64,000 nucleotides of DNA from Amycolatopsis lexingtonensis. Its GTDB lineage: Bacteria > Actinomycetota > Actinomycetes > Mycobacteriales > Pseudonocardiaceae. The stretch's first letter is position 1, and every line of letters begins with the position of its first letter. The translations under genes were made by a program, and so were the position numbers. The notes under the pieces are model-generated. The model saw nothing but the letters and a program-made list of their open reading frames with translations, searched no databases and was not told the origin of the DNA. Shown piece by piece: positions 1 to 64,000 of the stretch. The stretch is taken from positions 4,714,501 to 4,778,500 of the forward strand of contig NZ_JADBEG010000001.1 in the NCBI RefSeq assembly GCF_014873755.1, written 5' to 3'.

Positions 1-861
1 GCTCGCCCCCGGCAGCCCGGCCGTCCGCGCGCCCGTCTCCGGGCAGGCACCGCCCCGACGTCCCGTGCAAGGGACTGTGCACGTGCACGACGCAAGTTGC
101 GTTCTGCACGGTTGTCGAGATCAACTTTATCGGTGCCAATCGATCGCTGCGGTCAGCTGGGCCAAAGAATCGTACCCCCGATGCCGGGCCGGTCAATTTT
201 GTCGTCCACTCGGGCGCTGACCTGCGAAAAGCGGATTCCCGGCCGAGAACCGCGCCTGCGTCGCTCCCAAAGGGGGAATTCCGGTTACCGGGCAGGCCTC
301 ACCCAGCCATCCGGCCGTCACCCGGTTAGCCCAAGCAGGGCAGCAGCATACCTCGGACGATCTACACTCAGTACCCCCAACGGGTGGGTCAAGTCTCAAG
401 ATGTGCCCGATCTTGTGGCGTTGCGAGCCATCGTCGCCCGACCTGGTGATTTCTTTCGAGAACCCGCGCCGACCAGTGGATCTTCGCCGCCACGCCACCC
501 GCGGTCGACCCTCTTCGGCGCTACGGAACCGTACTGCGACTACGCCGGGTGACGGCCAGTCACCCGCGTCCAGCCGGATTACTTCGTTCGCCGCAGCGTA
601 GGCCGAACGCGACAACGTCGCGTCACAATTTTTCTCATCATTACGGGTGATCTGCCCGTGATCTTGTCACCAAAAGCGTATTCGACACTTTCGACGAGAA
701 ACCGAATACCCCGCCTTCCGGGCCCCGGGACCGCCCGGCCGCCTTCGGACTCCGCCGGACGGCGTAGTTACGATGTTCGCCTCGCAGACCGCAAGGGCGG
801 CCGGCGCCCACCGCGGGCACCGGGTCCCGCCGCCACGCCAGGCTCTCTGCCGGAGGCACCC
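1..861. other. Long non-coding stretch before the first gene
   Basis: No reading frame here shows convincing protein features, and the short open frames overlap on both strands with low-complexity Arg/Pro/Ser translations. The stretch holds two adjacent palindromes at 77-102 (separate entry). From about 600 to 720 it is more AT-rich, which fits promoter DNA for the gene that starts at 862. Whatever lies left of base 1 is not visible, so part of this may be the regulatory region of a gene outside the window. Confidence 0.6.
77..102. promoter_or_regulatory. Two adjacent perfect palindromes, candidate operators
   Basis: GTGCACGTGCAC at 77-88 is a perfect 12-base palindrome. One base later ACGCAA-G-TTGCGT at 90-102 has perfect 6-base arms around one base. 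Two dyads this close in otherwise unremarkable DNA suggest protein binding sites. The cognate regulator and the regulated gene cannot be identified from the window. Confidence 0.35.
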
Positions 862-1299
862 ATGTACGACGTCGCGCGACCAGCGACGGGCAACGCCCTC
901 GAGGAGACCGGCCGGATGCCGGCCCTCTTCACCGGGGAGCGCCCGTCCGGCGCCCCGCAGCGGCGGCCCGCCGCCCCCACCGGCCCCGACTACGCCGGGA
1001 TCCAGGCCAGCCGCGAGTTCGTCGCGCTGCGCCGCCGGTTCCGCGGGTTCGTCTTCCCGATGAGCTTCGCCTTCTTCGCCTGGTACATGACCTACGTGCT
1101 GCTGGCCGCCTACGCGCACGACTTCATGAGCCGGAAGGTGTTCGGCCAGGTCAACGTCGGCATCGTGCTCGGCATCGGCCAGTTCGCCAGCACCGCGCTG
1201 GTCACCTGGCTCTACCTCCGCTACGCGCGCCGCCAGGTCGACCCGCGCGTGGCCGAGCTGCGCGCCCGCGCGGGCGCGCCGGAAGGGACCCGCCGGTGA
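862..1299 (+). CDS. DUF485 family membrane protein
   Basis: This 145-residue protein has a hydrophilic N-terminal part and two membrane segments at about residues 62-85 and 97-119, the usual DUF485 layout. DUF485 proteins (YjcH type) are encoded just before acetate/cation symporters of the ActP type, and that is the arrangement here: the stop codon overlaps the GTG of the symporter gene by four bases (GTGA). The ATG at 862 was chosen because GGAGG lies just upstream at 852-856; the open frame extends further upstream without another good ribosome site. Role is by family and context: a small partner of the transporter. Confidence 0.85.
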   Translation: MYDVARPATGNALEETGRMPALFTGERPSGAPQRRPAAPTGPDYAGIQASREFVALRRRFRGFVFPMSFAFFAWYMTYVLLAAYAHDFMSRKVFGQVNVGIVLGIGQFASTALVTWLYLRYARRQVDPRVAELRARAGAPEGTRR

Positions 1300-2888
1300 C
1301 CGCCCTCGCCGCGGGCGGGGTGCCCGCCAGCAACCCGATCGTCAACACGGCCGTGTTCGCCCTCTTCGTGGCCATCACGCTGTACGTCGTCTACCGGGCC
1401 AGCAGCCGGAACTCGTCGACGTCGGACTACTACGCCGCGGGCAGCGCCTTCACCGGCCGCCAGAACGGCATCGCCCTCTCCGGCGACTTCCTGTCGGCGG
1501 CGTCCTTCCTCGGGATCGCCGGCGCCATCGCGATCCACGGCTACGACGGCTTCCTCTACTCGATCGGCTTCCTGGTCGCCTGGCTGGTCGACCTGCTGCT
1601 GATCGCCGAGCTACTGCGCAACACCGGGCGCTTCACGATGGGCGACGTGCTCAGCTTCCGGATGAAGCAGCGCCCGGTCCGCGCGGCGGCGGCGACGTCG
1701 ACGCTCGTCATCTCCTTCTTCTACATGCTGGCGCAGATGGCGGGCGCCGGCGGCCTGGTGGCGCTGCTGCTGAACGTGCACTCCAAGCTCGGCCAGGCGC
1801 TGGTGATCGGCGTCGTCGGCCTGGTCATGGTGCTGTACGTGCTGGTCGGCGGGATGAAGGGCACCACGTGGGTGCAGATCATCAAGGCGACGATCCTGCT
1901 GCTGTGCGGCGCGCTGCTCACGGTGTTCCTGTTCGGCAAGTTCGGCTTCTCGTTCTCGAACCTGCTCTCCTCGGCGGCCGAAAACAGCCCGCTCGGCGAC
2001 AAGCTCCTCGAGCCGGGCGGCTCGTACGGCAAGAACGGCACCACCAAGCTGGACTTCGTGTCGCTGGCTTTGGCGCTGGTCCTCGGCGCGGCGGCGCTGC
2101 CGCACGTGCTGATGCGCTTCTACACGGTGCCGAACTCCCGCGAGGCGCGGCGGAGCGTCGTCTGGGCGACGGCGTGCATGTTCCTCTTCTACCTGTGCAC
2201 GCTGGTGATCGGCTTCGGCGCGGCCGCGCTGGTCGGCGCGGACGAGATCAAGGCCGCGCCCGGCGGCGAGAACTCGGCGGCCCCGCTGCTGGCCCTGCAC
2301 GTCGGCGGGACGCTGCTGCTGGGCATCATCGCCGCGGTCGCCTTCGCGACCATCCTCGCGGTCGTGGCCGGGCTGACGATCACCGCGTCGGCCTCCTTCG
2401 CCCACGACGTCTACGCGAACATCTTCAAGCGGGGCAAGGCGGAACCGGCCGACGAGGTCCGGGTGGCGCGGCTGACCGCGATCGTCGTCGGCGTGTTCGC
2501 GATCGTCGGCGGCGTGCTGGCGAACGGGCAGAACATCGCGTTCCTGGTGGCGCTGGCGTTCGCGGTGGCGGCGTCGGCGAACCTCTCGACGCTGCTCTAC
2601 TCCTTGTTCTGGAGGCGGTTCAACACGACCGGCACGCTGTGGGGCATCTACGGCGGCCTGATCGCGTGCCTGCTGCTGGTGCTCTTCTCGCCGGTCGTGT
2701 CGGGCTCGCCGGACTCGATCTTCAAGGGCATCGACTTCGCCTGGTTCCCGCTGAAGAACCCGGGCCTGGTCTCGATCCCGTTCTCGTTCCTGTGCGGGTT
2801 CGTCGGCACGCTGGTCGGCAAGCCGAAGGCGGACGAGGCCAAGCAGGCCGAGATGGAGGTCCGCTCCCTCACCGGGATCGGCAGCTGA
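1296..2888 (+). CDS. actP: Cation/acetate symporter, solute:sodium symporter family
   Basis: A 530-residue multi-spanning protein (about 13 hydrophobic segments) typical in length and order for the SSS family, ActP branch. Early features include the SDYYAAGS segment and the SGDFLSAASFLGIAG segment, which are characteristic of acetate permeases. It should import acetate or related short monocarboxylates with a cation across the inner membrane. It starts with GTG overlapping the stop of the DUF485 gene, so the two are translationally coupled. A strong hairpin at 2896-2932 follows. Substrate (acetate versus pyruvate, propionate or other acids) cannot be read from sequence. Confidence 0.88.
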   Translation: MTALAAGGVPASNPIVNTAVFALFVAITLYVVYRASSRNSSTSDYYAAGSAFTGRQNGIALSGDFLSAASFLGIAGAIAIHGYDGFLYSIGFLVAWLVDLLLIAELLRNTGRFTMGDVLSFRMKQRPVRAAAATSTLVISFFYMLAQMAGAGGLVALLLNVHSKLGQALVIGVVGLVMVLYVLVGGMKGTTWVQIIKATILLLCGALLTVFLFGKFGFSFSNLLSSAAENSPLGDKLLEPGGSYGKNGTTKLDFVSLALALVLGAAALPHVLMRFYTVPNSREARRSVVWATACMFLFYLCTLVIGFGAAALVGADEIKAAPGGENSAAPLLALHVGGTLLLGIIAAVAFATILAVVAGLTITASASFAHDVYANIFKRGKAEPADEVRVARLTAIVVGVFAIVGGVLANGQNIAFLVALAFAVAASANLSTLLYSLFWRRFNTTGTLWGIYGGLIACLLLVLFSPVVSGSPDSIFKGIDFAWFPLKNPGLVSIPFSFLCGFVGTLVGKPKADEAKQAEMEVRSLTGIGS

Positions 2889-2895
2889 ACCCCGC

Positions 2896-2932
2896 CTGGA
2901 CGGCCCGCGTCACGCGCGCAGGCCGTCCAGGA
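2896..2932. terminator. Hairpin between convergent actP-like and tetR genes
   Basis: CCTGGACGGCC at 2896-2906 pairs perfectly with GGCCGTCCAGG at 2922-2932 around a 15-base loop. It begins seven bases after the symporter stop and includes the tetR stop codon in its loop, so it can serve both converging transcripts. There is no U tract, as is usual in high-GC actinomycetes. Confidence 0.6.
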
Positions 2933-3476
2933 TCACGGCCAGCACCCGCTTGCCGTCCTCCGGGCTGCAGTTGCGCACGGCCATCCCCGCGCCGTGGCCC
3001 AGCCGGAGCACGTCGACGCCTTCGATGTCCGCGCGGATCAGCCCCGCGTCCCGGGCCGCGTCGACCAGCACGCCGGTCGCTTCACGTAGCCGCTTCTGGC
3101 AGTACTGGAACGTCTCCGAGCCGGAGTCGATCGACTCCTTGAGGAACGTGGCCAGCTTGTGCCGCTCGACGACCCAGGTGACCTGGGCGGTCAGCCACGC
3201 TTCCAGCGCCTCCCACGGCGGCAGCTCGTCGTGCAGCGCGAGCGCGCGATCGGCGAGCACCTCGATCTCGTCGCGGTAGACCGCTTCGAACAGCTTCTCG
3301 CGGGTCGGGAAGTGCCGGTAGAGCGTCCCGGCCCCGACCCCCGCCTTCTTCGCGATGTCGTCCAGCGGCACGTCGGGCCCGTGGCCGGCGAAGAGGTCCT
3401 TCGCCGTCGCGACGATGCGCTCGTAGTTGCGCCGTGCGTCCGCCCGCATCGGACGCGCCGTGTCCCCGCCCGGCAT
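2910..3476 (-). CDS. TetR/AcrR family transcriptional regulator
   Basis: A 188-residue protein with an N-terminal helix-turn-helix at about residues 37-57 (LDDIAKKAGVGAGTLYRHF), the TetR signature, and a helical ligand-binding C-terminal domain. The start at 3476 is supported by GAGGAGG a few bases upstream; a longer frame to 3545 would run into the operator region. It is divergent from a 14-TM exporter gene, and the space between holds three copies of a GGAGA-N3-TCTCC dyad. By analogy with TetR/efflux pairs it probably represses both genes until a toxic compound binds it. Confidence 0.88.
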   Translation of the reverse strand: MPGGDTARPMRADARRNYERIVATAKDLFAGHGPDVPLDDIAKKAGVGAGTLYRHFPTREKLFEAVYRDEIEVLADRALALHDELPPWEALEAWLTAQVTWVVERHKLATFLKESIDSGSETFQYCQKRLREATGVLVDAARDAGLIRADIEGVDVLRLGHGAGMAVRNCSPEDGKRVLAVILDGLRA

Positions 3477-3498
3477 CCCGGCCTCCTCACCACGTAAC

Positions 3499-3583
3499 CG
3501 GAGAGATTCTCCGAATTCCCTTGCGCATCCGGAGACGCTCTCCATATTATCGCGTCATGTCCAAGTGGAGAAGCTCTCCACTT
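3499..3583. promoter_or_regulatory. Three GGAGA-N3-TCTCC operators
   Basis: Three dyads share the core GGAGA-N3-TCTCC. The first is CGGAGA-GAT-TCTCCG at 3499-3513, the second GGAGA-CGC-TCTCC at 3531-3543, and the third, with 9-base arms, AAGTGGAGA-AGC-TCTCCACTT at 3563-3583. Their centres are 31 and 36 bases apart. They fill the gap between the divergent tetR and MFS genes, so they are most simply the binding sites of that TetR protein. Confidence 0.75.
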
Positions 3584-3612
3584 ACCTCCGCGCTCCTTTG
3601 GGGGAGTATCCC

Positions 3613-5046
3613 TTGTCGCAGCAAACGCTCCACCCCGCGCCCGTCACGGCCGCTCCACGCCGTAGCGGGCTCATCCTGGCGATCATCCTGACCTGCCAGC
3701 TCATGCTCATCCTCGACGCGACCGTGATGAACGTCGCACTGCCGCGCATCCAGGCCGACCTGGGGTTCTCCCCCACCGGCCTGTCCTGGGTGATGACCGC
3801 CTACAGCCTCGTCTTCGGCGGCCTGCTGCTGCTCGGCGGCCGCGCGGGCGACCTGTTCGGCCGGCGCCGGATGTTCGTCGCGGGCACCGCCCTGTTCACC
3901 CTCGCCTCGCTGGCCGGCGGCCTGGCCGACTCGGCCGCGCTGCTCATCGCCGCCCGCGTCCTCCAGGGCGTCGGCGCCGCGATGGCGGGCCCGAGCACCC
4001 TGGCACTGGTCACCACGACGTTCACCGAGGCCAAGGCCCGCGTCCGGGCGCTCGCGCTGTTCTCCGCGATGTCCAGCGGCGGCTTCGCGATCGGCCTGAT
4101 CGTCGGCGGTCTGCTCACCGAATGGATCTCGTGGCGCGCCGCGCTGTTCATCAACGTCCCGTTCGGCCTCGCGATCGTGCTCCTCGCCCCGCGGTTCGTC
4201 CCCGAGCCGCCGCGGCGGCGGGCCCACCTGGACCTGCCCGGCGCGATCACCGGCACCTTCGGCGTCGGCGCGCTCGTGTTCGCCTTCACGCACGCGGCGT
4301 CCGACGGCTGGGCGAACCCGGTGACCCTCGGGTCGCTCGCCGGCGGCCTGGCGCTGCTGGCGGCGTTCGTCGCGATCGAAGCCCGGACCGCGTTGCCGCT
4401 GGTCCCGCTGCGCCTGTTCGCCGACCGCAACCGCAGCGCGGCCTACGTCAGCTTCTTCCTCGGTCCGATGGCGATGATGTCGATGTTCTTCTTCCTCACC
4501 CAGTTCATGCAGGACATCCGGCACTACGCCGCGCTGGCCACCGGGTTCGCGTTCCTGCCCATGGCGGCGCTGATCTTCACCATGAGCCGGCTCGTGCCGC
4601 GGCTGCTCCCCCGCTACGGGCCGAAGCCGCTGGCGCTCACCGGCACGCTGCTGATGGTCGCGGGGGTCGGCTGGCTCGCCACGCTCACCACGAGCAGCGC
4701 GTACTTCCCGGCGCTGCTGGGTCCGCTGCTGCTCATGGGGCTCGGCGGCGGGCTGGCGTTCGCGCCGCTCAACGTGATCGTGATGGCCACGGTGCCCAGC
4801 GAGGACGCGGGCGCCGCGGGCGGCGTGCTGCAGACGATGCAGCAGGTCGGCAGCACGCTGGGACTGGCCGTGCTGATCACGGTGTTCGGCTCGGTGACCC
4901 GCGCGGCGGGGACGACCGGGGCCCAGCTCACGGTCGACGGGATGACCGCCGCGTTCGGGACGGCGGCGGTGTTCGCGGCCTGCTCGTTCCTGGTGGCGCT
5001 GACGTTCCGCCGCCAGGCCGCGGTTACAGCTTCTGCCCGGCCTTGA
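3613..5046 (+). CDS. MFS drug exporter, DHA2 (14-TM) type
   Basis: A membrane protein of about 477 residues of the major facilitator superfamily. The first segment ends in LDATVMNVALPRIQADL, typical of the DHA2 drug:proton antiporters, followed by a motif-A-like GGRAGDLFGRRR loop; hydrophobic segments fit 14 spans. It should export drugs or toxic metabolites with proton exchange. I place the start at TTG 3613 because a GGGGGAG ribosome site lies at 3600-3606 and the start then falls after the third operator; upstream in-frame codons would put the operators inside the gene. Its end overlaps the convergent DUF3817 gene by 23 bases. Confidence 0.85.
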   Translation: MSQQTLHPAPVTAAPRRSGLILAIILTCQLMLILDATVMNVALPRIQADLGFSPTGLSWVMTAYSLVFGGLLLLGGRAGDLFGRRRMFVAGTALFTLASLAGGLADSAALLIAARVLQGVGAAMAGPSTLALVTTTFTEAKARVRALALFSAMSSGGFAIGLIVGGLLTEWISWRAALFINVPFGLAIVLLAPRFVPEPPRRRAHLDLPGAITGTFGVGALVFAFTHAASDGWANPVTLGSLAGGLALLAAFVAIEARTALPLVPLRLFADRNRSAAYVSFFLGPMAMMSMFFFLTQFMQDIRHYAALATGFAFLPMAALIFTMSRLVPRLLPRYGPKPLALTGTLLMVAGVGWLATLTTSSAYFPALLGPLLLMGLGGGLAFAPLNVIVMATVPSEDAGAAGGVLQTMQQVGSTLGLAVLITVFGSVTRAAGTTGAQLTVDGMTAAFGTAAVFAACSFLVALTFRRQAAVTASARP

Positions 5047-5365
5047 CCTTGTGCGTCACCCGGCGCTCGACGAGGAACGAGACGAACGGGACGCAGCCGG
5101 CCAGCAGCACGAGCACGGTGCCCTTGATCGACCAGCGGGCCTTGATCGCCAGGTCGATGGTCAGCACCAGGTAGATCATGTAGAGGACGCCGTGGATCGG
5201 CGAGTACACCGCGGACGGCGTCGGGTTGTCGAAGCCGTAGCGCAGCACCATCACGAAGCACAGGCCGAGCAGCCCGACGCCGGTGACGTAGGCGGCGGTC
5301 CGGAACCGGACCAGGGGTCCGGCGAGCGGCACCGCGGTCCGGGCGCCTTCGGTGCTGGTGGTCAT
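5024..5365 (-). CDS. DUF3817 family integral membrane protein
   Basis: A 113-residue protein with about three membrane segments and the SPIHGVLYMIYLVLTIDLA region typical of DUF3817. Function is unknown. It is the second gene of a pair, starting 10 bases after the stop of the 132-residue membrane protein upstream, so the two are probably one transcript; mycobacteria carry a similar adjacent pair. Its 3' end overlaps the end of the convergent exporter gene by 23 bases. Confidence 0.8.
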   Translation of the reverse strand: MTTSTEGARTAVPLAGPLVRFRTAAYVTGVGLLGLCFVMVLRYGFDNPTPSAVYSPIHGVLYMIYLVLTIDLAIKARWSIKGTVLVLLAGCVPFVSFLVERRVTHKVKAGQKL

Positions 5366-5375
5366 CGGGTCGTCC

Positions 5376-5774
5376 TCACTCTGCGGCCTGCTGGTCGCGG
5401 GCGTTCAGCTCGCGCAGGTAACGGTTGTACGCGGCCAGCTCCTCGTCTTCGTCCGTGCGCTGTGCGTCGGGACGGGGACGGGGAGCGGGCACCTCGGCGA
5501 CGGGCTTTTCGCCGGGCTTCTCGTCCGCGGTGCCGTCGGCTTCGGCCTTCAGGCGGAGCTTGCGGATCCGCCAGAACATGAAGGCCGGGAAGAGCCCGAA
5601 CAGCGGCCACTGCAGGACGTAGCCGAGGTTCTGGAAGGTGCCGTTCGCCGAGGTGAAGCGGTCCCACTGCCACCAGGCGAGCCCGCAGCAGACGAGCAGG
5701 CTCACCAGGCACGTCGCGGCGATCGCGATCCGGCGACCCCAGGGGGAACCCGCCGGGGAGTGGGAAGCTGGCAC
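5376..5774 (-). CDS. Small membrane protein with charged cytoplasmic tail
   Basis: A 132-residue protein with one or two hydrophobic segments in the first half (about residues 15-35 and 50-65), then a Pro/Glu/Arg-rich tail ending in the conserved-looking AAYNRYLRELNARDQQ. This pattern resembles actinobacterial proteins encoded next to DUF3817 genes. The start is GTG at 5774; no strong ribosome site distinguishes it from later codons. No biochemical function can be assigned. Confidence 0.65.
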   Translation of the reverse strand: MPASHSPAGSPWGRRIAIAATCLVSLLVCCGLAWWQWDRFTSANGTFQNLGYVLQWPLFGLFPAFMFWRIRKLRLKAEADGTADEKPGEKPVAEVPAPRPRPDAQRTDEDEELAAYNRYLRELNARDQQAAE

Positions 5775-5850
5775 GCATCGACGCTAGCACCGACCTGCTG
5801 AGAGGTGACGGCCGACCGCGTGCCGGGTGGCGCCGCTCTCAGGGACGAAG

Positions 5851-5903
5851 TCCGTGAATGCCACATCGAGGGACTACTTGTCCGTGAATGTGGCATTCAC
5901 GGA
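5851..5903. repeat. Gene-end palindrome, family A copy 1
   Basis: TCCGTGAATGCCACAT at 5851-5866 is the exact reverse complement of 5888-5903, separated by 21 bases. The left arm and the following GAGGGACT match the palindrome at 44068-44126 with a single base difference. It ends four bases before the stop codon of the lytic transglycosylase gene, on the downstream side of that gene, so it may work as its terminator. The right half is more diverged from the 44-kb copy than the left. Confidence 0.7.
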
Positions 5904-5906
5904 TTT

Positions 5907-6803
5907 TCAGCCTTGCTTGCGGATCGACTGCGCGCCCTTCGCGTAGCCGTCGGCCAGGCCGAACACCTTCTGCGCGTACTCCGTCGAGTTGTTGTACGAC
6001 AGGATCCCCGCCCACCAGCCGCTCGGGCCGGCCATGTCGCGGCCGCCCGCGCACAGGTACCGGGCCGCCGCCAGGGCCGCGTCGTCGATCTGCTGGGGGT
6101 CGCCGAGGCCGTCGCCGTTGCCGTCCGAGGCCCACTTGCGCCAGGTGCTCGGGATGAACTGCATCGGGCCGACCGCGCGGTCGACGCCCGCGTCACCGTC
6201 GTAGCGGCCGCCGTCGGTGTCGCCGATGGCCTGGACACCGGCCGAGCCGTCGAGGGGGACGCCGATGATCGGCTTGGACGGGCGGCCGTCCGCGCCGAGG
6301 ACCGCGCCCGCGTACTGGCCGTGGTTCGACTCGATGCGGCCGATGCCGGCGAGCGTCGCCCACGAGATCTTGCATTTCGGCTGGTCCGCGCGCATCGCCA
6401 GCTCGGCGTTGCCGTAGGCCTGCAGCGCCCGCGCGGGGACGTTCGTGACCGCCGCGACCTGGCTCGCCCACTGCGACAGCGTCGCCGGACCGGTGCTGCG
6501 GACCTGCTGGGGAGACGTCTGCTGCTCGGCCCCGCCCGCCACGGCGCCCCCGGCCGGGGCGACCGACCCCGGGCGGACGTCGGCCGCCTTGACCTGCAAA
6601 GCGGGGATTTCGGTGGTGAGCGGGCTCGCCTCGGGCGTCGCGACGCGGGTGACGAGCCAGACCCCGCCGCCGGCCACGGCCAGCACGGCGAGGACCACGG
6701 TCAGCCGGGTGAGCACCGCGACGCTCGTGGAGCGCGGCGCCGGTGCCGGTGCGGCGGGGGCGGCTTCCTCGACGCTCGCGTCGATCGGGTCGTCCTCGTT
6801 CAT
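5907..6803 (-). CDS. Membrane-anchored lytic murein transglycosylase
   Basis: A 298-residue protein with an acidic N-terminal cytoplasmic stretch, one membrane segment at about residues 29-51, an Ala/Gly/Pro linker, and a C-terminal lytic transglycosylase domain. The catalytic glutamate lies in GRIESNHG (about residue 158); AVGPMQFIPSTW and the YNNSTEYAQKV segment are family hallmarks. It should cleave peptidoglycan glycan strands outside the membrane with formation of 1,6-anhydro ends. ATG at 6803 was chosen over GTG 6821 because AGGA sits at a suitable distance before it. Confidence 0.87.
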   Translation of the reverse strand: MNEDDPIDASVEEAAPAAPAPAPRSTSVAVLTRLTVVLAVLAVAGGGVWLVTRVATPEASPLTTEIPALQVKAADVRPGSVAPAGGAVAGGAEQQTSPQQVRSTGPATLSQWASQVAAVTNVPARALQAYGNAELAMRADQPKCKISWATLAGIGRIESNHGQYAGAVLGADGRPSKPIIGVPLDGSAGVQAIGDTDGGRYDGDAGVDRAVGPMQFIPSTWRKWASDGNGDGLGDPQQIDDAALAAARYLCAGGRDMAGPSGWWAGILSYNNSTEYAQKVFGLADGYAKGAQSIRKQG

Positions 6804-6945
6804 TCCGGTCCTGGTGCGCACGTAACTCCCGGTACTCCAGTGTGGTGTCGACGAAGTGTCAACGAGCCCGCGCAGGTTAGCGTTACGCGGGTCGTCCCGA
6901 TCGTCTCACCACACCGGATCACCCGGCCGAGTGAACAGCGTCTCG

Positions 6946-7428
6946 TCAGGCGGACTTCTGCTGCCGCGCGAGGCGCGCGACGCACCAGGCCGGGGCGCTG
7001 CCGCGGCGGAGGTGCTGCAGGACGGTCATCGGCCCGAGCCGGCGGCTCAGGTCGGACGGCGCGAGCCCGGCCGCCCGGTAGTCGAGGGCCCGCTGGTCGA
7101 GCGGGCTGAGGCCGGCGTCCCACCACTCTTCGGCCTCGGCGACGCCGCCGACCATCTGCCACCAGCCCGCGGCGGCGGTGAGGAGCTCTTCCGGCACGTC
7201 CGGCAGCCGGCTGCGCATCGCGGCGAGGTAGCCGGGGTCGGCCGACTCGACGGGGACGAACCGCGACTGCCCGGTCCGGGCTCGCTGGCCGGGGATGCCC
7301 GGGGCCTGCGGTGGCGCGTCGGCCAGCCACGCGTTCGCGATGCGGTCGACCTCCTGCTCTTCGGGGGTCTGCTCGCGCTCGGCGGCCCATTGCCGGATCA
7401 GCGCGTCCACTCCGGGATCTCCGGTCAT
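6946..7428 (-). CDS. Conserved actinobacterial protein of unknown function
   Basis: A soluble, 160-residue, acidic, mostly helical protein. I do not recognise a domain. Residues from about 80 onward (LLTAAAGWWQMVGGVAEAEEWW and beyond, then DLSRRLGPMTVLQHLRRG) look helical and carry several tryptophans. The ATG at 7428 has an AAGGAGG ribosome site seven bases upstream; the open frame continues to 7998 but without protein-like sequence. It stands alone between the transglycosylase gene and a terminator-bounded small membrane gene. Confidence 0.65.
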   Translation of the reverse strand: MTGDPGVDALIRQWAAEREQTPEEQEVDRIANAWLADAPPQAPGIPGQRARTGQSRFVPVESADPGYLAAMRSRLPDVPEELLTAAAGWWQMVGGVAEAEEWWDAGLSPLDQRALDYRAAGLAPSDLSRRLGPMTVLQHLRRGSAPAWCVARLARQQKSA

Positions 7429-7787
7429 CCCTGCCTCCTTGTAGGTCCCCGACGGACAGGGCCTGACGCCTGTCCCACGCGGTGGTGCCGCACGCACCAA
7501 CCTGCACCTTGCTGAGTGGAAACTGCCTGCGTACCGGGGTTCTCCGGGGGGATGGCGAACCACCCGATCACGCAATGTGAGCACCGTAGGGCCGGGGTGG
7601 TCTCCTTCGCCAGACCCCGGCCCCCACGAATTCGCCGACCTGCGCGTTTTGAGCCGCAATCCACCCGGATGGTCGAGTGCTGGGGTCCGAATTCCGGGAT
7701 TGGTGACACTGGGTGATTTACCGTCCGCTAACACGCACGGTAGCCACCGGCGCCGCCGATGCGGTGCCGGTGCGCGGTTCGCGAAGA
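7429..7787. other. Intergenic stretch with two hairpins
   Basis: No gene is supported here. A 10-base GC stem (7589-7598 with 7614-7623, 15-base loop) lies in the middle, and a stronger hairpin at 7745-7772 sits just past the stop of the small gene at 7788. The part near 7428 must hold the promoter of the 160-residue protein gene. I looked for a known riboswitch and found none that I could align. Confidence 0.5.
7745..7772 (-). terminator. Terminator hairpin of the 55-residue membrane protein gene
   Basis: CACCGGCGCCGC pairs with GCGGTGCCGGTG (one G/T position) around the four-base loop CGAT. It starts 16 bases beyond the stop codon at 7788. Stem length and GC content fit an intrinsic terminator without U tract. 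Confidence 0.6.
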
Positions 7788-7955
7788 TCAGGAGAAGAGC
7801 GTCCGGAAGAACGTGACGATCGCTTCGGCGCCGTCCTTGAGCCAGCCGAGCACCCGGTGGACGAAGTCGGCGGACTGCGTGGGCTGGGTGATCAGGAAGA
7901 ACAGCACGATCGCGACGACTCCGACGATCAGGACCTTCTTCATCCCACCCGACAT
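7788..7955 (-). CDS. Small single-pass membrane protein
   Basis: A 55-residue protein beginning MSGGMKKVLIVG, with one hydrophobic segment at about residues 7-22 followed by an amphipathic tail (VHRVLGWLKDGAEAIVTFFRTLF). The ATG at 7955 has GGAGG upstream at a good distance, and a hairpin follows the stop codon, which together make a real gene likely despite its size. Function is unknown; the tail could lie along the membrane surface. Confidence 0.65.
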   Translation of the reverse strand: MSGGMKKVLIVGVVAIVLFFLITQPTQSADFVHRVLGWLKDGAEAIVTFFRTLFS

Positions 7956-8057
7956 GCGCTTCCTCCCGGCTCGCCGTCCCCGTCCCGGGAGTGGCCACCC
8001 CACTACTCTAGGGAAGGCGTGCCCGGAAGACACGCCGGTCAACCGCGAGGAGCGCCG

Positions 8058-8831
8058 ATGCCCCGGAACGTGCTGGTCGAGCAGGACGGCCCCGTCACCA
8101 CGATCACCCTCGACCGCCCGGCCGCCCGCAACGCCGTCGACGGGCCCACCGCGGCCGAACTGGCCGACGCGTTCCGCGCGTTCGACGCCGACCCGGACGC
8201 CGCCGTCGCGGTCCTGACCGGCACCGGCGGCGTGTTCTGCGCGGGCGCCGACCTCAAGGCCATCGGCACCGACCGGATGAACCGCACTCACCCGGACGGG
8301 GACGGGCCGATGGGCCCGACCCGGATGGCGCTCGGCAAGCCGGTGATCGCGGCCGTACACGGGCCCGCCGTCGCGGGCGGGCTGGAGCTGGCGCTGTGGT
8401 GTGACCTGCGGGTCGCGGACGCGACGGCGGTGTTCGGCGTGTACTGCCGCCGCTGGGGCGTCCCGCTGATCGACGGCGGGACGGTGCGCCTGCCCCGCCT
8501 GATCGGCCAGTCGCGCGCGATGGACCTGATCCTGACCGGACGGCCGGTGGAAGCCGACGAAGCGTTCTCGATCGGCCTGGCCAACCGCCTGGTCCCGGCG
8601 GGCGAAGCGGTCTCGGCGGCGCAGGAGCTGGGCCGGCAGCTCGCGGCGTTCCCGCAGGCGTGCCTGCGCGGCGACCGGCGGTCGGCGCTGGCGCAGTGGG
8701 GACAGTCCGAAGAGGACGCCCTCACCGCTGAGTTCCGGGCCGCGATGGGCCCGGGGGTGCTGGCGGCGGAGGCGGTCGACGGCGCGGCCCGGTTCGCGGG
8801 CGGCGAAGGCCGCCACGGCAGCTTCGGCTGA
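8058..8831 (+). CDS. Enoyl-CoA hydratase/isomerase family protein
   Basis: A 257-residue crotonase-fold protein. The oxyanion-hole and CoA-binding segments GTGGVFCAGADLKAIG and GPAVAGGLELALWCDLRVAD are both present, and length is normal for the family. Likely reaction is hydration or isomerisation of an acyl-CoA; the residue pattern after WGVPLIDGGTVRLPRL differs enough from textbook hydratases that substrate and exact reaction are open. ATG at 8058 follows GAGGAGC. It is a single gene divergent from the 55-residue membrane protein gene. Confidence 0.83.
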   Translation: MPRNVLVEQDGPVTTITLDRPAARNAVDGPTAAELADAFRAFDADPDAAVAVLTGTGGVFCAGADLKAIGTDRMNRTHPDGDGPMGPTRMALGKPVIAAVHGPAVAGGLELALWCDLRVADATAVFGVYCRRWGVPLIDGGTVRLPRLIGQSRAMDLILTGRPVEADEAFSIGLANRLVPAGEAVSAAQELGRQLAAFPQACLRGDRRSALAQWGQSEEDALTAEFRAAMGPGVLAAEAVDGAARFAGGEGRHGSFG

Positions 8832-8917
8832 CCACGGTCCGCTGCCACGCATCACCCGAGCGGCTGGATCCCGGTCAGGGGTCCCGGTTCCGGTCAAGCG
8901 GCCGATAAGGTCGCCGG

Positions 8918-9448
8918 ATGGACGACGATGTCTCCAGAGTCGTGCTCCGGCCCGTGGCCGAGGCCGATCTCGAGCTGCTCGACCGGCTGACCAACGATCC
9001 CGTCGCCGCGGGCGAGCACCAGTGGTTCGGCTGGCACGACCCCGGGTACCTGCGCCGCCGGTGGCACGAGACCGGGATGCTCACCGCCGACAGCGGCACG
9101 CTCGTGCCCGCGCTCGGCGGCCGCGTGCTCGGGCTCGTTTCGTGGCACCGCACGCGCACCGGGCCGACGTCCTACTGCTGGAACGTCGGCCTGGTGCTGG
9201 CACCCGAAGCACGCGGCCACGGCTACGGCACCGAGGCCCAGCGGCTGCTCGCCGAATACCTCTTCGCGCACACGCAGCTGAACCGCGTCGAAGCGACGAC
9301 CGAGGTCGGCAACCGCGCCGAACAGCGCTCGCTCGAGAAAGCCGGCTTCGCCCGCGAAGGCGTGCTTCGCGGGTACGGCTTCCGCGACGGCGAGTGGCGC
9401 GACCACGTCATCTACTCGGTCGTGCGCTCCGACCTGGCTCGGACCTAG
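8918..9448 (+). CDS. GNAT family N-acetyltransferase
   Basis: A 176-residue protein of the RimJ/RimL type: it opens with VVLRPVAEADLELLDRLTND, and has the acetyl-CoA-binding stretch LAPEARGHGYGTEAQRLLAEYLF followed by NRVEATTEVGNRAEQRSLEKAGFAREGVLRG. It should acetylate an amino group of a protein or small molecule; the acceptor is unknown. Its TAG stop shares the bases CTAG (9445-9448) with the stop of the convergent racemase gene. Confidence 0.85.
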   Translation: MDDDVSRVVLRPVAEADLELLDRLTNDPVAAGEHQWFGWHDPGYLRRRWHETGMLTADSGTLVPALGGRVLGLVSWHRTRTGPTSYCWNVGLVLAPEARGHGYGTEAQRLLAEYLFAHTQLNRVEATTEVGNRAEQRSLEKAGFAREGVLRGYGFRDGEWRDHVIYSVVRSDLART

Positions 9449-10581
9449 GCGATCGCGCCCGCCGCACGCAGCGCGTCGAGGTCCGTGACGCCCAGTTCCG
9501 CGAGCACGGCTTCGGTGTCGGATCCCTTGGCCCGCGGGGCTTCCGGGGTCTCCGGCGGCGTCCGGTCGAAGCGTGGCGCCGGGGCCGGCTGCACCATGCC
9601 GCCGATCTCGACGAACGTCCCGCGCGCCGCGTTGTGCGGGTGGGCCGCCGCCTCGCCCGGGGCCAGGACCGGCGTCAGGCACGCGTCGGTGCCTTCGGCG
9701 CGCGCGACGAGGTCGTCGCGGGTGTGCTTGCCGATCGCGGCCGCGAGGATCTCGCGCAGCTTCGGCCACTGCGTCTTGTCGACGTGCAGCGGCAGCGAAT
9801 CCGGGTCCAGTTCGAGGACCTTGACCAGGTCGCCCCAGAACCGCATCTCGATCGCGCCGACGGCAACGTACTTGCCGTCGGCGGTCTCGTAGGTGTCGTA
9901 GAACGGGGCGCCGCCGTCGAGCATGTTGTCCCCGCGGGCGCCGCCCCACAACCCGGCCGCGGCCATGCCGTGCAGGCTCGTGGTGAGCAGCGCGGCGCCG
10001 TCGACCATCGACGCGTCGACGACCTGCCCCTTCCCGGAGGTGGTCCGTTCGAACAGCGCGGCCAGGATGCCCATCGCGAGCAGCAGCCCGCCGCCGCCGA
10101 AGTCGCCGACGAGGTTGAGCGGCGGCACCGGCCGCTCGCCCGCGCGCCCGATGGGCTCGAGCGCGCCGGCGATGCCGATGTAGTTGATGTCGTGCCCGGC
10201 GGCCGTGGCCAGCGGCCCGTCCTGGCCCCAGCCGGTCATCCGGCCGTAGACCAGCCGCGGGTTGCGGGCGTGCACGACGTCCGGGCCGAGCCCGATCCGC
10301 TCGGCGACCCCGGGCCGGAAGCCCTCGATGAGGACGTCGGCGGTGTCGCACAGCTTGAGCACCAGCTCGACGCCTTCGGGCGTCTTCGTGTTGATCCCGA
10401 CGGACCGGCGGCCGCGGGCCAGCGGGTCGGTCGGCATGCCGAGCACGTCCTCCCCCGGCTGCGCGCGGTCGACGCGGACGACGTCGGCGCCGAGGTCGGA
10501 CAGGATCATCGTGGCGAAGGGCCCGGGCGCGAGACCCGCGAGCTCCACCACCTTCAGGCCGCTGAGCGGACCTGCCTTCAT
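9445..10581 (-). CDS. CoA-transferase family III protein, alpha-methylacyl-CoA racemase type
   Basis: A 378-residue protein with the family III signature GLKVVELAGLAPGPFATMILSDLGADVVRVDR near the start and the usual aspartate-rich region near 150 (HDINYIGIAGALEPIG). Length and sequence match racemases that interconvert (R)- and (S)-2-methylacyl-CoA, needed for beta-oxidation of branched fatty acids and sterol side chains. The ATG at 10581 follows AAAGGA. An acyl-CoA dehydrogenase gene ends 11 bases upstream, so both are one operon under the divergent TetR-type gene. A CoA transferase activity is the alternative. Confidence 0.85.
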   Translation of the reverse strand: MKAGPLSGLKVVELAGLAPGPFATMILSDLGADVVRVDRAQPGEDVLGMPTDPLARGRRSVGINTKTPEGVELVLKLCDTADVLIEGFRPGVAERIGLGPDVVHARNPRLVYGRMTGWGQDGPLATAAGHDINYIGIAGALEPIGRAGERPVPPLNLVGDFGGGGLLLAMGILAALFERTTSGKGQVVDASMVDGAALLTTSLHGMAAAGLWGGARGDNMLDGGAPFYDTYETADGKYVAVGAIEMRFWGDLVKVLELDPDSLPLHVDKTQWPKLREILAAAIGKHTRDDLVARAEGTDACLTPVLAPGEAAAHPHNAARGTFVEIGGMVQPAPAPRFDRTPPETPEAPRAKGSDTEAVLAELGVTDLDALRAAGAIA

Positions 10582-10592
10582 GTCGGGTCCTT

Positions 10593-11744
10593 TCACAGCG
10601 AGCGGGAGATGATTTCCTTCATGATCTCGCTGGTGCCGCCGAAGATCCGGGAGATCCGGACGTCGGCCCACGCGCGCGCGATCGGGTACTCGGTCATGTA
10701 GCCGTAGCCGCCGAAGAGCTGCACGCAGTCGTCGATGACCTTGTTGACCCGCTCGGTGGTCCACAGCTTCGCCATCGCCGCGCCCTGGACGTCGAGCTCG
10801 CCCTTGAGGTGCCGCTCGATGCACTGGTCGAGGAACGCGCGCGAGACGGCGGCTTCCGTGGCGGCCTCGGCGAGGGTGAACTTGGTGTTCTGGAAACCGA
10901 AGAGCGGCCGGCCGAACGCCGTGCGCTCCTTGGTGTATTCGAGCGTCAGGTCGACCGCGGCCTCGAGGCCGGCCACCGCGGTGACGGCGATGATCAGCCG
11001 TTCCTGCGGCAGCTGCAGCATCAGCTGGAAGAAGCCCTGGCCCTCGGCGTCGCCGAGGAGGTTGGCGGCGGGCACGCGGACGTCGTCGAAGAACAGCTCG
11101 GCGGTGTCCTGGCCCTTGAGCCCGACCTTGTCGAGGACGCGGCCGCGGCGGAAGCCCGGCGTGTCCGTCTCGACCACGATCAGCGAGACGCCCTGCGCGC
11201 CCGCGTCCGGGTCGGTCTTCACCGCGACGACGACGAGGTCGGCGTGGAACCCGTTGGTGATGAACGTCTTGGCGCCGTTGATGACGTAGTGGTCGCCGTC
11301 GCGCACCGCGCGGGTCTTGATGCCCTGCAGGTCGGAGCCGGTGCCCGGCTCGGTCATCGCGATCGCGCCGACCATCTCGCCGCTGGCCATCTTCGGCAGC
11401 CACTCGCGCTTCTTCTCTTCGGAGGCGTACGCGCTCAGGTAGTGCGCGACGATTCCGTTGTGGACGGTCACGCCCCACGCGCTGTCGCCGGAGCGGGCCT
11501 GCTCCTCGTAGAGGACGGCCTCGTGCGCGAAGGTGCCGCCACCCCCGCCGTACTCCTCGGGGATCGACAGGCAGAGCAGCCCGACCTCGCCGGCCTTGTT
11601 CCACAGCTCGCGGTCGACCTTCTTCTCGGCCGCCCAGCGCTCCTGGTGCGGCACGAGCTCCTTCTGCATGAAGGACCGCGAGAGCTCGCGGAGGTCTTCG
11701 AGCTCGGTCGTGCTCCACGAGCTCTTCGGCAGTTGCAGCGGCAC
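10593..11744 (-). CDS. Acyl-CoA dehydrogenase
   Basis: A 383-residue FAD flavoprotein with the three acyl-CoA dehydrogenase domains: helical N-terminal region, middle beta domain with AIAMTEPGTGSDLQGIKTRA and FITNGFHADL, and helical C-terminal domain with RTAFGRPLFGFQNTKF. It oxidises acyl-CoA to 2-enoyl-CoA and passes electrons to ETF. The usual catalytic Glu near the C-terminus is replaced: the motif reads FGGTSEI (Gly369). Glu331 in TTERVNKVIDDCVQLFGG aligns with the alternative base used by isovaleryl-CoA and long-chain enzymes. First gene of the operon with the racemase. Confidence 0.9.
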   Translation of the reverse strand: MPLQLPKSSWSTTELEDLRELSRSFMQKELVPHQERWAAEKKVDRELWNKAGEVGLLCLSIPEEYGGGGGTFAHEAVLYEEQARSGDSAWGVTVHNGIVAHYLSAYASEEKKREWLPKMASGEMVGAIAMTEPGTGSDLQGIKTRAVRDGDHYVINGAKTFITNGFHADLVVVAVKTDPDAGAQGVSLIVVETDTPGFRRGRVLDKVGLKGQDTAELFFDDVRVPAANLLGDAEGQGFFQLMLQLPQERLIIAVTAVAGLEAAVDLTLEYTKERTAFGRPLFGFQNTKFTLAEAATEAAVSRAFLDQCIERHLKGELDVQGAAMAKLWTTERVNKVIDDCVQLFGGYGYMTEYPIARAWADVRISRIFGGTSEIMKEIISRSL

Positions 11745-11768
11745 GGGAAACCCTCCTGCTGGAAAACA

Positions 11769-11805
11769 TGACGGTCAGCATGTAAGTTCTCTGCGGAATG
11801 TACAT
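11769..11805. promoter_or_regulatory. Candidate operators between acyl-CoA dehydrogenase and tetR genes
   Basis: TGAC-G-GTCA at 11769-11777 and ATGTACAT at 11798-11805 are perfect short palindromes in the 96-base divergent promoter region; the first also lies within ACATG-N8-CATGT. Their position between a fatty-acid operon and a TetR-type gene fits autoregulation, but each dyad is short enough to occur by chance. Confidence 0.35.
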
Positions 11806-11840
11806 CCGTACCAGCCTGTAGGTAAAGCAGGGAGGCCGAA

Positions 11841-12458
11841 GTGCCCTCGACGGCGCACCGGACCCAGGCGCAGCGGCGCGAGCAGACCCGCACGGCGCTG
11901 CTCGACGCCACCATCGACTGCCTGGTGGACCTCGGCTACGCGCGGACGTCGGTCCAGGAGATCTGCGCCAGGGCCGGCGTCTCGAAGGGCGCGGTGCAGC
12001 ACCACTTCACCGCGAAGGCCGAGCTGATGGCGGCCGCGGTCGAGCACCTGACGACCAAGCTGCGCCGCCGGCTCGCGGCTTCGCTGGACGAGCTGCCGAG
12101 CGGCGGCACCGGTGTCGCCGCGGCGATCGACCTGCTGTGGGCCGGTTACTCGGGCACGCTCTCGACCGCCGTCACCGAGCTGTGGGTCGCCGCCCGCACC
12201 GACCCCGAGCTGCGCGCGGCCATCCGCCCGGTCGACCGCGCGCTCGGCCGCGCCACGCTGGAGCACGTCACGCAGGTCGCCGGCGAACTCCCGCCCGAGC
12301 GGGCCGAGATGCTGTTCTGGCTCACCGTCAACCTCACCCGCGGGCTGGCGCTGGACGCCGAGCTCGGCGGCGACCCGGACCGCCGGCGGCAGCTCCTCGA
12401 GGAGTGGAAGCGCATCGCCGTCCTGCTCTACCAGGACGCCGCCACTGCTCCGAGCTGA
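11841..12458 (+). CDS. TetR/AcrR family transcriptional regulator
   Basis: A 205-residue protein with the TetR helix-turn-helix at about residues 32-54 (TSVQEICARAGVSKGAVQHHF) and a helical effector domain. The GTG start at 11841 follows GGGAGG. It is divergent from the acyl-CoA dehydrogenase/racemase operon, so it probably controls that operon, with an acyl-CoA as the likely ligand by analogy with other TetR-type lipid regulators. Ligand identity is inference. Confidence 0.85.
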   Translation: MPSTAHRTQAQRREQTRTALLDATIDCLVDLGYARTSVQEICARAGVSKGAVQHHFTAKAELMAAAVEHLTTKLRRRLAASLDELPSGGTGVAAAIDLLWAGYSGTLSTAVTELWVAARTDPELRAAIRPVDRALGRATLEHVTQVAGELPPERAEMLFWLTVNLTRGLALDAELGGDPDRRRQLLEEWKRIAVLLYQDAATAPS

Positions 12459-12519
12459 CGAACCCCTTATCCGCGGCCGTCGAATCGTGGTCCAATCCCC
12501 CGGACAGAGGGGAGTCACC

Positions 12520-13569
12520 ATGACCGCCGCTCCGCCCCCGTACCCCTACGGCCCGCCGCCCGCGCGGCCGCCCGCCGATCCCGGCGGCTTCTTCCGGCTG
12601 CTCGCCGGGATGTTCGGCGCCGTGGCCGCGGCCCTCGTGGTGGCCGGGTCCTTCCTGCCGCAGACGTCGTTCGAGCAGGTCGTCGACGGCAAGAGCGAAA
12701 GCAGCCAGACGATCACCGCCTGGTCGCGTTCGTTCTCCGTCGAACCCGGCGAGGACGCGAAGAAGTTCTACGAGAACACCCACGTCGCGCGCTACGGGAT
12801 CCCGCTCAGCGCCGGCGCCGTGGTGCTGCTGGCCGGAGCCGGGCTGGCCTTCGCGGGCCGGCGCCGCTCGGCGGGCGCGGGCGTCCGCGACGGCGCCCGG
12901 ACGGCGCTGGTCGCCGGCGGTGCCGGAGTGGCCGCGGCGGTGTGGATGCTCGGCATGGACGTCTCGGCGACGTTGAGCTACGAGTCCGGCGAGGGCGCGG
13001 TCCAGTCGCACTACTCGACCGGGACCGGGTTCTGGCTGCTGCTCGGCGGCGGGGCGGTCGCGGTGGTGGCGCTGGCGTTCGCGGTGCTGGCCGGACGCCG
13101 GGCACCCGCACCCGCGCCGGGCGGTCCAGGCGGGCCGCCGGGGCCGTACCAGCAGCAGTCGCGGCCGTACCCGGTGCCACCGCAGCAGCAGTACGGTGCG
13201 CCGCAGTTCCCGAGGCAGGCGTACGGCGGCCAGGGGTACGGGGCACCGCCGTCCCAGCCCTTCCCGGCGCAGCCCCAAGCCGGGCCGTACGGCGCACCGC
13301 AGTCCCAGCCGTTCCCGGCCCAGCCGCAAGCCGGGCCGCCCACCCCGGCGCACGGCATACCGCGCTCCCAGCCCTTCGGCGCCCAGCCGTACGGCGGCGC
13401 ACCCGGGCAGCCGGCTCCCGAACGGACCGACGACGAACCGGTGTCCGGCGACCTGTCGTCGCGGCTCGACGATTCCTACGGCGGCGCCACCCAGGCCCAC
13501 CCGCCGCCGAAGCAGGAGCCGACCGAGCCGAACTACCAGCTCCCGCCGTTGAACCCGCCCAATACGTGA
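12520..13569 (+). CDS. Membrane protein with Pro/Gln/Gly-rich repeat tail
   Basis: A 349-residue protein. It has a Pro-rich N-terminus, four hydrophobic segments within residues 20-195 (about 24-46, 92-110, 125-145, 170-192), then about 130 residues of Pro, Gln, Gly and Tyr with near-repeats of SQPFPAQPQAGP and YGAPQ. The first and second segments enclose an extracytoplasmic-looking loop with a FEQVVDGKSESSQTITAWS stretch. I know no function; such layouts occur in actinobacterial envelope proteins. ATG at 12520 has GAGGGGAG upstream. Confidence 0.7.
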   Translation: MTAAPPPYPYGPPPARPPADPGGFFRLLAGMFGAVAAALVVAGSFLPQTSFEQVVDGKSESSQTITAWSRSFSVEPGEDAKKFYENTHVARYGIPLSAGAVVLLAGAGLAFAGRRRSAGAGVRDGARTALVAGGAGVAAAVWMLGMDVSATLSYESGEGAVQSHYSTGTGFWLLLGGGAVAVVALAFAVLAGRRAPAPAPGGPGGPPGPYQQQSRPYPVPPQQQYGAPQFPRQAYGGQGYGAPPSQPFPAQPQAGPYGAPQSQPFPAQPQAGPPTPAHGIPRSQPFGAQPYGGAPGQPAPERTDDEPVSGDLSSRLDDSYGGATQAHPPPKQEPTEPNYQLPPLNPPNT

Positions 13570-13600
13570 AAGATATTCATATCAGACTGGACATCTGACG

Positions 13601-13628
13601 TACCGACGGTATGGTGTACTCGTCGGTA
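13601..13628 (+). promoter_or_regulatory. Paired operator upstream of the semialdehyde dehydrogenase gene
   Basis: TACCG-A-CGGTA at 13601-13611 is a perfect dyad, and TACTCGTCGGTA at 13617-13628 is a second, related site (its complement reads TACCGACGAGTA). Both lie about 50-80 bases before the ATG at 13679. The shape fits a TetR-type operator, but no regulator gene adjoins, so the regulator would act in trans. Confidence 0.5.
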
Positions 13629-13678
13629 ACCCCTGCGCGGCGTCGCGCGGACTACGGACGCCGCGGAACGGAGACGTC

Positions 13679-15289
13679 ATGACCAGCACGACCCCCGCGA
13701 ACACGGTCGAAGACACCCCTTTGCCGGCGACCGTCGGCGGCGTCGCCGGGGCGCCCGGTTCGGCGCGGGCGGCCCAGCTCGTCGCCCGCGTGGCCGGCGG
13801 GGCGGACTCGGCGCCGATCCGCATGACCGCGCCCTTCACCGGGCAGCCGATCGCGACCCTGCCCCAGGCCACCGACGCCGACGTCCGCTCGGTGTTCGCC
13901 CAGGCGCGCACGGCCCAGCGGGCGTGGGCGGACCGCACCCCCGCCGAGCGCGCCCGCGTGCTCACCCGCCTGCACGACCTCGTGCTCGCCCGCCAGGACG
14001 AGGTGCTCGACCTGGTCCAGGTCGAGGCGGGCAAGGCCCGGCTCGACGCCTTCGACGAGGTCAGCGCGACCGCGCTGGTGGCGGCCTACTACGGCAGGCA
14101 CGCGGCCAAGATCCTCGCCCCGCGGCGCGTCGCCGGTGTCATCCCCGGCCTGACCCGCGCCGGCGAGATCCGGCACCCCAAGGGCGTCGTCGGGATCATC
14201 TCGCCGTGGAACTACCCGCTGGCGCTGACCGCGATGGACGTCCTGCCGGCGCTGGCCGCGGGCAACGCCGTCGTGCAGAAGCCGGACAACCAGACCGCGC
14301 TCTCGGCGCTGTGGCTGCACGAACTCGCCGAGGCGGCCGGGCTGCCCGCCGGGACCTGGCAGATCGTGCTCGGCCGCGGCTCGAAGATCGGCACCGCGCT
14401 GGTCGAGGAGTCCGACTACCTGTGCTTCACCGGCTCCACCCCGACCGGCAAGGAACTGGCCGGGCAGGTGGCGAAGCGGCTCACGTCGTACTCGCTGGAG
14501 CTCGGCGGCAAGAACCCGATGATCGTGCTGCCCGACGCCGACGTCGCGAAGGCCGCGACCGGCGCGGTGACGGCCTGCTTCTCCTCGGCGGGCCAGCTCT
14601 GCGTGTCGGTCGAGCGGATCTACGTCCACGAGGACATCCGCGACGAGTTCACCCGCGCGTTCGTGGCGAAGACCGCGGCGCTCAAGCTCGGCGGCGCGCT
14701 CGACTACCACGCCCAGATGGGGTCGCTGACGTCGGAAGACCAGCTCGCGACGGTGTCGGCGCACGTCGAAGACGCCCGCGAAAAGGGCGCTTCGGTGCTC
14801 ACCGGCGGCCGCGCCCGGCCCGACCTCGGCCCGCTGTTCTACGAGCCGACGGTGCTGACCGGCGTCACCCCGGGCATGCTGCCGTTCGCGGAGGAGACCT
14901 TCGGGCCGGTCGTCTCGATCTACGGCTACACCGACGTCACCGAGGCCATCGACCGGGCCAACGACACGCCGTTCGGGCTCAACGCCAGCGTCTGGTCGCG
15001 CAACGGCCGCGCGGGCTGGGAGGTCGGCGCGCGGCTGAAGGCCGGCACGGTCAACGTCAACGAGGGTTACGCGGCGACGTTCGGCAGTGTCGGCGTGCCG
15101 ATGGGCGGTATGAAGGACTCCGGCGTCGGCCGCCGCAACGGGGCCGAAGGCCTGCTGAAGTACACCGAGTCCCAGTCGATCGCGCTGCAGCGCGGGCTCG
15201 CGCTGCGGCCGCCGCGCGCGGTGCCGGGTTCGCTGTGGTCGCGCGGGATGACCTTCGGCATCAAGGCGCTGCGCCGCCTCCCCCGCTGA
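13679..15289 (+). CDS. gabD2: Succinate-semialdehyde dehydrogenase (NADP+), GabD2 type
   Basis: A 536-residue aldehyde dehydrogenase. The catalytic pair is visible as Glu274 in LELGGKNP and Cys308 in SSAGQLCVS; SPWNYPLALTAMDVLPALAAGNAVVQKPDNQ holds the nucleotide-binding stretch. Length with an N-terminal extension and this pattern fit the actinobacterial GabD2 group, which oxidises succinic semialdehyde to succinate in GABA breakdown or the alternative TCA branch. It stands alone, preceded by a paired operator and followed six bases later by the end of the convergent LuxR gene. Another aldehyde substrate is possible. Confidence 0.85.
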   Translation: MTSTTPANTVEDTPLPATVGGVAGAPGSARAAQLVARVAGGADSAPIRMTAPFTGQPIATLPQATDADVRSVFAQARTAQRAWADRTPAERARVLTRLHDLVLARQDEVLDLVQVEAGKARLDAFDEVSATALVAAYYGRHAAKILAPRRVAGVIPGLTRAGEIRHPKGVVGIISPWNYPLALTAMDVLPALAAGNAVVQKPDNQTALSALWLHELAEAAGLPAGTWQIVLGRGSKIGTALVEESDYLCFTGSTPTGKELAGQVAKRLTSYSLELGGKNPMIVLPDADVAKAATGAVTACFSSAGQLCVSVERIYVHEDIRDEFTRAFVAKTAALKLGGALDYHAQMGSLTSEDQLATVSAHVEDAREKGASVLTGGRARPDLGPLFYEPTVLTGVTPGMLPFAEETFGPVVSIYGYTDVTEAIDRANDTPFGLNASVWSRNGRAGWEVGARLKAGTVNVNEGYAATFGSVGVPMGGMKDSGVGRRNGAEGLLKYTESQSIALQRGLALRPPRAVPGSLWSRGMTFGIKALRRLPR

Positions 15290-15295
15290 GGCGCC

Positions 15296-18200
15296 TCACG
15301 CGTGTTCGGAGGCCGGGGCGGTCAGCAGGCCCCGGTCGTAGGCGATCGCCACGGCCTCCGCGCGCCGGCTCGCGCCCAGCTTCGCCATCACCCGGGACAG
15401 GTGCACGCTCACCGTCTTCTCGCTGATGTAGAGCTCCTCCCCCACCTGCCGGTTGGTGCGGCCCAGGGCCACGCGCTCCAGGACGTCGCGCTCGCGATCG
15501 GTCAGCGGGTCGGTGACCGTGCGGGCCGGCGCGGCCGGCTCGACGCCAGCCAGCTCGACCCGGGCGCGGTGCGCCAGGTCCCGGACCGCGTCGCGCAGCG
15601 GGATCGCGCCCAGCCGGGCCGCGACCGCGTGGGCCGCTTCGAGCGCTTCACCCGCGGCGGCGTCGGCGGCCAGCAGCGCTTCGGCCTCGTGCCAGCGGCA
15701 GATCGCCTGCTCGTAGACGGCGCCGTAGCCGAACGCCTCCGCCGCGGCCGCCCACTTCGCCGCGTCGCCCCGGCCGGGCAGGCAGGACGCCGCCGCTTCG
15801 AGGCGGGCCAGCCAGGCCCGGCCCTCCGGCCCGAGCTCGCCCGAGCGCGGCTGCCCGACGACCGAGCACATGCGGCCGTGCGCCAGCATCCGCTCGCCCG
15901 CCGCCACCGCCGCGTCTGCCGCCGCCGAGTCGCCGCGGACCCGGGCACCGGCGGCGAGCGCGGCCGCGGCGGAGACGCCGAGCGCGGCCACCCGGATGCC
16001 GGCCAGCAGGCCGGGTTCGATCCGCTCCAGCCAGCCGATCAGATCTTCGGTCCGGCGCACCGCCTCGGCGTGCTCGCCCCGCCAGTACGCCAGCTCGATC
16101 CCGGCGCCGCCCACCGACAGCGGGATCTGCATGTCCGCCGTCCAGTGCTGCCGCTGCCCGGCGACGAGCTTCGCGGCTTCGTCGAACCGGCCGCGGGCGA
16201 CGAGGAACATCGACCAGATGGCCAGGATCCGCGCGGCGACCGCGCTGGACACCCCGCGCCCGGCGCGCCCGGCGCTTTCGTCCGGCCAGTCGCCCATCAG
16301 GTAGCGCAGCTTCAGCTGCGCCGCCCGCAGCTCCAGTCCGTAGACACTCCAGCTCAGCCCGGCTTCTTCGGCGCGGGCGACGCCGCGGGCCGCGTGGGCC
16401 AGCGCTTCGGCGAACTCGCCCTGGTCGTCGTGGCTCAGCGCCAGGAAGTAGGTCGCGCGGATCTCGGTGTTCAGCGCCCCGGCGTCCCGCGCCTTGCGTT
16501 CGGCCTGCCGCAGCCGCTCGCGGGCCTCGGCGGCGTCGCCCGCGGAGTCGGCCAGCGTGCCCAGGGTGACCAGCGCCGACGCCTCCGCGCCCGCCGCGCC
16601 GACCGCCCGCGCGTCGGCGACCGCGGTCAGCGCGCTGTCCAGCGCCTCCTCGGGCTTGTCGAGGATCCGCAGGAACCCGGCCCGGCTGGCCAGCACCCAC
16701 GCCCGCGTCCCGCTCGGCTCGCCGTCCTTGACCAGGTCCCAGGCCCGGTCGATGGCCGCGGTGGCCTCGTCGAGGGTGCCCTCCAGGGCCAGCAGCGCCT
16801 CGGCCAGCCGCCGCCACGTCTTCGCCGCGCGGTCCACCGGTGAGTCCGGGGTCAGGGCGCGGGTGGCCGAGCGCGCGAAGGCCGCGGCCCGCTCGGGCTC
16901 GCCGGACGTGCCGGCGAAGTAGGACGCCTCGTGCAGCAGCCGCAGCTCGTCGTAGCCTTCGGGCCGGTCCGCGGCCGGGACGGCGTCCCAGATGGACAGT
17001 GCCTGTTCGACGTGCCGCAGCGCCGAACCGGGTGCGCCCAGCTTCTCGGCCTCGTCCATCGCGCGCAGCAACGCCGGCAGCGCGGTGACCAGGTCGCTGC
17101 TCTGCAGCGAGTGGTAGGCCAGCTTCGCGTCGTGCCCGCGGCCCTGCGGCCGGGCCTGGATGCGTGCGGCGTACGCGGCGTGCGTGCGCGACCGCTCCCC
17201 GGGCAGCAGGTCGCCGTACACCGCTTCCTGCAGCAACGCGTGCCGGAAGGTGTAGGAGCCGTCGGACAGCACCACGAGCACGTGGTGCTGGACGGCTTCG
17301 CGCAGCGCCTCGTCGAGCTCCAGCTCGCCCAGCCCGGAGATCTCGGCGAGCGCGGCGTGCATCACGGGCTCGTTGGCCACCGAGATCACGCGGACCACCC
17401 GGCGTGTGTCCGGCGAGAGCCGCTCGAGCCGGGACAGCAGCACCTCGGCCAGCCCGGCGGGCAGGTCGTTGCACTCGGTCTTGGTGGCGAGCAGCTCCTC
17501 GGCGAAGAACGGATTGCCTTCGGAACGGCTGACGATGTCGGCCACGACGTCCGACGGCAGGGGCTCGTCGGCCAGCGCCTCGACGAACCGGCGGGCGTCG
17601 GCGGCGCCGAAGGGGTGCAGGTCGACGCGCTCGACGGTGGCGAGGCGGACCAGCTCGGAAAGGACCCCGCGCAGCGGGTGGCGCCGGTGGACGTCCTCCT
17701 CGCGGTAGCTGCCCACGACCAGCAGCCGCTGCGCGCGCAGCCGGCTCAGCAGGAAGGACAGCAGGTTGCGGGTCGACGCGTCGGCCCAGTGGAGATCCTC
17801 CAGGAGGATCACCACCGGGCGCGACTCCGCGATCTCGGTCAGCACCCCCAGTACCGCGTCGAACAACTGCAGCTGACCGAGATCCTGCTCGGGCCGGGGA
17901 CGCACCATGGTCTCCCGGTCGTTCGAGGTCATCGGCGGGTGCTCGGCGGCCCGCGGCTCCTCGAAACCCTGCCCCTGCGGCAGCAGCCTGCCGAGCGCGG
18001 GCCGGGCCCGCACGGCGGCCGCGATCACCGCGTCCGTCGCCGCGCCGAGGGGGGCGAGCGCCTCGGCGAACGGAAGATAAGGAAGACCGCCTTCGCGGAC
18101 GTCGATGCAGCGGCCGGTGAGCACCAGCGCACCGCAGCCGTCGACGTGCTCGCCGAGCGCGGTCAGCAGCCGGGTCTTGCCGACCCCGGCGTCCCCCGAG

Positions 18201-18319
18201 AGCAGCACCGCGCCGGCTTCGCCACGTTCTGCCCTGGCGAAGGCGGCGCGGAGCCGCCGCATCTCGTGGGTACGGGCGACGAGCGGGATTCCGGAGCCGA
18301 GTCGGGGCACGAGGAGCAT
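15296..18319 (-). CDS. Large ATP-binding LuxR-family regulator (LAL)
   Basis: A 1007-residue regulator of the MalT/LAL type. An N-terminal AAA-like ATPase has Walker A GDAGVGKTRL (about residues 42-51) and Walker B VVILLEDLHWAD (about 170-180); a long helical TPR-like middle follows; the C-terminal 65 residues form a LuxR helix-turn-helix (DPLTDRERDVLERVALGRTNRQVGEEL, then KTVSVHLSRVMAKLG). Such proteins act as ligand- and ATP-dependent activators. The ATG at 18319 has only a weak ribosome site. A 69-residue protein gene ends 62 bases upstream on the same strand. The target genes are not evident from the surroundings. Confidence 0.9.
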   Translation of the reverse strand: MLLVPRLGSGIPLVARTHEMRRLRAAFARAERGEAGAVLLSGDAGVGKTRLLTALGEHVDGCGALVLTGRCIDVREGGLPYLPFAEALAPLGAATDAVIAAAVRARPALGRLLPQGQGFEEPRAAEHPPMTSNDRETMVRPRPEQDLGQLQLFDAVLGVLTEIAESRPVVILLEDLHWADASTRNLLSFLLSRLRAQRLLVVGSYREEDVHRRHPLRGVLSELVRLATVERVDLHPFGAADARRFVEALADEPLPSDVVADIVSRSEGNPFFAEELLATKTECNDLPAGLAEVLLSRLERLSPDTRRVVRVISVANEPVMHAALAEISGLGELELDEALREAVQHHVLVVLSDGSYTFRHALLQEAVYGDLLPGERSRTHAAYAARIQARPQGRGHDAKLAYHSLQSSDLVTALPALLRAMDEAEKLGAPGSALRHVEQALSIWDAVPAADRPEGYDELRLLHEASYFAGTSGEPERAAAFARSATRALTPDSPVDRAAKTWRRLAEALLALEGTLDEATAAIDRAWDLVKDGEPSGTRAWVLASRAGFLRILDKPEEALDSALTAVADARAVGAAGAEASALVTLGTLADSAGDAAEARERLRQAERKARDAGALNTEIRATYFLALSHDDQGEFAEALAHAARGVARAEEAGLSWSVYGLELRAAQLKLRYLMGDWPDESAGRAGRGVSSAVAARILAIWSMFLVARGRFDEAAKLVAGQRQHWTADMQIPLSVGGAGIELAYWRGEHAEAVRRTEDLIGWLERIEPGLLAGIRVAALGVSAAAALAAGARVRGDSAAADAAVAAGERMLAHGRMCSVVGQPRSGELGPEGRAWLARLEAAASCLPGRGDAAKWAAAAEAFGYGAVYEQAICRWHEAEALLAADAAAGEALEAAHAVAARLGAIPLRDAVRDLAHRARVELAGVEPAAPARTVTDPLTDRERDVLERVALGRTNRQVGEELYISEKTVSVHLSRVMAKLGASRRAEAVAIAYDRGLLTAPASEHA

Positions 18320-18381
18320 TCTTGCCTACCCCACCGACAGTTTCCGACCGCTTATCGCCATCGACACCATCACCCCGCCCC

Positions 18382-18591
18382 TTACCGGGCGGTCTCGCTG
18401 ACGCCCGCGGTCTCCCGCGAGACCTCGCGGCGCTCCTGCGCCGGTACGTCGACGTCGCTGCGCGCGGCCCGGAAGTGCCGGGCGGCGCGGCGGGCGCGGA
18501 CGGCCCAGGCGCTGCGCCCGGCCTTCCGCAGTTCCTCGGCCCGGTACGCCGCTTCGGCGCGGACCGCGTCGAGCATGAGATCGCTGTGCAT
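18382..18591 (-). CDS. Small helical protein, function unknown
   Basis: A 69-residue, highly charged, Ala/Arg-rich protein starting MHSDLMLDAVRAEAAYRAEELRKAG, which looks entirely helical. Short proteins of this kind recur in actinomycete genomes, but no function is known to me. The ATG at 18591 follows GGGGAA, and the frame upstream of it reads poorly. It lies upstream of the LuxR-type gene on the same strand and may share its transcript. Confidence 0.6.
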   Translation of the reverse strand: MHSDLMLDAVRAEAAYRAEELRKAGRSAWAVRARRAARHFRAARSDVDVPAQERREVSRETAGVSETAR

Positions 18592-18691
18592 CGTGTTCCC
18601 CTTTGTCCCCGAGTTCACCGGTTGGTAGCACTCAGGTTCGTCCTGAGGGGGCACCTCAGGCATCGGGTGATCACGCAGCCCTGGTCGTGAA

Positions 18692-18741
18692 AAGACCCCT
18701 TACTCCCGGTCGAGCCCAGCTCGGCGGGGGTAAGGGGTCTT
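18692..18741. terminator. Gene-end hairpin after the DUF397 gene
   Basis: AAGACCCCTTAC at 18692-18703 pairs perfectly with GTAAGGGGTCTT at 18730-18741 across 26 bases. It begins 12 bases past the stop codon of the DUF397 gene (minus strand) and ends the XRE/DUF397 transcript. The left flank CGTGAA and the CCTTAC element resemble the hairpin at 30090-30140. Confidence 0.65.
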
Positions 18742-18752
18742 CGTGGACGGCC

Positions 18753-18956
18753 TCAGCCGTGCGTGTGGCCGCTGGTCCGCACCGCGGCCAGCAGCCCCCG
18801 CCACCCCGATGCGGGCAGGCGGAACGCACCACCTTCGGGGTCCTTCGAGTCGCGCACCGCGGCGCCGCCGTCGACGAACGCGACCTCGACGCAGTCGTTG
18901 CCGCCCCCGCTGTGGCTGCTCTTGCGCCACCGTGCCCCGGACAGATCTGCTTCCAT
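18753..18956 (-). CDS. DUF397 family protein
   Basis: A 67-residue protein with the whole DUF397 pattern: ARWRKSSHSGGGNDCVEVAF, then VRDSKDPEGG and a C-terminal LLAAVRTSG. DUF397 proteins are encoded beside XRE/DUF5753 regulators in Streptomyces and relatives, as at the whiJ and abaA loci, and probably act with them. The ATG at 18956 was preferred over GTG 18965 because AAGGAG is eight bases before it. It starts 13 bases after the stop of the XRE gene: a two-gene operon. Confidence 0.88.
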   Translation of the reverse strand: MEADLSGARWRKSSHSGGGNDCVEVAFVDGGAAVRDSKDPEGGAFRLPASGWRGLLAAVRTSGHTHG

Positions 18957-18968
18957 GGTCCCCACTCC

Positions 18969-19871
18969 TTACTGTGTCCTCGGTTCCAGATGGTGCACCG
19001 GAGCCGGAACGGCAGCCTGCTCGGCGAACCGTCCGGCGGCCTCGGCGATCAGATCCACCGAGTCGTCCGGCTTCAGTGCGGCCGCGCGCAGATGGTCGAA
19101 CATCAGCCCGTAGCGCCGGACGTCTGTGGGTTCCTCCAGGTAGAGGCCGCTGGAGGTGCTGTCGTCGACGTAGACGACGTCCGGGTCGGCCTGCTCGGGG
19201 AAGCCCATGATCAGGAAGGGGCCCTCCATGCCGGGGTGGGCGCCGGCGCCGAACGGCACGACCTGGACGGTCACGTTCGGTTTCTCGGCGACCGCGACCA
19301 TGCGGTAGAGCTGCTCGGCCATCACTTCGGGGCCGTCGACCACCCGGCGCAGCACGGCCTCGTCCATCACCGCCCAGTACTCCGGCGGCGGGGTCTCCGA
19401 GAGCAGTTCCTGGCGCGCCATCCGGGCGGCGACGCGGCGGCGGATCTCGGCGTCCTCGGCGTCCGGTCGCAGGGCGCGGATCACCGCGCGGGCGTACCGC
19501 TCGGTCTGCAGCAGCCCGGGCACCAGCAGCGCCTGGAACGCGCGCAACGAACTCGCATCGGCTTCGAGCCCGACGAAGGTGCCGGTGAAGACCTCGTTGT
19601 AGGCGTGCCACCAGCCGCGCTTGCGGGCCTCCCTGGCCAGCTGGACGAGCGCTTCCTGCTCGTCGCCGGTGATGCCGTAGAGGGCCAGCATGTCCCGGGC
19701 GTCACGCGGGGTGACCCCGACGTGGCCGGTCTCGATGCGGCTGATCTTCGAGGCGGAGCACTCGAGCTTCTCGCCGACCTCGTCGATGGTCAGGTCCGCG
19801 GCTTCCCGCAGGCGGCGCAGCTCGCCCGCGAGCCTCCGGCGGCGAACCGTGGGGCTCTGTCCCCTTGCCAT
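18969..19871 (-). CDS. XRE-family regulator with DUF5753 domain
   Basis: A 300-residue protein. An N-terminal Cro/C1-type helix-turn-helix covers about residues 15-70 (LRRLREAADLTIDEVGEKLECSASKISRIETG), and the rest is the DUF5753 domain (around FQALLVPGLLQTERYARAVIRA and VQVVPFGAGAHPGMEGPF). This is the WhiJ-like partner of DUF397 proteins, linked in Streptomyces to development and antibiotic control. ATG at 19871 follows GGAGGTG. A perfect 7-1-7 dyad lies 113-129 bases upstream and may be its own operator. Confidence 0.9.
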   Translation of the reverse strand: MARGQSPTVRRRRLAGELRRLREAADLTIDEVGEKLECSASKISRIETGHVGVTPRDARDMLALYGITGDEQEALVQLAREARKRGWWHAYNEVFTGTFVGLEADASSLRAFQALLVPGLLQTERYARAVIRALRPDAEDAEIRRRVAARMARQELLSETPPPEYWAVMDEAVLRRVVDGPEVMAEQLYRMVAVAEKPNVTVQVVPFGAGAHPGMEGPFLIMGFPEQADPDVVYVDDSTSSGLYLEEPTDVRRYGLMFDHLRAAALKPDDSVDLIAEAAGRFAEQAAVPAPVHHLEPRTQ

Positions 19872-20249
19872 CGCGCACCTCCGGATGTCGACGGCGTCGT
19901 AGCCGTTCGGTCGCTGCCAGTATCCAACCACGACTGTGGTGCAATAACACCGGCTCTATTCCCACCCGGCCGGCCGTGGCGGAATCTGCAATTTGCAGAA
20001 TGCTCTTGTATGCTCGCGGCCTGCACTGCCGAGGACGCGCGCGGGGCCCGGCGGTTCCGCCCCCAGCCCCCGCCCGGCCCTGTTGAGCAGCGTAGACGAT
20101 GGATCCGCGGCGCGCCGCGTGATCGTCGGGAGAAGAGGTCCGGGGCCGTCCCCCGATCGGTCCCGGCCCTCTCCCCCGGCGGACTGCCCTTTTGCGGAGA
20201 GGGATATTCCGCCAATTTGTCGCCCGTAGGGGTGATTTCCGGGCCGCGT
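19872..20249 (-). promoter_or_regulatory. Upstream region of the XRE/DUF397 operon with a perfect palindrome
   Basis: This 378-base gap carries no gene. TCTGCAA-T-TTGCAGA at 19985-19999 is a perfect dyad, and ACCAC-GACT-GTGGT lies nearer the gene at about 19927-19940. Both are plausible binding sites of the XRE protein. The remainder, toward 20249, must contain the end of the thioesterase transcript; I see no strong hairpin there. Confidence 0.45.
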
Positions 20250-21146
20250 TCAGAGGACGCGCAGGAGTCCTTCTTGGACGACCGTCGCGATGAGCGTGCC
20301 GTCCTCGGCGAAGAACCGGCCCGTGGCGAGACCGCGGGCGCCGGACGCCGTCGGCGAAGCGCTGTCGTAGAGGAACCACTCGTCGGCGCGGAACGGCCGG
20401 TGGAACCACAGGGCGTGGTCGAGGCTCGCGCCGAGCACCTTGTCGGTGTCCCAGTAGACGCCGTGGCGCGCGAGCACCGAGTCCAGCAGCGTCATGTCCG
20501 AGGCGTAGGTGAGCACGCAGACGTGCAGCAGCTCGTCCTCGGGCAGCTTCCCGTCGGCGCGCATCCACACCTGGTTGCGCGCGGGCCGCTCCCCGGTTTC
20601 GCGGGTGATCCACGGCGGCTCGTTGACGTAGCGGACGTCGATCGGCCGCGGCCGGCTGTGCGCGCCGATCGCGTAGCCCTCGGCACGTTCCATCAGCGTC
20701 GGCAGCGTTTCCGGTGCGGGGATGCCTTCGGGCATCGTCTCGGCGTGCTCGATGCCCGGCTCGTCCTTCTGGAACGACGCCGAGAGCGAGAAGATCGCCT
20801 TGCCGTGCTGGACCGCGACGACCCGGCGCGTGGTGAACGACCGGCCGTCCCGGATCCGGTCGACCTCGTAGACGATCGGCACGCTCGGGTCGCCGCCGCG
20901 GATGAAGTACGCGTGCAGCGAGTGCACCCGGCGTTCCTCGGGGACCGTGCGCCCGGCCGCGACCAGCGCCTGGCCGGCGACCTGCCCGCCGAACACCCGC
21001 ACCGGCGAGTGGGCGGGCGAGACGCCGCGGAAGATGTTCTCTTCGATCTTTTCGAGGTCGAGCAGGGCGACCAGGCGATCGAGCACGGGCTGGCCGCCAC
21101 CGGGCTTGTCCAGTTCAGTGGCGGCCGTCCTGGCCATTTCAGTCAT
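20250..21146 (-). CDS. tesB: Acyl-CoA thioesterase II
   Basis: A 298-residue protein with two hot-dog domains in the TesB order. The N-terminal half has FRGVSPAHSPVRVFGGQVAGQALVAAGRTV, the C-terminal half ASDMTLLDS, SLDHALWFHRPF and the terminal VVQEGLLR; these provide the Asp, Ser/Thr and Gln active-site positions of TesB. It hydrolyses acyl-CoA to free fatty acid and CoA in the cytoplasm. It follows pyruvate kinase on the same strand with a 36-base gap, so read-through is possible. Confidence 0.92.
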   Translation of the reverse strand: MTEMARTAATELDKPGGGQPVLDRLVALLDLEKIEENIFRGVSPAHSPVRVFGGQVAGQALVAAGRTVPEERRVHSLHAYFIRGGDPSVPIVYEVDRIRDGRSFTTRRVVAVQHGKAIFSLSASFQKDEPGIEHAETMPEGIPAPETLPTLMERAEGYAIGAHSRPRPIDVRYVNEPPWITRETGERPARNQVWMRADGKLPEDELLHVCVLTYASDMTLLDSVLARHGVYWDTDKVLGASLDHALWFHRPFRADEWFLYDSASPTASGARGLATGRFFAEDGTLIATVVQEGLLRVL

Positions 21147-21182
21147 GGCTGGAGCCTAAGGGCATACCGGGCGGTCGGTCCC

Positions 21183-22607
21183 TCAAGCGTGGTCGTCTTC
21201 ACCGAGCCGGTGCACGCGGATCAGGTTGGTCGAGCCGACGGTGCCGGGCGGGGAACCGGCCACGATGACGACCAGGTCGCCCTTCTGGTACTTGCCCATC
21301 TCGAGCATCGCGTGGTCGACCTGCTGGATCATCTGGTCGGTCGAGTCGACCTTCGGCACGATCCGGGTCGTGGTGCCCCAGGTCATCGCGAGCTGGCTGC
21401 GGACCTCTTCCTCGGGCGTGAACGCCAGCAGCGGCAGCCGGGTGTGCAGCCGCGCCAGGCGGCGCACGGTGTCACCGGACTGCGTGAAGGCGACCAGGGC
21501 CTTCGCGTTGAGCCGCTCGCCGATGTCGCGGGCGGCGTAGGAGATCACGCCGCGCTTGGTGCGCGGGACGTGCGAGAGCGGCGGGACGACCGGCGAGTCG
21601 GTCTCGACCGCCTCGATGATCCGGCCCATCGTCTCGACGACCTCGATCGCGTACCGGCCGACCGAGGTCTCGCCGGACAGCATCAGCGCGTCGGCGCCGT
21701 CGAGCACCGCGTTCGCGACGTCGGAGGCCTCGGCGCGGGTCGGCCGGGAGTTGTTGATCATCGACTCGAGCATCTGCGTCGCGACGATGACCGGCTTCGC
21801 GTTCTCGCGGCAGATCTGGATGGCGCGCTTCTGAACCAGCGGGACCTGCTCCAGCGGCAGCTCGACGCCCAGGTCACCGCGGGCGACCATGACCGCGTCG
21901 AAGGCCAGCACGATGGCCTCGAGGTTGTAGACGGCCTCGGGCTTCTCGATCTTGGCGACGACCGGCAGCCTGCCCTTGCCCATCCGGTCCATCACCTGGT
22001 GGACCAGGTCGATGTCGGCGGGCGAGCGCACGAACGACAGCGCGATGAAGTCGACGCCCAGCTCGAGCGCGAACTCGAGGTCCTCGATGTCCTTGTCGGA
22101 CAGCGCCGGTACGGAGACGTCCATGCCCGGCAGCGAGACGCCCTTGTTGTTGCTGACCGGGCCGCCTTCGGTGACCTCGCAGACGACGTCCGGGCCCTCG
22201 ACGCCCTTGACCACCAGGCCGACCTTGCCGTCGTCGACCAGCAGCCGGTCACCCGGCTTGGCGTCCCGGGCGAGGCCCTTGTAGGTGGTCGAGACCCGGT
22301 CGTGGGTCCCGGCGACGTCCTCGACGGTGATCCGCACGACGTCGCCGTTGTGCCACTCGACCGGCCCGCCGGCGAACGTGCCGAGGCGGATCTTCGGCCC
22401 CTGCAGGTCGGCGAGGATGCCGACCGCCCGGCCACTCTCCGCGGCCGCGGCCCGGATCAGGTCGTAGACCTGCTTGTGGTCGCTGTGGCTGCCGTGGCTG
22501 AAGTTCATCCTGGCCACGTCCATGCCCGCATCCACGAGCGCCCGCATCTTCTCCGGCGTAGCGGTAGCGGGGCCCAAGGTACAAACGATCTTCGCGCGTC
22601 GGCTCAC
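21183..22607 (-). CDS. pyk: Pyruvate kinase
   Basis: A 474-residue enzyme of normal bacterial length. It opens with RRAKIVCTLGPATATPEKM, has MNFSHGSHSDHK, the active-site stretch VMVARGDLGVELPLEQVPLVQK and the MLESMINNSRPTRAEASDVANAV signature. It converts phosphoenolpyruvate and ADP to pyruvate and ATP, the last step of glycolysis. Start is GTG at 22607. The upstream DNA holds two copies of GTTCAGAAA 13 bases apart (22660-22668 and 22673-22681), a possible binding site. Confidence 0.96.
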   Translation of the reverse strand: MSRRAKIVCTLGPATATPEKMRALVDAGMDVARMNFSHGSHSDHKQVYDLIRAAAAESGRAVGILADLQGPKIRLGTFAGGPVEWHNGDVVRITVEDVAGTHDRVSTTYKGLARDAKPGDRLLVDDGKVGLVVKGVEGPDVVCEVTEGGPVSNNKGVSLPGMDVSVPALSDKDIEDLEFALELGVDFIALSFVRSPADIDLVHQVMDRMGKGRLPVVAKIEKPEAVYNLEAIVLAFDAVMVARGDLGVELPLEQVPLVQKRAIQICRENAKPVIVATQMLESMINNSRPTRAEASDVANAVLDGADALMLSGETSVGRYAIEVVETMGRIIEAVETDSPVVPPLSHVPRTKRGVISYAARDIGERLNAKALVAFTQSGDTVRRLARLHTRLPLLAFTPEEEVRSQLAMTWGTTTRIVPKVDSTDQMIQQVDHAMLEMGKYQKGDLVVIVAGSPPGTVGSTNLIRVHRLGEDDHA

Positions 22608-22699
22608 GTCTGCACAGCGTAGTCCCTCTTCGCGCGTTCGTCTGTACCGATCCCGAAAAGTTCAGAAAAACTGTTCAGAAACCCGTCCCGTCCAGCTGG

Positions 22700-23365
22700 T
22701 CAACGGCGGGGTTGCTCGCTGGGGCCGATCCGGTCACGGGCCCACTCGTTGAACTCGCGCAGCTGCCGCCAGGCCTTTTTCACCCGATCGAGCGCCCCCC
22801 GCTCGTGCAGGACGTCGTCCGGTTCCCAGGCCCGCACCGCGTACACCGAGCGGTAGCGCAGCAGCTCGAGCCGCGGGTGGTCGGCGTCGAAGCCGCGCGG
22901 TTTCGACTTCAGCCGGTCGCCGCGGATCTCCCAGCCCGACTTCTCGAGCTTGGCGAGGATCTTCTCGAGCGCTTCGCCGTGCAACTCGGTGTCGACGGCC
23001 TTCCGGAACCGGGCGAGCTGGTCGGCGGCCAGGTGGAAGCAGCCGCCGCCGACGCGCAGGCCCTCGGGGCCGACCTCGACGTAGTAGGCACCGCCGCCGC
23101 GGCCCTGCTCGATCACCGCGCCGCAGTGGGTCTTGTAGGGCGTCTTGTCCTTGGCGAACCGGACGTCCCGGTAGGGGCGGAACACCTTGGGCTCGCCGAA
23201 GCCGTCCGAGAACTCCGGGGCGAGCTCGGCGAGCAGCGCTTCCATGGGGGCGCGGACGTCGGACTTGTAGGTCTCGACGTGGTCGTCCCAGTAGGGCTTC
23301 GAGTTGTCTTCCACCAGGCCGTCGTAGAAGTCGACGGCGTACTCGCCGAATCCGCTGAACTTCAC
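22700..23365 (-). CDS. DUF2461 (TIGR02453) family protein
   Basis: A protein of about 221 residues beginning KFSGFGEYAVDFYDGLVEDNSKPYWDDH, with FRPYRDVRFAKDKTPYKTH and YVEVGPEGLRVGGGCFH, all diagnostic of DUF2461. Function is unknown. I use GTG 23365 because family members begin at this point; TTG 23395 and GTG 23389 are also in frame but lie inside the terminator hairpin of the upstream chitinase gene. No ribosome site supports any of them, so the start is uncertain. Confidence 0.82.
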   Translation of the reverse strand: MKFSGFGEYAVDFYDGLVEDNSKPYWDDHVETYKSDVRAPMEALLAELAPEFSDGFGEPKVFRPYRDVRFAKDKTPYKTHCGAVIEQGRGGGAYYVEVGPEGLRVGGGCFHLAADQLARFRKAVDTELHGEALEKILAKLEKSGWEIRGDRLKSKPRGFDADHPRLELLRYRSVYAVRAWEPDDVLHERGALDRVKKAWRQLREFNEWARDRIGPSEQPRR

Positions 23366-23379
23366 GTCGGCGACAGTAA

Positions 23380-23414
23380 ACGGGGGCACCGACAAGTTCC
23401 GCCGGTGCCCCCGT
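23380..23414 (-). terminator. Terminator hairpin of the chitinase gene
   Basis: A 12-base stem, ACGGGGGCACCG (23380-23391) with CGGTGCCCCCGT (23403-23414), encloses an 11-base loop. It begins six bases past the chitinase stop at 23420 and ends 15 bases before the DUF2461 start, so it separates the two transcripts. Confidence 0.75.
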
Positions 23415-23419
23415 GCGCG

Positions 23420-24637
<1,218 letters not shown>

Positions 24638-24702
24638 GCGTTCTCCCTCCGGAGAATTACTCACGGCTGCGTTGCCGGAGTGGTGAGGACCACACCACCG
24701 TA

Positions 24703-24739
24703 AGTGGACTAGACCATTAGGTCAATGGTTCAGACCAAG
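24703..24739 (-). promoter_or_regulatory. DasR-like operators upstream of the chitinase gene
   Basis: AGTGGACTAGACCATT at 24703-24718 matches the Streptomyces DasR consensus (AGTGGTCTAGACCACT) at 14 of 16 positions. A second, weaker copy, AATGGTTCAGACCAAG at 24724-24739, matches at about 11. They lie 66-102 bases before the chitinase start and on the other side close to the ArsR gene start at 24798. DasR control of chitinases by glucosamine-6-phosphate is established in Streptomyces; here it is inferred from the site. Confidence 0.7.
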
Positions 24740-24797
24740 TCCTTCCGCCGTGCATGCCTTGACAGGAATATGCCGAGCGGAGCACATTCCGGGGGTG

Positions 24798-25106
24798 ATG
24801 CAGACCTTCGAGGTGCTGGCCGAACCCCGCCGCCGCACGATCCTGGACCTCCTCCGCGACGGCGAGCGCTCGGTCGGCGAACTGGTCGACGAGCTTTCCC
24901 TCAGCCAGCCCGCGGTGTCCAAGCACCTGCGGGTGCTGCGGGAGGCCGGCCTGGTGACGGTCCGGGTGGCGGCGCAGCGGAGGTGCTACGCGCTGAGGCC
25001 GGAGCCCCTTGCGGAAGTCGACGCGTGGCTGGCGCCGTACCGGCGGTTCTGGGGTGAGCGTCTTGATGCGCTGGAACGCCGGCTGGACGAGACGGACCCG
25101 AGCTGA
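24798..25106 (+). CDS. ArsR/SmtB-type winged-helix regulator
   Basis: A 102-residue protein consisting of a single winged helix: QTFEVLAEPRRRTILDLLRDGERSVGELVDEL, recognition region LSQPAVSKHLRVLREAGLVTVRV, then a wing and a C-terminal helix. There is no cysteine metal site in the recognition helix, so it belongs with the non-metal ArsR group often paired with SRPBCC proteins, though none adjoins here. It is divergent from the chitinase gene. ATG at 24798 follows GGGGGTG. Confidence 0.85.
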   Translation: MQTFEVLAEPRRRTILDLLRDGERSVGELVDELSLSQPAVSKHLRVLREAGLVTVRVAAQRRCYALRPEPLAEVDAWLAPYRRFWGERLDALERRLDETDPS

Positions 25107-25114
25107 CCGGCTCC

Positions 25115-26077
25115 CTACCGCTTCCTGTCCTTGCCCGTGGCCGCCTTGCGTCCGGTTCCGGCCTTTCCGCCCGGCCTTTCTGCAGGCGTTCGCCACGCCT
25201 TCCGAACGCCCCGCACGCCACGCCCGACCTTCGCCAGCCACCCCAGGACCGCGAGCACCACGGCACCGAGACCGCCGGCGAACCAGATGATCTGCTTCCC
25301 CGCTCCTCGGACGTCCCGCCCTGAGGCGGACCCGGCCGGCACGGCCGACGGGCTCGGCTCGCGCACTTCGGCGACCGACAGGTAGGTCAGGGTTTGCGCC
25401 ACGCCATCACCGGCGGTGGCAGTCGAGTCACTCCCGGCACCGACGACAGCCGGCTGAAGCTCCAGGCGCAGCCGGCGCGAGCCGGCCGTGCTTGCGGTGA
25501 CGGACCAGCTCCAGTTCAGCAGACCGGCCGGGTTGAAGGATCGTGGAGTCCACAGCGGGGGGTCGACCGACATCGAATCGTCGCCGACGAGCCGCGCACT
25601 GAGCACGCATTTGACGTCCAGCGAAGCTCCCATGAGATCGAGGCCGGGAATCACCTGTTCCGGCGGCAACGGGTGATCCCTGACGTCGACGGCGGCGAGA
25701 TAAACCCCGGGAACGCTTTTCTCGAGGTCGAGCTTCCGCGGATAGTCGACCTGCGCGATTCGCCAATGCTCGACGCTGTGCCGGCATTCTTCGATGAAAG
25801 CTTCCAGGGGCAGCGGGTCGGTCGGCTGACCGGAACCGGGCGGCGTCGGCGCAGGGGCCTGCACGGACAGCGTCGGCGGAGAGCCGTACCCGGTCTGCGG
25901 CGGTATTACCGTTGTCGGCGCTCTGACTGGCGGTGCCCCAATGACAGCCGGTGCCGAACCGGCGGAATGGATCACCAGCGGTAGGAGGCCGATCGTCAGT
26001 GCGACGCCCAGCCAAATAGCCGGCCAGATGGCGCGCGGCCGGCGAGGAGGTGGCGGATTTCGGTATTCGCTGCTCAC
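25115..26077 (-). CDS. Two-segment membrane protein of unknown function
   Basis: A 320-residue protein with a short Pro-rich cytoplasmic start, a membrane segment at about residues 17-38, a long extracytoplasmic domain (about 40-260) with a Pro/Thr-rich stalk, a second membrane segment at about 267-287, and a basic C-terminal tail rich in Lys/Arg/Gly. The extracytoplasmic part reads as beta-rich (LDVKCVLSARLVG, LRLELQPAVVGAG). I do not recognise the domain. It converges with the ArsR gene, eight bases between stops. Confidence 0.65.
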   Translation of the reverse strand: MSSEYRNPPPPRRPRAIWPAIWLGVALTIGLLPLVIHSAGSAPAVIGAPPVRAPTTVIPPQTGYGSPPTLSVQAPAPTPPGSGQPTDPLPLEAFIEECRHSVEHWRIAQVDYPRKLDLEKSVPGVYLAAVDVRDHPLPPEQVIPGLDLMGASLDVKCVLSARLVGDDSMSVDPPLWTPRSFNPAGLLNWSWSVTASTAGSRRLRLELQPAVVGAGSDSTATAGDGVAQTLTYLSVAEVREPSPSAVPAGSASGRDVRGAGKQIIWFAGGLGAVVLAVLGWLAKVGRGVRGVRKAWRTPAERPGGKAGTGRKAATGKDRKR

Positions 26078-26223
26078 TGGGCTTCACCCCGTCTGCTCGA
26101 TTACCTCACAGACTCGCGAGCGGGATCGTCTCCGTTACGGCAGGCAACCGGGTTCACCGAATGGACGGACCGGCAACCGGAATTCACGACTCGGCCGGGC
26201 AAGCAGGCGAAAAGTCATCCGCG

Positions 26224-26556
26224 CTATTGCGGCTCGAAAGAGATACCCGCGGCCGTCGCGCGGCGCTCGCCCCACTCGTACAACGCCTGCAGTGCCGGGC
26301 GGAGCTCCTCCCCCACCTCCGTCAGGTGGTACTCGACGTGCGGCACCTTGCCGCCGAGCTCCACGCGGCGCACGATCCCGTCCGCCGCCAGCTCGCGCAG
26401 CTGCTGGGTCAGCATCTTCTCGCTCACCCCGGGCATTCGCCGTCGCAGCTCGCCGTAGCGGTGCGCGCCCTCCTTGAGGTGCGCCAGGATCACCGGCTTC
26501 CACTTGCCGCCGATCAGGTCGACCGCCAGCTCCACCGCGCAGTGGTACCGCTTCAT
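26224..26556 (-). CDS. HxlR-type winged-helix regulator
   Basis: A 110-residue protein with the HxlR pattern: CAVELAVDLIGGKWKPVILAHLKEGAHRYGEL, the recognition part GVSEKMLTQQLRELAADGIVRR and the wing VPHVEYHLTEVG. The usual N-terminal Cys (sixth residue) of redox- or aldehyde-sensing members is present. It is divergent from the truncated haemoglobin gene and may control it; that link is inference from position alone. Confidence 0.88.
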   Translation of the reverse strand: MKRYHCAVELAVDLIGGKWKPVILAHLKEGAHRYGELRRRMPGVSEKMLTQQLRELAADGIVRRVELGGKVPHVEYHLTEVGEELRPALQALYEWGERRATAAGISFEPQ

Positions 26557-26624
26557 CCCGCTCTCCCCTACGCACCGGAAAGTACGTGCTTGCCCGGCCG
26601 GACGCGCCCTGGTTGCCTGACCGG

Positions 26625-27107
26625 GTGATCGTGCCAGAAACCCCGCCGACTCCCACCCTCTACGACTGGGCGGGCGGCCGCGAAGCTCTCGTGCGCCTGC
26701 TGACGATCTTCTACCGCCACGTCCTCGAAGACCCGCTGCTCGAACCCGTCTTCCGCGGCATGGACCCGCACCACGCCGAGCACGTCGCGGTCTGGCTCGG
26801 CGAGGTCTTCGGCGGGCCGGCCGACTACTCCGGCAGCCACGGCGGGCACGCCCACATGATCGGCCGCCACCTCGGGCGCGGCATCACCGAAGAGCAGCGC
26901 CGCCGGTGGGTGAGCCTGCTGCTCGACGCCGCCGACGAGGCGGAGCTGCCCGGCGACCCCGAGTTCCGCGCCGCCTTCGCCGGCTACCTCGAGTGGGGCA
27001 GCAGGCTGGCCGTCATCTTCTCGGCCCCCGGCGCCCAGCCCGACCTGCACGAACCGGTCCCGCGCTGGGACTGGCCGAGGCCGCCCTGGCAGCCGCCAGC
27101 GCCCTAG
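26625..27107 (+). CDS. Truncated haemoglobin (group II-like)
   Basis: A globin of about 160 residues. TLYDWAGGREALVRLLTIFYRHVLEDPLLEPVF is the truncated haemoglobin N-terminal signature, and the haem pocket lies in MIGRHLGRGITEEQRRRWVSLL with the likely proximal His and the Trp near the following helix. It binds haem and oxygen, and may serve in oxygen or NO chemistry. GTG 26625, GTG 26631 and GTG 26586 are possible starts and none has a good ribosome site; I took 26625. It precedes the ammonia-lyase homologue by 35 bases on the same strand. Confidence 0.82.
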   Translation: MIVPETPPTPTLYDWAGGREALVRLLTIFYRHVLEDPLLEPVFRGMDPHHAEHVAVWLGEVFGGPADYSGSHGGHAHMIGRHLGRGITEEQRRRWVSLLLDAADEAELPGDPEFRAAFAGYLEWGSRLAVIFSAPGAQPDLHEPVPRWDWPRPPWQPPAP

Positions 27108-27142
27108 CCGCATAGTGAGGGCAGTCGAAAAGGAGGCTGCCT

Positions 27143-28579
27143 TTGATCCGGGTGGACGGCCGGACCCTGCGCTGCGCGGACGTCGTGACGGCGGCGCGCA
27201 CCGAGGGCCCGCTGGGCATCGACGTCTCGATCGCCGCGCAGCGCGCGGCCGAGCACGCGTGGAAGCTCGCGGAAGACCTGAGCACGCGCCGCGTGGTCTA
27301 CGGCCGGACCACCGGCGTCGGGGCCAACAAGGACGACACCGTCGAGAGCTCGCGGGAACACGGGCTGCGCCTGCTGCGCAGCCACGCGGGCGGCAGCGGT
27401 GACGTGCTGCCACCCGGGCAGGTCCGGGCGATGATGCTGATCCGGCTGAACCAGCTGCTCTCCGGGCGGTCCGGGATCAGCCCCGAGCTGATCGGCGCGC
27501 TGGCCGAAGCGGTCCGCACCGGCGCGCTGCCGCTGGTGCACCGGCTCGGCGCGATCGGCACCGGCGACCTCGCGCCCCTGGCCGAGACCGCGCTGGCGCT
27601 CACCGGTGAACGGCCCTGGGTGACCGGGCACGTGCCGCCGGTCCCGGTGCACGCCGGCGACGCGCTGGCGTTCATGAGCAGCAACGCCGCGACGCTCGCC
27701 GAGGCCACCCTCGCCGCGATGCGGCTGGACGCGCTGACCCGGGCGAGCCACGCCGTCGCGGCGCTGACGTACGTCGCGCTCGACGGCAACCCCGAGGCCT
27801 ACGCGACGCCGGTGCACGAAGCGCGCCCGCACGCGGGGCAGGTCGCCTGCGCCGCGGAAATGCGGCGGCTGCTGGGCATGCACCAGACGCCGAAGCCGGG
27901 GCGCCGGATCCAGGACCCGTTCGGGCTGCGGGCTTTTCCGCAGGTCCAGGGCCCGGCGCTGGACGCGATCCACTACCTGCGGGACGTCCTCGCCGTCGAG
28001 ATCAACGCGAGCACCGAGAACCCGATGATCTCCACGGTGCACGGCGACGCCTACCACCACGCGCACTTCCACACGGCGTACGTGTCGACGGCGCTGGACC
28101 AGGCCCGCGCGACCGTGCACCAGGTGGCGGAGCTTTCGGTGGCGCGGCTGGGCGACCTGGTGGAGCCGGAGTTCACCGGGCTGCGGCCGTTCCTCGCGGC
28201 GGGCCCGGCGGGCAGCTCGGGCGTGATGATCCTCGAGTACGTGGCGCACGACGCGCTGACCGAGCTGCGGCAGGCGGCGCTCCCGGCGACGCTCGGCACG
28301 GCCGTGGTGTCCCGCGGCATCGAGGACCACGCGAGCTTCTCGACGCAGGCGGCCCGCGCGGCGACCGCGGCGTGCGCGGCCTACCAGCAGGTGCTCGCCT
28401 GCGAGCTGGTGGCGGCGGTCCGGGCGCTGCGGATGCGCGAGGCGGACCTGGTGGACCTGCCGGTGCGCGACGCCTTCGAGATGGCGTCCGAGGTGCTGGA
28501 CGAGAGCGTCGACGACCGGCCGCTCACCGACGACATCGCCGCGGCGGTCGGCGTCCTGGACCGGCTGGCCCGGATCTAG
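27143..28579 (+). CDS. HAL/PAL superfamily protein lacking the MIO tripeptide
   Basis: A 478-residue homologue of histidine/phenylalanine ammonia-lyases: Tyr53 in YGRTTGVG, the STENP motif at about 290, and VSRGIEDHASF near the C-terminal active site are recognisable. The Ala-Ser-Gly that cyclises to the MIO electrophile is absent: where GSVGASGDLAPL is expected the protein reads GAIGTGDLAPL (Thr140-Gly141), one residue shorter. The catalytic Tyr of QDPYSLR is Phe260 (QDPFGLR), and the NGT segment is changed. Classical ammonia elimination therefore looks impossible; another reaction or a binding role is likely. TTG start with AAGGAGG six bases upstream. Confidence 0.8.
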   Translation: MIRVDGRTLRCADVVTAARTEGPLGIDVSIAAQRAAEHAWKLAEDLSTRRVVYGRTTGVGANKDDTVESSREHGLRLLRSHAGGSGDVLPPGQVRAMMLIRLNQLLSGRSGISPELIGALAEAVRTGALPLVHRLGAIGTGDLAPLAETALALTGERPWVTGHVPPVPVHAGDALAFMSSNAATLAEATLAAMRLDALTRASHAVAALTYVALDGNPEAYATPVHEARPHAGQVACAAEMRRLLGMHQTPKPGRRIQDPFGLRAFPQVQGPALDAIHYLRDVLAVEINASTENPMISTVHGDAYHHAHFHTAYVSTALDQARATVHQVAELSVARLGDLVEPEFTGLRPFLAAGPAGSSGVMILEYVAHDALTELRQAALPATLGTAVVSRGIEDHASFSTQAARAATAACAAYQQVLACELVAAVRALRMREADLVDLPVRDAFEMASEVLDESVDDRPLTDDIAAAVGVLDRLARI

Positions 28580-28644
28580 CGTGAACCCGGATCGCCTGTT
28601 CCGCCAACAACGGGGCAGATGGCCTCACTACAGGCAGGCGGTTC

Positions 28645-29223
28645 ATGACTTCACCAGGTGAAGCCGGGGACGACGCGGACGTCATCACCGCGTCGCTCCG
28701 GCACCCCGAGCGGTTCGCGGCGGTCTTCGACCGCCACGCCCCGCACATCCATCGCTACCTCGCCCGGCGGCTCGGCGGCCAGGTCGCCGACGACCTGCTG
28801 GGCGAGACGTTCTTGATCGCCTTCGGCGGGCGCGGCCGCTACGACGCCGCGTTCCGCAGCGCGCGGCCGTGGCTCTACGGCATCGCCACCAACCTCGTCG
28901 GCCAGCGCCGCCGGGCGGAAGCCCGCGAGTACCGGCTGCGAGCCAGTCTCGGGCCACCCGACGAGGAGGTCTCCCACGCGGACCGGGTCGCCGAGCGGGT
29001 GACGGCGCAGGCGATGAACGCACGGCTGGCCGGGGCCCTGGCCGGACTGGCTCGCGGAGACCGCGACGTGCTGCTGCTGATCGCCTGGGAAGGCCTGGCC
29101 TACGAGGAGGTCGCGGCGGCGCTGGGGATCCCGGTCGGCACCGTCCGGTCGCGCCTGAACCGGGCTCGCAGGAAAGTCCGCGCGGAACTCGCGCCCGCCG
29201 AGGAGGTCTCGAACCATGGATGA
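28645..29223 (+). CDS. ECF RNA polymerase sigma factor
   Basis: A 192-residue sigma-70 factor of the extracytoplasmic-function class. Region 2 runs from about 28 to 95 (FAAVFDRHAPHIHRYLARRLGGQVADDLLGETFLIAF, ARPWLYGIATNLVGQRRR), region 4 from about 128 to 180 (LARGDRDVLLLIAWEGLAYEEVAAALGIPVGTVRSRLNRARRK). Its last eight bases overlap the start of the CU044_5270 family gene, the usual pairing, so that protein may restrain it. Targets are unknown. Confidence 0.92.
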   Translation: MTSPGEAGDDADVITASLRHPERFAAVFDRHAPHIHRYLARRLGGQVADDLLGETFLIAFGGRGRYDAAFRSARPWLYGIATNLVGQRRRAEAREYRLRASLGPPDEEVSHADRVAERVTAQAMNARLAGALAGLARGDRDVLLLIAWEGLAYEEVAAALGIPVGTVRSRLNRARRKVRAELAPAEEVSNHG

Positions 29224-30085
29224 GATGCAGCTGCTGCGCGACTTCGCCGGACCGGCGCAGCTCCCGGCGCGCGACGACCTGGCCCGTGCCCGGGCGGAGT
29301 TGGCCGCCGCCACGGCGCGACGGCCGGCCCGGCGCTGGGTGTGGGGCTCGGTCGCCGCGGCCGGGCTCGCCGCAGCCGCCACCGCCGTCTTCACGCTCAC
29401 CCCGACCACCCCGACCGCGCCACCGGCCCCGCGCGCGGCCGACGGCCCCGTGGACATCCTGTACCGGGCCGCCGCGGCGGCCCGTGCCCTGCCGGACGTC
29501 GAGCCGCGGCCGGACCAGTTCCTCTACACCAGGACGCGGCTCGCGGACGGCCGGGAGAACGAGTTCTGGGCGTCGGCGGACGGAACCCGCGACGGGTTCG
29601 AGGTCCTCTTCGGCCACGAAACGGAGATCGCGGGCTGCCGCGACGGGAAGCGCGTGCAGAAGGAAGGCCGCGGGCGAACGGTGACCAGCCGGTGCGAGCC
29701 GCGTCCGGCCGCCCACCCGGACCTGCCGACGGACGCCGACGCCATGCTCGCCTACCTGCACAAGAGCACGTACGGCGAGGGCGACACCCTGCACGACCTC
29801 GGCACCGAGGTCGTGGACCTGGCCGGCGGCTACCTGCGGCCGGCGGCGCGGGCCGCGCTCTACGAGGCGATGGCGAAGGTGCCCGGGCTGGTCGCCCGCA
29901 CCGACGCGAAGGACGCCGCGGGCCGGCCGGTCCTCGGCATCACCTGGAACAGCACGACCGAGCACGGCATCGGCAACCAGGACGAGTTCCTGTTCGACCC
30001 GGTCACCTTCACCTACGTCGGCTCCGGGACGACCGGCGCGGTGGTGAGCCAGGGCATCGTCGACGAAGTGCGGCAGCGCCCCTGA
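29216..30085 (+). CDS. CU044_5270 family membrane protein, putative sigma-factor partner
   Basis: A 289-residue protein with a cytoplasmic N-terminal part of about 40 residues, one membrane segment at about 42-64 (VWGSVAAAGLAAAATAVFTL) and a long extracytoplasmic domain. The arrangement directly after an ECF sigma gene, with translational overlap, is typical of CU044_5270 proteins, which are thought to act as anti-sigma or sensor partners; there is no recognisable zinc anti-sigma motif. A perfect 21-base-arm hairpin follows five bases after the stop. Confidence 0.8.
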   Translation: MDEMQLLRDFAGPAQLPARDDLARARAELAAATARRPARRWVWGSVAAAGLAAAATAVFTLTPTTPTAPPAPRAADGPVDILYRAAAAARALPDVEPRPDQFLYTRTRLADGRENEFWASADGTRDGFEVLFGHETEIAGCRDGKRVQKEGRGRTVTSRCEPRPAAHPDLPTDADAMLAYLHKSTYGEGDTLHDLGTEVVDLAGGYLRPAARAALYEAMAKVPGLVARTDAKDAAGRPVLGITWNSTTEHGIGNQDEFLFDPVTFTYVGSGTTGAVVSQGIVDEVRQRP

Positions 30086-30089
30086 AAAG

Positions 30090-30140
30090 CCGTGAAGGCC
30101 TCCTTACCGGCTTTTATGACCGGTAAGGAGGCCTTCACGG
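30090..30140. terminator. Perfect 21-base-arm hairpin between convergent genes
   Basis: The arm at 30090-30110 (CCGTGAAGGCCTCCTTACCG plus G) is the exact reverse complement of 30120-30140 around the nine-base loop CTTTTATGA. It starts five bases past the CU044_5270 gene and ends nine bases before the end of the convergent phosphofructokinase gene, so it can terminate both. It resembles the 18692-18741 hairpin in its CGTGAA and CCTTAC elements. Confidence 0.85.
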
Positions 30141-30149
30141 ACAACGAAC

Positions 30150-31175
30150 TCAGCCGAAGAAGACTTCGGCTTCCTGGTAGCGCTCGACCGGGACGGTCTT
30201 CAGCTCGGCCGTCGCCTCGGACAGCTTCACGCGGACGATGTCCGTGCCCTTGAGGGCGACCATGACGCCGAAGTCGCCGTCGGCCACGGCGTCCACCGCG
30301 TGCAGGCCGAATCGGGTCGCCAGGACGCGGTCGTACGCCGTCGGGGTGCCGCCGCGCTGGACGTGGCCCAGGACCACCGCGCGGGACTCCTTGCCGGTGC
30401 GGCGGGCGATCTCGTCGGCCAGCCAGGTGCCGATGCCGCCGAGGCGGACGTGCCCGAAGGCGTCCTTCTCGCCGGTGAGCAGCTTCTCCTCGCCGCCCTC
30501 GGGCAGCGCGCCCTCGGCGACGACGATGATCGGCGCGAACTCCTTCTCGAAGCGGCGCTCGACCCAGGAGACGACCTGGTCGAGGTTGAACTGCCGCTCC
30601 GGCACCAGGATGACGCTCGCGCCGCCGGCCAGGCCGGAGTGCAGCGCGATCCAGCCGGCGTGGCGGCCCATGACCTCGACGACGAGGGCGCGGTGGTGCG
30701 ACTCGGCGGTGGTGTGCAGCCGGTCGATCGCCTCGGTCGCGATGGAGACCGCGGTGTCGAAGCCGAAGGTGTAGTCGGTGGCGCCCAGGTCGTTGTCGAT
30801 GGTCTTGGGCACGCCCACGACGCCGACGCCGTCGTCGGTCAGCCGCTTCGCGACGCCGAGGGTGTCCTCGCCGCCGATCGCGATCAGCGCGTCGACGCCC
30901 TGGTCGGCCAGGACCTGCTTGATCTTGTCGACGCCGCCCTCGACCTTGTACGGGTTGGTGCGCGAGGACCGCAGGATGGTGCCACCGCGGGTCAGGATGT
31001 CCTCGACATCGTTGAGGCCGAGCGGACGGCTGTCCCCGGTGAGCGGGCCGTTCCAGCCGTTGCGGAAGCCCACGAAGTCCCAGCCGTGCACCTCGATGCC
31101 CTTACGCACCACGGCGCGGATCACCGCGTTGAGCCCCGGGCAGTCGCCACCGCCGGTCAGCACACCGACACGCAT
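30150..31175 (-). CDS. 6-phosphofructokinase with diphosphate-type active site
   Basis: A 341-residue group III phosphofructokinase: GGGDCPGLN at the nucleotide/phosphate site, PKTIDNDL around the catalytic Asp, and EVMGRHAGWIAL. Counting from the ATG, Asp104 (GGEDT) and Lys124 (PKTIDND) fall exactly on the two positions that separate diphosphate-dependent enzymes (Asp, Lys) from ATP-dependent ones (Gly at 104). Amycolatopsis methanolica has a PPi enzyme of this type. It should therefore interconvert fructose 6-phosphate and fructose 1,6-bisphosphate with diphosphate, reversibly. The ATG at 31175 follows GGAGG. Confidence 0.92.
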   Translation of the reverse strand: MRVGVLTGGGDCPGLNAVIRAVVRKGIEVHGWDFVGFRNGWNGPLTGDSRPLGLNDVEDILTRGGTILRSSRTNPYKVEGGVDKIKQVLADQGVDALIAIGGEDTLGVAKRLTDDGVGVVGVPKTIDNDLGATDYTFGFDTAVSIATEAIDRLHTTAESHHRALVVEVMGRHAGWIALHSGLAGGASVILVPERQFNLDQVVSWVERRFEKEFAPIIVVAEGALPEGGEEKLLTGEKDAFGHVRLGGIGTWLADEIARRTGKESRAVVLGHVQRGGTPTAYDRVLATRFGLHAVDAVADGDFGVMVALKGTDIVRVKLSEATAELKTVPVERYQEAEVFFG

Positions 31176-31298
31176 GAGAAGCCTCCGTCTGTTATCTGGA
31201 GATGGCAGTCACATTTCGTCGCTCGCCAGAGTAGCGGCTCCCGTCTTGATCGGTGCAGCCCGTACCACCTGCCGAATCGGTCCACGACCGGCCTGTGC

Positions 31299-31457
31299 TA
31301 CGTTGGCGCCGTGCAGCGCTATTTCTGGTTTACGAAGCCGGCCCCGGGTGGGCGCGGCGGCGTGAACCTGCGCTGACCTCCACCCCGAGCCGGATCTCCA
31401 ACCGGCTCGGCGAGTCCCCCGCGGGTCGGTGTCCACCAGGAAGGAACACCCCCCGCC
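31299..31457 (+). promoter_or_regulatory. Attenuator leader of the DAHP synthase gene
   Basis: This untranslated region holds a 21-codon leader peptide (31311-31376), then a perfect 9-base stem (31385-31393 with 31402-31410, eight-base loop). AGCCGG within the leader reading frame (31336-31341) can instead pair with CCGGCT of the right arm (31402-31407), giving two exclusive structures. TACGTT at 31299-31304 could be a -10 element placing the transcript start on the leader GTG itself; the -35 is not clear. The design fits ribosome-mediated attenuation by aromatic amino acids. Confidence 0.65.
31311..31376 (+). CDS. Aromatic leader peptide of the DAHP synthase gene
   Basis: A 21-residue peptide starting VQRYFWFTKPAPGGRGG (GTG start): Tyr, Phe, Trp and Phe stand together as residues 4-7, all three products of the pathway whose first enzyme is encoded 82 bases downstream. 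No ribosome site precedes the GTG, so it may be translated leaderless. Stalling at residues 4-7 when any aromatic aminoacyl-tRNA is short would change folding of the downstream RNA. The peptide itself probably has no other role. Evidence is composition, position and the downstream stem. Confidence 0.7.
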   Translation: MQRYFWFTKPAPGGRGGVNLR

Positions 31458-32540
31458 ATGACGCTCTCCGCCGGCCCCGCCACCATCGGTGACCTCGATG
31501 CCGCGCGCACCACGTCGATCAGTCCGCTCATTTCGCCCGCTCTGCTGCGCGAAGACCATCCGGTCGACGCCGCCGTGGCCAAGGTCGTGCAGGACGGGCG
31601 CGCCGAGACGGTCGACATCCTCGAGGGCCGCGACGATCGCCTCCTCGTCGTCGTCGGCCCGTGCTCGGTGCACGACCCCGAAGCGGCCCTCGACTACGCC
31701 CGCCGGCTGGCCGCGAAGGCCGAGGAGCTGCGCGGCGAGCTGCACGTCGTGATGCGCGTGTACTTCGAGAAGCCGCGCACGACGCTGGGCTGGAAGGGCC
31801 TGATCAACGACCCGGACCTGGACGGCACGTTCGCCGTCAACAAGGGCCTGCGGATGGCGCGGAAGCTGCTGCTCGACGTGTCCGCGCTGGGCCTGCCGGT
31901 CGGCTGCGAATTCCTCGACCCGATCACCCCGCAGTTCATCGCCGACATCGTGACGTGGGGCTCGATCGGCGCGCGCACGGCGGCGAGCCAGGTGCACCGC
32001 CAGCTGTGCAGCGCGCTGTCGATGCCGGTGGGCATCAAGAACTCCACCGAGGGCGACGTCCAGGTGGCGATCGACGCGACCCGCGCGGCGGCCGCGAGCC
32101 ACGTGTTCCCCGGCATCAACACCGACGGCCTCGCGGCGCTGCTGACGACGTCCGGCAACCCGGACTGCCACGTGATCCTGCGCGGCCACAACGCCGGCCC
32201 GAACTACGACGCGGCGACGGTCGCGGACACGCTCGCGCGGCTGGCGAAGTCGGACCTGCCGGAGCGGGTGATCATCGACGCTTCGCACGGCAACAGCGGC
32301 AAGGACCACGTCCGCCAGGGCGCGGTGGTGCGCGAGCTGGCGTCCCGGATCGCGGCCGGCGAGCGCGGGATCTCGGGCCTGATGCTGGAGAGCTTCCTGG
32401 CCGGCGGCCGGCAGGACCTCGCGCTGGGGCACGCCGACGAGCTGGTGTACGGCCAGTCGATCACCGACGCCTGCCTGGCGTGGGACGACACGGCCCCGCT
32501 GCTGGACGAGCTGGCCGAGGCGGTCCGGGCGCGCCGCTGA
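31458..32540 (+). CDS. 3-deoxy-7-phosphoheptulonate synthase, class I (AroFGH type)
   Basis: A 360-residue class I-alpha DAHP synthase: VVVGPCSVHDPEAALDYA, MRVYFEKPRTTLGWKGLINDP, GCEFLDPITPQFIAD, GARTAASQVHRQL and ILRGHNAGPNYD supply the PEP, erythrose-4-phosphate and metal sites of the E. coli enzymes. It condenses PEP with erythrose 4-phosphate, the first step to Phe, Tyr and Trp. The ATG follows AGGAAGGA. It is preceded by an aromatic leader peptide. The place next to RNase AS is occupied in M. tuberculosis by a class II enzyme, so the class differs here. Confidence 0.93.
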   Translation: MTLSAGPATIGDLDAARTTSISPLISPALLREDHPVDAAVAKVVQDGRAETVDILEGRDDRLLVVVGPCSVHDPEAALDYARRLAAKAEELRGELHVVMRVYFEKPRTTLGWKGLINDPDLDGTFAVNKGLRMARKLLLDVSALGLPVGCEFLDPITPQFIADIVTWGSIGARTAASQVHRQLCSALSMPVGIKNSTEGDVQVAIDATRAAAASHVFPGINTDGLAALLTTSGNPDCHVILRGHNAGPNYDAATVADTLARLAKSDLPERVIIDASHGNSGKDHVRQGAVVRELASRIAAGERGISGLMLESFLAGGRQDLALGHADELVYGQSITDACLAWDDTAPLLDELAEAVRARR

Positions 32541-32552
32541 CCCGGCGCGGGC

Positions 32553-33041
32553 TCAGCGGCGGGGGAAGTACTCCTCGATGATCTCCCACCGCGCCAGGTT
32601 GTGCTTCGCGTCCGCCAAGGCGTCGTGCTGGTCGGTGGGGGCCGCCGGGAGCTTCGGCTTCCCGGCGTCCTCCCACCGCTGGCGCAGGTCCCTCGTGAAG
32701 CGCGGCAGCTGGCGGGGCAACGCCGGCATCGGGCCCCACAGCTGGGCCAGCGCGACGTGGTCGTACGCCGCGAACCAGGCCCACAGCTCGATGCCGCCCG
32801 GGGGCTTGCCGAAGAACTCCAGCAGGTCGGTGCGGATCTTCTCGCGGCTGCGCCACGCCCGGTCGGCCGGGGACGGGAGCTTGTCGAGGACGTTGTCCCG
32901 GACCCACGGCCCGGCCTTGGCGGGGTCGAACTCCGTCGAGACCGCGTAGAACTCGCGGCCCCGCTCGTCGACGACACCGATGGACACCAGGTCGATCGTC
33001 ACGCCGTCTTCGATGAACTCGGTGTCGTAGAAAAAACGCAC
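32553..33041 (-). CDS. 3'-5' exoribonuclease, RNase AS family
   Basis: A 162-residue DEDDh exonuclease matching mycobacterial RNase AS (Rv2179c): Asp6 and Glu8 in FFYDTEFIEDG, Asp94 in AAYDHVALAQLWG, His139 and Asp144 in DQHDALADAKHN form the metal-binding set. It degrades RNA 3' ends, in the mycobacterial protein with preference for adenylates. GTG start at 33041. It lies between the convergent DAHP synthase gene and the acyltransferase gene, 13 bases past the latter start side of the operon, as in mycobacteria. Confidence 0.9.
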   Translation of the reverse strand: MRFFYDTEFIEDGVTIDLVSIGVVDERGREFYAVSTEFDPAKAGPWVRDNVLDKLPSPADRAWRSREKIRTDLLEFFGKPPGGIELWAWFAAYDHVALAQLWGPMPALPRQLPRFTRDLRQRWEDAGKPKLPAAPTDQHDALADAKHNLARWEIIEEYFPRR

Positions 33042-33054
33042 TGGTGAACAGTAG

Positions 33055-33816
33055 TCAGCTGACCTTGGAGTCCGGCACCCGGGCCGCGTCGCGGGAAGCA
33101 GGCTGGGCAGGCACCTTCGGCTTGACTCCGGCGGCCTCGGCGGCCAGCAGCTCCTTGGCCTTCGCCGCGTAGATGTCGACGTACTCCTGGCCGGACAGCT
33201 CCATCAGCGCGTACATGATCTCGTCGGTGATGGACCGCTCGATGAAGCGGTCGCCCGCGAGGCCTTCGTAGCGCGAGAAGTCCAGCGGCTTGCCGAAGCG
33301 GACCTCGAGGCGGCGGGGCCACCACATCTTGGAGCCGATCGGGTTGACCTTGTCCGTGCCGATCATCGCCACCGGGACGACCACGCCGCCGGACTCCAGG
33401 GCGATCCGGGCGACGCCGGTCTTGCCCTTGTACAGGCGGCCGTCCGGGGAGCGGGTGCCCTCGGGGTAGATGCCGAGCAGGTGGCCGGCCTTGACCAGGC
33501 GGGTGGCCGTGTCGAGCGCGGCCTGGGCGGCGTTGCCGCCGGAGCGGTCGATCGGGAACTGGCCGACGCCGGTGAAGAACCACTTCTTGAGCAGGCCCTT
33601 GAACCCGGGCTCGGTGAAGTACTCGGACTTGGCCGGGAAGGTGACCTTGCGCTTGACCCGCAGCGGCATGAAGAACGAGTCCGCGACCGCCAGGTGGTTG
33701 CCGGCGAGGATCGCGCCGCCGGTCTCGGGGATGTTCTCCGCGCCGACGACCTTGGTCGGCCACAGCGTCTTGAGCAGCGGTCCGATGAATACCCACTTCA
33801 TGAGCCAGTACAGCAC
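33055..33816 (-). CDS. 1-acyl-sn-glycerol-3-phosphate acyltransferase (PlsC family)
   Basis: A 253-residue membrane-associated acyltransferase. The HX4D motif reads NHLAVADS (His41, Asp46), the substrate motif YPEGTRSPDG comes later, and the N-terminus is hydrophobic enough to attach to the membrane. It should acylate lysophosphatidate or a related glycolipid, consistent with the Rv2182c position in mycobacteria. I chose GTG 33816 because GAGG precedes it at six bases; ATG 33801 is the alternative and the long upstream frame looks non-coding. Confidence 0.88.
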   Translation of the reverse strand: MLYWLMKWVFIGPLLKTLWPTKVVGAENIPETGGAILAGNHLAVADSFFMPLRVKRKVTFPAKSEYFTEPGFKGLLKKWFFTGVGQFPIDRSGGNAAQAALDTATRLVKAGHLLGIYPEGTRSPDGRLYKGKTGVARIALESGGVVVPVAMIGTDKVNPIGSKMWWPRRLEVRFGKPLDFSRYEGLAGDRFIERSITDEIMYALMELSGQEYVDIYAAKAKELLAAEAAGVKPKVPAQPASRDAARVPDSKVS

Positions 33817-34025
33817 CGGTGCCTCAGTCCTCCATCGCAGCTCAGCCCCATTCACCCGCGCGGGACAGCCTACGAACCCCGGTGGCCGCCGCACAACGGA
33901 GACCACCCGGTTACCGGCGGGCAGCGACCGATCTCACAGCGAATTCCGGGTCCGGGCGGAGCCCCACAACGCCCGCGAGCCGTGAGAGCATGGACGGATC
34001 CACCGCTCACACGGAAGGCGATCGC

Positions 34026-34793
34026 ATGGGCGTGCTCGCCGGCGCGGAACCGTTCGGCCACACCGGTTCGGCCGATACCGGGTTCCTGCTCTGCCACGGG
34101 TTCACCGGTACCCCGGCGAGCATGCGGGCCTGGGGTGACCACCTGGCCGGCGCCGGGTTCACCGTGCGCTGCCCGCTCCTGCCCGGCCACGGCACCCGCT
34201 GGCCGGACCTCAACCGCACGACGTGGGAAGACTGGTACGGCACGGTCCGCGAAGCGCTCCTCGAGCTGCTCTCGACGTGCAAGACGGTCTTCGTCGGCGG
34301 CCTCTCCATGGGCGGCACGCTCACCCTGCGCCTCGCCGAGGAGTTCGGCGACCGGATCGCCGGGATCGTCCTGGTCAACCCGTCGGTGACGCGGCTGAAG
34401 TGGGACACGCGGCTGCTGCCGGTGCTGGGCCGGATCGTGCCGTCGGTGCCGGCGATCGCGAACGACATCAAGAAGCCGGGCGAGACCGAGCTGGCCTACC
34501 CGCGGACCCCGGTGCGCGCCGCCGCGAGCCTGGCGAAGCTGTGGGCCGTCGTGCGCGCGGACCTGGGCAAGGTCACGCAGCCGGTGCTGCTGCTGCACTC
34601 GTCGGTCGACCACGTCGTCGAGCCGGTGAATTCGCAGTTGGTGCTCGACGGCGTCTCGAGCACCGACGTCACCGAGGTCGTGCTGGAGAACAGCTACCAC
34701 GTGGCGACGCAGGACAACGACGCCGAGGTGATTTTTTCGCGTAGCGTCGAGTTCGCGAAGGCGCACGCCGCACAGCCGGAGGAGACCGCATGA
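34026..34793 (+). CDS. Alpha/beta hydrolase, carboxylesterase/monoacylglycerol lipase type
   Basis: A 255-residue hydrolase. It begins with the strand and oxyanion motif FLLCHGFTGTPASM, has the nucleophile elbow GLSMGG (Ser94), a later Asp in LLHSSVDHVVEP and the His in NSYHVATQD, a complete triad. It resembles the Est30/monoacylglycerol lipase group that cuts short acyl esters. ATG at 34026 follows GGAAGG. The next gene overlaps it by four bases (ATGA), so both are made together. It diverges from the PlsC-like gene, which suggests a lipid role. Confidence 0.87.
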   Translation: MGVLAGAEPFGHTGSADTGFLLCHGFTGTPASMRAWGDHLAGAGFTVRCPLLPGHGTRWPDLNRTTWEDWYGTVREALLELLSTCKTVFVGGLSMGGTLTLRLAEEFGDRIAGIVLVNPSVTRLKWDTRLLPVLGRIVPSVPAIANDIKKPGETELAYPRTPVRAAASLAKLWAVVRADLGKVTQPVLLLHSSVDHVVEPVNSQLVLDGVSSTDVTEVVLENSYHVATQDNDAEVIFSRSVEFAKAHAAQPEETA

Positions 34794-35305
34794 GCCGCGG
34801 GAAGGACGGGCCGGAGGACGTCGACGCGACGTTCGCCGAGATCGTCGCCGACCTGCGGGCCGACGGCTTCGGGCTCCCCGAAGACGACACCGCCGACGCC
34901 CCCGAGTCGAAGCAGGCCGGCACGGCGACCGAGCAGCGCAAGACGCCGGAACGGCCCGCCGAGCCGCCGGCCGCGGACCCCTCCCCGCCCGAGCCCGGCT
35001 GGCGCTCCGGGGGCACGTCGTGGGACACCACGATCTTCTCCGACGATCCCGCGGACGACGATGAGCACTACGTCCCGCCGGAGCCGCCACCGCTGCCGCG
35101 GCCGAAGATGGGCGCGTTCCTCATCCTGCTGCTGTTCCTGGCCGGGCTGTTCCTGCTGATCCTGCCCGGCGCGATCGGCGTCGGCCAGACCGTGGCGACC
35201 CCGCTCGGCATCCTCGCGCTCGCGACGGCGATCGCGCTCCTGCTGCTCCGCGTCCGGCAGGGACCGCCGCCCGGCGCCGATCCCAGCAACGGCGCCCAGG
35301 TCTGA
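34790..35305 (+). CDS. Membrane protein with acidic N-terminal domain
   Basis: A 171-residue protein. The first 105 residues are acidic and Pro-rich (EEPPAAD, SDDPADDDEHYVPPEPPPLP) and cytoplasmic; two hydrophobic segments follow at about 106-128 and 133-154, then a short tail. It overlaps the hydrolase gene by four bases and precedes the glutamate-cysteine ligase-like gene by 12, so it is the middle of a three-gene transcript. Function is unknown; similar proteins accompany this locus in other actinomycetes. Confidence 0.75.
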   Translation: MSRGKDGPEDVDATFAEIVADLRADGFGLPEDDTADAPESKQAGTATEQRKTPERPAEPPAADPSPPEPGWRSGGTSWDTTIFSDDPADDDEHYVPPEPPPLPRPKMGAFLILLLFLAGLFLLILPGAIGVGQTVATPLGILALATAIALLLLRVRQGPPPGADPSNGAQV

Positions 35306-35317
35306 CGCGTCAGGGCG

Positions 35318-36457
35318 ATGCGCATCGATTTCAGCCCTTCGCGGCGATCGACCGTCGGCGCGGAGTGGGAACTCGGCCTGGTCGACCGCCGCAGCGGCGA
35401 GCTGTCCTCGGTCGCGGAGCGGATCCTCGAGGCCGTCCGCCCCGACGGCGCCGCCGAGCACCCGAAGATCAAGCAGGAGCTGCTGCTCAACACCATCGAG
35501 ATCATCACCGGCGTCTGCGAAACGATCGCCGAGGTCAAGGCCGACCTGAACGAGTCCCTCGACGTCGTGCACGGCGTCGCCGACCCGCTCGGCGTGGAGA
35601 TGTTCTCGGCCGGGACGCACCCGTTTTCGAACTGGTACCAGCAGAAGGTCACCGACAAGGAGCGCTACGCCAAGCTGATCGACCGGACCCAGTGGTGGGG
35701 CCGCCAGATGCTGATCTACGGCGTCCACGTGCACGTCGGGGTCGACCACCGCGAGAAGGTCCTGCCGATCCTCGACGCGCTGCTCAACTACGCGCCGCAC
35801 CTGCAGGCGCTGTCGGCGTCGTCGCCGTACTGGGGCGCCGAGGACACCGGGTACGCGTCGAACCGGGCGCTGATGTTCCAGCAGCTGCCGACGGCCGGGC
35901 TGCCGTTCCAGTTCCGGAAGTGGGCGGAGCTGGAGAACTACGTCGACGACATGTTCACCACCGGCGTGATCGACCACTTTTCGGAGATCCGCTGGGACAT
36001 CCGGCCGGCCCCGCACCTGGGCACGATCGAGATGCGCGTCTGCGACGGGCTGCCGACGCTGCTGGAGGTCGGCGCGATCGCGGCGCTGACGCAGTGCCTG
36101 GTCGACGACTTCAGCCAGCGCCTCGACGACGGCGAGATCCTGCCGACGCTGCCGCCGTGGCACGTCCAGGAGAACAAGTGGCGCGCGGCCCGCTACGGCA
36201 CCGACGCGATCGTCATCCTGGACTCGGCCGGGCGCGAACGGCTGGTCACCGACGACATCACCGACCTGCTCGACCGCCTGGAGCCGGTGGCGCGGCGGCT
36301 CGGCTGCGCCGCGGAGCTGCGGGACGTCGAGACGATCCTGGAGCACGGGCCGAGTTACCGGCGGCAGCGGGCGGTCGCGGAGCGGCACAAGGGCAGCCTC
36401 AAGGCCGTGATGGCGTCGCTCGTTTCCGAGATGCGCGACGGGATCGCGAAGGACTAG
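35318..36457 (+). CDS. Glutamate-cysteine ligase family 2 (YbdK-like carboxylate-amine ligase)
   Basis: A 379-residue protein of the GCS2 family: STVGAEWELGLVDRRSGEL, EHPKIKQELLLNTIEIITGVC, SAGTHPFSNWYQQKVTDKERY and IYGVHVHVGVDHREK carry the metal and ATP ligands of the fold. Members link glutamate to an amine or cysteine with ATP; actinobacterial examples have weak glutamate-cysteine ligase activity and their substrate is often unknown. Its stop shares CTAG (36454-36457) with the convergent NUDIX gene. Third gene after the hydrolase and membrane protein. Confidence 0.88.
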   Translation: MRIDFSPSRRSTVGAEWELGLVDRRSGELSSVAERILEAVRPDGAAEHPKIKQELLLNTIEIITGVCETIAEVKADLNESLDVVHGVADPLGVEMFSAGTHPFSNWYQQKVTDKERYAKLIDRTQWWGRQMLIYGVHVHVGVDHREKVLPILDALLNYAPHLQALSASSPYWGAEDTGYASNRALMFQQLPTAGLPFQFRKWAELENYVDDMFTTGVIDHFSEIRWDIRPAPHLGTIEMRVCDGLPTLLEVGAIAALTQCLVDDFSQRLDDGEILPTLPPWHVQENKWRAARYGTDAIVILDSAGRERLVTDDITDLLDRLEPVARRLGCAAELRDVETILEHGPSYRRQRAVAERHKGSLKAVMASLVSEMRDGIAKD

Positions 36458-37299
36458 AGCCGGTCCAGCCGGGTGCGCAGGGTGCCCGGGCCGAGGATCG
36501 CCGCGCCGAGGGCTTCGACGCGCCCCTTCAGCTCGCGGTCCGCGGTCGCGACCAGGATCCGGGCTTCGGCCAGCTTCGCGACGACCTCGACGATCTTCGA
36601 GTCGCCGTCGGTGTCCGCCGCCACGACCGCCACGCCGGGCACGCCCGTGACGTGCTTGGCCTTGCCTTCGACGACCAGGACGATCCGCGGCCACCAGGTC
36701 ACGGCGGCGTCGTCCGGGTCGGTCAGGCCGGCTTCGGCGAGGCGGGCGAGCTGGTCGCGCAGCCGCTCGGCGGCGCCGTGCCGGTCGCGCCACCAGCCGT
36801 CCGGCCGCGAGCCCACGACGTTGGCCCCGTCGACGACCAGGACGAGCTCCCGCCCGACGCGCGCGGCCAGGTCCGGCCAAGCGGCGGCGAAATCGCGGTG
36901 CAGGGGGTAACCGGGGACGTCTTCGGGATCCACCCAGCGCACCTCCGCGCTCTCGGTGTTGGCGACCCGCGCCTCGGCGCCTTCGGCAAGCGCGAGCACG
37001 GTGGTGTAGCTCCAGTCCCCGTGGTCGACGACGGAGGCGGAGACGGTCCGGAAGGCTTCGGCGGGCACGGAGGCCTCTTCGAAGGCTTCGCGGGCGGCCG
37101 CGGTGAGGGCGGTTTCGCCGGCCTCGATGGCCCCGCCGGGCAACGCCCAGGTGCGGCCGTGGTGCACCCACCAGGCCCGGCGCTGCAGCAGAACCCCGCG
37201 CGCGGGGTCGACGAGCAGCAGCCCGGCGGCGCCGTACCGGCCCCAGTGCAGGTGCCCGCAGGAACACTTGACGAAGACGCTCGCGGACGGCGGACTCAC
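36454..37299 (-). CDS. NUDIX hydrolase fused to a NYN/PIN-like domain
   Basis: A 281-residue two-domain protein. The NUDIX domain covers about residues 20-140 with box GGAIEAGETALTAAAREAFEEASV. The second domain, about 150-281, begins LVLVVDGANVVGSRPDGWW and ends with VATADRELKGRVEALGA, the Asp-rich pattern of NYN/PIN nucleases. The N-terminus has a CSCGHLHWGRYGAAG stretch that may bind metal. Likely role is removal of damaged or alarmone nucleotides coupled to RNA cleavage, but neither activity is proven. It diverges from the SMI1/KNR4 gene; GTG start. Confidence 0.85.
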   Translation of the reverse strand: MSPPSASVFVKCSCGHLHWGRYGAAGLLLVDPARGVLLQRRAWWVHHGRTWALPGGAIEAGETALTAAAREAFEEASVPAEAFRTVSASVVDHGDWSYTTVLALAEGAEARVANTESAEVRWVDPEDVPGYPLHRDFAAAWPDLAARVGRELVLVVDGANVVGSRPDGWWRDRHGAAERLRDQLARLAEAGLTDPDDAAVTWWPRIVLVVEGKAKHVTGVPGVAVVAADTDGDSKIVEVVAKLAEARILVATADRELKGRVEALGAAILGPGTLRTRLDRL

Positions 37300-37325
37300 C
37301 CGGCCAGCCTGTCACACTCTGCGGC

Positions 37326-37802
37326 GTGACCCGGTTCGATCAGCTCAAGCCCACGTTCTGGGACCGCGGTCCCGGGGAGCCGCTGTCCCGCCGCGAGTTC
37401 ACCCACGCCGGCCGCGAGCTGGGCGTCCGGCTGCCGATCGAGCTGGGCGAACTGCTGGGCCTGCGCAACGGCGGAACAGTGGCTGCCTCGTTCGACGCCT
37501 TCCCGACGAGCGCGCCGACGTCGTACAGCGCGACGCACGTGCCGTTCGACGAGCTGCTCGGCGTCGGCGGCCGGTTGTCCATCCTGGACTCGCCGTACCT
37601 GAGCGCGGAGTGGGACCTGCCTCGCGAGGTGGTGGTGCTGTCCGGGGACGGGCACACGTGGGTGGCGCTGGACTACCGGCGGTCTTCGGAGCCGTCGGTG
37701 ACGTGGTTCGACGCGGAGCTGGAGTCGGAGCTGGCCTTGGCGCCGACGTTCCGGGCGTTCGCCGAGGGACTGGTGCCGTCGGCGAGCTTCCCGGAGGAGT
37801 GA
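37326..37802 (+). CDS. SMI1/KNR4 family protein
   Basis: A 158-residue protein with the SMI1/KNR4 fold pattern: FTHAGRELGVRLPIELGELLGLRNGG near the start, VLSGDGHTWVALDYR in the middle and an acidic C-terminal part. In bacteria this family often supplies immunity to toxins, but many copies are housekeeping-like; no toxin gene adjoins here. GTG start at 37326, only 26 bases from the divergent NUDIX start. Four palindromes follow its stop codon. Confidence 0.82.
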   Translation: MTRFDQLKPTFWDRGPGEPLSRREFTHAGRELGVRLPIELGELLGLRNGGTVAASFDAFPTSAPTSYSATHVPFDELLGVGGRLSILDSPYLSAEWDLPREVVVLSGDGHTWVALDYRRSSEPSVTWFDAELESELALAPTFRAFAEGLVPSASFPEE

Positions 37803-37830
37803 GCGACGGTTCCGGGGCCACGAGCGTCGC

Positions 37831-37960
37831 GAATGACTCATTCGGGACGCTGGAGGTCGCGAATGACTCATTCGCGACCTTGGCGACCGGCAAGCTACCC
37901 GGGCACCCGAACGTCCTGAATGACTCATTCAGGTCTTCAGGCGTCCTGAATGACTCATTC
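37831..37960. repeat. Four copies of the GAATGACTCATTC palindrome
   Basis: GAATGA-C-TCATTC is a perfect dyad found at 37831-37843, 37861-37873, 37918-37930 and 37948-37960, spaced 30, 57 and 30 bases. Flanks differ pairwise: copies 1-2 sit in CGCGAATGACTCATTCG contexts (copy 2 has 12-base perfect arms), copies 3-4 in CCTGAATGACTCATTCA contexts, as if each pair came from duplication. They fill the gap between the convergent SMI1 and ROK genes, so they may form stacked terminators or bind a protein. Confidence 0.8.
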
Positions 37961-37978
37961 AAGACACCGGCCGCCCGG

Positions 37979-38932
37979 TCAGACCGGGGTCTTCGCCGCC
38001 TCCAGGGCCAGCGCCGCCGCGCCCACGATCGCCGTGTCGTCGCCCAGGTGGGCTGTCCGGATCCGCGCCAACGGCCGGTACCGAGCGCCCGTGATCGCGC
38101 CCGCGTAGTGCTCCCGGGCCTCGTCCAAGAACAACGGCGCCGACTCCGACACTCCCCCGCCGATCACGATGATCTCCGGGTCGAACACGTCCGCCACCAG
38201 CGCCAAACCTTCACCCAGCCACTTGGCCAGCTCCGCCATCGCCAGCTGGGCGATCGGATCACCGTCACGAGCCGCGCCGGCCACTCGCCGTCCCGTTACC
38301 GAGCCCGGGTCGCCCGCGACCTGCGGGGCCAGCACCGTCGAACGGCCCGGGTGCCGCGCGAGCAGCTCCACCGCCGTCGTCGCGAGGGCCGTTCCGCTGC
38401 AGTAGCGCTCCCAGCAGCCGTACTTGCCGCACGGACACGGCCGGCCGCCGCGGACCACCGTCAGGTGGCCCAGCTCGGGCGCCACGCCGTACGCGCCGCG
38501 GAACAGCTTGCCGTCCAGGAGCAGGCCCGCGCCGATGCCCGTGCCCAGTGCCACCAGCGCCGCCACGTGGGCGCCGCGGGCCGCGCCGAAGCGGTGCTCG
38601 CCCACCATCGCCGCGTTGACGTCGTGTTCCAGCAGTACCGGCAGGCCGACGCGCTTCTCGATCCGGTCGGCGACCGGCGCGCCGCGCCAGGCCAGGTGCG
38701 GTGCGAACATCACCGACCGGCGGTCGCGGGCCACGAACCCGGCCACGGCCAGGCCGACCCCGGCCACGTCGTGGCGGTTGCGCAGGTCCTCGACGACGCC
38801 CGCGATGGCGTCCTCGAGGGCGCCTTCCTCGCTCGGCGTCCCGACGCGTGCCGTGTCGAGCAGGGAGCCGCGCTCGTCGACCACGCCGGCCCGGACGCTC
38901 GTCCCGCCGACGTCCACCCCTATCGTCCGCAC
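37979..38932 (-). CDS. glkA: ROK family glucokinase
   Basis: A 317-residue ROK kinase. ATP loop VDVGGTSVRAGVVD at the start, LEHDVNAAMVGEHRFGAARG with the catalytic Asp, the GTGIGAGLLLDGKLFRG stretch, and the zinc motif CPCGKYGCWERYCSG. No N-terminal DNA-binding domain, so it is a sugar kinase, not a repressor. It should phosphorylate glucose. In Streptomyces the glucokinase gene glkA stands in the same neighbourhood. GTG start immediately follows the TGA of the upstream 134-residue gene. Confidence 0.92.
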   Translation of the reverse strand: MRTIGVDVGGTSVRAGVVDERGSLLDTARVGTPSEEGALEDAIAGVVEDLRNRHDVAGVGLAVAGFVARDRRSVMFAPHLAWRGAPVADRIEKRVGLPVLLEHDVNAAMVGEHRFGAARGAHVAALVALGTGIGAGLLLDGKLFRGAYGVAPELGHLTVVRGGRPCPCGKYGCWERYCSGTALATTAVELLARHPGRSTVLAPQVAGDPGSVTGRRVAGAARDGDPIAQLAMAELAKWLGEGLALVADVFDPEIIVIGGGVSESAPLFLDEAREHYAGAITGARYRPLARIRTAHLGDDTAIVGAAALALEAAKTPV

Positions 38933-39337
38933 TCAGTTCTCCCACTCGTCACGCCTGCGGACGGCGATGTGCTGGACCCGCACCGACACCGAGGCATCCG
39001 CCGGGGGCCGCGGCGCGGGCCGGAACCCGGGCATGTGCACGCCCTCGTCCGGTTCCCAGCGGTCCGCGAGCACCGCCCGGAGCAACGCCACGAGCTGCGC
39101 CAGCTGTTCCAGCAGCCGGGCCGCGAACTCGGGACGCTCACCCCGCACCACCGCGACGATCGCACACAGCGGGCACCAGCCGCACGCCGAGCCGTCCGGT
39201 TTCGCCTGGTCAGGGTCACCGTGCCCGGCGGCGACGACGCCCTCCAGCCACGGCGCGGCCTTCTCCACGACCATCTCGACCAGCAGGCGGATCTCCTCCG
39301 CGAGCCGCGGCCCGTCCGTGGGTTCCTCTTCGCTCAC
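38933..39337 (-). CDS. Conserved actinobacterial protein (Rv2183c position)
   Basis: A 134-residue, helix-rich protein, with a CGWCPLCAIV motif at about residue 50 that could bind a metal or form a disulfide, and a Pro-rich C-terminal part. The GTG at 39337 overlaps the stop of the ArsA-like gene by four bases, and its TGA abuts the glucokinase GTG. The position between an acyltransferase region and an ArsA-like ATPase corresponds to Rv2183c in M. tuberculosis. Function unknown. Confidence 0.75.
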   Translation of the reverse strand: MSEEEPTDGPRLAEEIRLLVEMVVEKAAPWLEGVVAAGHGDPDQAKPDGSACGWCPLCAIVAVVRGERPEFAARLLEQLAQLVALLRAVLADRWEPDEGVHMPGFRPAPRPPADASVSVRVQHIAVRRRDEWEN

Positions 39338-40461
39338 CCGCGTCCCCGGTTCCCGGCCAGGTTCACGACCAGGCCGTCGGCATCGGATTCCGCGCCGGTG
39401 ATCCGGCACGGCCGCAGCGACTCCGGCAGGGCGATGAGCCTGCGGAAGCCGTCCACGGTGATCGCCAGGTCGTCGTCGACGCGGGCGAGGTCGACCTCGG
39501 TGTCCCGCGTCAGCGGGATCGCGATGCGCAGGGTGTACCCGTCCGGCGCCGGCCGCACGCGCAGCAATGGGGTGACCGGCGTGCCATCACCCGCCAGGGG
39601 GTCGCCGTCGCGGTAGAGCTCCGCGGCGATCTCCAGCAGCGCGGGCAGCCCCACCGGTTCGACGGCGCGGTGCTCGACGCGGGACACCCGCTCGAACCCG
39701 GCGCCGGACAGCTCGGCGAGCACGGCGTCCTGCTGGGTACGGCGGGTGCGCAGCCAGGACGCGGCGCCCCCGCGCCAGAAGCCGGGCGCGGGCATCAGGC
39801 GGTTGGCGATCAGGCCGTCGACGGCGATGCCGCGCAGCGCCAGGGAGCTGAGCGTGCGCCGCGCCTCCGCGACGACGACCCGCTCCGGGGTCAGCACCAG
39901 CCGGACCGTGGTCACCGACGGCTCGGTGAGCAGCGCGCGCAGGCCGTCGAGGTGGACGCCGAGCCGGCGCACGGAGTCGGTGACGCGCCGGCCGAACACG
40001 CGCGTCAGGTAGCCCGAGACGGCTTCCGGGAGGGCGAGCAGCCGCAGCGTCTCGGCCGTCGGCCCGCAGTCGACGACGATGGTCTCCCACGGCCCCTCTT
40101 CGGCGAGCCGGCGGACCTCGGTGAGGGCGAGCAGTTCGTCGACGCCGGGCAGCACGGTGAGTTCTTCGGCGTCCAAGGTGTCGAGTCCGGCGCCGGCCAG
40201 CGCGGCCTGCAGCTCGGCCCGGAGCCGGTGCCAGGTCGTGTCCACCAGGGTCCGCGAGTCGATCTGCACGGCCGAAAGCAGCGCGTCCACTTCGGACGGT
40301 TCGGCGCCCAGGGTGTGGCCGAAGGCGTCGCCGAGCGAGTGCGCCGGGTCGGTGGACACGACGAGGGTCTTCCTGCCGCGGGCGGCCAGGGCGGCGCCGG
40401 TGGCGGCGGCCAGCGTCGTCTTCCCGACACCCCCCTTGCCGGTGAACAGCAGGATCCGCAC
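39334..40461 (-). CDS. ArsA/GET3-family ATPase
   Basis: A 375-residue P-loop ATPase. It starts MRILLFTGKGGVGKTTLAAATGAALA, the deviant Walker A of ArsA/GET3, with VSTDPAHSLGDAF (switch I) and VVDCGPTAETLRLLALPEAV (switch II). There is a single ATPase half, and no arsenic genes adjoin, so an arsenite pump role is unlikely; it is the counterpart of Rv2184c, whose role is unknown. The GTG start follows GAGGGG, four bases after the SRPBCC stop. Confidence 0.88.
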   Translation of the reverse strand: MRILLFTGKGGVGKTTLAAATGAALAARGRKTLVVSTDPAHSLGDAFGHTLGAEPSEVDALLSAVQIDSRTLVDTTWHRLRAELQAALAGAGLDTLDAEELTVLPGVDELLALTEVRRLAEEGPWETIVVDCGPTAETLRLLALPEAVSGYLTRVFGRRVTDSVRRLGVHLDGLRALLTEPSVTTVRLVLTPERVVVAEARRTLSSLALRGIAVDGLIANRLMPAPGFWRGGAASWLRTRRTQQDAVLAELSGAGFERVSRVEHRAVEPVGLPALLEIAAELYRDGDPLAGDGTPVTPLLRVRPAPDGYTLRIAIPLTRDTEVDLARVDDDLAITVDGFRRLIALPESLRPCRITGAESDADGLVVNLAGNRGRG

Positions 40462-40465
40462 GTGG

Positions 40466-40900
40466 CTACCCCTCGGCCCGCTTCTTGAGCTCCTTCAGCG
40501 CGGTGTCCATGACCATCTTCTCGGCCTTGCGGCGCAGCAGCCCGATCATCGGGAGCGCCAGCTCGACCGACAGCGTGTAGGTGACCCGCGTCCGGCCGCC
40601 CAGGTCCTCGAGCGCGTACCGGCCGTTCTGCGCCTTCTGCATCTGGCCCTTGACCAGGTGCCAGCTGACGCCGAGGCCGTCACCGTCCCAGTCGTACTCG
40701 AGGGTGTAGACGTCCTTGATCGGGCCCGCGTCCAGGGTCAGCTTGACCTGCTTGGCCCGGCCACCGGCGTCGGTGCCGAGTACCTCGGTCTGCCGGACGG
40801 CCTTGGCCCATTCCGGGTAGGCGGGGAAGTCGGCGATCACGGCCATCACCCGGCTGGGCTCGGCGTCGACCTCGATGGACTGTGTGGACTGCTCGGCCAT
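40466..40900 (-). CDS. SRPBCC family (polyketide cyclase/START-like) protein
   Basis: A 144-residue START-fold protein: SIEVDAEPSRVMAVIADFPAYPEWAKAVRQTEVLG at the start and a long C-terminal helix (LLRRKAEKMVMDTALKELKKRAEG). It corresponds to TB16.3 (Rv2185c). The fold binds hydrophobic ligands in a cavity; the ligand is unknown. It is part of the minus-strand run of SRPBCC, ArsA-like, 134-residue and glucokinase genes, with gaps of four bases or overlaps. Confidence 0.88.
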   Translation of the reverse strand: MAEQSTQSIEVDAEPSRVMAVIADFPAYPEWAKAVRQTEVLGTDAGGRAKQVKLTLDAGPIKDVYTLEYDWDGDGLGVSWHLVKGQMQKAQNGRYALEDLGGRTRVTYTLSVELALPMIGLLRRKAEKMVMDTALKELKKRAEG

Positions 40901-40927
40901 GGGACGAAGCGTAGCCGCCGCGGTCGG

Positions 40928-41722
40928 TCACCAGCGCAGCACGTACGGCTGCCCGGTCTCCTTGAAGTGACCCACGTTACGGCACTCGGTCAGGCCGACC
41001 CGGACGCGCGAAGACAGCGGCTGGTGCACGTGCCCGAACACCGACCAGCGCGGCCGCTGCTCCCGGATCAGCTCCAGCAGCGCCGTGGAGCCGATTTCGT
41101 TGCGGCGCGCGACGACGTCGTAGGTCAGCTCCGGCAGGGCGGGCGGCCCGTGCGTGCAGAGGACGTCGACGTCGGCGAGCGCGGCGACGCTCTTGTCGTA
41201 GTCCTCGCGATCCCGCAGGTAGGGGCGCCAGGCGGCGCCCTTGCGGCGGCGCGGGACGACGCCGTCGGGCAGCAGCGCGCCGCCGACGAACCCGAACCGC
41301 AGGCCGCCGATCTCGGCCACCTCGCCGTCGAGGACGTGGATGCCCGCGCCGGTGAACTCGGGCCACAGCGACGGGGTGTCGACGTTGCCGGGGGTGGCGT
41401 AGGTGGGCGCGGTCATCGCCGCGAACAGCGCCGCGTACTGCTCGCGGATGGCCTCGTCGACCGCGCCGGCCGGGTCGTCGAGGCTCGCCCAGAGCGTCCG
41501 GGAGAAGGCAACGGTTTCGTCACGGGTGCCTTCGCGACGCAGGCGCGCGAACTCCCCGACCTTCTCGGCGCCGAACAGCGCGCCCATGATGCCCTTGTCG
41601 TGGTCGCGGTAGTCGACGAAGTCCAGCAGGTCACCGAGCACGACCAGCGCGTCGGCCCCGTCCCCCGCCCGCTTCAGCGCGTCCGCGTTGCCGTGCACGT
41701 CCGAGACGACGTGTACCCGCAC
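40928..41722 (-). CDS. Metallophosphoesterase
   Basis: A 264-residue calcineurin-like phosphoesterase. All metal-binding motifs are visible: SDVHGN at the start, VVLGDLLDFVDY, GNVDTP in the GNHD position (Asp replaces the usual second residue), CTHGPP and GHVHQP. It hydrolyses a phosphomono- or diester; the substrate is unknown. The GTG at 41722 has AAGGGA upstream; the longer frame toward 42160 belongs to the SRPBCC gene in another frame. Confidence 0.88.
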   Translation of the reverse strand: MRVHVVSDVHGNADALKRAGDGADALVVLGDLLDFVDYRDHDKGIMGALFGAEKVGEFARLRREGTRDETVAFSRTLWASLDDPAGAVDEAIREQYAALFAAMTAPTYATPGNVDTPSLWPEFTGAGIHVLDGEVAEIGGLRFGFVGGALLPDGVVPRRRKGAAWRPYLRDREDYDKSVAALADVDVLCTHGPPALPELTYDVVARRNEIGSTALLELIREQRPRWSVFGHVHQPLSSRVRVGLTECRNVGHFKETGQPYVLRW

Positions 41723-41733
41723 CCCTGGTCCCT

Positions 41734-42144
41734 TCAGTCTTCGCCGCGCGGAGGCACTCCGGGCTCGCGCCCGTCCTCCAGGATCTCCTTGAGCCCGAGC
41801 GCGATCGCCTTGGCCGCGCGGGCCCGCCGGTCGAACTCCCGGCGCAGGTCGCGCGGCGCCAGCGCACGGGGCGCGCCCGCCGCGTCGGCGGGGGTCGCCC
41901 GCAGGAAGTAGTGCAGCAGAGTGCCGTCGAGCACCGGCTCGAGCCAGACTTCCATCGTACCGACGAGCGCGCCCTGAACGGTCCAGCGCAGGCCCTTGTC
42001 CCCCCGGTCGGTGTAGACCTCCAGGACCAGGTCCGGCCAGTAGCGCGTCCAGGACCGGGAGTCGGCGAAGACGGCGGCCACGGTGGACGGCGGAACGGCG
42101 AGGAACGTCTCGTCGACGATGTCGAGTGAGGGTGGCGCGTTCAC
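41734..42144 (-). CDS. SRPBCC-like polyketide cyclase/dehydrase family protein
   Basis: A 136-residue START-fold protein (DETFLAVPPSTVAAVFADSRSWTRYWPDLVLEVYTD, then LRWTVQGALVGTMEVWLEP). It is shorter and diverged from the SRPBCC gene at 40466. It corresponds to the gene before fadD15 in mycobacteria. Ligand and function unknown. Eleven bases separate its end from the metallophosphoesterase start, so they are probably one transcript, divergent from fadD15. Confidence 0.82.
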   Translation of the reverse strand: MNAPPSLDIVDETFLAVPPSTVAAVFADSRSWTRYWPDLVLEVYTDRGDKGLRWTVQGALVGTMEVWLEPVLDGTLLHYFLRATPADAAGAPRALAPRDLRREFDRRARAAKAIALGLKEILEDGREPGVPPRGED

Positions 42145-42271
42145 GTGCGAAGAATGTCACGCCCTCGCCGTGCGGCGGCGATCAGCATGGTCTTAAGGTG
42201 CTCACCACGCTAAGTTGACTGGCGGGTAACAGCGGTGTCGCCTGCCGCACGCGTTGAACACGGAGGTCCAC

Positions 42272-44068
42272 GTGCGCGAATACAGCGCTCCCGCCGGCAA
42301 GCCGGTGGCCGACGACGAGAACATGTCCGATGTCGTCTGGGCGAACGCCGAGCGGTTCTCCGACGTGGTGAGCTTCCGCCGCCAGGTCGAGGGCAGCTGG
42401 CTGGACGTGACCGCCAAGGAGTTCGCCGCCCAGGTGCTGGCGGTCGCCAAGGGCATGGCCAAGGCCGGGATCGGCCGCGGCGACCGCGTCGCGATCATGT
42501 CGAAGACCCGCTACGAGTGGACGCTGATCGACTTCGCGATCTGGGCGGCCGGCGCGGTCACCGTCCCGATCTACGACACGTCCTCGCCCGAACAGGTGTA
42601 CTGGATCCTCTCCGACTCGGCCGCCAAGGGCGTGTTCGTCGAGACCGACGGCCACGCCGGCGCGGTCGGGGAAATCCGGGACCGGCTCACCGAGCTGGAC
42701 CACACGTGGCAGATCGAGGGCGACTCCCCCGCCGTCGAGGAGCTGGCCGCGCTGGGCGCTTCGCTGTCCGACGACGAGCTGCACGAGCGCCGCCGCGAGG
42801 TGAGCGCGGACGAGCTCGCCACGATCGTCTACACCTCGGGCACCACCGGCCGCCCCAAGGGCGTCGAGCTGACCCACCGCAACCTGCTGGCCGAGATCCG
42901 CGCCGACATCGAGGCGTTCCCGCAGCTGATGGAGCAGGGCAACTCGCTGCTGTGCTTCCTGCCGCTGGCGCACGTGCTGGCCCGCGCGATCGCGGTGACC
43001 GCGCTCACCGCCCGCGTCACCCTCGGGCACACGCCGGACGTCAAGAACCTAGTCGCCGACCTGGGCACGTTCCGGCCGACGTTCGTGGTCGCGGTGCCGC
43101 GCGTGTTCGAGAAGGTCTACAACTCGGCGAAGCAGAAGGCCCACAGCGAGGGCAAGGGCAAGATCTTCGACGCCGCCGAAGCGGTCGCGGTCGAGTACAG
43201 CCAGGCGCAGGACACGGGCGGCGCCGGGCTCGGCCTCAAGCTGAAGCACCTGGTGTTCGACAAGCTCGTCTACGGCAAGCTGCGCGCGGCCCTCGGCGGC
43301 CGCTGCGTCGCGGCGGTGTCCGGCGGCGCCCCGCTCGGCGCGCGGCTGGCGCACTTCTTCCGCGGCATCGGCGTCCCGGTGTTCGAGGGCTACGGCCTGA
43401 CCGAGACGTCCGCGGCGGCGAACGTCAACACCCAGACGGCGTTCCGCGTCGGCACGGTCGGCAAGCCGGTCAACGGCACGTCGGTCCGCATCGCCGACGA
43501 CGGCGAGGTCATGCTCAAGGGCGACGTCGTGTTCCGGGCGTACTACAACAACCCGGAGGCGACGAAGGAAGCGCTCACCGACGGCTGGTTCCACACCGGC
43601 GACCTCGGCGAGCTCGACTCCGACGGCTTCCTGAAGATCACCGGCCGCAAGAAGGAGATCATCGTGACGGCGGGCGGCAAGAACGTCGCCCCGTCCGGTC
43701 TCGAGGACACGATCAAGGCGGCCCCGCTGGTCAGCCAGGCCATGGTGGTCGGCGACCAGCGCCCGTTCATCGCGGCGCTGGTCACGGTCGACGAGGAGTA
43801 CTTCCCGGCGTGGAAGTCCCAGCACGGCAAGCCCGCCGCGGCCACGGTCGCCGAGCTGGCCACCGACGCCGACCTGCTCGCCGAGATCCAGGCGGCGGTG
43901 GACGAGGCGAACAAGCAGGTGTCCAAGGCCGAGGCGATCAAGAAGTTCACGGTGCTGGCCAACGACTTCACCGAGCAGGGCGGCGAGATCACGCCGAGCC
44001 TGAAGCTTAAGCGCAACGTGGTCTCGAAGAACTACGCCAACGCCATCGAAGGCCTGTACAAGAAGTAA
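42272..44068 (+). CDS. fadD15: Long-chain fatty-acid-CoA ligase
   Basis: An adenylate-forming enzyme of 598 residues. The AMP-binding signature IVYTSGTTGRPKGVELTHRN, the aromatic/Glu motif FEGYGLTETSAAANVN and the C-terminal TGRKKEIIVTAGGKNVAPSGLED are all present. Length with the 40-residue insert and context (neighbouring SRPBCC, ArsA-like, RNase AS genes) match FadD15 (Rv2187). It activates long-chain fatty acids to acyl-CoA. I place the start at GTG 42272 because GGAGG lies five bases before; TTG 42254 is upstream of that site. The stop codon is the first part of a 27-base-arm palindrome. Confidence 0.92.
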   Translation: MREYSAPAGKPVADDENMSDVVWANAERFSDVVSFRRQVEGSWLDVTAKEFAAQVLAVAKGMAKAGIGRGDRVAIMSKTRYEWTLIDFAIWAAGAVTVPIYDTSSPEQVYWILSDSAAKGVFVETDGHAGAVGEIRDRLTELDHTWQIEGDSPAVEELAALGASLSDDELHERRREVSADELATIVYTSGTTGRPKGVELTHRNLLAEIRADIEAFPQLMEQGNSLLCFLPLAHVLARAIAVTALTARVTLGHTPDVKNLVADLGTFRPTFVVAVPRVFEKVYNSAKQKAHSEGKGKIFDAAEAVAVEYSQAQDTGGAGLGLKLKHLVFDKLVYGKLRAALGGRCVAAVSGGAPLGARLAHFFRGIGVPVFEGYGLTETSAAANVNTQTAFRVGTVGKPVNGTSVRIADDGEVMLKGDVVFRAYYNNPEATKEALTDGWFHTGDLGELDSDGFLKITGRKKEIIVTAGGKNVAPSGLEDTIKAAPLVSQAMVVGDQRPFIAALVTVDEEYFPAWKSQHGKPAAATVAELATDADLLAEIQAAVDEANKQVSKAEAIKKFTVLANDFTEQGGEITPSLKLKRNVVSKNYANAIEGLYKK

Positions 44069-44126
44069 AAGCCGTGAATGCCACATTGAGGGACTTAGTG
44101 TCCCTCAATGTGGCATTCACGGCTTT
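44068..44126. terminator. 27-base-arm perfect palindrome, family A copy 2
   Basis: Bases 44068-44094 are the exact reverse complement of 44100-44126 with a five-base loop (TTAGT). The left arm starts with the last base of the fadD15 TAA, the right arm ends on the first base of the stop codon of the beta-glucosidase gene. So the element fills the whole convergent gap and can terminate both. The core CCGTGAATGCCACAT and GAGGGACT is shared with 5851-5903. Confidence 0.9.
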
Positions 44127-45490
44127 CACGACGTGCGCTGGGCCGTGATGAAGTCGCGGTACCAGCGGTAGCTCGCCCGCGGGGTGCGGGCTTGCGTCTC
44201 GTAGTCCACGTGCACCAGGCCGAACCGGTGCTTGTAGCCGTGGGCCCACTCGAAGTTGTCCAGCAGAGACCAGCAGAAGTACCCCCGCAGGTCGACGCCG
44301 GCCGCCGCGGCCGTGCGGGCCGCCTCGATGTGCTCGGTCAGGAACGTGATGCGCTCGTAGTCGGCGAAGTCGCTGCGGTCCGGGTAGACGCAGCCGTTCT
44401 CCGTGACGTACACCGGGGGCAGCTCCGGGTAGCGGTTGTGCAGGCCCACCAGCGCCTCGGTCAGCCCCTCCGGCTCCACCGGCCAGCCCATGCCCGTGCG
44501 CGGGACGTCCGGCAGCTGCGAGGTGTCCACGCCGATGTCGGCCACCGTGCGGCGGGCCGGGTCCGGTTCGCGGTGGGGGGCGTCCGCGACGTGCAGGCGG
44601 TAGTAGTAGTTGACGCCCAGGTAGTCCAGGGGCTGGCCGATCGTCCCCAGGTCGCCGTCGCGGCGGAAGGCGAAGTCCGAGGCGCCGCTGAACATCGCCG
44701 CCAGGCCCGGGGCGTAGCGGCCGCCGAAGAGCGGGTCGGTGAACTGGCGGCGCAGCAGCGTGTCCTGGCGGGCGGCCGCCGCCGCGTCCGAAGCCGACGC
44801 GGACACCGGGACCACGGGCGACTGGTTGAGGACGATGCCGAACTGGTGGTGCGGGGGTGCCTGCCCGCGCATCGCCCGCACCGCCAGGCCGTGGCCGAGC
44901 AGCAGGTGGTGGGCCGCGGCGAGGGCACCGTCCCCCTCCTTCGCGCCGGGGGCGTGGCGGCCCTCGCCGTAGCCCGCGACCGCGCACGGGTACGGCTCGT
45001 TCAGCGTCGTCCAGTGCTCGACCAGGTCGCCGAGCTCCGCGTGGACGAGGGACGCGTAGTCGGCGAACCGGAACGCCGTGTCGCGGGAGCGCCAGCCGCC
45101 TTCGTCCTCCAGTGCCTGCGGCAGGTCCCAGTGGTAGAGCGTCAGGAACGGCTCGATCCCCTTCTCCCGCAGCCCTTCCACGAGCCGCCGGTAGAAGTCG
45201 AGCCCGCGGCGTTCGACGCGGCCGCGGCCGGAGGGCTGCACGCGGGGCCACGACACCGAGAACCGGTAGGCGTCCACGCCGAGGCCGGCGAGCAGGGCGA
45301 GGTCCTGCGGCCAGCGGTGGTAGTGGTCCGCCGCCGGTTCGCCGGTGTCGCCGCCGGCCACCGCGCCGGGAACCGCGGCGAAGGTGTCCCAGATGGACGG
45401 TCCGCGGCCGTCCGCGGTGGTGGCGCCTTCGATCTGGAACGCCGAAGTGGCGACACCCCAGCGGAAGCCGGGCGGGAAACTGGTGGTCAC
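44126..45490 (-). CDS. GH1 beta-glucosidase
   Basis: A 454-residue glycoside hydrolase family 1 enzyme: FPPGFRWGVATSAFQIEGA opening motif, acid/base Glu165 in TTLNEP, nucleophile Glu364 in YVTENG. No signal peptide, so it acts in the cytoplasm on imported cellobiose or other beta-glucosides. It is the last gene of the binding protein-permease-permease operon, 16 bases after the second permease. GTG start with GGAG upstream. A divergent LacI regulator and a CebR-like operator sit at the operon head. Confidence 0.93.
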   Translation of the reverse strand: MTTSFPPGFRWGVATSAFQIEGATTADGRGPSIWDTFAAVPGAVAGGDTGEPAADHYHRWPQDLALLAGLGVDAYRFSVSWPRVQPSGRGRVERRGLDFYRRLVEGLREKGIEPFLTLYHWDLPQALEDEGGWRSRDTAFRFADYASLVHAELGDLVEHWTTLNEPYPCAVAGYGEGRHAPGAKEGDGALAAAHHLLLGHGLAVRAMRGQAPPHHQFGIVLNQSPVVPVSASASDAAAAARQDTLLRRQFTDPLFGGRYAPGLAAMFSGASDFAFRRDGDLGTIGQPLDYLGVNYYYRLHVADAPHREPDPARRTVADIGVDTSQLPDVPRTGMGWPVEPEGLTEALVGLHNRYPELPPVYVTENGCVYPDRSDFADYERITFLTEHIEAARTAAAAGVDLRGYFCWSLLDNFEWAHGYKHRFGLVHVDYETQARTPRASYRWYRDFITAQRTS

Positions 45491-45506
45491 GGTGGTCTCC
45501 GGGAGG

Positions 45507-46394
45507 TCAGCCCTTGAGCGCGCCCTGCATGATGCCGCCGACGATCTGGCGGCCGAACAGCAGGAACACGAGGAGGACGGGGACGGTGCCGATGGTCGCG
45601 GCGGTGAGCACGAGCGTGTAGTCGGTGGTGTAGCCACTGGCCAGGCTGGACAGTGCCGTCTGGACGGTCGGGTTCTCCGGCACCAGCACCACCAGCGGCC
45701 AGAAGAAGTCGTTCCACGCCTGCATGAACGTGAACAGCCCGAGCACCGCCGCGGCCGGGCGGGCGGCGGGCAGCGCCACGTGCCAGAACAGCCGCAGCGA
45801 GCCGCAGCCGTCCATCCGGCCGGCTTCCAGGAGTTCCAGCGGGAGCGCGCGTTCGAAGTACTGGCGCATGAAGAACACGCCGAACGCGGTGACGAGCCCG
45901 GGCACGATCACCGCCTGCAGCTGCCCGGCCCAGCCGAAGTCGGCCATCATCATGTAGAGCGGGACGACGCCGAGCTCGGTCGGGATCGCCTGGGTGGCGA
46001 CCACAAGCAGCAGCAGGAACGTCCGCCCGCGGAACTTCAGCTTGGCGAAGGCGAACCCGGCGAGCGTCGAGAACAGCACCACGGACACGGTGATCGTGCC
46101 CGCGACGATCAGCGAGTTCCCCAGCGCCAGCGCGAAGTTCGTCTCGTCGAAGACGCGGGCGATGTTCTCGAACAGGTGCCCGCCGGGCACCAGCACCGGC
46201 GGCACGCTCCCGACCGCCTCCGTCGTCTGCGACGAGACGACGAACGACCAGTACACGGGGAACGCCGACCCGGCGAGGATCGCGATCAGCGCGGCGTAGG
46301 TCCACGGGCTCGCGATCCGCTTCCCGATGCGCCGGATCCGGCCGGGCGCCGCGTCCGGCGGCGCCGGTGCGGCCGGCGTCAGCACGGTGGTCAT
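45507..46394 (-). CDS. Carbohydrate ABC transporter permease, MalG/CebG type
   Basis: A 295-residue inner-membrane permease with six segments and the EAA loop (LELLEAGRMDGCGSLRLFWHVALPAARPA). N-terminal cytoplasmic part is Pro/Ala-rich. It follows the MalF-type permease by nine bases. The ATPase subunit is not in the cluster; as in Streptomyces, a shared MsiK-like ATPase elsewhere probably serves. Substrate inferred as cellobiose or another beta-glucoside from the neighbouring hydrolase. Confidence 0.9.
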   Translation of the reverse strand: MTTVLTPAAPAPPDAAPGRIRRIGKRIASPWTYAALIAILAGSAFPVYWSFVVSSQTTEAVGSVPPVLVPGGHLFENIARVFDETNFALALGNSLIVAGTITVSVVLFSTLAGFAFAKLKFRGRTFLLLLVVATQAIPTELGVVPLYMMMADFGWAGQLQAVIVPGLVTAFGVFFMRQYFERALPLELLEAGRMDGCGSLRLFWHVALPAARPAAAVLGLFTFMQAWNDFFWPLVVLVPENPTVQTALSSLASGYTTDYTLVLTAATIGTVPVLLVFLLFGRQIVGGIMQGALKG

Positions 46395-46403
46395 GTCCGC
46401 TCC

Positions 46404-47324
46404 TCAGTCCGTTTGGATGCGCCGGGTGACCAGGTACGACACGCCCGCGACGAGCATCGTGGCCACGGCCAGGATCAGCGCGATCGCCGAGCTGTAGCCG
46501 AAGTCGTACTTGGTGAAGCCCTGCTCGTAGAGGTAGAGCGCGGCGGTCTGGAACTGCCGGTCCGAGCCGCCGGTGGCGGCCGCCGTGCCCGGGTTGAACA
46601 GCAGCGGCTCGGCGAGCAGCCGCATGTTGCCGGTCGTCGCGATCACCGTCGAAAAGATGATCTGCGGCCGCAGCAGCGGCACGGTGATCCGCCAGAACTG
46701 CTGCCACCCGCGGGCGCCGTCGAGCGTCGCGGCTTCGTACATGGTCGACGGGATCGCCTGCATCGACGCCAGGAAGATCAGCGCGTGGTAGCCGGTCCAG
46801 CGCCACACCACCATCGCCGCGATGGCGGTGTGGGAGCTGGCCGTGCCGGCCTGCCAGTCGACCTGGCCGGCGCCGAACCAGCTCAGCACCCAGTTCACCA
46901 GGCCGAAGTCCCGGCCGAACAGCTGCGCGAAGATGATCGTCACCGCCGCCACCGAGGTGATGTTCGGCAGGATCATCCCCATCCGGAACAGCGTCCGGCC
47001 GCGCAGCCTGCGGTTGAGCAGGTGCGCGATGCCGAGCGCGAACAGGATCTGCGGGATCGTGGTCAGCAGCCACAGGCTGACCGTGTTCCCCATCGAGTTC
47101 CAGAAGTACGGGTCGTGGAACAGCAGCTGCTCGTAGTTGCCGAACCCGATGAACTGCGCGCCTTCGGCGTCGAGCAGGTTCCGCTTCTGCAGCGACACGA
47201 ACGCCGTGTACAGCAGCGGGAACAACCCGAAGACGCCGAAGATCAGGAAGTACGGGCTGATGAAGCCGAACGGCGACAGCTTGACGTCCCACTTGTGCCG
47301 CCGGTCGGCCCAGGTGAGTGCCAT
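46404..47324 (-). CDS. Carbohydrate ABC transporter permease, MalF/CebF type
   Basis: A 306-residue permease with about six segments and the EAA loop (TMYEAATLDGARGWQQFWRITVPLLRPQI). It starts with ATG overlapping the binding-protein stop by one base (TAATG), so the two are coupled. It pairs with the MalG-type permease that follows. Confidence 0.9.
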   Translation of the reverse strand: MALTWADRRHKWDVKLSPFGFISPYFLIFGVFGLFPLLYTAFVSLQKRNLLDAEGAQFIGFGNYEQLLFHDPYFWNSMGNTVSLWLLTTIPQILFALGIAHLLNRRLRGRTLFRMGMILPNITSVAAVTIIFAQLFGRDFGLVNWVLSWFGAGQVDWQAGTASSHTAIAAMVVWRWTGYHALIFLASMQAIPSTMYEAATLDGARGWQQFWRITVPLLRPQIIFSTVIATTGNMRLLAEPLLFNPGTAAATGGSDRQFQTAALYLYEQGFTKYDFGYSSAIALILAVATMLVAGVSYLVTRRIQTD

Positions 47325-48589
47325 TACTTCAGCTTCGCCACGTCACCGACCAGCTGCTGCCACGCCGCCGCGCCGTCCTGCTTGCCCTGCTCGACGCGCT
47401 GCATCGCGTTGCCGAACTCGGTCTGGACGTCGCCGGCCTTGGGGCCCTGGTACTGCGGGTTCAGCTTCTTCGCCGCGTCGGTGAACACCTTGCCGACGGG
47501 AGCGTTGTTGAAGAACGGGTTGGTGTAGCCGGTGATCTTCGGGTCGTCGTAGAGCGACGGCGTCGAGGGCAGCAGGCCCTTGCTGGTGAAGACCTTCGCC
47601 TGCTGCTCGGGCGCGGTCAGCCAGGCGGCGAGCTCGGCGGCTTCCTTGGTGTGCTTGCCCTGCTTCGGGATGGTCAGGTACGAGCCGCCCCAGTTGCCGC
47701 CCCCGCCGGGCACGGTCGCGACGTCCCACTTGCCCGCGGTGTCCGGGGCCTGGTCCTTGATCTTGGTCATCATCCAGGCCGGGCAGGTGACCGTGGCGAA
47801 CTGGCCCTGGGTGAAGCCGGTGTTCCAGGTCGGCGTGCTGTAGAGCAGGCCGGCGGAGAGGTTCGCCTTGACCGCGTCGACGACCTGGTCCCAGCCGGTG
47901 CGCAGCGCCGGGTTGCTGTCGACGACGAGCTGGTCGTTCTGGTCGTAGTAGCCAACGGGTGCCTGGCCGAAGATCGCGTTGAGCACGGTCGGGCCGCCGT
48001 CCATGAACTTGACGCCGTTGGGCGCCTTGGCCTGGAAGCGCTTGCCGGTCTCGAAGAACGCCTGCCAGGTGGGCCAGAGCGCGGAGACGGCGTCGCGGTC
48101 GGCGGGCAGCTGGGCCTTCTCGAACAGGTCGCGGCGGTAGCAGATGGCCAGGCCGCCGACGTCGGTGCCGTAGCCGATCTGCTGCCCGCCCTTGGCCAGC
48201 GACGCCGACCACTTCCAGCTCAGCCAGCGGTCCTTGAGCTTGTCCCCGCCGACGGTGTTGAGGTCGACGAACTTGTCCGGGGTCGCCTTGAACTGGGCGA
48301 CGTAGCCGGTGTCGATCGCTTCGATGTCGGCGGCGCCGCCCCCGGTTGCCAGGTGCGCGGCGAGGTTCTTGTGGTGGTCGGAGTAGGACGCGGTCCGCTC
48401 GGTGATCTCGATACCGGGGTGCGCGGCCTGGTACTCCTTGATCAGGTCGGTGTAGCCGAAGTTGCCGAACAGGCCGAGGCTCAGCTTCACTGTCCCGCCG
48501 GCCGCGTCACCGCTCCCGCAGGCGCTCAAGGCGGTGACAGCGGCGCAGACGACCGCCAAGACGAGTCGGGGTGTCGTTTTCGGGCGCAT
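47324..48589 (-). CDS. Extracellular sugar-binding lipoprotein of an ABC transporter
   Basis: A 421-residue solute-binding protein. A lipoprotein signal with lipobox LSAC (ALSACGSG, Cys at about residue 24) precedes a family 1 binding domain with YSDHHKNLAAHLATGGGAADIEAID. It captures a sugar, most likely cellobiose or another beta-glucoside, at the membrane face. It heads the operon; ATG at 48589 follows GGAG. An operator matching CebR lies 47-60 bases upstream. Confidence 0.9.
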   Translation of the reverse strand: MRPKTTPRLVLAVVCAAVTALSACGSGDAAGGTVKLSLGLFGNFGYTDLIKEYQAAHPGIEITERTASYSDHHKNLAAHLATGGGAADIEAIDTGYVAQFKATPDKFVDLNTVGGDKLKDRWLSWKWSASLAKGGQQIGYGTDVGGLAICYRRDLFEKAQLPADRDAVSALWPTWQAFFETGKRFQAKAPNGVKFMDGGPTVLNAIFGQAPVGYYDQNDQLVVDSNPALRTGWDQVVDAVKANLSAGLLYSTPTWNTGFTQGQFATVTCPAWMMTKIKDQAPDTAGKWDVATVPGGGGNWGGSYLTIPKQGKHTKEAAELAAWLTAPEQQAKVFTSKGLLPSTPSLYDDPKITGYTNPFFNNAPVGKVFTDAAKKLNPQYQGPKAGDVQTEFGNAMQRVEQGKQDGAAAWQQLVGDVAKLK

Positions 48590-48635
48590 GAGATCTCCGT
48601 TGTTCTGCGGGCCGGTCGGAAAACGCGGGACCCAT

Positions 48636-48649
48636 GAGAGCGCTCCCAA
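48636..48649 (-). promoter_or_regulatory. CebR-like operator of the sugar operon
   Basis: TGAGAGCGCTCCCA differs at one position from the 14-base CebR operator of Streptomyces (TGGGAGCGCTCCCA). It lies 47-60 bases before the binding-protein start. CebR sites control cellobiose uptake and are relieved by cellobiose, so this is strong support for beta-glucoside control here. Confidence 0.8.
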
Positions 48650-48720
48650 GCCGCGTTCGTCAAGTAACGAAAAGATAACGCACCTCGGCGTTTACGCTGC
48701 CTGAGATCATGTGCTACAGA

Positions 48721-48734
48721 TGTAACCGGTTACA
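48721..48734 (+). promoter_or_regulatory. Second LacI-type palindrome before the regulator gene
   Basis: TGTAACCGGTTACA is a perfect 14-base palindrome with the CG centre usual for LacI-family sites. It lies 15 bases before the ATG of the LacI-type gene. It differs clearly from the CebR-like site 72 bases away, so either the local LacI protein binds this one and another protein binds the other, or one protein recognises both. Confidence 0.65.
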
Positions 48735-48749
48735 ACAACGGAGGTCAGC

Positions 48750-49787
48750 ATGGTCACGGCCCGCGAGATCGCGCAGCTCTGCGGGGTTTCCGTCGCGACC
48801 GTCTCGCGGGTGTTCAACCGCCCCGCGACGGTCAGCGAGGCGACCCGCACCCACGTCGAGCGGGTCGCCCGGGAACTCGACTTTTCGCCGAACGAGTCGG
48901 CGCGGGCGCTGTCGCGGCAGCGCTCGGCGATGGTCGGGCTGGTCTGGGACACCGACCACCGGCGGCCCGGCTGGCGGCACCCGTTCCTGCAGGACCTGTT
49001 GCTGGGCCTCAAGTCCGCGCTCAGCTCGCACGGCTACCACCTGCTGCTGCTCGCCACGAGCGACGACGCCCGCAACCGCCACCCCGGGGTGTCGCTGGCC
49101 GACCCGGTCGGGTACGTCGGGATGACCCGGCGCCACCACCTGGCCGGGCTGGTGCTCATCGACAGCGGGACCGACGCCGAAGCGTTCGGCACGTTCGCCC
49201 AGTCCGGGCTGCCGTGCGTCGCGGTGGACGTGGCGCTCTCCGGCCCGCGGGCGACCTACGTGACCTCGGACAACGCCGCCGGCGCCGCCGAAGCCGTCCG
49301 GCACCTGGCCGCCCTCGGGCACCGGCGGATCGCCACGATCACCGGCCCGCGCGGCAACGCGCCCGCCGCCGCCCGCACCGAGGGCTACCGGCGCGGCCTG
49401 GCCGAGGCGGGGCTGCCGCTGCGCGAGGACTACGTGGTGACCGGGGACTTCTACCGCGAGAGCGGCTTCGTCGGCATGCGCCGGCTCCTGGCACGCAAGG
49501 ATCCGCCGACGGCGGTGTTCGCGGCCAGCGACGAGATGGCGGTCGGCGCCCTGCTGGCCGCCCGCGCGGCCGGCCTGCGGGTGCCGGACGACCTGGCGGT
49601 GGTGGGGTTCGACGACATCGAGGTGGCGTCCCTGGTGGACCCGGCGCTGACGACGGTGGCCCAGGACAAACCGGGCTTCGGCACGGCGGCGGCCGGCGCG
49701 CTGCTGGCGATGATCGAGAACGTGGGCGCGCCGGAACCGGTGCGGCTGCCGACGAAACTGGTCATCCGCGACTCCTGCGGCGCCTGA
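48750..49787 (+). CDS. LacI family transcriptional regulator
   Basis: A 345-residue repressor. An N-terminal helix-turn-helix TAREIAQLCGVSVATVSRVFN and hinge helix (PNESARALSRQRS) precede a periplasmic-binding-type sugar domain. It is divergent from the beta-glucoside uptake operon and very probably controls it in response to the imported sugar. ATG at 48750 follows GGAGG. Two different palindromes lie in the shared promoter region. Confidence 0.9.
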   Translation: MVTAREIAQLCGVSVATVSRVFNRPATVSEATRTHVERVARELDFSPNESARALSRQRSAMVGLVWDTDHRRPGWRHPFLQDLLLGLKSALSSHGYHLLLLATSDDARNRHPGVSLADPVGYVGMTRRHHLAGLVLIDSGTDAEAFGTFAQSGLPCVAVDVALSGPRATYVTSDNAAGAAEAVRHLAALGHRRIATITGPRGNAPAAARTEGYRRGLAEAGLPLREDYVVTGDFYRESGFVGMRRLLARKDPPTAVFAASDEMAVGALLAARAAGLRVPDDLAVVGFDDIEVASLVDPALTTVAQDKPGFGTAAAGALLAMIENVGAPEPVRLPTKLVIRDSCGA

Positions 49788-49790
49788 ACC

Positions 49791-50657
49791 TCAGCGGTAC
49801 TCGGTGCGGATTTCGTCGAGGACGCGCTGTGCTTCGGCGGCTTCGCGGCCGCTCGCGCGGGCGAGGGTGACGAGCGTCTTCCACAGCGCCCAGCCGCGGC
49901 CGCGGGCCCACGTGGCGTCGTCGATCGCCAGCCGCTCGCGGAACACCTCGCGGCCGTCGGTGGTCAGCAGCGTCCACGCGATGGCCACGTCACAGGCCGG
50001 ATCGCCGGCGCCGCAGCTGCCGAAGTCGATGACCGCGGCCAGTTTTCCGTGGTGCAGCAACAGGTTTCCCGCGGCGACGTCGCCGTGGAACCAGCGCGGC
50101 ACGCCGTCCCACCGCGCGTCGAGCGCGACCTGCCAGATTTTGCCGGTCAGGCCGTCGAGCCGGTGCCGGACCAGCTCGTCGTAGGTGCGCAGGGTGTCGC
50201 CGCGGAACCAGTTGTGCTTGCCCGGCCCGGGCGCGCCGGCCGGGTCGACGTCCTGCAGCGCGGCCAGGAACCCGGCCAGGTCGGCGGCGAACGCGACGGG
50301 GTCGGCGATCCGGTCCGCCCTCGCCTGCTCTCCGTCGAGCCACGGGAGGATCGACCACGGGAACGGGTAGTCCGCGCCGGGTTTTCCTTCCGCCAGCGGG
50401 ACGGGGATCGGCAGCGGCAGCCGGGGCGCGAGCACCGGGAGCCAGCGTTGTTCCTTGTCCACGGACAAGGCGTACTCGGCCGCGCTGGGCAGCCGCGCCG
50501 ACATCGTGTCGCCGAGGTGGAAGGTCCGGTTGTCCCAGCCGCCGTTCGCCACCGGCCGCACCGCGAGCCCCGCCCACTGCGGGAACTGCTCGGCGACGAG
50601 CTGCCGGACCTGGTCGGCGGTGACTTCGATGCGCTGGGGCGGCGGCCCGAGGCTCAT
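49791..50657 (-). CDS. Aminoglycoside phosphotransferase (APH) family protein
   Basis: A 288-residue kinase-like protein: WDNRTFHLGDTMSARLP in the nucleotide lobe, the Brenner motif WFHGDVAAGNLLLHHGKLAAVIDFGSCGAGDPACDVA with catalytic Asp and metal-binding residues. It resembles the YcbJ/MphB-like group widespread in actinomycetes; antibiotic phosphorylation is possible but unproven. Its start overlaps the stop of the monooxygenase gene by four bases, so both are co-expressed. Confidence 0.85.
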   Translation of the reverse strand: MSLGPPPQRIEVTADQVRQLVAEQFPQWAGLAVRPVANGGWDNRTFHLGDTMSARLPSAAEYALSVDKEQRWLPVLAPRLPLPIPVPLAEGKPGADYPFPWSILPWLDGEQARADRIADPVAFAADLAGFLAALQDVDPAGAPGPGKHNWFRGDTLRTYDELVRHRLDGLTGKIWQVALDARWDGVPRWFHGDVAAGNLLLHHGKLAAVIDFGSCGAGDPACDVAIAWTLLTTDGREVFRERLAIDDATWARGRGWALWKTLVTLARASGREAAEAQRVLDEIRTEYR

Positions 50658-51763
50658 CGGGCGGTGACCTTCGCGTCCCAGTCGATGTGGTGCGCGTAGA
50701 CCCAGCCCGGCTTTTCGCCGACGTCCTTGCCCGCGCTCGACGCGACCAGCTTCTCGACGCGCTCGCGGCGGAGTTCTTCGTACGCCGCGAACGCCGACGC
50801 CGGGTCCGGCAGGTCGCGCAGGCACTGCGCGAGGACCACGGCGTCCTCGATCGCCATCGACGCGCCCTGCGCGTCCGCCGGGGACGCGGCGTGGGCGGCG
50901 TCGCCGGCGAGCACCATCTCGGGCGTCGACCAGACGCGCGTCTCGGGGAGGTCGTACGAGTGGCCGCCGAACACCTCGTCGCCGGTGGCGGCGATGATGT
51001 CCGCGCAGGGCAACGGTTCTCCCGCGAACGCGGCGTGCGCGAACTCGCGCCACCCCGCCGGGGTCACCGCCGCGATCTCCTCGCGGGAACGCTCGGCGTC
51101 AGGGATTCGGGCGAACCAGTACGTGGCGCCGTCCGGGTCGGTCGTGAACCCGAAGGCCGCCTTGCTGCCGCGGACCATCCGGTAGATCCCGGCCGCCGAC
51201 GGCAGCCCGGGCGCACGCGTGTAGCCGTAGACGACGGTCTGGCCGGTGTAGCGCGGCGCGTCGGCGTCCGGGTCGATCAGCCTCCGGACCACCGAGTGCA
51301 ACCCGTCCGCGCCGACCAACACGTCACCCGTTTCGGTGGTGCCGTCGGCGAATTCGGCCGTGACACCGCCCCCGGCCGGCTTCGCGCCGACCAGGCGTTT
51401 GCCCCGTTCGAGCGCGACGCCCCGGCGCGCGGCTTCGTCCTGCAGGACCCGGTAGAGCGCCGCGCGGGTCAGGGTGCGCGGCCCGTCCACGCCTTCGGTG
51501 TCGAACTCGCGGCGCCCGGCGGTCTCCCCGGTCGGGAGGACCAGCTCGACGCCGATCGCCGCGAAGGACGCGCCGATCACCGGGCCGTCCAGGCCGATCG
51601 CGCGCAGGGCGTCCATGCCGTTGTGCATGATCGTGAGGAACGCGCCGACGTCGTCCCCGCACGCCGGGTAGGCCTCGAAGACGATTGGCTCGTGCCCGGC
51701 GAGCTTCAGCGCCGTCGCCGTGACCGTGCCGGCGATCCCGCCACCCGCGACCAGTACCCGCAC
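50654..51763 (-). CDS. FAD-dependent monooxygenase
   Basis: A 369-residue group A flavin monooxygenase: VLVAGGGIAGTVTATALKLAG at the N-terminus (dinucleotide fold), VLVGADGLHSVVRRLI (DG motif) and MVLAGDAAHAASPADAQGASMAIEDAVVL (GD motif). It hydroxylates or epoxidises an aromatic or hydrophobic substrate with NAD(P)H and oxygen. First gene of the pair with the APH-family gene; the pairing suggests resistance or small-molecule modification, which is inference. Confidence 0.88.
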   Translation of the reverse strand: MRVLVAGGGIAGTVTATALKLAGHEPIVFEAYPACGDDVGAFLTIMHNGMDALRAIGLDGPVIGASFAAIGVELVLPTGETAGRREFDTEGVDGPRTLTRAALYRVLQDEAARRGVALERGKRLVGAKPAGGGVTAEFADGTTETGDVLVGADGLHSVVRRLIDPDADAPRYTGQTVVYGYTRAPGLPSAAGIYRMVRGSKAAFGFTTDPDGATYWFARIPDAERSREEIAAVTPAGWREFAHAAFAGEPLPCADIIAATGDEVFGGHSYDLPETRVWSTPEMVLAGDAAHAASPADAQGASMAIEDAVVLAQCLRDLPDPASAFAAYEELRRERVEKLVASSAGKDVGEKPGWVYAHHIDWDAKVTAR

Positions 51764-51830
51764 CCTGCTCCCCCTCGTGGACTCCGCGTGCCGCCGACCA
51801 CGACGTTACCGTGGCGGCGGCACGCGGCGT

Positions 51831-52805
51831 TCACTCCTTGGCGCCACTGGTGGCGATGTCGCCGTTGAGGCCGCGCGGGAAGAAGCCGCCCGAGGACACC
51901 TTGTCCGGGTTGAGGTAGGCGATGTTGAGCACGCGGTCGGCGGACCGGCCGAACGCGATGCCGTTCGCGTCCGCCGGCACGAGGTTCGCCTTGCCGTCCT
52001 TGAGCACGCCTTCGTCGTCGTCGGCCTTGCCGTCGAGGCTGTCGCGGGCGTCGGAGATCTTGTTCGTGACGTCGCCGAGGCCGCGTTCGAACAGCTGCCC
52101 GCGCACGATGCCCGCGTGGTAGGCCTCGACCGCGAGGATGCCCGCCGCCGCGTCGAGGAACGTTTTGTTGTTCACCAGCGGCGCCGCGCCCTTGTAGGCG
52201 GACACGCCGACGTCTTCGAACAGGTACGCGGCCAGCAGGAAGTTGTTCTCGCTCGCGAACGGGTCGAACGTCTGGCCTTCCTTGATCAGCCCCGCGGCCT
52301 GCATGGCGGCGGTGAAGCTGTTCTGGAAGTCGATCTCCGGCTGCGCGACGGCCGCCTTGTCGAGGGCCTTGCGCAGGAAGGTCACGTGCGCGACCTCGTC
52401 GCCGGCGATCTCCTGGACGATCTGCTTGGTGTGCTCGCTCTTGAACTTGACGGCGTGCCCGCCGGAGACCTTGCCGAGGTTGCCGATGCCGTTGACGTAC
52501 TTCTCGTTCAGCCCGTAGCCGTAGACGGCGAACGAGTAGAGGTTCGCCTCCAGGTACTCCAGGTTGAGCGCGAAGTTCAGCACGGCGGCGTCGCTCGCCG
52601 CCTCCTTCGCGGCGTCGCCGCCCTGCGCGCCGTACTGCTGCGTGGCACCGGCCGAGCCGAGCCCCAGCGACAGCGCTGTGCCGAGCGCGCCGGCGCCCGC
52701 GACGCCGAGCCCCGCCGCTCCCGCAGCCTTGAGGAAGCGGCGGCGGTCGGTCGCGTTCTCCGCGCTGCGCTCGATCAGCTGCCGTGTGTAGCGTTTTCCG
52801 AACAC
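51831..52805 (-). CDS. Tat-exported ferritin-like domain protein
   Basis: A protein of about 324 residues with a twin-arginine signal (DRRRFLKAAGAAGLGVAGAGAL), then a four-helix ferritin-like domain with helices around ALNLEYLEANLYSFAVYGYGL, IAGDEVAHVTFLRKAL and ILAVEAYHAGIVRGQL. The Glu and His spacing suits a di-iron site. It resembles desiccation-related ferritin-like proteins, with a likely role in oxidative stress at the cell surface. I use GTG 52805 (AGGA upstream); TTG 52847 is also in frame. Confidence 0.85.
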   Translation of the reverse strand: MFGKRYTRQLIERSAENATDRRRFLKAAGAAGLGVAGAGALGTALSLGLGSAGATQQYGAQGGDAAKEAASDAAVLNFALNLEYLEANLYSFAVYGYGLNEKYVNGIGNLGKVSGGHAVKFKSEHTKQIVQEIAGDEVAHVTFLRKALDKAAVAQPEIDFQNSFTAAMQAAGLIKEGQTFDPFASENNFLLAAYLFEDVGVSAYKGAAPLVNNKTFLDAAAGILAVEAYHAGIVRGQLFERGLGDVTNKISDARDSLDGKADDDEGVLKDGKANLVPADANGIAFGRSADRVLNIAYLNPDKVSSGGFFPRGLNGDIATSGAKE

Positions 52806-52921
52806 CGGGGGACGTCCTCTCGTGACGAGTTCGTCCACCTCACCCAACGGTGATACGTACCTGGACGGCCCCCGGCTCGGTCAAATCGGGAAAAAATTCT
52901 TCCTGATTACATCTCCGCAGG

Positions 52922-54163
52922 TCAGCCGCGTTCGGCGACCGCGAGCCGGACGCAGACAGCCAGCGCGCGGACGGCCTCTTCGACCTCGGCGAGCTTCGGG
53001 AAGGTCGGCGCGATCCGGATCACGGCGTCGTCCGGGTCCGCCCCGTGCGGGTGGGTCGCCCCGGCGGGGGTCAGCGCGACCCCGGCCTCCTTGGCCAGCC
53101 GCACGACCTCCTTCGCGGTGCCCGCGGGGACGGTCAGCGTGACGAAGTACCCGCCGGTCGGCTTGGTCCAGGACGCCAGGTCGGCCAGCTCCTCGGTGAG
53201 GATGCGGTCGACGGCCGCGAACTTCGGCCCGATGATCTCGGCGTGCTTGCGCATGTGCGCGCGGACGCCGGCCTCGTCCTTGAGGAAGCGGGCGTGGCGC
53301 AGCTGGTTGACCTTGTCCGGGCCGATGGTGCGCTTGCCGATGTTGCCGGTCCACCAGGCGAGGTTGGCCTCGGAGGCCCCGAAGAACCCGACGCCGGCCC
53401 CGGCCAGGGTGATCTTGGAGGTCGAGCCGAAGACGAACACGCGGTCGGCGTTGCCGGCCTCGGTGGCCAGCGCCAGCAGGTCGGCCAGCTCCGGCTCGTC
53501 GTCGGTGAGGTGGTGCACGGCGTAGGCGTTGTCCCAGAAGACCCGGAAGTCCGGCGCCGCGGTGCGCATGGTGGCGAGCCGCTTGACGACGTCGTCACTG
53601 AACGTGACCCCGGTGGGGTTGCTGTACTTCGGCACGCACCAGATCCCCTTGACGGCGGGGTCCTCGGCGACCAGCGTCTCGACGGCGTCCATGTCCGGGC
53701 CCTCGTCGGTCATCGCGACCGGGACGAGCTCGATGCCGAACCGCTCGGTGAGCGCGAAGTGCCGGTCGTACCCCGGAACAGGCGCGAGGAACTTCACCTG
53801 CGGCTCGTCGGCCCACCGGCGCTCGGCCCCGGGCAGCTTGCTCAGCAGCGCCTGCACGACGGCGTCGTGCATCAGCTCGAGGCTGGAGTTCCCGGCGGCG
53901 AGCAACTGCTCGGCGGGAACCTGCAGCGCCCCGGCGAAGATGCGGCGCAGCTCGGCCAGGCCCTTCAGGCCGCCGTAGTTGCGGACGTCGGTGCCGTCCT
54001 CGGCCTTGAAGGAGCCATCGCCGGGAAGGCTCAGCAGCGCGTTCGAAAGGTCGAGCTGCTCGGGCGACGGCTTGCCACGGGTGATGTCCAGGGAGAGGCC
54101 TCGGCCGACCAGGGCCGCGTAGTCGCTGCGGGCCGTGTCGACGTCGACGGAAGCAGTGGTCAT
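52922..54163 (-). CDS. aspC: Aspartate aminotransferase, subgroup Ic (Rv3722c-like)
   Basis: A 413-residue PLP enzyme of the Aminotran_MocR group without a DNA-binding domain. VPKYSNPTG, DNAYAVHH and the PLP lysine Lys250 in FVFGSTSKITLAGAG are clear. M. tuberculosis Rv3722c, the counterpart, is the main aspartate aminotransferase. It should convert oxaloacetate and glutamate to aspartate and 2-oxoglutarate. ATG at 54163; divergent from a small unknown gene. Confidence 0.9.
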   Translation of the reverse strand: MTTASVDVDTARSDYAALVGRGLSLDITRGKPSPEQLDLSNALLSLPGDGSFKAEDGTDVRNYGGLKGLAELRRIFAGALQVPAEQLLAAGNSSLELMHDAVVQALLSKLPGAERRWADEPQVKFLAPVPGYDRHFALTERFGIELVPVAMTDEGPDMDAVETLVAEDPAVKGIWCVPKYSNPTGVTFSDDVVKRLATMRTAAPDFRVFWDNAYAVHHLTDDEPELADLLALATEAGNADRVFVFGSTSKITLAGAGVGFFGASEANLAWWTGNIGKRTIGPDKVNQLRHARFLKDEAGVRAHMRKHAEIIGPKFAAVDRILTEELADLASWTKPTGGYFVTLTVPAGTAKEVVRLAKEAGVALTPAGATHPHGADPDDAVIRIAPTFPKLAEVEEAVRALAVCVRLAVAERG

Positions 54164-54226
54164 GGCCTCAACGCTAACCCCGGCGTCGATACCATTTCGG
54201 GGCGGGTCCTGGCTAGGGTGGTAGGT

Positions 54227-54706
54227 GTGCATTTGGTAGTCCACGCCGACCAGCGCCAGTTCTCGTTGCGCGACTCGGCTTCCCACCTGACCGGCAGCGG
54301 CTGGACCGCCGCCGCGGTGGAATCCCACCGGATCGGAGCGGAGCCCGGCGGTCTGGCCATCGCGACGGCCCGCTCGGACGTGGTCGAGTCTTCGGTGACG
54401 TTGCTGCCGTCGGCGCCTCCGCTGTTTTCGGAGGCGGAGCACGTGGTGGAAGCGGATCTTCCGGTTCAGAGTGGTCGGCTGGTGATTTCCGGGCCTGCGG
54501 ACTATCCGTCGCAGGAGAAGTTCTTTTCGGTGCTGCCGGGGTTGTACCGGGCGAGGGTTTCGTATGTGCCGGCTGGGCCGCCTTCGGTGACGTGGAACGA
54601 GCATGAGTTCGGGGAGCATTACCGGTATGTGGTGGAGTTGTGGCCGGTGGCGGCTCCGGCGGGGGTCGAGGTGTTGAGGCAGGGGGCTTCGGTCTGGGAC
54701 GGGTGA
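54227..54706 (+). CDS. Small protein of unknown function divergent from aspC
   Basis: A 159-residue protein (GTG start, GGGTGG upstream) with mostly beta-like sequence: HLVVHADQRQFSLRDSASHL, VVEADLPVQSGRLVISGPADY, YRARVSYVPAGPPSV and a C-terminal YVVELWPVAAPAG. Codon use drifts from G/C-rich to more G/T third positions near the end. I recognise no domain. It may be an immunity-like or housekeeping protein; nothing in the neighbourhood decides. Confidence 0.6.
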   Translation: MHLVVHADQRQFSLRDSASHLTGSGWTAAAVESHRIGAEPGGLAIATARSDVVESSVTLLPSAPPLFSEAEHVVEADLPVQSGRLVISGPADYPSQEKFFSVLPGLYRARVSYVPAGPPSVTWNEHEFGEHYRYVVELWPVAAPAGVEVLRQGASVWDG

Positions 54707-55570
54707 CCGTTTGCGGTGCTGAGGTGAGCTGCTGAGGCCGGGGCTCCGAGGCGGTCGGGGCGAGTGCGCGGCGAGTCGATCGGGCGGGAGTCCTGGGAGG
54801 ACGGTCGGTGTTCACGCCCGAGCCGCGGGGTCGGGACACGGGCTCGGCGAGTGCGTGGGTGGGCGGTCGTGGGCGTGGGGGCACAGAAGCGCCGATGGCC
54901 GGAGAGGGCGATTGGCGCTGGGACGTCGGTGGTGGGCACCGGCTCGGCCAATGCGCGGCGGGCCGTAAGTGTCGAGGCACAGAAGCCGCGAGAGGCGATC
55001 GGCGTTGGGGTACCGGCTCGGCAAGTGCGCAGCCAGCCGACCGTGAGCGGAGACGCAGAACCGCCGACGGCCGGAGCCAGCCTGGATGCGCGATCGGCGT
55101 TGGGGCACCTACGCGACTGGCCGACCGTGAGTGTGGAGGCACAGAACCGTCGACGACCGAGCCAGCCTCGATGCACGATCCGCGTTGGGGCACCTACGCG
55201 ACTGGCCGACCGTGACCACGGACGCACAGAACCGCCGATGACCCGAGCCAGCCTCGATGCGCGATCAGCGCTGGGGCACGGGCGCGACTGGCCGACCGTG
55301 AGTGTGGAGGCACAGAACCGTCGACGACCGAGCCAGCCTCGATGCACGATCGGCCTTGGGGCACCGGCGCGGCTGGCCGACCGTGCGTGTGGAGGTGCAG
55401 AACCGTCGGTGACCGGAGCGGGCCGGGGAAGGCGATTGGTGCGGGAACTTCGGGGTTTGAGGCGGTTGAGACAAAAGGTCGGCTGCCGATCTTGAGCGTG
55501 GGGCTCCGGTTGGAGCATGGGTGTAGGCCCGTAGCCGGTGGGCTGCGGGCCTTTCCCATGTTCGGTTGTC
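54707..55570. other. Non-coding stretch dominated by tandem repeats
   Basis: No gene is supported. Open frames run through on both strands, but they translate the ~85-bp repeat in shifting frames and have no protein character. The first 70 bases hold the end region after the 159-residue gene, and the last 90 bases, before the HNH stop at 55571, show no hairpin I would call a terminator. Confidence 0.65.
54870..55450. repeat. Tandem array of ~85-bp imperfect repeats
   Basis: Units begin near CCGACCGTGAGTGTGGAGGC and contain CACAGAACCG, GAGCCAGCCTCGATGC and GTTGGGGCACC. Clear units are 55037-55120 (84 bp), 55121-55205 (85), 55206-55291 (86) and 55292-55376 (85); a truncated unit follows from 55377, and more diverged or shorter units run upstream from about 54870 (79 bp at 54958-55036). 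Unit lengths 84-86 do not keep a reading frame, so this is a DNA or RNA repeat and not a protein repeat. It lies just 3' of the HNH gene. Confidence 0.75.
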
Positions 55571-56794
55571 TCAGGCTGCGAATGGCAAGGGCTGATGCAG
55601 GTTGTTGCGCCTGGGTTTTCGGCGTTTGTCCAAGAACCGTGGCGGCAGGAACTCGGGGTGGCCGTCGGTGGCGATGCGAACCTGCCAGCCCGACCGGTGG
55701 AGGAGCCGGTGGTGGTGGCCGCAGAGCAGGACCAGGTTCGCGAGGTCGGTGAGGCCGCCTTCGGACCAGTGGTGGATGTGGTGGCCCTGGCAGTGGCGGG
55801 GTGGTCGGTGGCAGCCGGGGAAGGCGCAGCCGCGGTCGCGGAGGAACAGGGCGCGGCGGAGCCCGGGTGAGATGAGGCGGCGGGCGCGGCCGAGGTTCAA
55901 GGGTTCGCTGGCGGTGCCGAGGACGGCGGGGATGAGGGTGCAGTCGCACGCGTGGATGCGGGCGTCGGCGGCGGAAATCAGGCCGGTGTCGCCGAGGGTC
56001 GCGTGGCCGAGTCCGGAGCGCAGGTCGGTGAGGGAGACCGCGACCATGACGTGGGTGCGTTCTCCGGCTTGGGTGGGCAATTCTGGGGAGTTGAGGGCCA
56101 GGTCGAGGGCGTCGGAGAAAGCGTCGCCGTAGCGTTCCTGCGGGGACCGGAAGTCGGGGCCGTCGTCGGCACCGCGGCGTTCGGCCAACGCGTCGAGCAG
56201 GGCGCTGGCTCGGGTGCCGGTCTCATCGTCGAAGCGGCCGGATAGTTCCCAGGTTCCGGTGCGTTTGCGGCGCAGCGACAGTTCCCGAGTGGGGGTGGCG
56301 GGCTCGGTGTCGGGAGGGACGGTGCCGTCGGGGTCGAGGTGGGCCAGGATGCGGGCGCCGAGGGCGGCGACTTGTTTGTGGCCCGCGTCGGCGGCGAAGG
56401 CCAGCAGGTCCGCTTCGGCGGTGTCGCGGTGGGAGGCGGGGATCCGGGAGACAGCCTCGATGATGGTGTCGATCATCGGAGTGCTCAGCCGTCCGGAGAG
56501 CGCGGCGATACCTGTGGCGGGAGCAACGGCGGGGGTTGCGTCGAGAGAGTGGCTGGGGTGCAGGGCCTGGGCGCGTTTGATCATCTTGTCGGCGGCGGCG
56601 CGCGGGAGGTCGGCGAGATGCTCCAAGAGTCGGGCGGCAGAGCGGTATCCGAACAGTTCCAGCACGCCACGGGATTCGATTTCCACGAGCAGCGCACCGA
56701 TCTCGGCTTCGGCGGACCGCATGACGGTGAGCAGGCTGCGGAGGTGGTCGGCCAGGGCCTCCGCGTCTGCTTGCCACACCGTTTCTCTGTCCAC
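55571..56794 (-). CDS. HNH endonuclease with DUF222 domain (13E12-like)
   Basis: A 407-residue protein. The DUF222 domain covers about residues 30-280 (LRSLLTVMRSAEAEIGALL, RILAHLDPDGTVP); the HNH nuclease follows with RDRGCAFPGCHRPPRHCQGHHIHHWSEGGLTDLANLVLLCGHHHRLLH, all catalytic His/Asn/His and both Cys pairs present. This is the mycobacterial 13E12 repeat family, multi-copy in actinomycetes, role unknown. GTG start at 56794. An IS element inserted 47 bases upstream separates it from the mce operon on the same strand. Confidence 0.88.
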   Translation of the reverse strand: MDRETVWQADAEALADHLRSLLTVMRSAEAEIGALLVEIESRGVLELFGYRSAARLLEHLADLPRAAADKMIKRAQALHPSHSLDATPAVAPATGIAALSGRLSTPMIDTIIEAVSRIPASHRDTAEADLLAFAADAGHKQVAALGARILAHLDPDGTVPPDTEPATPTRELSLRRKRTGTWELSGRFDDETGTRASALLDALAERRGADDGPDFRSPQERYGDAFSDALDLALNSPELPTQAGERTHVMVAVSLTDLRSGLGHATLGDTGLISAADARIHACDCTLIPAVLGTASEPLNLGRARRLISPGLRRALFLRDRGCAFPGCHRPPRHCQGHHIHHWSEGGLTDLANLVLLCGHHHRLLHRSGWQVRIATDGHPEFLPPRFLDKRRKPRRNNLHQPLPFAA

Positions 56795-56833
56795 ACACCA
56801 AGATTACCGACATGCGAACAGATGTTCACCACA

Positions 56834-58335
56834 CGATCAGGGTAACTGTTCAGGTCGTTTCGGGCTGCGATCTGGCTTGTGGAATGATCTTGTTGTGGGG
56901 AAAGGTGTTCGTCCGTCGTATGACGAGCTGGCCGCGCTGGTCGCAACGCAGGCGGTAGAGCTCGCTCGTGCGCGGGAGGAGATCACCGCGTTGCGGGACG
57001 AGGTCGCCCAGCTGAAACGCCGCCTCGGAATGAATTCGGGGAACTCGTCGATGCCGCCGTCATCGGACCGGTTCAGCAAACCCGCCCCGAAGTCGTTGCG
57101 GGACAAAACCAACCGCAAGCAGGGCAAGCAGCCGGGCGCGCCGGGGTCGAGCCTGTCGCTGGTCACCGACCCCGACCAGATCGTGGATCATGTGCCGTCG
57201 TCGTGTTCGGGATGCGGCACCGGGCTGCGCCGGCGCGACGAGGTCGGGGTGACGCGCCGGCAGGTGGTGGACCTGCCCGAGGTGCGCCCGTCGGTGACCG
57301 AGCACCACCTGCACCGGCTGCGGTGCGGAGGTTGCCACCGCGTCACGACTGCACCCGGCCCGGCCGAGGCGACCGCGCCCGCCTGCTACGGACCGAACGT
57401 GACCGCGCTGGCGGTCTATCTGCTGACCTACCAGCACATCCCTGTCGCCAGAACAGCACAACTGCTGGAAGACCTGCTCGGGCTGCCGGTGTCGACCGGC
57501 TGGGTCGCCGGCGTCCTCACCCCGGTCGCCACCCAGCTCAACGGATTCGCCCAGCAGGTCGAGGACGCGGTGCGAGCAGCGTCGGTGGCACACTTCGACG
57601 AGACCGGCATCCGAGCCGAAGGCAAGAACTGGTGGCTGCACCTCGCCTGCACACCCCAGCTCACCGCCTACCTGCCCCATCCCCAGCGTGGAGGTGAGGC
57701 GATGGACGAGTTCGGGATCCTCACCCGGTTCCGTGGTGTCGCCGTCCACGACGGCCTCATGTCCTACTAAGACTTCGGGCGCAAACACGCCCGCTGCAAC
57801 GCCCACCATCTCCGCGAACTCGTCGCGGCCGGGGAAGCCCACCCCGAGCACTCCTGGCCCCGGATCGCGATCAAGACCCTCGAACAGCTCAACACCGCCG
57901 CCCACACCGCACGAGATGCCGGCCAGGCCACGATCCCCGCCCACATCGTCGATCCGTTGCTCTCGAGGTTCGTCCGCACGATCAACGTTGGCCTGCTGCT
58001 GCACCCACCGAGCCGGGATCGTAAGCAAAGCAAGACCCGGAACCTGCTGGTGCGCCTGCGCGACTACCAGCACCAAGTGCTGCTCTTCGCCCGCGACCTC
58101 ACCGTCCCCTTCACCAACAACCAAGCCGAACGCGACCTGCGCATGATCAAGGCACAACTGAAGATCTCCGGCGGCTGGCGCACCCCACACGGCGCCCACG
58201 CCTGGCTACGCGTCCGCAGCTACATCTCCACCGCCCGCAAGAACGGCCACGTCATCACCGCACTACGCGACGCCATCACCGGAAACCCCTGGCTACCAAC
58301 AACAATCGAAACGACCTGAACAGTTGCCGATCAGG
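56834..58335 (+). mobile_element. IS66-family insertion sequence with target duplication
   Basis: The element spans 56842-58327 (1486 bp). Its ends GTAACTGTTCAGGTCGTTTC and, read inward from the right, GCAACTGTTCAGGTCGTTTC are terminal inverted repeats with one mismatch in 21 positions. The 8-base sequence CGATCAGG flanks it directly at 56834-56841 and 58328-58335. GTAA-type ends and an 8-base duplication are the hallmarks of IS66. It carries only a TnpC-like transposase, so it belongs with the ISBst12-like members. The intact duplication means insertion is fairly recent. Coordinates include both target copies. Confidence 0.92.
56895..58319 (+). pseudogene. IS66-type transposase interrupted by one stop codon
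   Basis: A 474-codon transposase frame. A coiled-coil N-terminus (LARAREEITALRDEVAQLKRRLG), MNSGNSSMPPSSDRF, a zinc motif (CSGCGTG with later CGGCHR) and the DDE core follow: HFDETG, HDGLMSY, and NNQAERDLRMIKAQLK. Codon 292 is TAA (57768-57770) between the second Asp and the Glu, in the SY-stop-DFGRKHARCNAHHLREL stretch. The frame after it stays open and normal, so a single base change (TAC or TAT to TAA) explains it. The TGA lies inside the right terminal repeat. GTG start. Confidence 0.9.
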
Positions 58336-58339
58336 TGAT

Positions 58340-58819
58340 CTACAGAGCCATCAAAGAAGAAATCTTCCAATGCCCATCAACCCGCCGAGCCGTAACCCCC
58401 AACTGAGCCACCGAAGAAGAAAGCACCCCGCCCGAACCCACCGTCTGCTGATCCAGGAACAACAACAAAGAAGCATCATCACCGACAAGAGAACGCACCC
58501 CAACGGCCCGCACAGTCGTCGTCCGAACCAGCTTCTCCGCCGCAGCCCGAGTACGAGCCGACGCGAACTGGGCCTGATACTGCCCCACCGCCTCCCCCGT
58601 CAGAACCTCCGAAGCCGCCCGCTCGGTCCGGGCCAGATTCGAGTAGTCGTAAGAAAAAACCGACTTCACCGCATCACTCACCTCAGCCGAAACCGCGGCA
58701 GTGCCGGCGGAATCCACCAAAGCCCGGTTGTCGCCAGGAGACAGCGAAGCCGTCTCGACGCCGAACCACACCGCACAGCCCAGGGCCAGCGCCACGACCA
58801 GGACAAGCGCCCGGATCAC
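58340..58819 (-). CDS. Mce-associated membrane protein 2
   Basis: A 159-residue protein with a membrane anchor at about residues 3-20 (ALVLVVALALGCAVWFGV) and an extracytoplasmic domain typical of Mce-associated (Mas) proteins: SVFSYDYSNLARTERAASEVLTG, QYQAQFASARTRAAAEKLV, ending WKISSLMAL. Mas proteins support stability of the lipid importer. It is the last gene of the mce operon; the right target copy of the IS lies four bases after its stop. Confidence 0.88.
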   Translation of the reverse strand: MIRALVLVVALALGCAVWFGVETASLSPGDNRALVDSAGTAAVSAEVSDAVKSVFSYDYSNLARTERAASEVLTGEAVGQYQAQFASARTRAAAEKLVRTTTVRAVGVRSLVGDDASLLLFLDQQTVGSGGVLSSSVAQLGVTARRVDGHWKISSLMAL

Positions 58820-59304
58820 GAGCCCGCCGCCTGGACACCGGAGACCTTCCAACCCGACGCCGACCGTGAGACGTCCACCGTCAGCCGGTTCAGCTTGGGG
58901 GTGGGCGGAGAGCCGCCGGAAGAAATCCGAACGTCCAGGACCGCCAGCAAGCGGGCCGAACCCGCGGTGACGTCGATTTCCGTCACCGCCGCTTGGACCA
59001 GGGATGCCGTGGACACCGTGCGGGCTGTGGTGGCGCGGTCGATCTGGACCTGGCGGTCGCCGGACAGGTCCTTTCCGTACTGGCCGGTCGACGCCGAGAT
59101 CCAGCGGTCGACGTCCGCGGCCGCCGAGTGGTAGTCGATCGTGTTCAGGGTGACCAGCTGGGGGCCGGCCGCCGCCAGTACGGCGTCGCGCTCGCGGCCG
59201 CGGGCCGAGGCGTCGTCGGACGCGGCTCGCCACCACGTCCAGCCGGTGAAGGCCGCTGCCAGTACGGAAAGTACCGCGAGCACCACGAGGAGACGGAGTT
59301 TCAC
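58816..59304 (-). CDS. Mce-associated membrane protein 1
   Basis: A 162-residue protein: membrane segment at about residues 3-24, then the Mas domain (NTIDYHSAAADVDRWISASTGQYGKDLSGDRQ, WKVSGVQAAG). It starts with GTG overlapping the mceF stop by four bases and overlaps the next Mas gene likewise. Role as accessory of the Mce complex is by family. Confidence 0.88.
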   Translation of the reverse strand: MKLRLLVVLAVLSVLAAAFTGWTWWRAASDDASARGRERDAVLAAAGPQLVTLNTIDYHSAAADVDRWISASTGQYGKDLSGDRQVQIDRATTARTVSTASLVQAAVTEIDVTAGSARLLAVLDVRISSGGSPPTPKLNRLTVDVSRSASGWKVSGVQAAGS

Positions 59305-60533
59305 GGCGCGCCCAGCAGCCGGCCGAGGCCGCCCGACGACGGGCCCGTCAGCAGGCTCAGCATCCCCGGGAGCGGCTGAGGCGCCGAGGCAGCGGTCTGT
59401 GAAGGCGCTGCGGGAATCGCGGGCGGTTTGCCGGCGTAAGGGGCGTTTTGGGAGCCGCGCACCCCGGTCGGGCTGCCCGGCGGCTCGGCGCAGTAGGCGT
59501 TCATGTTCACCGGGGCCTCGGTGAGATCGTTCGCCGGACGCTGCTTCGTCCCCTCGTAGCCCTTCGTGCACGAAGCGGGGTCGAAGAAGTTGAACACCAC
59601 GCCCAGGTGACCGGTGCCGTCCGGGGACGTCGACGGCGAGAACGCCCCGATGATCGGGTACGCCACCAGCAGTTCCTCGATGGAATCGCGACGGGACGAC
59701 GTGATTTGCGCGGTGGTCAGCAGGTTCGCGAACAGCACGCCCAGGTCGGTGCCGGACGCGGCGAGCACGTCGCTGATCTGCCTGCTCAGCTGCGGCGCCT
59801 CCGCGATCACCCGCCGCAGGTCCGGGTCGGACTTCTTGAGCTGGCCCGAAATCGTGCGGAGACCGGAAGCGAAGTCGGTGATGTTCGCCGCCTGCCGCTG
59901 CTGCGTGTCCAGCACGACCCGCGAGTTCGCGAACAGCCCCTGCGTCTGCGGGATGTACTGGGTGGCGACGGCGGTCAGCGAGCCGGTGCTGTCCAGCAGC
60001 TGCTGGAGTTCCGGTCCGGTGCCCGCGAACGCGTTGTACGTCTCGTCGACGACCGTCCGCAGCGAGTCCGGGTGCACGCTCGCGACAAGATCGTCCAAAT
60101 GCGACAGCACGGTGTCCGGCGACGGCGGCAGCGACGTCTTGTCCGCCGTGATCACCGAACCGTCCTTGAGGAACGGGCCGCCGTCGTGCAAGGGAAGCAG
60201 GTCGACGAACTGCTCCCCCACCGCCGACCGGTTGGCCACCTGGGCGTGCGCGTCGGCCGGGATGTCCGGGGCGCCGGCGTCGATGTCGAGGGCGACGTCG
60301 ACGCCGTGCTCGGTGAGCGTCATGCCGGTCACGCGCCCGACCGTCACCCCGCGGTAGGCGACCTCGGAGTTGACGAAGATGCCGCCGGAGTCGGTGAGCT
60401 GCGCCGTGACGACGTAGCCGCGGTTGCCGAACAGCCGGTCCAGCCCGGCGTAGCGGCCGCCCGCGTAGACGACCGAAACCACCGCGATGACGACGAACGC
60501 GAACAGCTGGATGCGGATCTTGCGCGTGGTCAC
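59301..60533 (-). CDS. mceF: Mce family protein, MceF position
   Basis: A 410-residue protein: one N-terminal membrane segment (about 8-26), an MCE/MlaD domain (YVVTAQLTDSGGIFVNSEVAYRGVTVGRVTGMTL, about 38-115), a long helical region and a Pro/Ala/Ser-rich end. Mce proteins form a hexameric tunnel that carries lipids from the envelope to the YrbE permease. Sixth in the operon order. Confidence 0.92.
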   Translation of the reverse strand: MTTRKIRIQLFAFVVIAVVSVVYAGGRYAGLDRLFGNRGYVVTAQLTDSGGIFVNSEVAYRGVTVGRVTGMTLTEHGVDVALDIDAGAPDIPADAHAQVANRSAVGEQFVDLLPLHDGGPFLKDGSVITADKTSLPPSPDTVLSHLDDLVASVHPDSLRTVVDETYNAFAGTGPELQQLLDSTGSLTAVATQYIPQTQGLFANSRVVLDTQQRQAANITDFASGLRTISGQLKKSDPDLRRVIAEAPQLSRQISDVLAASGTDLGVLFANLLTTAQITSSRRDSIEELLVAYPIIGAFSPSTSPDGTGHLGVVFNFFDPASCTKGYEGTKQRPANDLTEAPVNMNAYCAEPPGSPTGVRGSQNAPYAGKPPAIPAAPSQTAASAPQPLPGMLSLLTGPSSGGLGRLLGAP

Positions 60534-61681
60534 CGGCCACCCCCGATCAGGCCGAGCAGGCCGCCCAGCAGGTTCGGGCCGGCGGCCTGCGGCACGGAAC
60601 CCGCGTTGGGCAGCGGCAGCGGCGGCGCGACCGGCGCCTGCCCGCCGATGGTCTGGGGCAGCGCGATCGGCGGCTGCGACGAGTTGGTGAAGTTCTGGAT
60701 CAGCGTGTCGAGGTCGAGGTTCACGTTCGCCTCGACGTTCGCGTAGTCGCCCTTGATGACGTTGCCCGCGTAGTCCGGGAACGGGTAGGTCAGCAGGATT
60801 TGCAACGCGTTCGGCAGGTTCTGGCCGGCCTCGCCGAGCTTGGTCAGCGTCGGCTGCAGCGCCTTGAGGTTCGCGACGAGCTGGTCGCGGCTCTTCGTCA
60901 CGGTGTCGACCGCGACGCCGGACAGCGTGTTCAGCGCGTTCAGCATGCCCACGAGCTGGTCGCGCTGGTCGGTGACGATCTTCAGGCCCGGCGCCAGGTT
61001 GTCCAGGGCGTTCGACAAGTTCTGCGTTTGCCCGGTCAAAGTGTGAGACAGCTTCCCGAGCCCGTCGATCGCGCGGAGGATTTCGGTGCGGTGGCCGTCC
61101 AGCTGCGTGGCGAGTTCGTCCACTCGGGACAGCAGCGCGCGGATCTCCGGTTCGTTGCCCGACAGCGCGTCGTTGAGCTCGTGGCTGATCTTCTGGATCT
61201 GCTCGACGCCGCCGCCGTTGAGCAGCAGGGAAAGCGCGCCGAGCACCTCCTCGACCTCGGGGTTGCGGTTGGTGCGCCCGAGCGGGATCTGCGCGCCATC
61301 ACCCAGATGACCGGCGGCCGGCTCGGCCGTGGGCACGCTCAGCTCGACGAACTTCTCGCCCAGCAGTGACGACTGCTTCAGCTCGGCGCGCGCGTTGGCG
61401 GGCAGCGCGATGTCGCCGTTGACGGTCATCGCCACCAGCGCCGAGCGCGTGTCCGGCGTCAGGGAAATCTTGTCGACCCGCCCGACGGCGACGTCGTTGA
61501 CCTTGACGCTCGACTGCGGCACCAGGTCCAGGACGTCGGTGAACAGCGCGGTCACGTGGTACGGGTGGTCGCCGACGTCGGCACCGCCGGGCAGCGGCGT
61601 GCCGTAGAGGCCGTTGAACCCGCCGTCGCTGCAGCCGGCCAGCACGAGCAGCCCGGCGAGCACACCTGCGAACCGCTTCAC
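60530..61681 (-). CDS. mceE: Mce family lipoprotein, MceE position
   Basis: A 383-residue protein with a lipobox LLVLAGCSDGG (Cys about residue 17), which marks the MceE/LprK subunit, followed by the MCE domain (YHVTALFTDVLDLVPQSSVKVNDVAVGRV) and helical tunnel region. It is anchored to the membrane by lipid modification and is part of the lipid-transfer tunnel. GTG start overlapping the mceD stop. Confidence 0.93.
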   Translation of the reverse strand: MKRFAGVLAGLLVLAGCSDGGFNGLYGTPLPGGADVGDHPYHVTALFTDVLDLVPQSSVKVNDVAVGRVDKISLTPDTRSALVAMTVNGDIALPANARAELKQSSLLGEKFVELSVPTAEPAAGHLGDGAQIPLGRTNRNPEVEEVLGALSLLLNGGGVEQIQKISHELNDALSGNEPEIRALLSRVDELATQLDGHRTEILRAIDGLGKLSHTLTGQTQNLSNALDNLAPGLKIVTDQRDQLVGMLNALNTLSGVAVDTVTKSRDQLVANLKALQPTLTKLGEAGQNLPNALQILLTYPFPDYAGNVIKGDYANVEANVNLDLDTLIQNFTNSSQPPIALPQTIGGQAPVAPPLPLPNAGSVPQAAGPNLLGGLLGLIGGGR

Positions 61682-62874
61682 TTGGCACCACCCGAAAGCT
61701 GCTCCATCACGTCGACGAGCGGGAGCGGCAACGGCGGGAGTGTCCCGTTCTGCAGGGAGTTGAGCACCTGCGGGATGGTCGGCAGCTTCAACGCCCCGTC
61801 CAGCACCGGCGCGAGCTGCTTGCAGATGTTCCCCAGCGCGTCCGGAAGCTGCTTCGGCGTGAACGAGCTGATCAGCCGGCAGACGGTGAGGATCGGCGGG
61901 TTGGTCAGCTCGTTCAGGTTGTCGCGCACGGCGATCGTGCCCGAAGCGGCGTCGTAGGAGTTGATGAAGTTGGTCGCGCCGGTCGGGGCGATGTCGAGCA
62001 CCTCGGCGAGCGCGGCCCGCTGGTCGACCAGGACCTTCGACAGCGACGCCAGCTTGTCCACATTGGACTCCAGGGCCGCCTTGTTGTCGTTGACGAACGT
62101 CTGGACGTCGCCGAGCGCCCCGCCGAGGGACTGCAGAGCCGCGCCGACTTCGGAGGAGTCCGCCGCGAGGAACTGGCTGACGTCGGCGACGCGGCCGTAG
62201 AACTCGTTGAGCTGCTGGTCGCTCTGGGCCAGGGCGCCGGTGAAGGAGTTGAGGTTCTGCACGGTCGAGAACAGGTCGTCCTTCGAACCGTCCAGGGTCT
62301 TGGCGAGTTCGGCGAGCTGCCCGACCGTCGAATTCAGCGAAGCGCCGTTGCCCTTCAACGTGTTCGCCGCGGTGTCCAGGACGCCGGACAGCGCGCCGTC
62401 CTTGTTGGCGCCGTTCGGACCGAGCGCCGTCGACAGCTTGTCCAGGCTCGAGTACAGGTCGTCCAGTTCCACCGGAGTCGCCGTGCGGTCGCGCGGGAGG
62501 ACCGTCCCGGTCGCCAGCGTCGGGCCGCTGTCGTAGGCCGGGGTCAGCTGGACGTACCGGTCGCTGACCAGGCTCGGCGCGACGACGACCGCGCCGACGT
62601 CGGCGGGCAGGGACACGTCGTCGTCGACGCGCATGTCCACGCGCACCGCGTCGCCCTGCGGCGTGACGCCGGTGACCTGCCCGACCGGCACGCCGAGCAC
62701 CCGCACCGACGAACCGGCGTACAGCCCGACGGTCTTGCCGAAGTACGCCGACAGCGTCGTGCCAGTGGCCGCGCGGAACACCAGCCACAGCCCGGCGGTG
62801 ACGACCAGCGCGACGATGCACGCGAACGCCAGCCACGTCACCAGGCTGCGCCCGCGGTAGGTGCGGATGGTCAT
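61678..62874 (-). CDS. mceD: Mce family protein, MceD position
   Basis: A 398-residue protein: membrane segment about 12-32, MCE domain about 40-115 (LSAYFGKTVGLYAGSSVRVLGVPVGQVTGV), then a long helical part ending with the Pro/Leu-rich TLPPLPLPLVDVMEQL. Subunit of the lipid importer. ATG at 62874 overlaps the mceC stop (ATGA). Confidence 0.93.
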   Translation of the reverse strand: MTIRTYRGRSLVTWLAFACIVALVVTAGLWLVFRAATGTTLSAYFGKTVGLYAGSSVRVLGVPVGQVTGVTPQGDAVRVDMRVDDDVSLPADVGAVVVAPSLVSDRYVQLTPAYDSGPTLATGTVLPRDRTATPVELDDLYSSLDKLSTALGPNGANKDGALSGVLDTAANTLKGNGASLNSTVGQLAELAKTLDGSKDDLFSTVQNLNSFTGALAQSDQQLNEFYGRVADVSQFLAADSSEVGAALQSLGGALGDVQTFVNDNKAALESNVDKLASLSKVLVDQRAALAEVLDIAPTGATNFINSYDAASGTIAVRDNLNELTNPPILTVCRLISSFTPKQLPDALGNICKQLAPVLDGALKLPTIPQVLNSLQNGTLPPLPLPLVDVMEQLSGGAK

Positions 62875-63902
62875 CGGCCGCCCACCCCCTGGTTCGGCGC
62901 CGCGATCGGCGGGGTGCAGCCTTCGGGGTTGATGGTCACGACGCCGGCGTTGATCGTCGGCGGCAGCAGCCCGCACAGGTAGCCCTCGAACCAGCGGCCG
63001 TTGCCGGTGGCGTTGGCGCCGACGCGGGCGAACGGCGCCATCAGCTGCAGGCTCTTGTCGAGGTTGCCCTGGTTGCGCTGCAGGATGTCGGTCACCTTCC
63101 CGAGCTTGTCCAGCGTCGGTTTCAGCTGCGCGCGGTTGTCCTGGACGAGCCCGGTCAGCTGCTGCGAGAGCTGCTGGGTGCCGGTGAGCAGCGCGTTGAT
63201 CGCCTTCTTGCGGTTCTGCAGCTCGCCCAGGAGCAGGTTGCCGTCGCTGATCACGCGCTGCAGCTGGGCGTTGCGGTCGGACAGCGTCTTCGACACCTGG
63301 CTCGTGTTGGCCAGCAGCGTGTGCAGGTCCGCGTCTCGGGAGGAAACCGTCTTCGCGAGGGACGACAGCCCGTTCAGCGTGTCCTTCAGGTACTGCGGGC
63401 TGTCCTTGAGGCTGTCGGACAACGCGTTGAAGCTGTCCGCGAGCTGCTTCGTGTCGATGTCGCCGACCGTCGTCGACAGCTGCTCGAAGGCGTCCTGCAG
63501 CTGGAACGGCGTGCGCGTGCGGGCCTGCGGGATCGTCGCGTCCGGTTCCTGGGCGCCGCCGCCCTTCGGGTCGAGCGCGAGGTACTTCTCCCCCAGCAGC
63601 GTCTTGATCTCGATGGACGCCGTGGTGGCGTCGCCGACCCGGACGTCCTTCACCCGGAACCGGACCAGCACCTGCTTACCGGCCAGCTTCACCGAGGACA
63701 CCGTGCCGACCTTCACCCCGGCGACCTCGACCTCGTTGTCCGGCGCGAGACCGGCGGACTCGCCGAAGTACGCCGAGTACGTCGTGCCGTTGCCGAAGAA
63801 CGGGAGCTGGTCGGAGAAGTACGTGGTGGCCGTGACGAGCACGATCAGCACGAGCGCGACCGCGCCGACTCCCGCCTGGTTGCGTTCCTTCAGCGGCTTC
63901 AC
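62871..63902 (-). CDS. mceC: Mce family protein, MceC position
   Basis: A 343-residue protein: membrane segment about 9-28, MCE domain about 38-115 (YSAYFGESAGLAPDNEVEVAGVKVGTVSSVKL), helical region to about 290 and a Cys-containing end (YLCGLLPPTINAG, EGCTPP). The GTG at 63902 was chosen because GGAGAGG lies eight bases upstream; GTG 63911 is too close to it. Its start overlaps the mceB stop by four bases. Confidence 0.92.
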   Translation of the reverse strand: MKPLKERNQAGVGAVALVLIVLVTATTYFSDQLPFFGNGTTYSAYFGESAGLAPDNEVEVAGVKVGTVSSVKLAGKQVLVRFRVKDVRVGDATTASIEIKTLLGEKYLALDPKGGGAQEPDATIPQARTRTPFQLQDAFEQLSTTVGDIDTKQLADSFNALSDSLKDSPQYLKDTLNGLSSLAKTVSSRDADLHTLLANTSQVSKTLSDRNAQLQRVISDGNLLLGELQNRKKAINALLTGTQQLSQQLTGLVQDNRAQLKPTLDKLGKVTDILQRNQGNLDKSLQLMAPFARVGANATGNGRWFEGYLCGLLPPTINAGVVTINPEGCTPPIAAPNQGVGGR

Positions 63903-64000
63903 GGACCACACCTCTCCGCGCGCTGCGTGCCGGGGATCGGGACGATCGGCAGGGTGATGTCGAGCGAGGAAATGCCGATGGTGCCGGTGATCCCGCACAG
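63899..64000 (-). CDS. mceB: Mce family protein, MceB position (C-terminal end only)
   Basis: The last 33 codons of a gene that continues beyond the window edge. They read CGITGTIGISSLDITLPIVP and end QRAERCGP before a TGA that overlaps the mceC GTG. The Cys-containing end before a Pro/Ile stretch and the place before mceC fit MceB. Only the position and the reading frame support the call. Confidence 0.7.
   Translation of the reverse strand: MCGITGTIGISSLDITLPIVPIPGTQRAERCGP

Follow-up and report, generated by a model that had tools for sequence, protein, structure and literature searches.

In actinobacteria, a dioxygenase and a metal-dependent desulfinase reportedly convert ergothioneine into hercynine (N-alpha-trimethylhistidine), and to our knowledge no lyase step has been known as part of this dioxygenase pathway. 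A lyase that releases trimethylamine, ergothionase, is known from Treponema denticola; it is described as MIO-less and forms thiourocanate. No description of a hercynine lyase or of hercynine degradation was found in the literature searched, where hercynine, lyase and urocanate together gave no match, although key subscription journals lay outside this search and such a description may be in print. The term 'ergothionase' is absent from PMC9002059, which deals with the evolution of MIO enzymes. In PMC11818489, trimethylamine formation is attributed to 'ergothioneine dioxygenase'; this attribution was left out of the argument here.

The window analysed, a stretch of 64,000 nucleotides from Amycolatopsis lexingtonensis, carries a gene that we assign with high confidence to the MIO-less lyases of the ergothionase clade. 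With less assurance, we regard its product as probably an ergothionase-type, MIO-independent lyase which converts a histidine betaine, with hercynine as the best guess, to urocanate and trimethylamine. Our argument starts from the sequence, from the clade shared with ergothionase and from the linkage, in other genomes, to urocanase and other Hut genes and to a dioxygenase relative; from these we infer the substrate, the mechanism and an activity common to the Amycolatopsis copy and its pathway-linked relatives.

Coding sequence and active-site residues

Together with the length and the ribosome-binding site AGGAGG listed in Table 1, the GC content of 0.77, 0.51 and 0.97 at codon positions 1, 2 and 3 of the open reading frame bears out the first-pass annotation, which had noted a normal gene length, a strong ribosome site and clean coding. 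The protein matches PF00221 with 372.5 bits (cut-off 27.3), as expected for the HAL/PAL/TAL fold, and scores 285.8 bits against TIGR01225 (hutH), far under the cut-off of 539.15 for a HutH equivalog. An AF2 model was obtained with a pLDDT of 90 and a pTM of 0.91. Three PF00221 genes are present in the Amycolatopsis genome, namely canonical HutH (L001), the window lyase and a very divergent third gene (L003, G000:C1:6875335-6876633) with the loop GLGSSGEIIPL.

Table 1. Position in the window, strand and properties of the lyase gene and its features.
Feature	Position	Strand	Remarks
MIO-less HAL-fold lyase, coding sequence	27143..28579	+	478 aa, TTG start
Ribosome-binding site AGGAGG	27131..27136	+	6 bases 5' of the start codon
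Tyr53 (= HAL Tyr53)	27299..27301	+	invariant in 25 aligned members
His81 (= HAL His83)	27383..27385	+	invariant in 25 aligned members
Loop GAIGTGD, residues 136-142	27548..27568	+	replaces G-S-V-G-A-S-G-D, shorter by one residue
Ser179-Ser180-Asn181	27677..27685	+	Asn-Gly-Thr in HAL, Ser-Cys-Asn in ergothionase
QDPFGLR, residues 257-263	27911..27931	+	Gln257 and Arg263 invariant in 25 aligned members; Phe260 variable
Glu394 (= HAL Glu414)	28322..28324	+	invariant in 25 aligned members

The segment GAIGTGDLAPL occupies residues 136-146, with the codons of Thr140 at 27560-27562 and of Gly141 at 27563-27565, as had been claimed. Across 70 aligned family members, the column of the MIO-forming Ser is a gap in 37/37 rows of the clade treated below, compared with Ser in 16/16 HutH-type rows; one residue is indeed missing, and the window lyase has neither Ala-Ser-Gly nor any other X-Ser-Gly tripeptide in this place. 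It also lacks the Asn of the NGT motif of MIO-dependent ammonia-lyases: the altered segment reads SSN at 179-181, and the position of HAL Asn195 is Ser in 37/37 clade rows and Asn in 16/16 HutH-type rows. The MIO loop and this adjoining Asn are the largest changes of the pocket relative to HAL. MIO is not to be expected, in agreement with the first-pass annotation.

If the alignment gap is placed before it, Gly139-Thr140-Gly141 aligns with Ala-Ser-Gly, which would suit a histidine ammonia-lyase with an altered prosthetic group made from Gly-Thr-Gly, or with none at all. We consider such an enzyme very improbable, since Thr gives way to Ile in L038 (loop GIGD), ergothionase-type relatives have Ala or Glu in its place, a number of members carry Ala or Ser instead of Gly141 (GTAD in L026 and L042), and all clade rows have Ser for HAL Asn195. 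Because Thr varies among members, a Thr-derived MIO, and likewise any prosthetic group built from Thr140, appears unlikely from sequence comparison.

Homologues were taken as the best 120 of at least 3408 proteins with E ≤ 0.001, the 7995 best candidates having been scored; with the window lyase this gave 121 sequences, one of them N-terminally truncated. Within this set the loop reads IGTGD in 119 sequences and IGTSD in 2 (P0074 and P0112), and SSNA is kept in 121/121. A pseudogene, or a sequencing error concealing Ala-Ser-Gly, is ruled out by this conservation. The TG loop had been expected to go together with Phe at the site of the catalytic Tyr; the loop is shared, and Phe260 is present in the window lyase, but Phe is not defining, as 69 of the 121 sequences have Tyr and 52 have Phe, and further members carry Leu or Val after QDP. 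The gene was found in 24 of 39 relatives (19/23 of the same genus and 5/16 of the same order, the window's own genome excluded) and, phylum-wide, in 10 of 296 genomes besides the window's own, with identities of 41-56% and three partial or split matches.

Tyr53, the STENP motif and EDH are retained as previously noted. Phe309 is, like Tyr53, His81, Gln257, Arg263 and Glu394, invariant among the 25 aligned members. The equivalent of Tyr53 presumably has a catalytic role in HAL, and we take His81 and Glu394 to correspond to HAL His83 and Glu414, both facing the imidazole side of the pocket; the position of Glu394 is Gln in the three TAL/PAL-like paralogues shown. The invariance of these active-site residues speaks for an enzyme and against the binding role that had been considered for this protein.

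Clade and structural relatives

In the 70-row tree, the homologues that share this loop group in a single clade (support 100/100). The first-pass annotation had suggested looking for such a clade, which was found, and for a conserved globin and ECF sigma neighbourhood to go with it, which was not; it had also overlooked ergothionase, a known enzyme with the same fold and the same loop that is described as MIO-less. Together with ergothionase (PDB 6s7j) and three relatives, the clade makes up 41 rows, which a single branch (100/99.7) separates from the 29 other rows and thereby from the MIO enzymes. An earlier quick tree that included L003 supported the grouping with 6s7j only weakly (66).

With the AF2 model as Foldseek query, 6s7j took ranks 1-3 among the PDB matches, HAL ranked lower, and HAL, TAM and PAL structures were matched as well. 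By VIA-align, 6s7j was tied with tyrosine aminomutase and HAL, which was counted against the proposed reading. Both the window lyase and 6s7j combine the short IGxxD loop with the Asn of SxN; this Asn was seen in 34/37 clade rows and in 4/4 rows of the ergothionase type, among them one with VGN and one with TTN. NCBIfam searches with the window protein and three relatives hit no ergothionase model.

MIO-less loops of other kinds were also encountered. In all 120 alpha-proteobacterial homologues listed (P0122-P0241), GSVGYL stands in place of GSVGASGDL, and one such lyase (L177:3971-5464) adjoins a glycine-betaine-type ABC transporter. On a plasmid of Sodalis praecaptivus, a lyase with a GSVGYL-type loop (L175:3839-5368), perhaps acting on another substrate, forms a row with genes for an ABC importer, a CoA transferase, a 3-hydroxyacyl-CoA dehydrogenase and an enoyl-CoA hydratase. 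The lyases of Martelella (L178:3947-5458), whose neighbours are hutC and a gene for a glycine-betaine binding protein, and Pseudonocardia (L167) have the loop GSIGAADL and were grouped (99/97) near ergothionase. That the MIO-less lyases all go back to one origin seems unlikely, as the GSVGYL group is placed away from the clade on the tree.

Gene neighbourhoods

A truncated haemoglobin gene is located upstream of the window lyase as reported, its open reading frame ending 35 bases before the lyase. Globin adjoins the lyase in 15/25 same-genus loci (13/22 if three contig pairs of identical length are each counted once) but in 0/9 loci outside the genus, and an ECF sigma gene is near in 2/25 and 0/9 loci, respectively. 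As these neighbours are lineage-limited, a functional unit with globin or ECF sigma was rejected. At 28645-30085 the window contains genes for an ECF sigma factor and, after it, a CU044_5270-family protein, perhaps a recent insertion. A non-catalytic binding or regulatory protein, possibly globin-linked as the first-pass annotation had proposed, would agree with the lost MIO motif and with the adjacency seen within the genus. We give it hardly any weight, given the conserved active site, the missing globin in 9/9 loci outside the genus and the fact that ergothionase, the nearest MIO-less relative described, is itself an enzyme.

Lyase loci were compared for the best 80 of at least 579 relatives from genome contigs, 40 of them from Streptomyces. 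Neighbour families were assigned from single representatives and flank lengths were unequal, so that the counts among these 80 loci are lower bounds: an RpiR-type regulator was present in at least 40, an OpuA-type ATPase with binding protein in at least 37 (5 genera), HutU in at least 28 (6 genera), an allantoate-amidohydrolase-like gene in at least 24, HutF in at least 11, and HutI, gltD and an ergothioneine-dioxygenase-like gene in at least 6 each, with a desulfinase-like gene in at least 5. The gltD neighbour was left as local synteny and not taken as a functional partner; in L070, L071, L073 and L074, gltB-gltD immediately precedes the lyase and shares its strand. None of the 13 neighbour genes sought was found in 21 of these 80 loci, the six Amycolatopsis loci included. 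Such loci would suit a MIO-less lyase that acts on a different aromatic amino acid, N-methylated or quaternary (dimethylhistidine, N-methylhistidine or a betaine of Phe or Tyr), as would the Sodalis relative with its different MIO-less loop beside CoA-transferase and beta-oxidation-type genes, which suggests that MIO-less lines may serve other substrates. For the clade studied here this is nevertheless rather unlikely, as the HAL-type residues of the imidazole side, His81 and Glu394, are invariant and the linkage to HutU recurs in six genera.

For 28 lyase genomes, hand-picked rather than randomly sampled and including that of the window, the positions of pathway genes were determined. Each genome has exactly one urocanase match (one a fragment). 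In 11/28 genomes it is no more than 10 kb away from the MIO-less lyase, and 9 of these have no HutH within 10 kb; the urocanase is near HutH only in 14/28 and near neither in 3/28, different contigs being counted as not near. The chance of finding it within 10 kb is about 0.002 for one gene in a 9 Mb genome. Canonical HutH scored over the cut-off in 27/28 genomes, the 28th having a fragment at a contig edge, and, in another count, was found in 15 of 16 lyase genomes. The exception was G335 (Actinomycetospora termitidis, L083/L158), where hutU, hutF, hutI and the MIO-less lyase lie together and canonical HutH was not found. Since urocanase is linked to the lyase and canonical HutH is also present, the lyase would seem to open a second route into urocanate. 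G335 would also fit a histidine lyase, the reading with an altered or absent prosthetic group mentioned above, against which the retention of HutH in nearly all lyase genomes argues further. EgtD-family proteins were detected in 22/28 genomes, including that of the window. Their absence from 6/28 and the case of G335 were counted against hercynine as the substrate. In Amycolatopsis, the lyase locus has no linked pathway gene and the urocanase of the genome adjoins canonical HutH.

A cysteine-dioxygenase-like neighbour in L140 matched PDB 8qfl/8qfr, entitled ergothioneine dioxygenase of Thermocatellispora tengchongensis, with 274 bits by sequence and 67-74% identity in the Foldseek rows; the identification rests on the 274 bits, the poor model of this protein (pLDDT 47) having served only to read the PDB titles. 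Close relatives of this dioxygenase (≥59%) occur in 7/28 lyase genomes, and in 6 of the 7 an MIO-less lyase is no more than 5 kb away. The desulfinase-like gene was found in 8/28 and lies within 5 kb in 6 of the 8, and both genes are within 5 kb of an MIO-less lyase in 6/28. On the other hand, a close dioxygenase is absent from 21/28 lyase genomes, which counts against the hercynine reading. The desulfinase-like protein of L140 starts with the metal-site signature DVHQH and is weakly amidohydrolase-like; its identity is weak, with a best PDB match at E 0.004, an Amidohydro_2 match in L099 and no Pfam match in L089. NCBIfam models gave no match to the dioxygenase or desulfinase-like proteins tried.

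Some loci show the linkage most clearly. L200, L201 and L202 contain importer, lyase, dioxygenase, desulfinase-like gene and LacI; across L203 and L204 together, HutH-HutU-AAH-HutF-HutI is followed by importer, lyase, RpiR, LacI, desulfinase-like gene and dioxygenase; and L199 contains RpiR, HutH, importer, lyase, AAH, HutU, HutF and HutI. Nonomuraea guangzhouensis (G338) has, in addition to the lyase in its hut/importer locus (L131), a second MIO-less lyase (GAIGTGD) by LacI, desulfinase-like and dioxygenase-like genes (L205).

That the lyase is a true ergothionase, removing trimethylamine from ergothioneine or its oxidised forms to yield thiourocanate, is a doubtful alternative. Ergothionase is its closest solved structure and clade partner, GVGxN is common to both, and the best PDB match of the one linked binding protein searched was EgtUC, which binds ergothioneine. 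However, thiourocanate hydratase (NF058530) was over the cut-off in 0/28 lyase genomes, that of the window included, and the single urocanase that adjoins the lyase of L131 scored as a true hutU (897 bits, cut-off 375, versus 654 bits for thiourocanate hydratase, below its cut-off of 930). Furthermore, the dioxygenase relative and the desulfinase-like gene found close to the lyase would act on ergothioneine first.

The importer as proof of a betaine substrate was weakened by a control comparison, and the substrate assignment does not depend on it. Among 15 genomes, a complete OpuA-type importer was present in 5/15 HutH-centred and 4/15 lyase-centred loci, and the binding proteins of both kinds of loci intermingle in a 23-row tree. 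As the same family also lies near HutH, it does not show that the substrate is a betaine, and the OpuA-type importer may serve histidine uptake. The dioxygenase and desulfinase-like genes were in neither the HutH-centred nor the lyase-centred loci of these 15 genomes.

Proposed reaction and comparison with known systems

For the pathway-linked relatives, conversion of hercynine to urocanate and trimethylamine thus seems to us the probable reaction. Arg263 would hold the substrate carboxylate, His81 and Glu394 would hold the imidazole and Tyr53 would take the beta proton, while trimethylamine would leave unaided, the quaternary ammonium already being a good leaving group. Having no lone pair, a quaternary ammonium would not attack MIO, and this inability to add to MIO would explain its loss. 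The urocanate formed would feed the Hut pathway. The same reaction is somewhat less probable for the Amycolatopsis copy: its genome has no desulfinase-like match at E ≤ 1e-15 and a best dioxygenase relative of only 35%, so the substrate there is extrapolated from the relatives. Chances are about even, in our estimate, that the clade is a hercynine trimethylamine-lyase which joins the dioxygenase/desulfinase route to histidine utilisation (ergothioneine to sulfinate, hercynine, urocanate and glutamate) and has lost MIO as unusable by a quaternary amine. If true, this would fill in what follows hercynine when actinobacteria break down ergothioneine, and hundreds of genes now annotated as ammonia-lyases for histidine or aromatic amino acids would have to be renamed.

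With HutH (TIGR01225, PDB 1b8f) the window lyase shares the fold and keeps the equivalents of what are presumably, in HutH numbering, Tyr53, His83, Gln277, Arg283, Phe329 and Glu414. It differs from HutH, which has the MIO tripeptide and Asn195, in having no tripeptide and Ser for Asn195, and canonical HutH usually coexists with it in the same genome. The alpha-proteobacterial GSVGYL lyases (L177, P0122-P0241), often annotated as histidine ammonia-lyase, likewise have no MIO tripeptide, but they form a separate branch (98/91), their loop is three residues shorter than that of HutH in the alignment, and unlike the window lyase clade they keep NGT in 5/6 rows. If the proposed reading holds, loss of MIO in two separate tree branches would suggest a leaving-group rule for the HAL fold, by which MIO is kept when ammonia leaves and lost with substrates that are probably betaines.

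The ergothioneine dioxygenase (8qfl), relatives of which adjoin the lyase in several genomes, is a neighbour and not a homologue of the lyase. Ergothionase (6s7j), by comparison, has the HAL fold and the one-residue-short IGxGD loop (SSIGEGDIT in 6s7j) of the window lyase, and both have SxNA for NGT, GVGxN and IEDHAS. The two are 24% identical in a structural alignment, and ergothionase has Asp where the lyase clade has Glu292.
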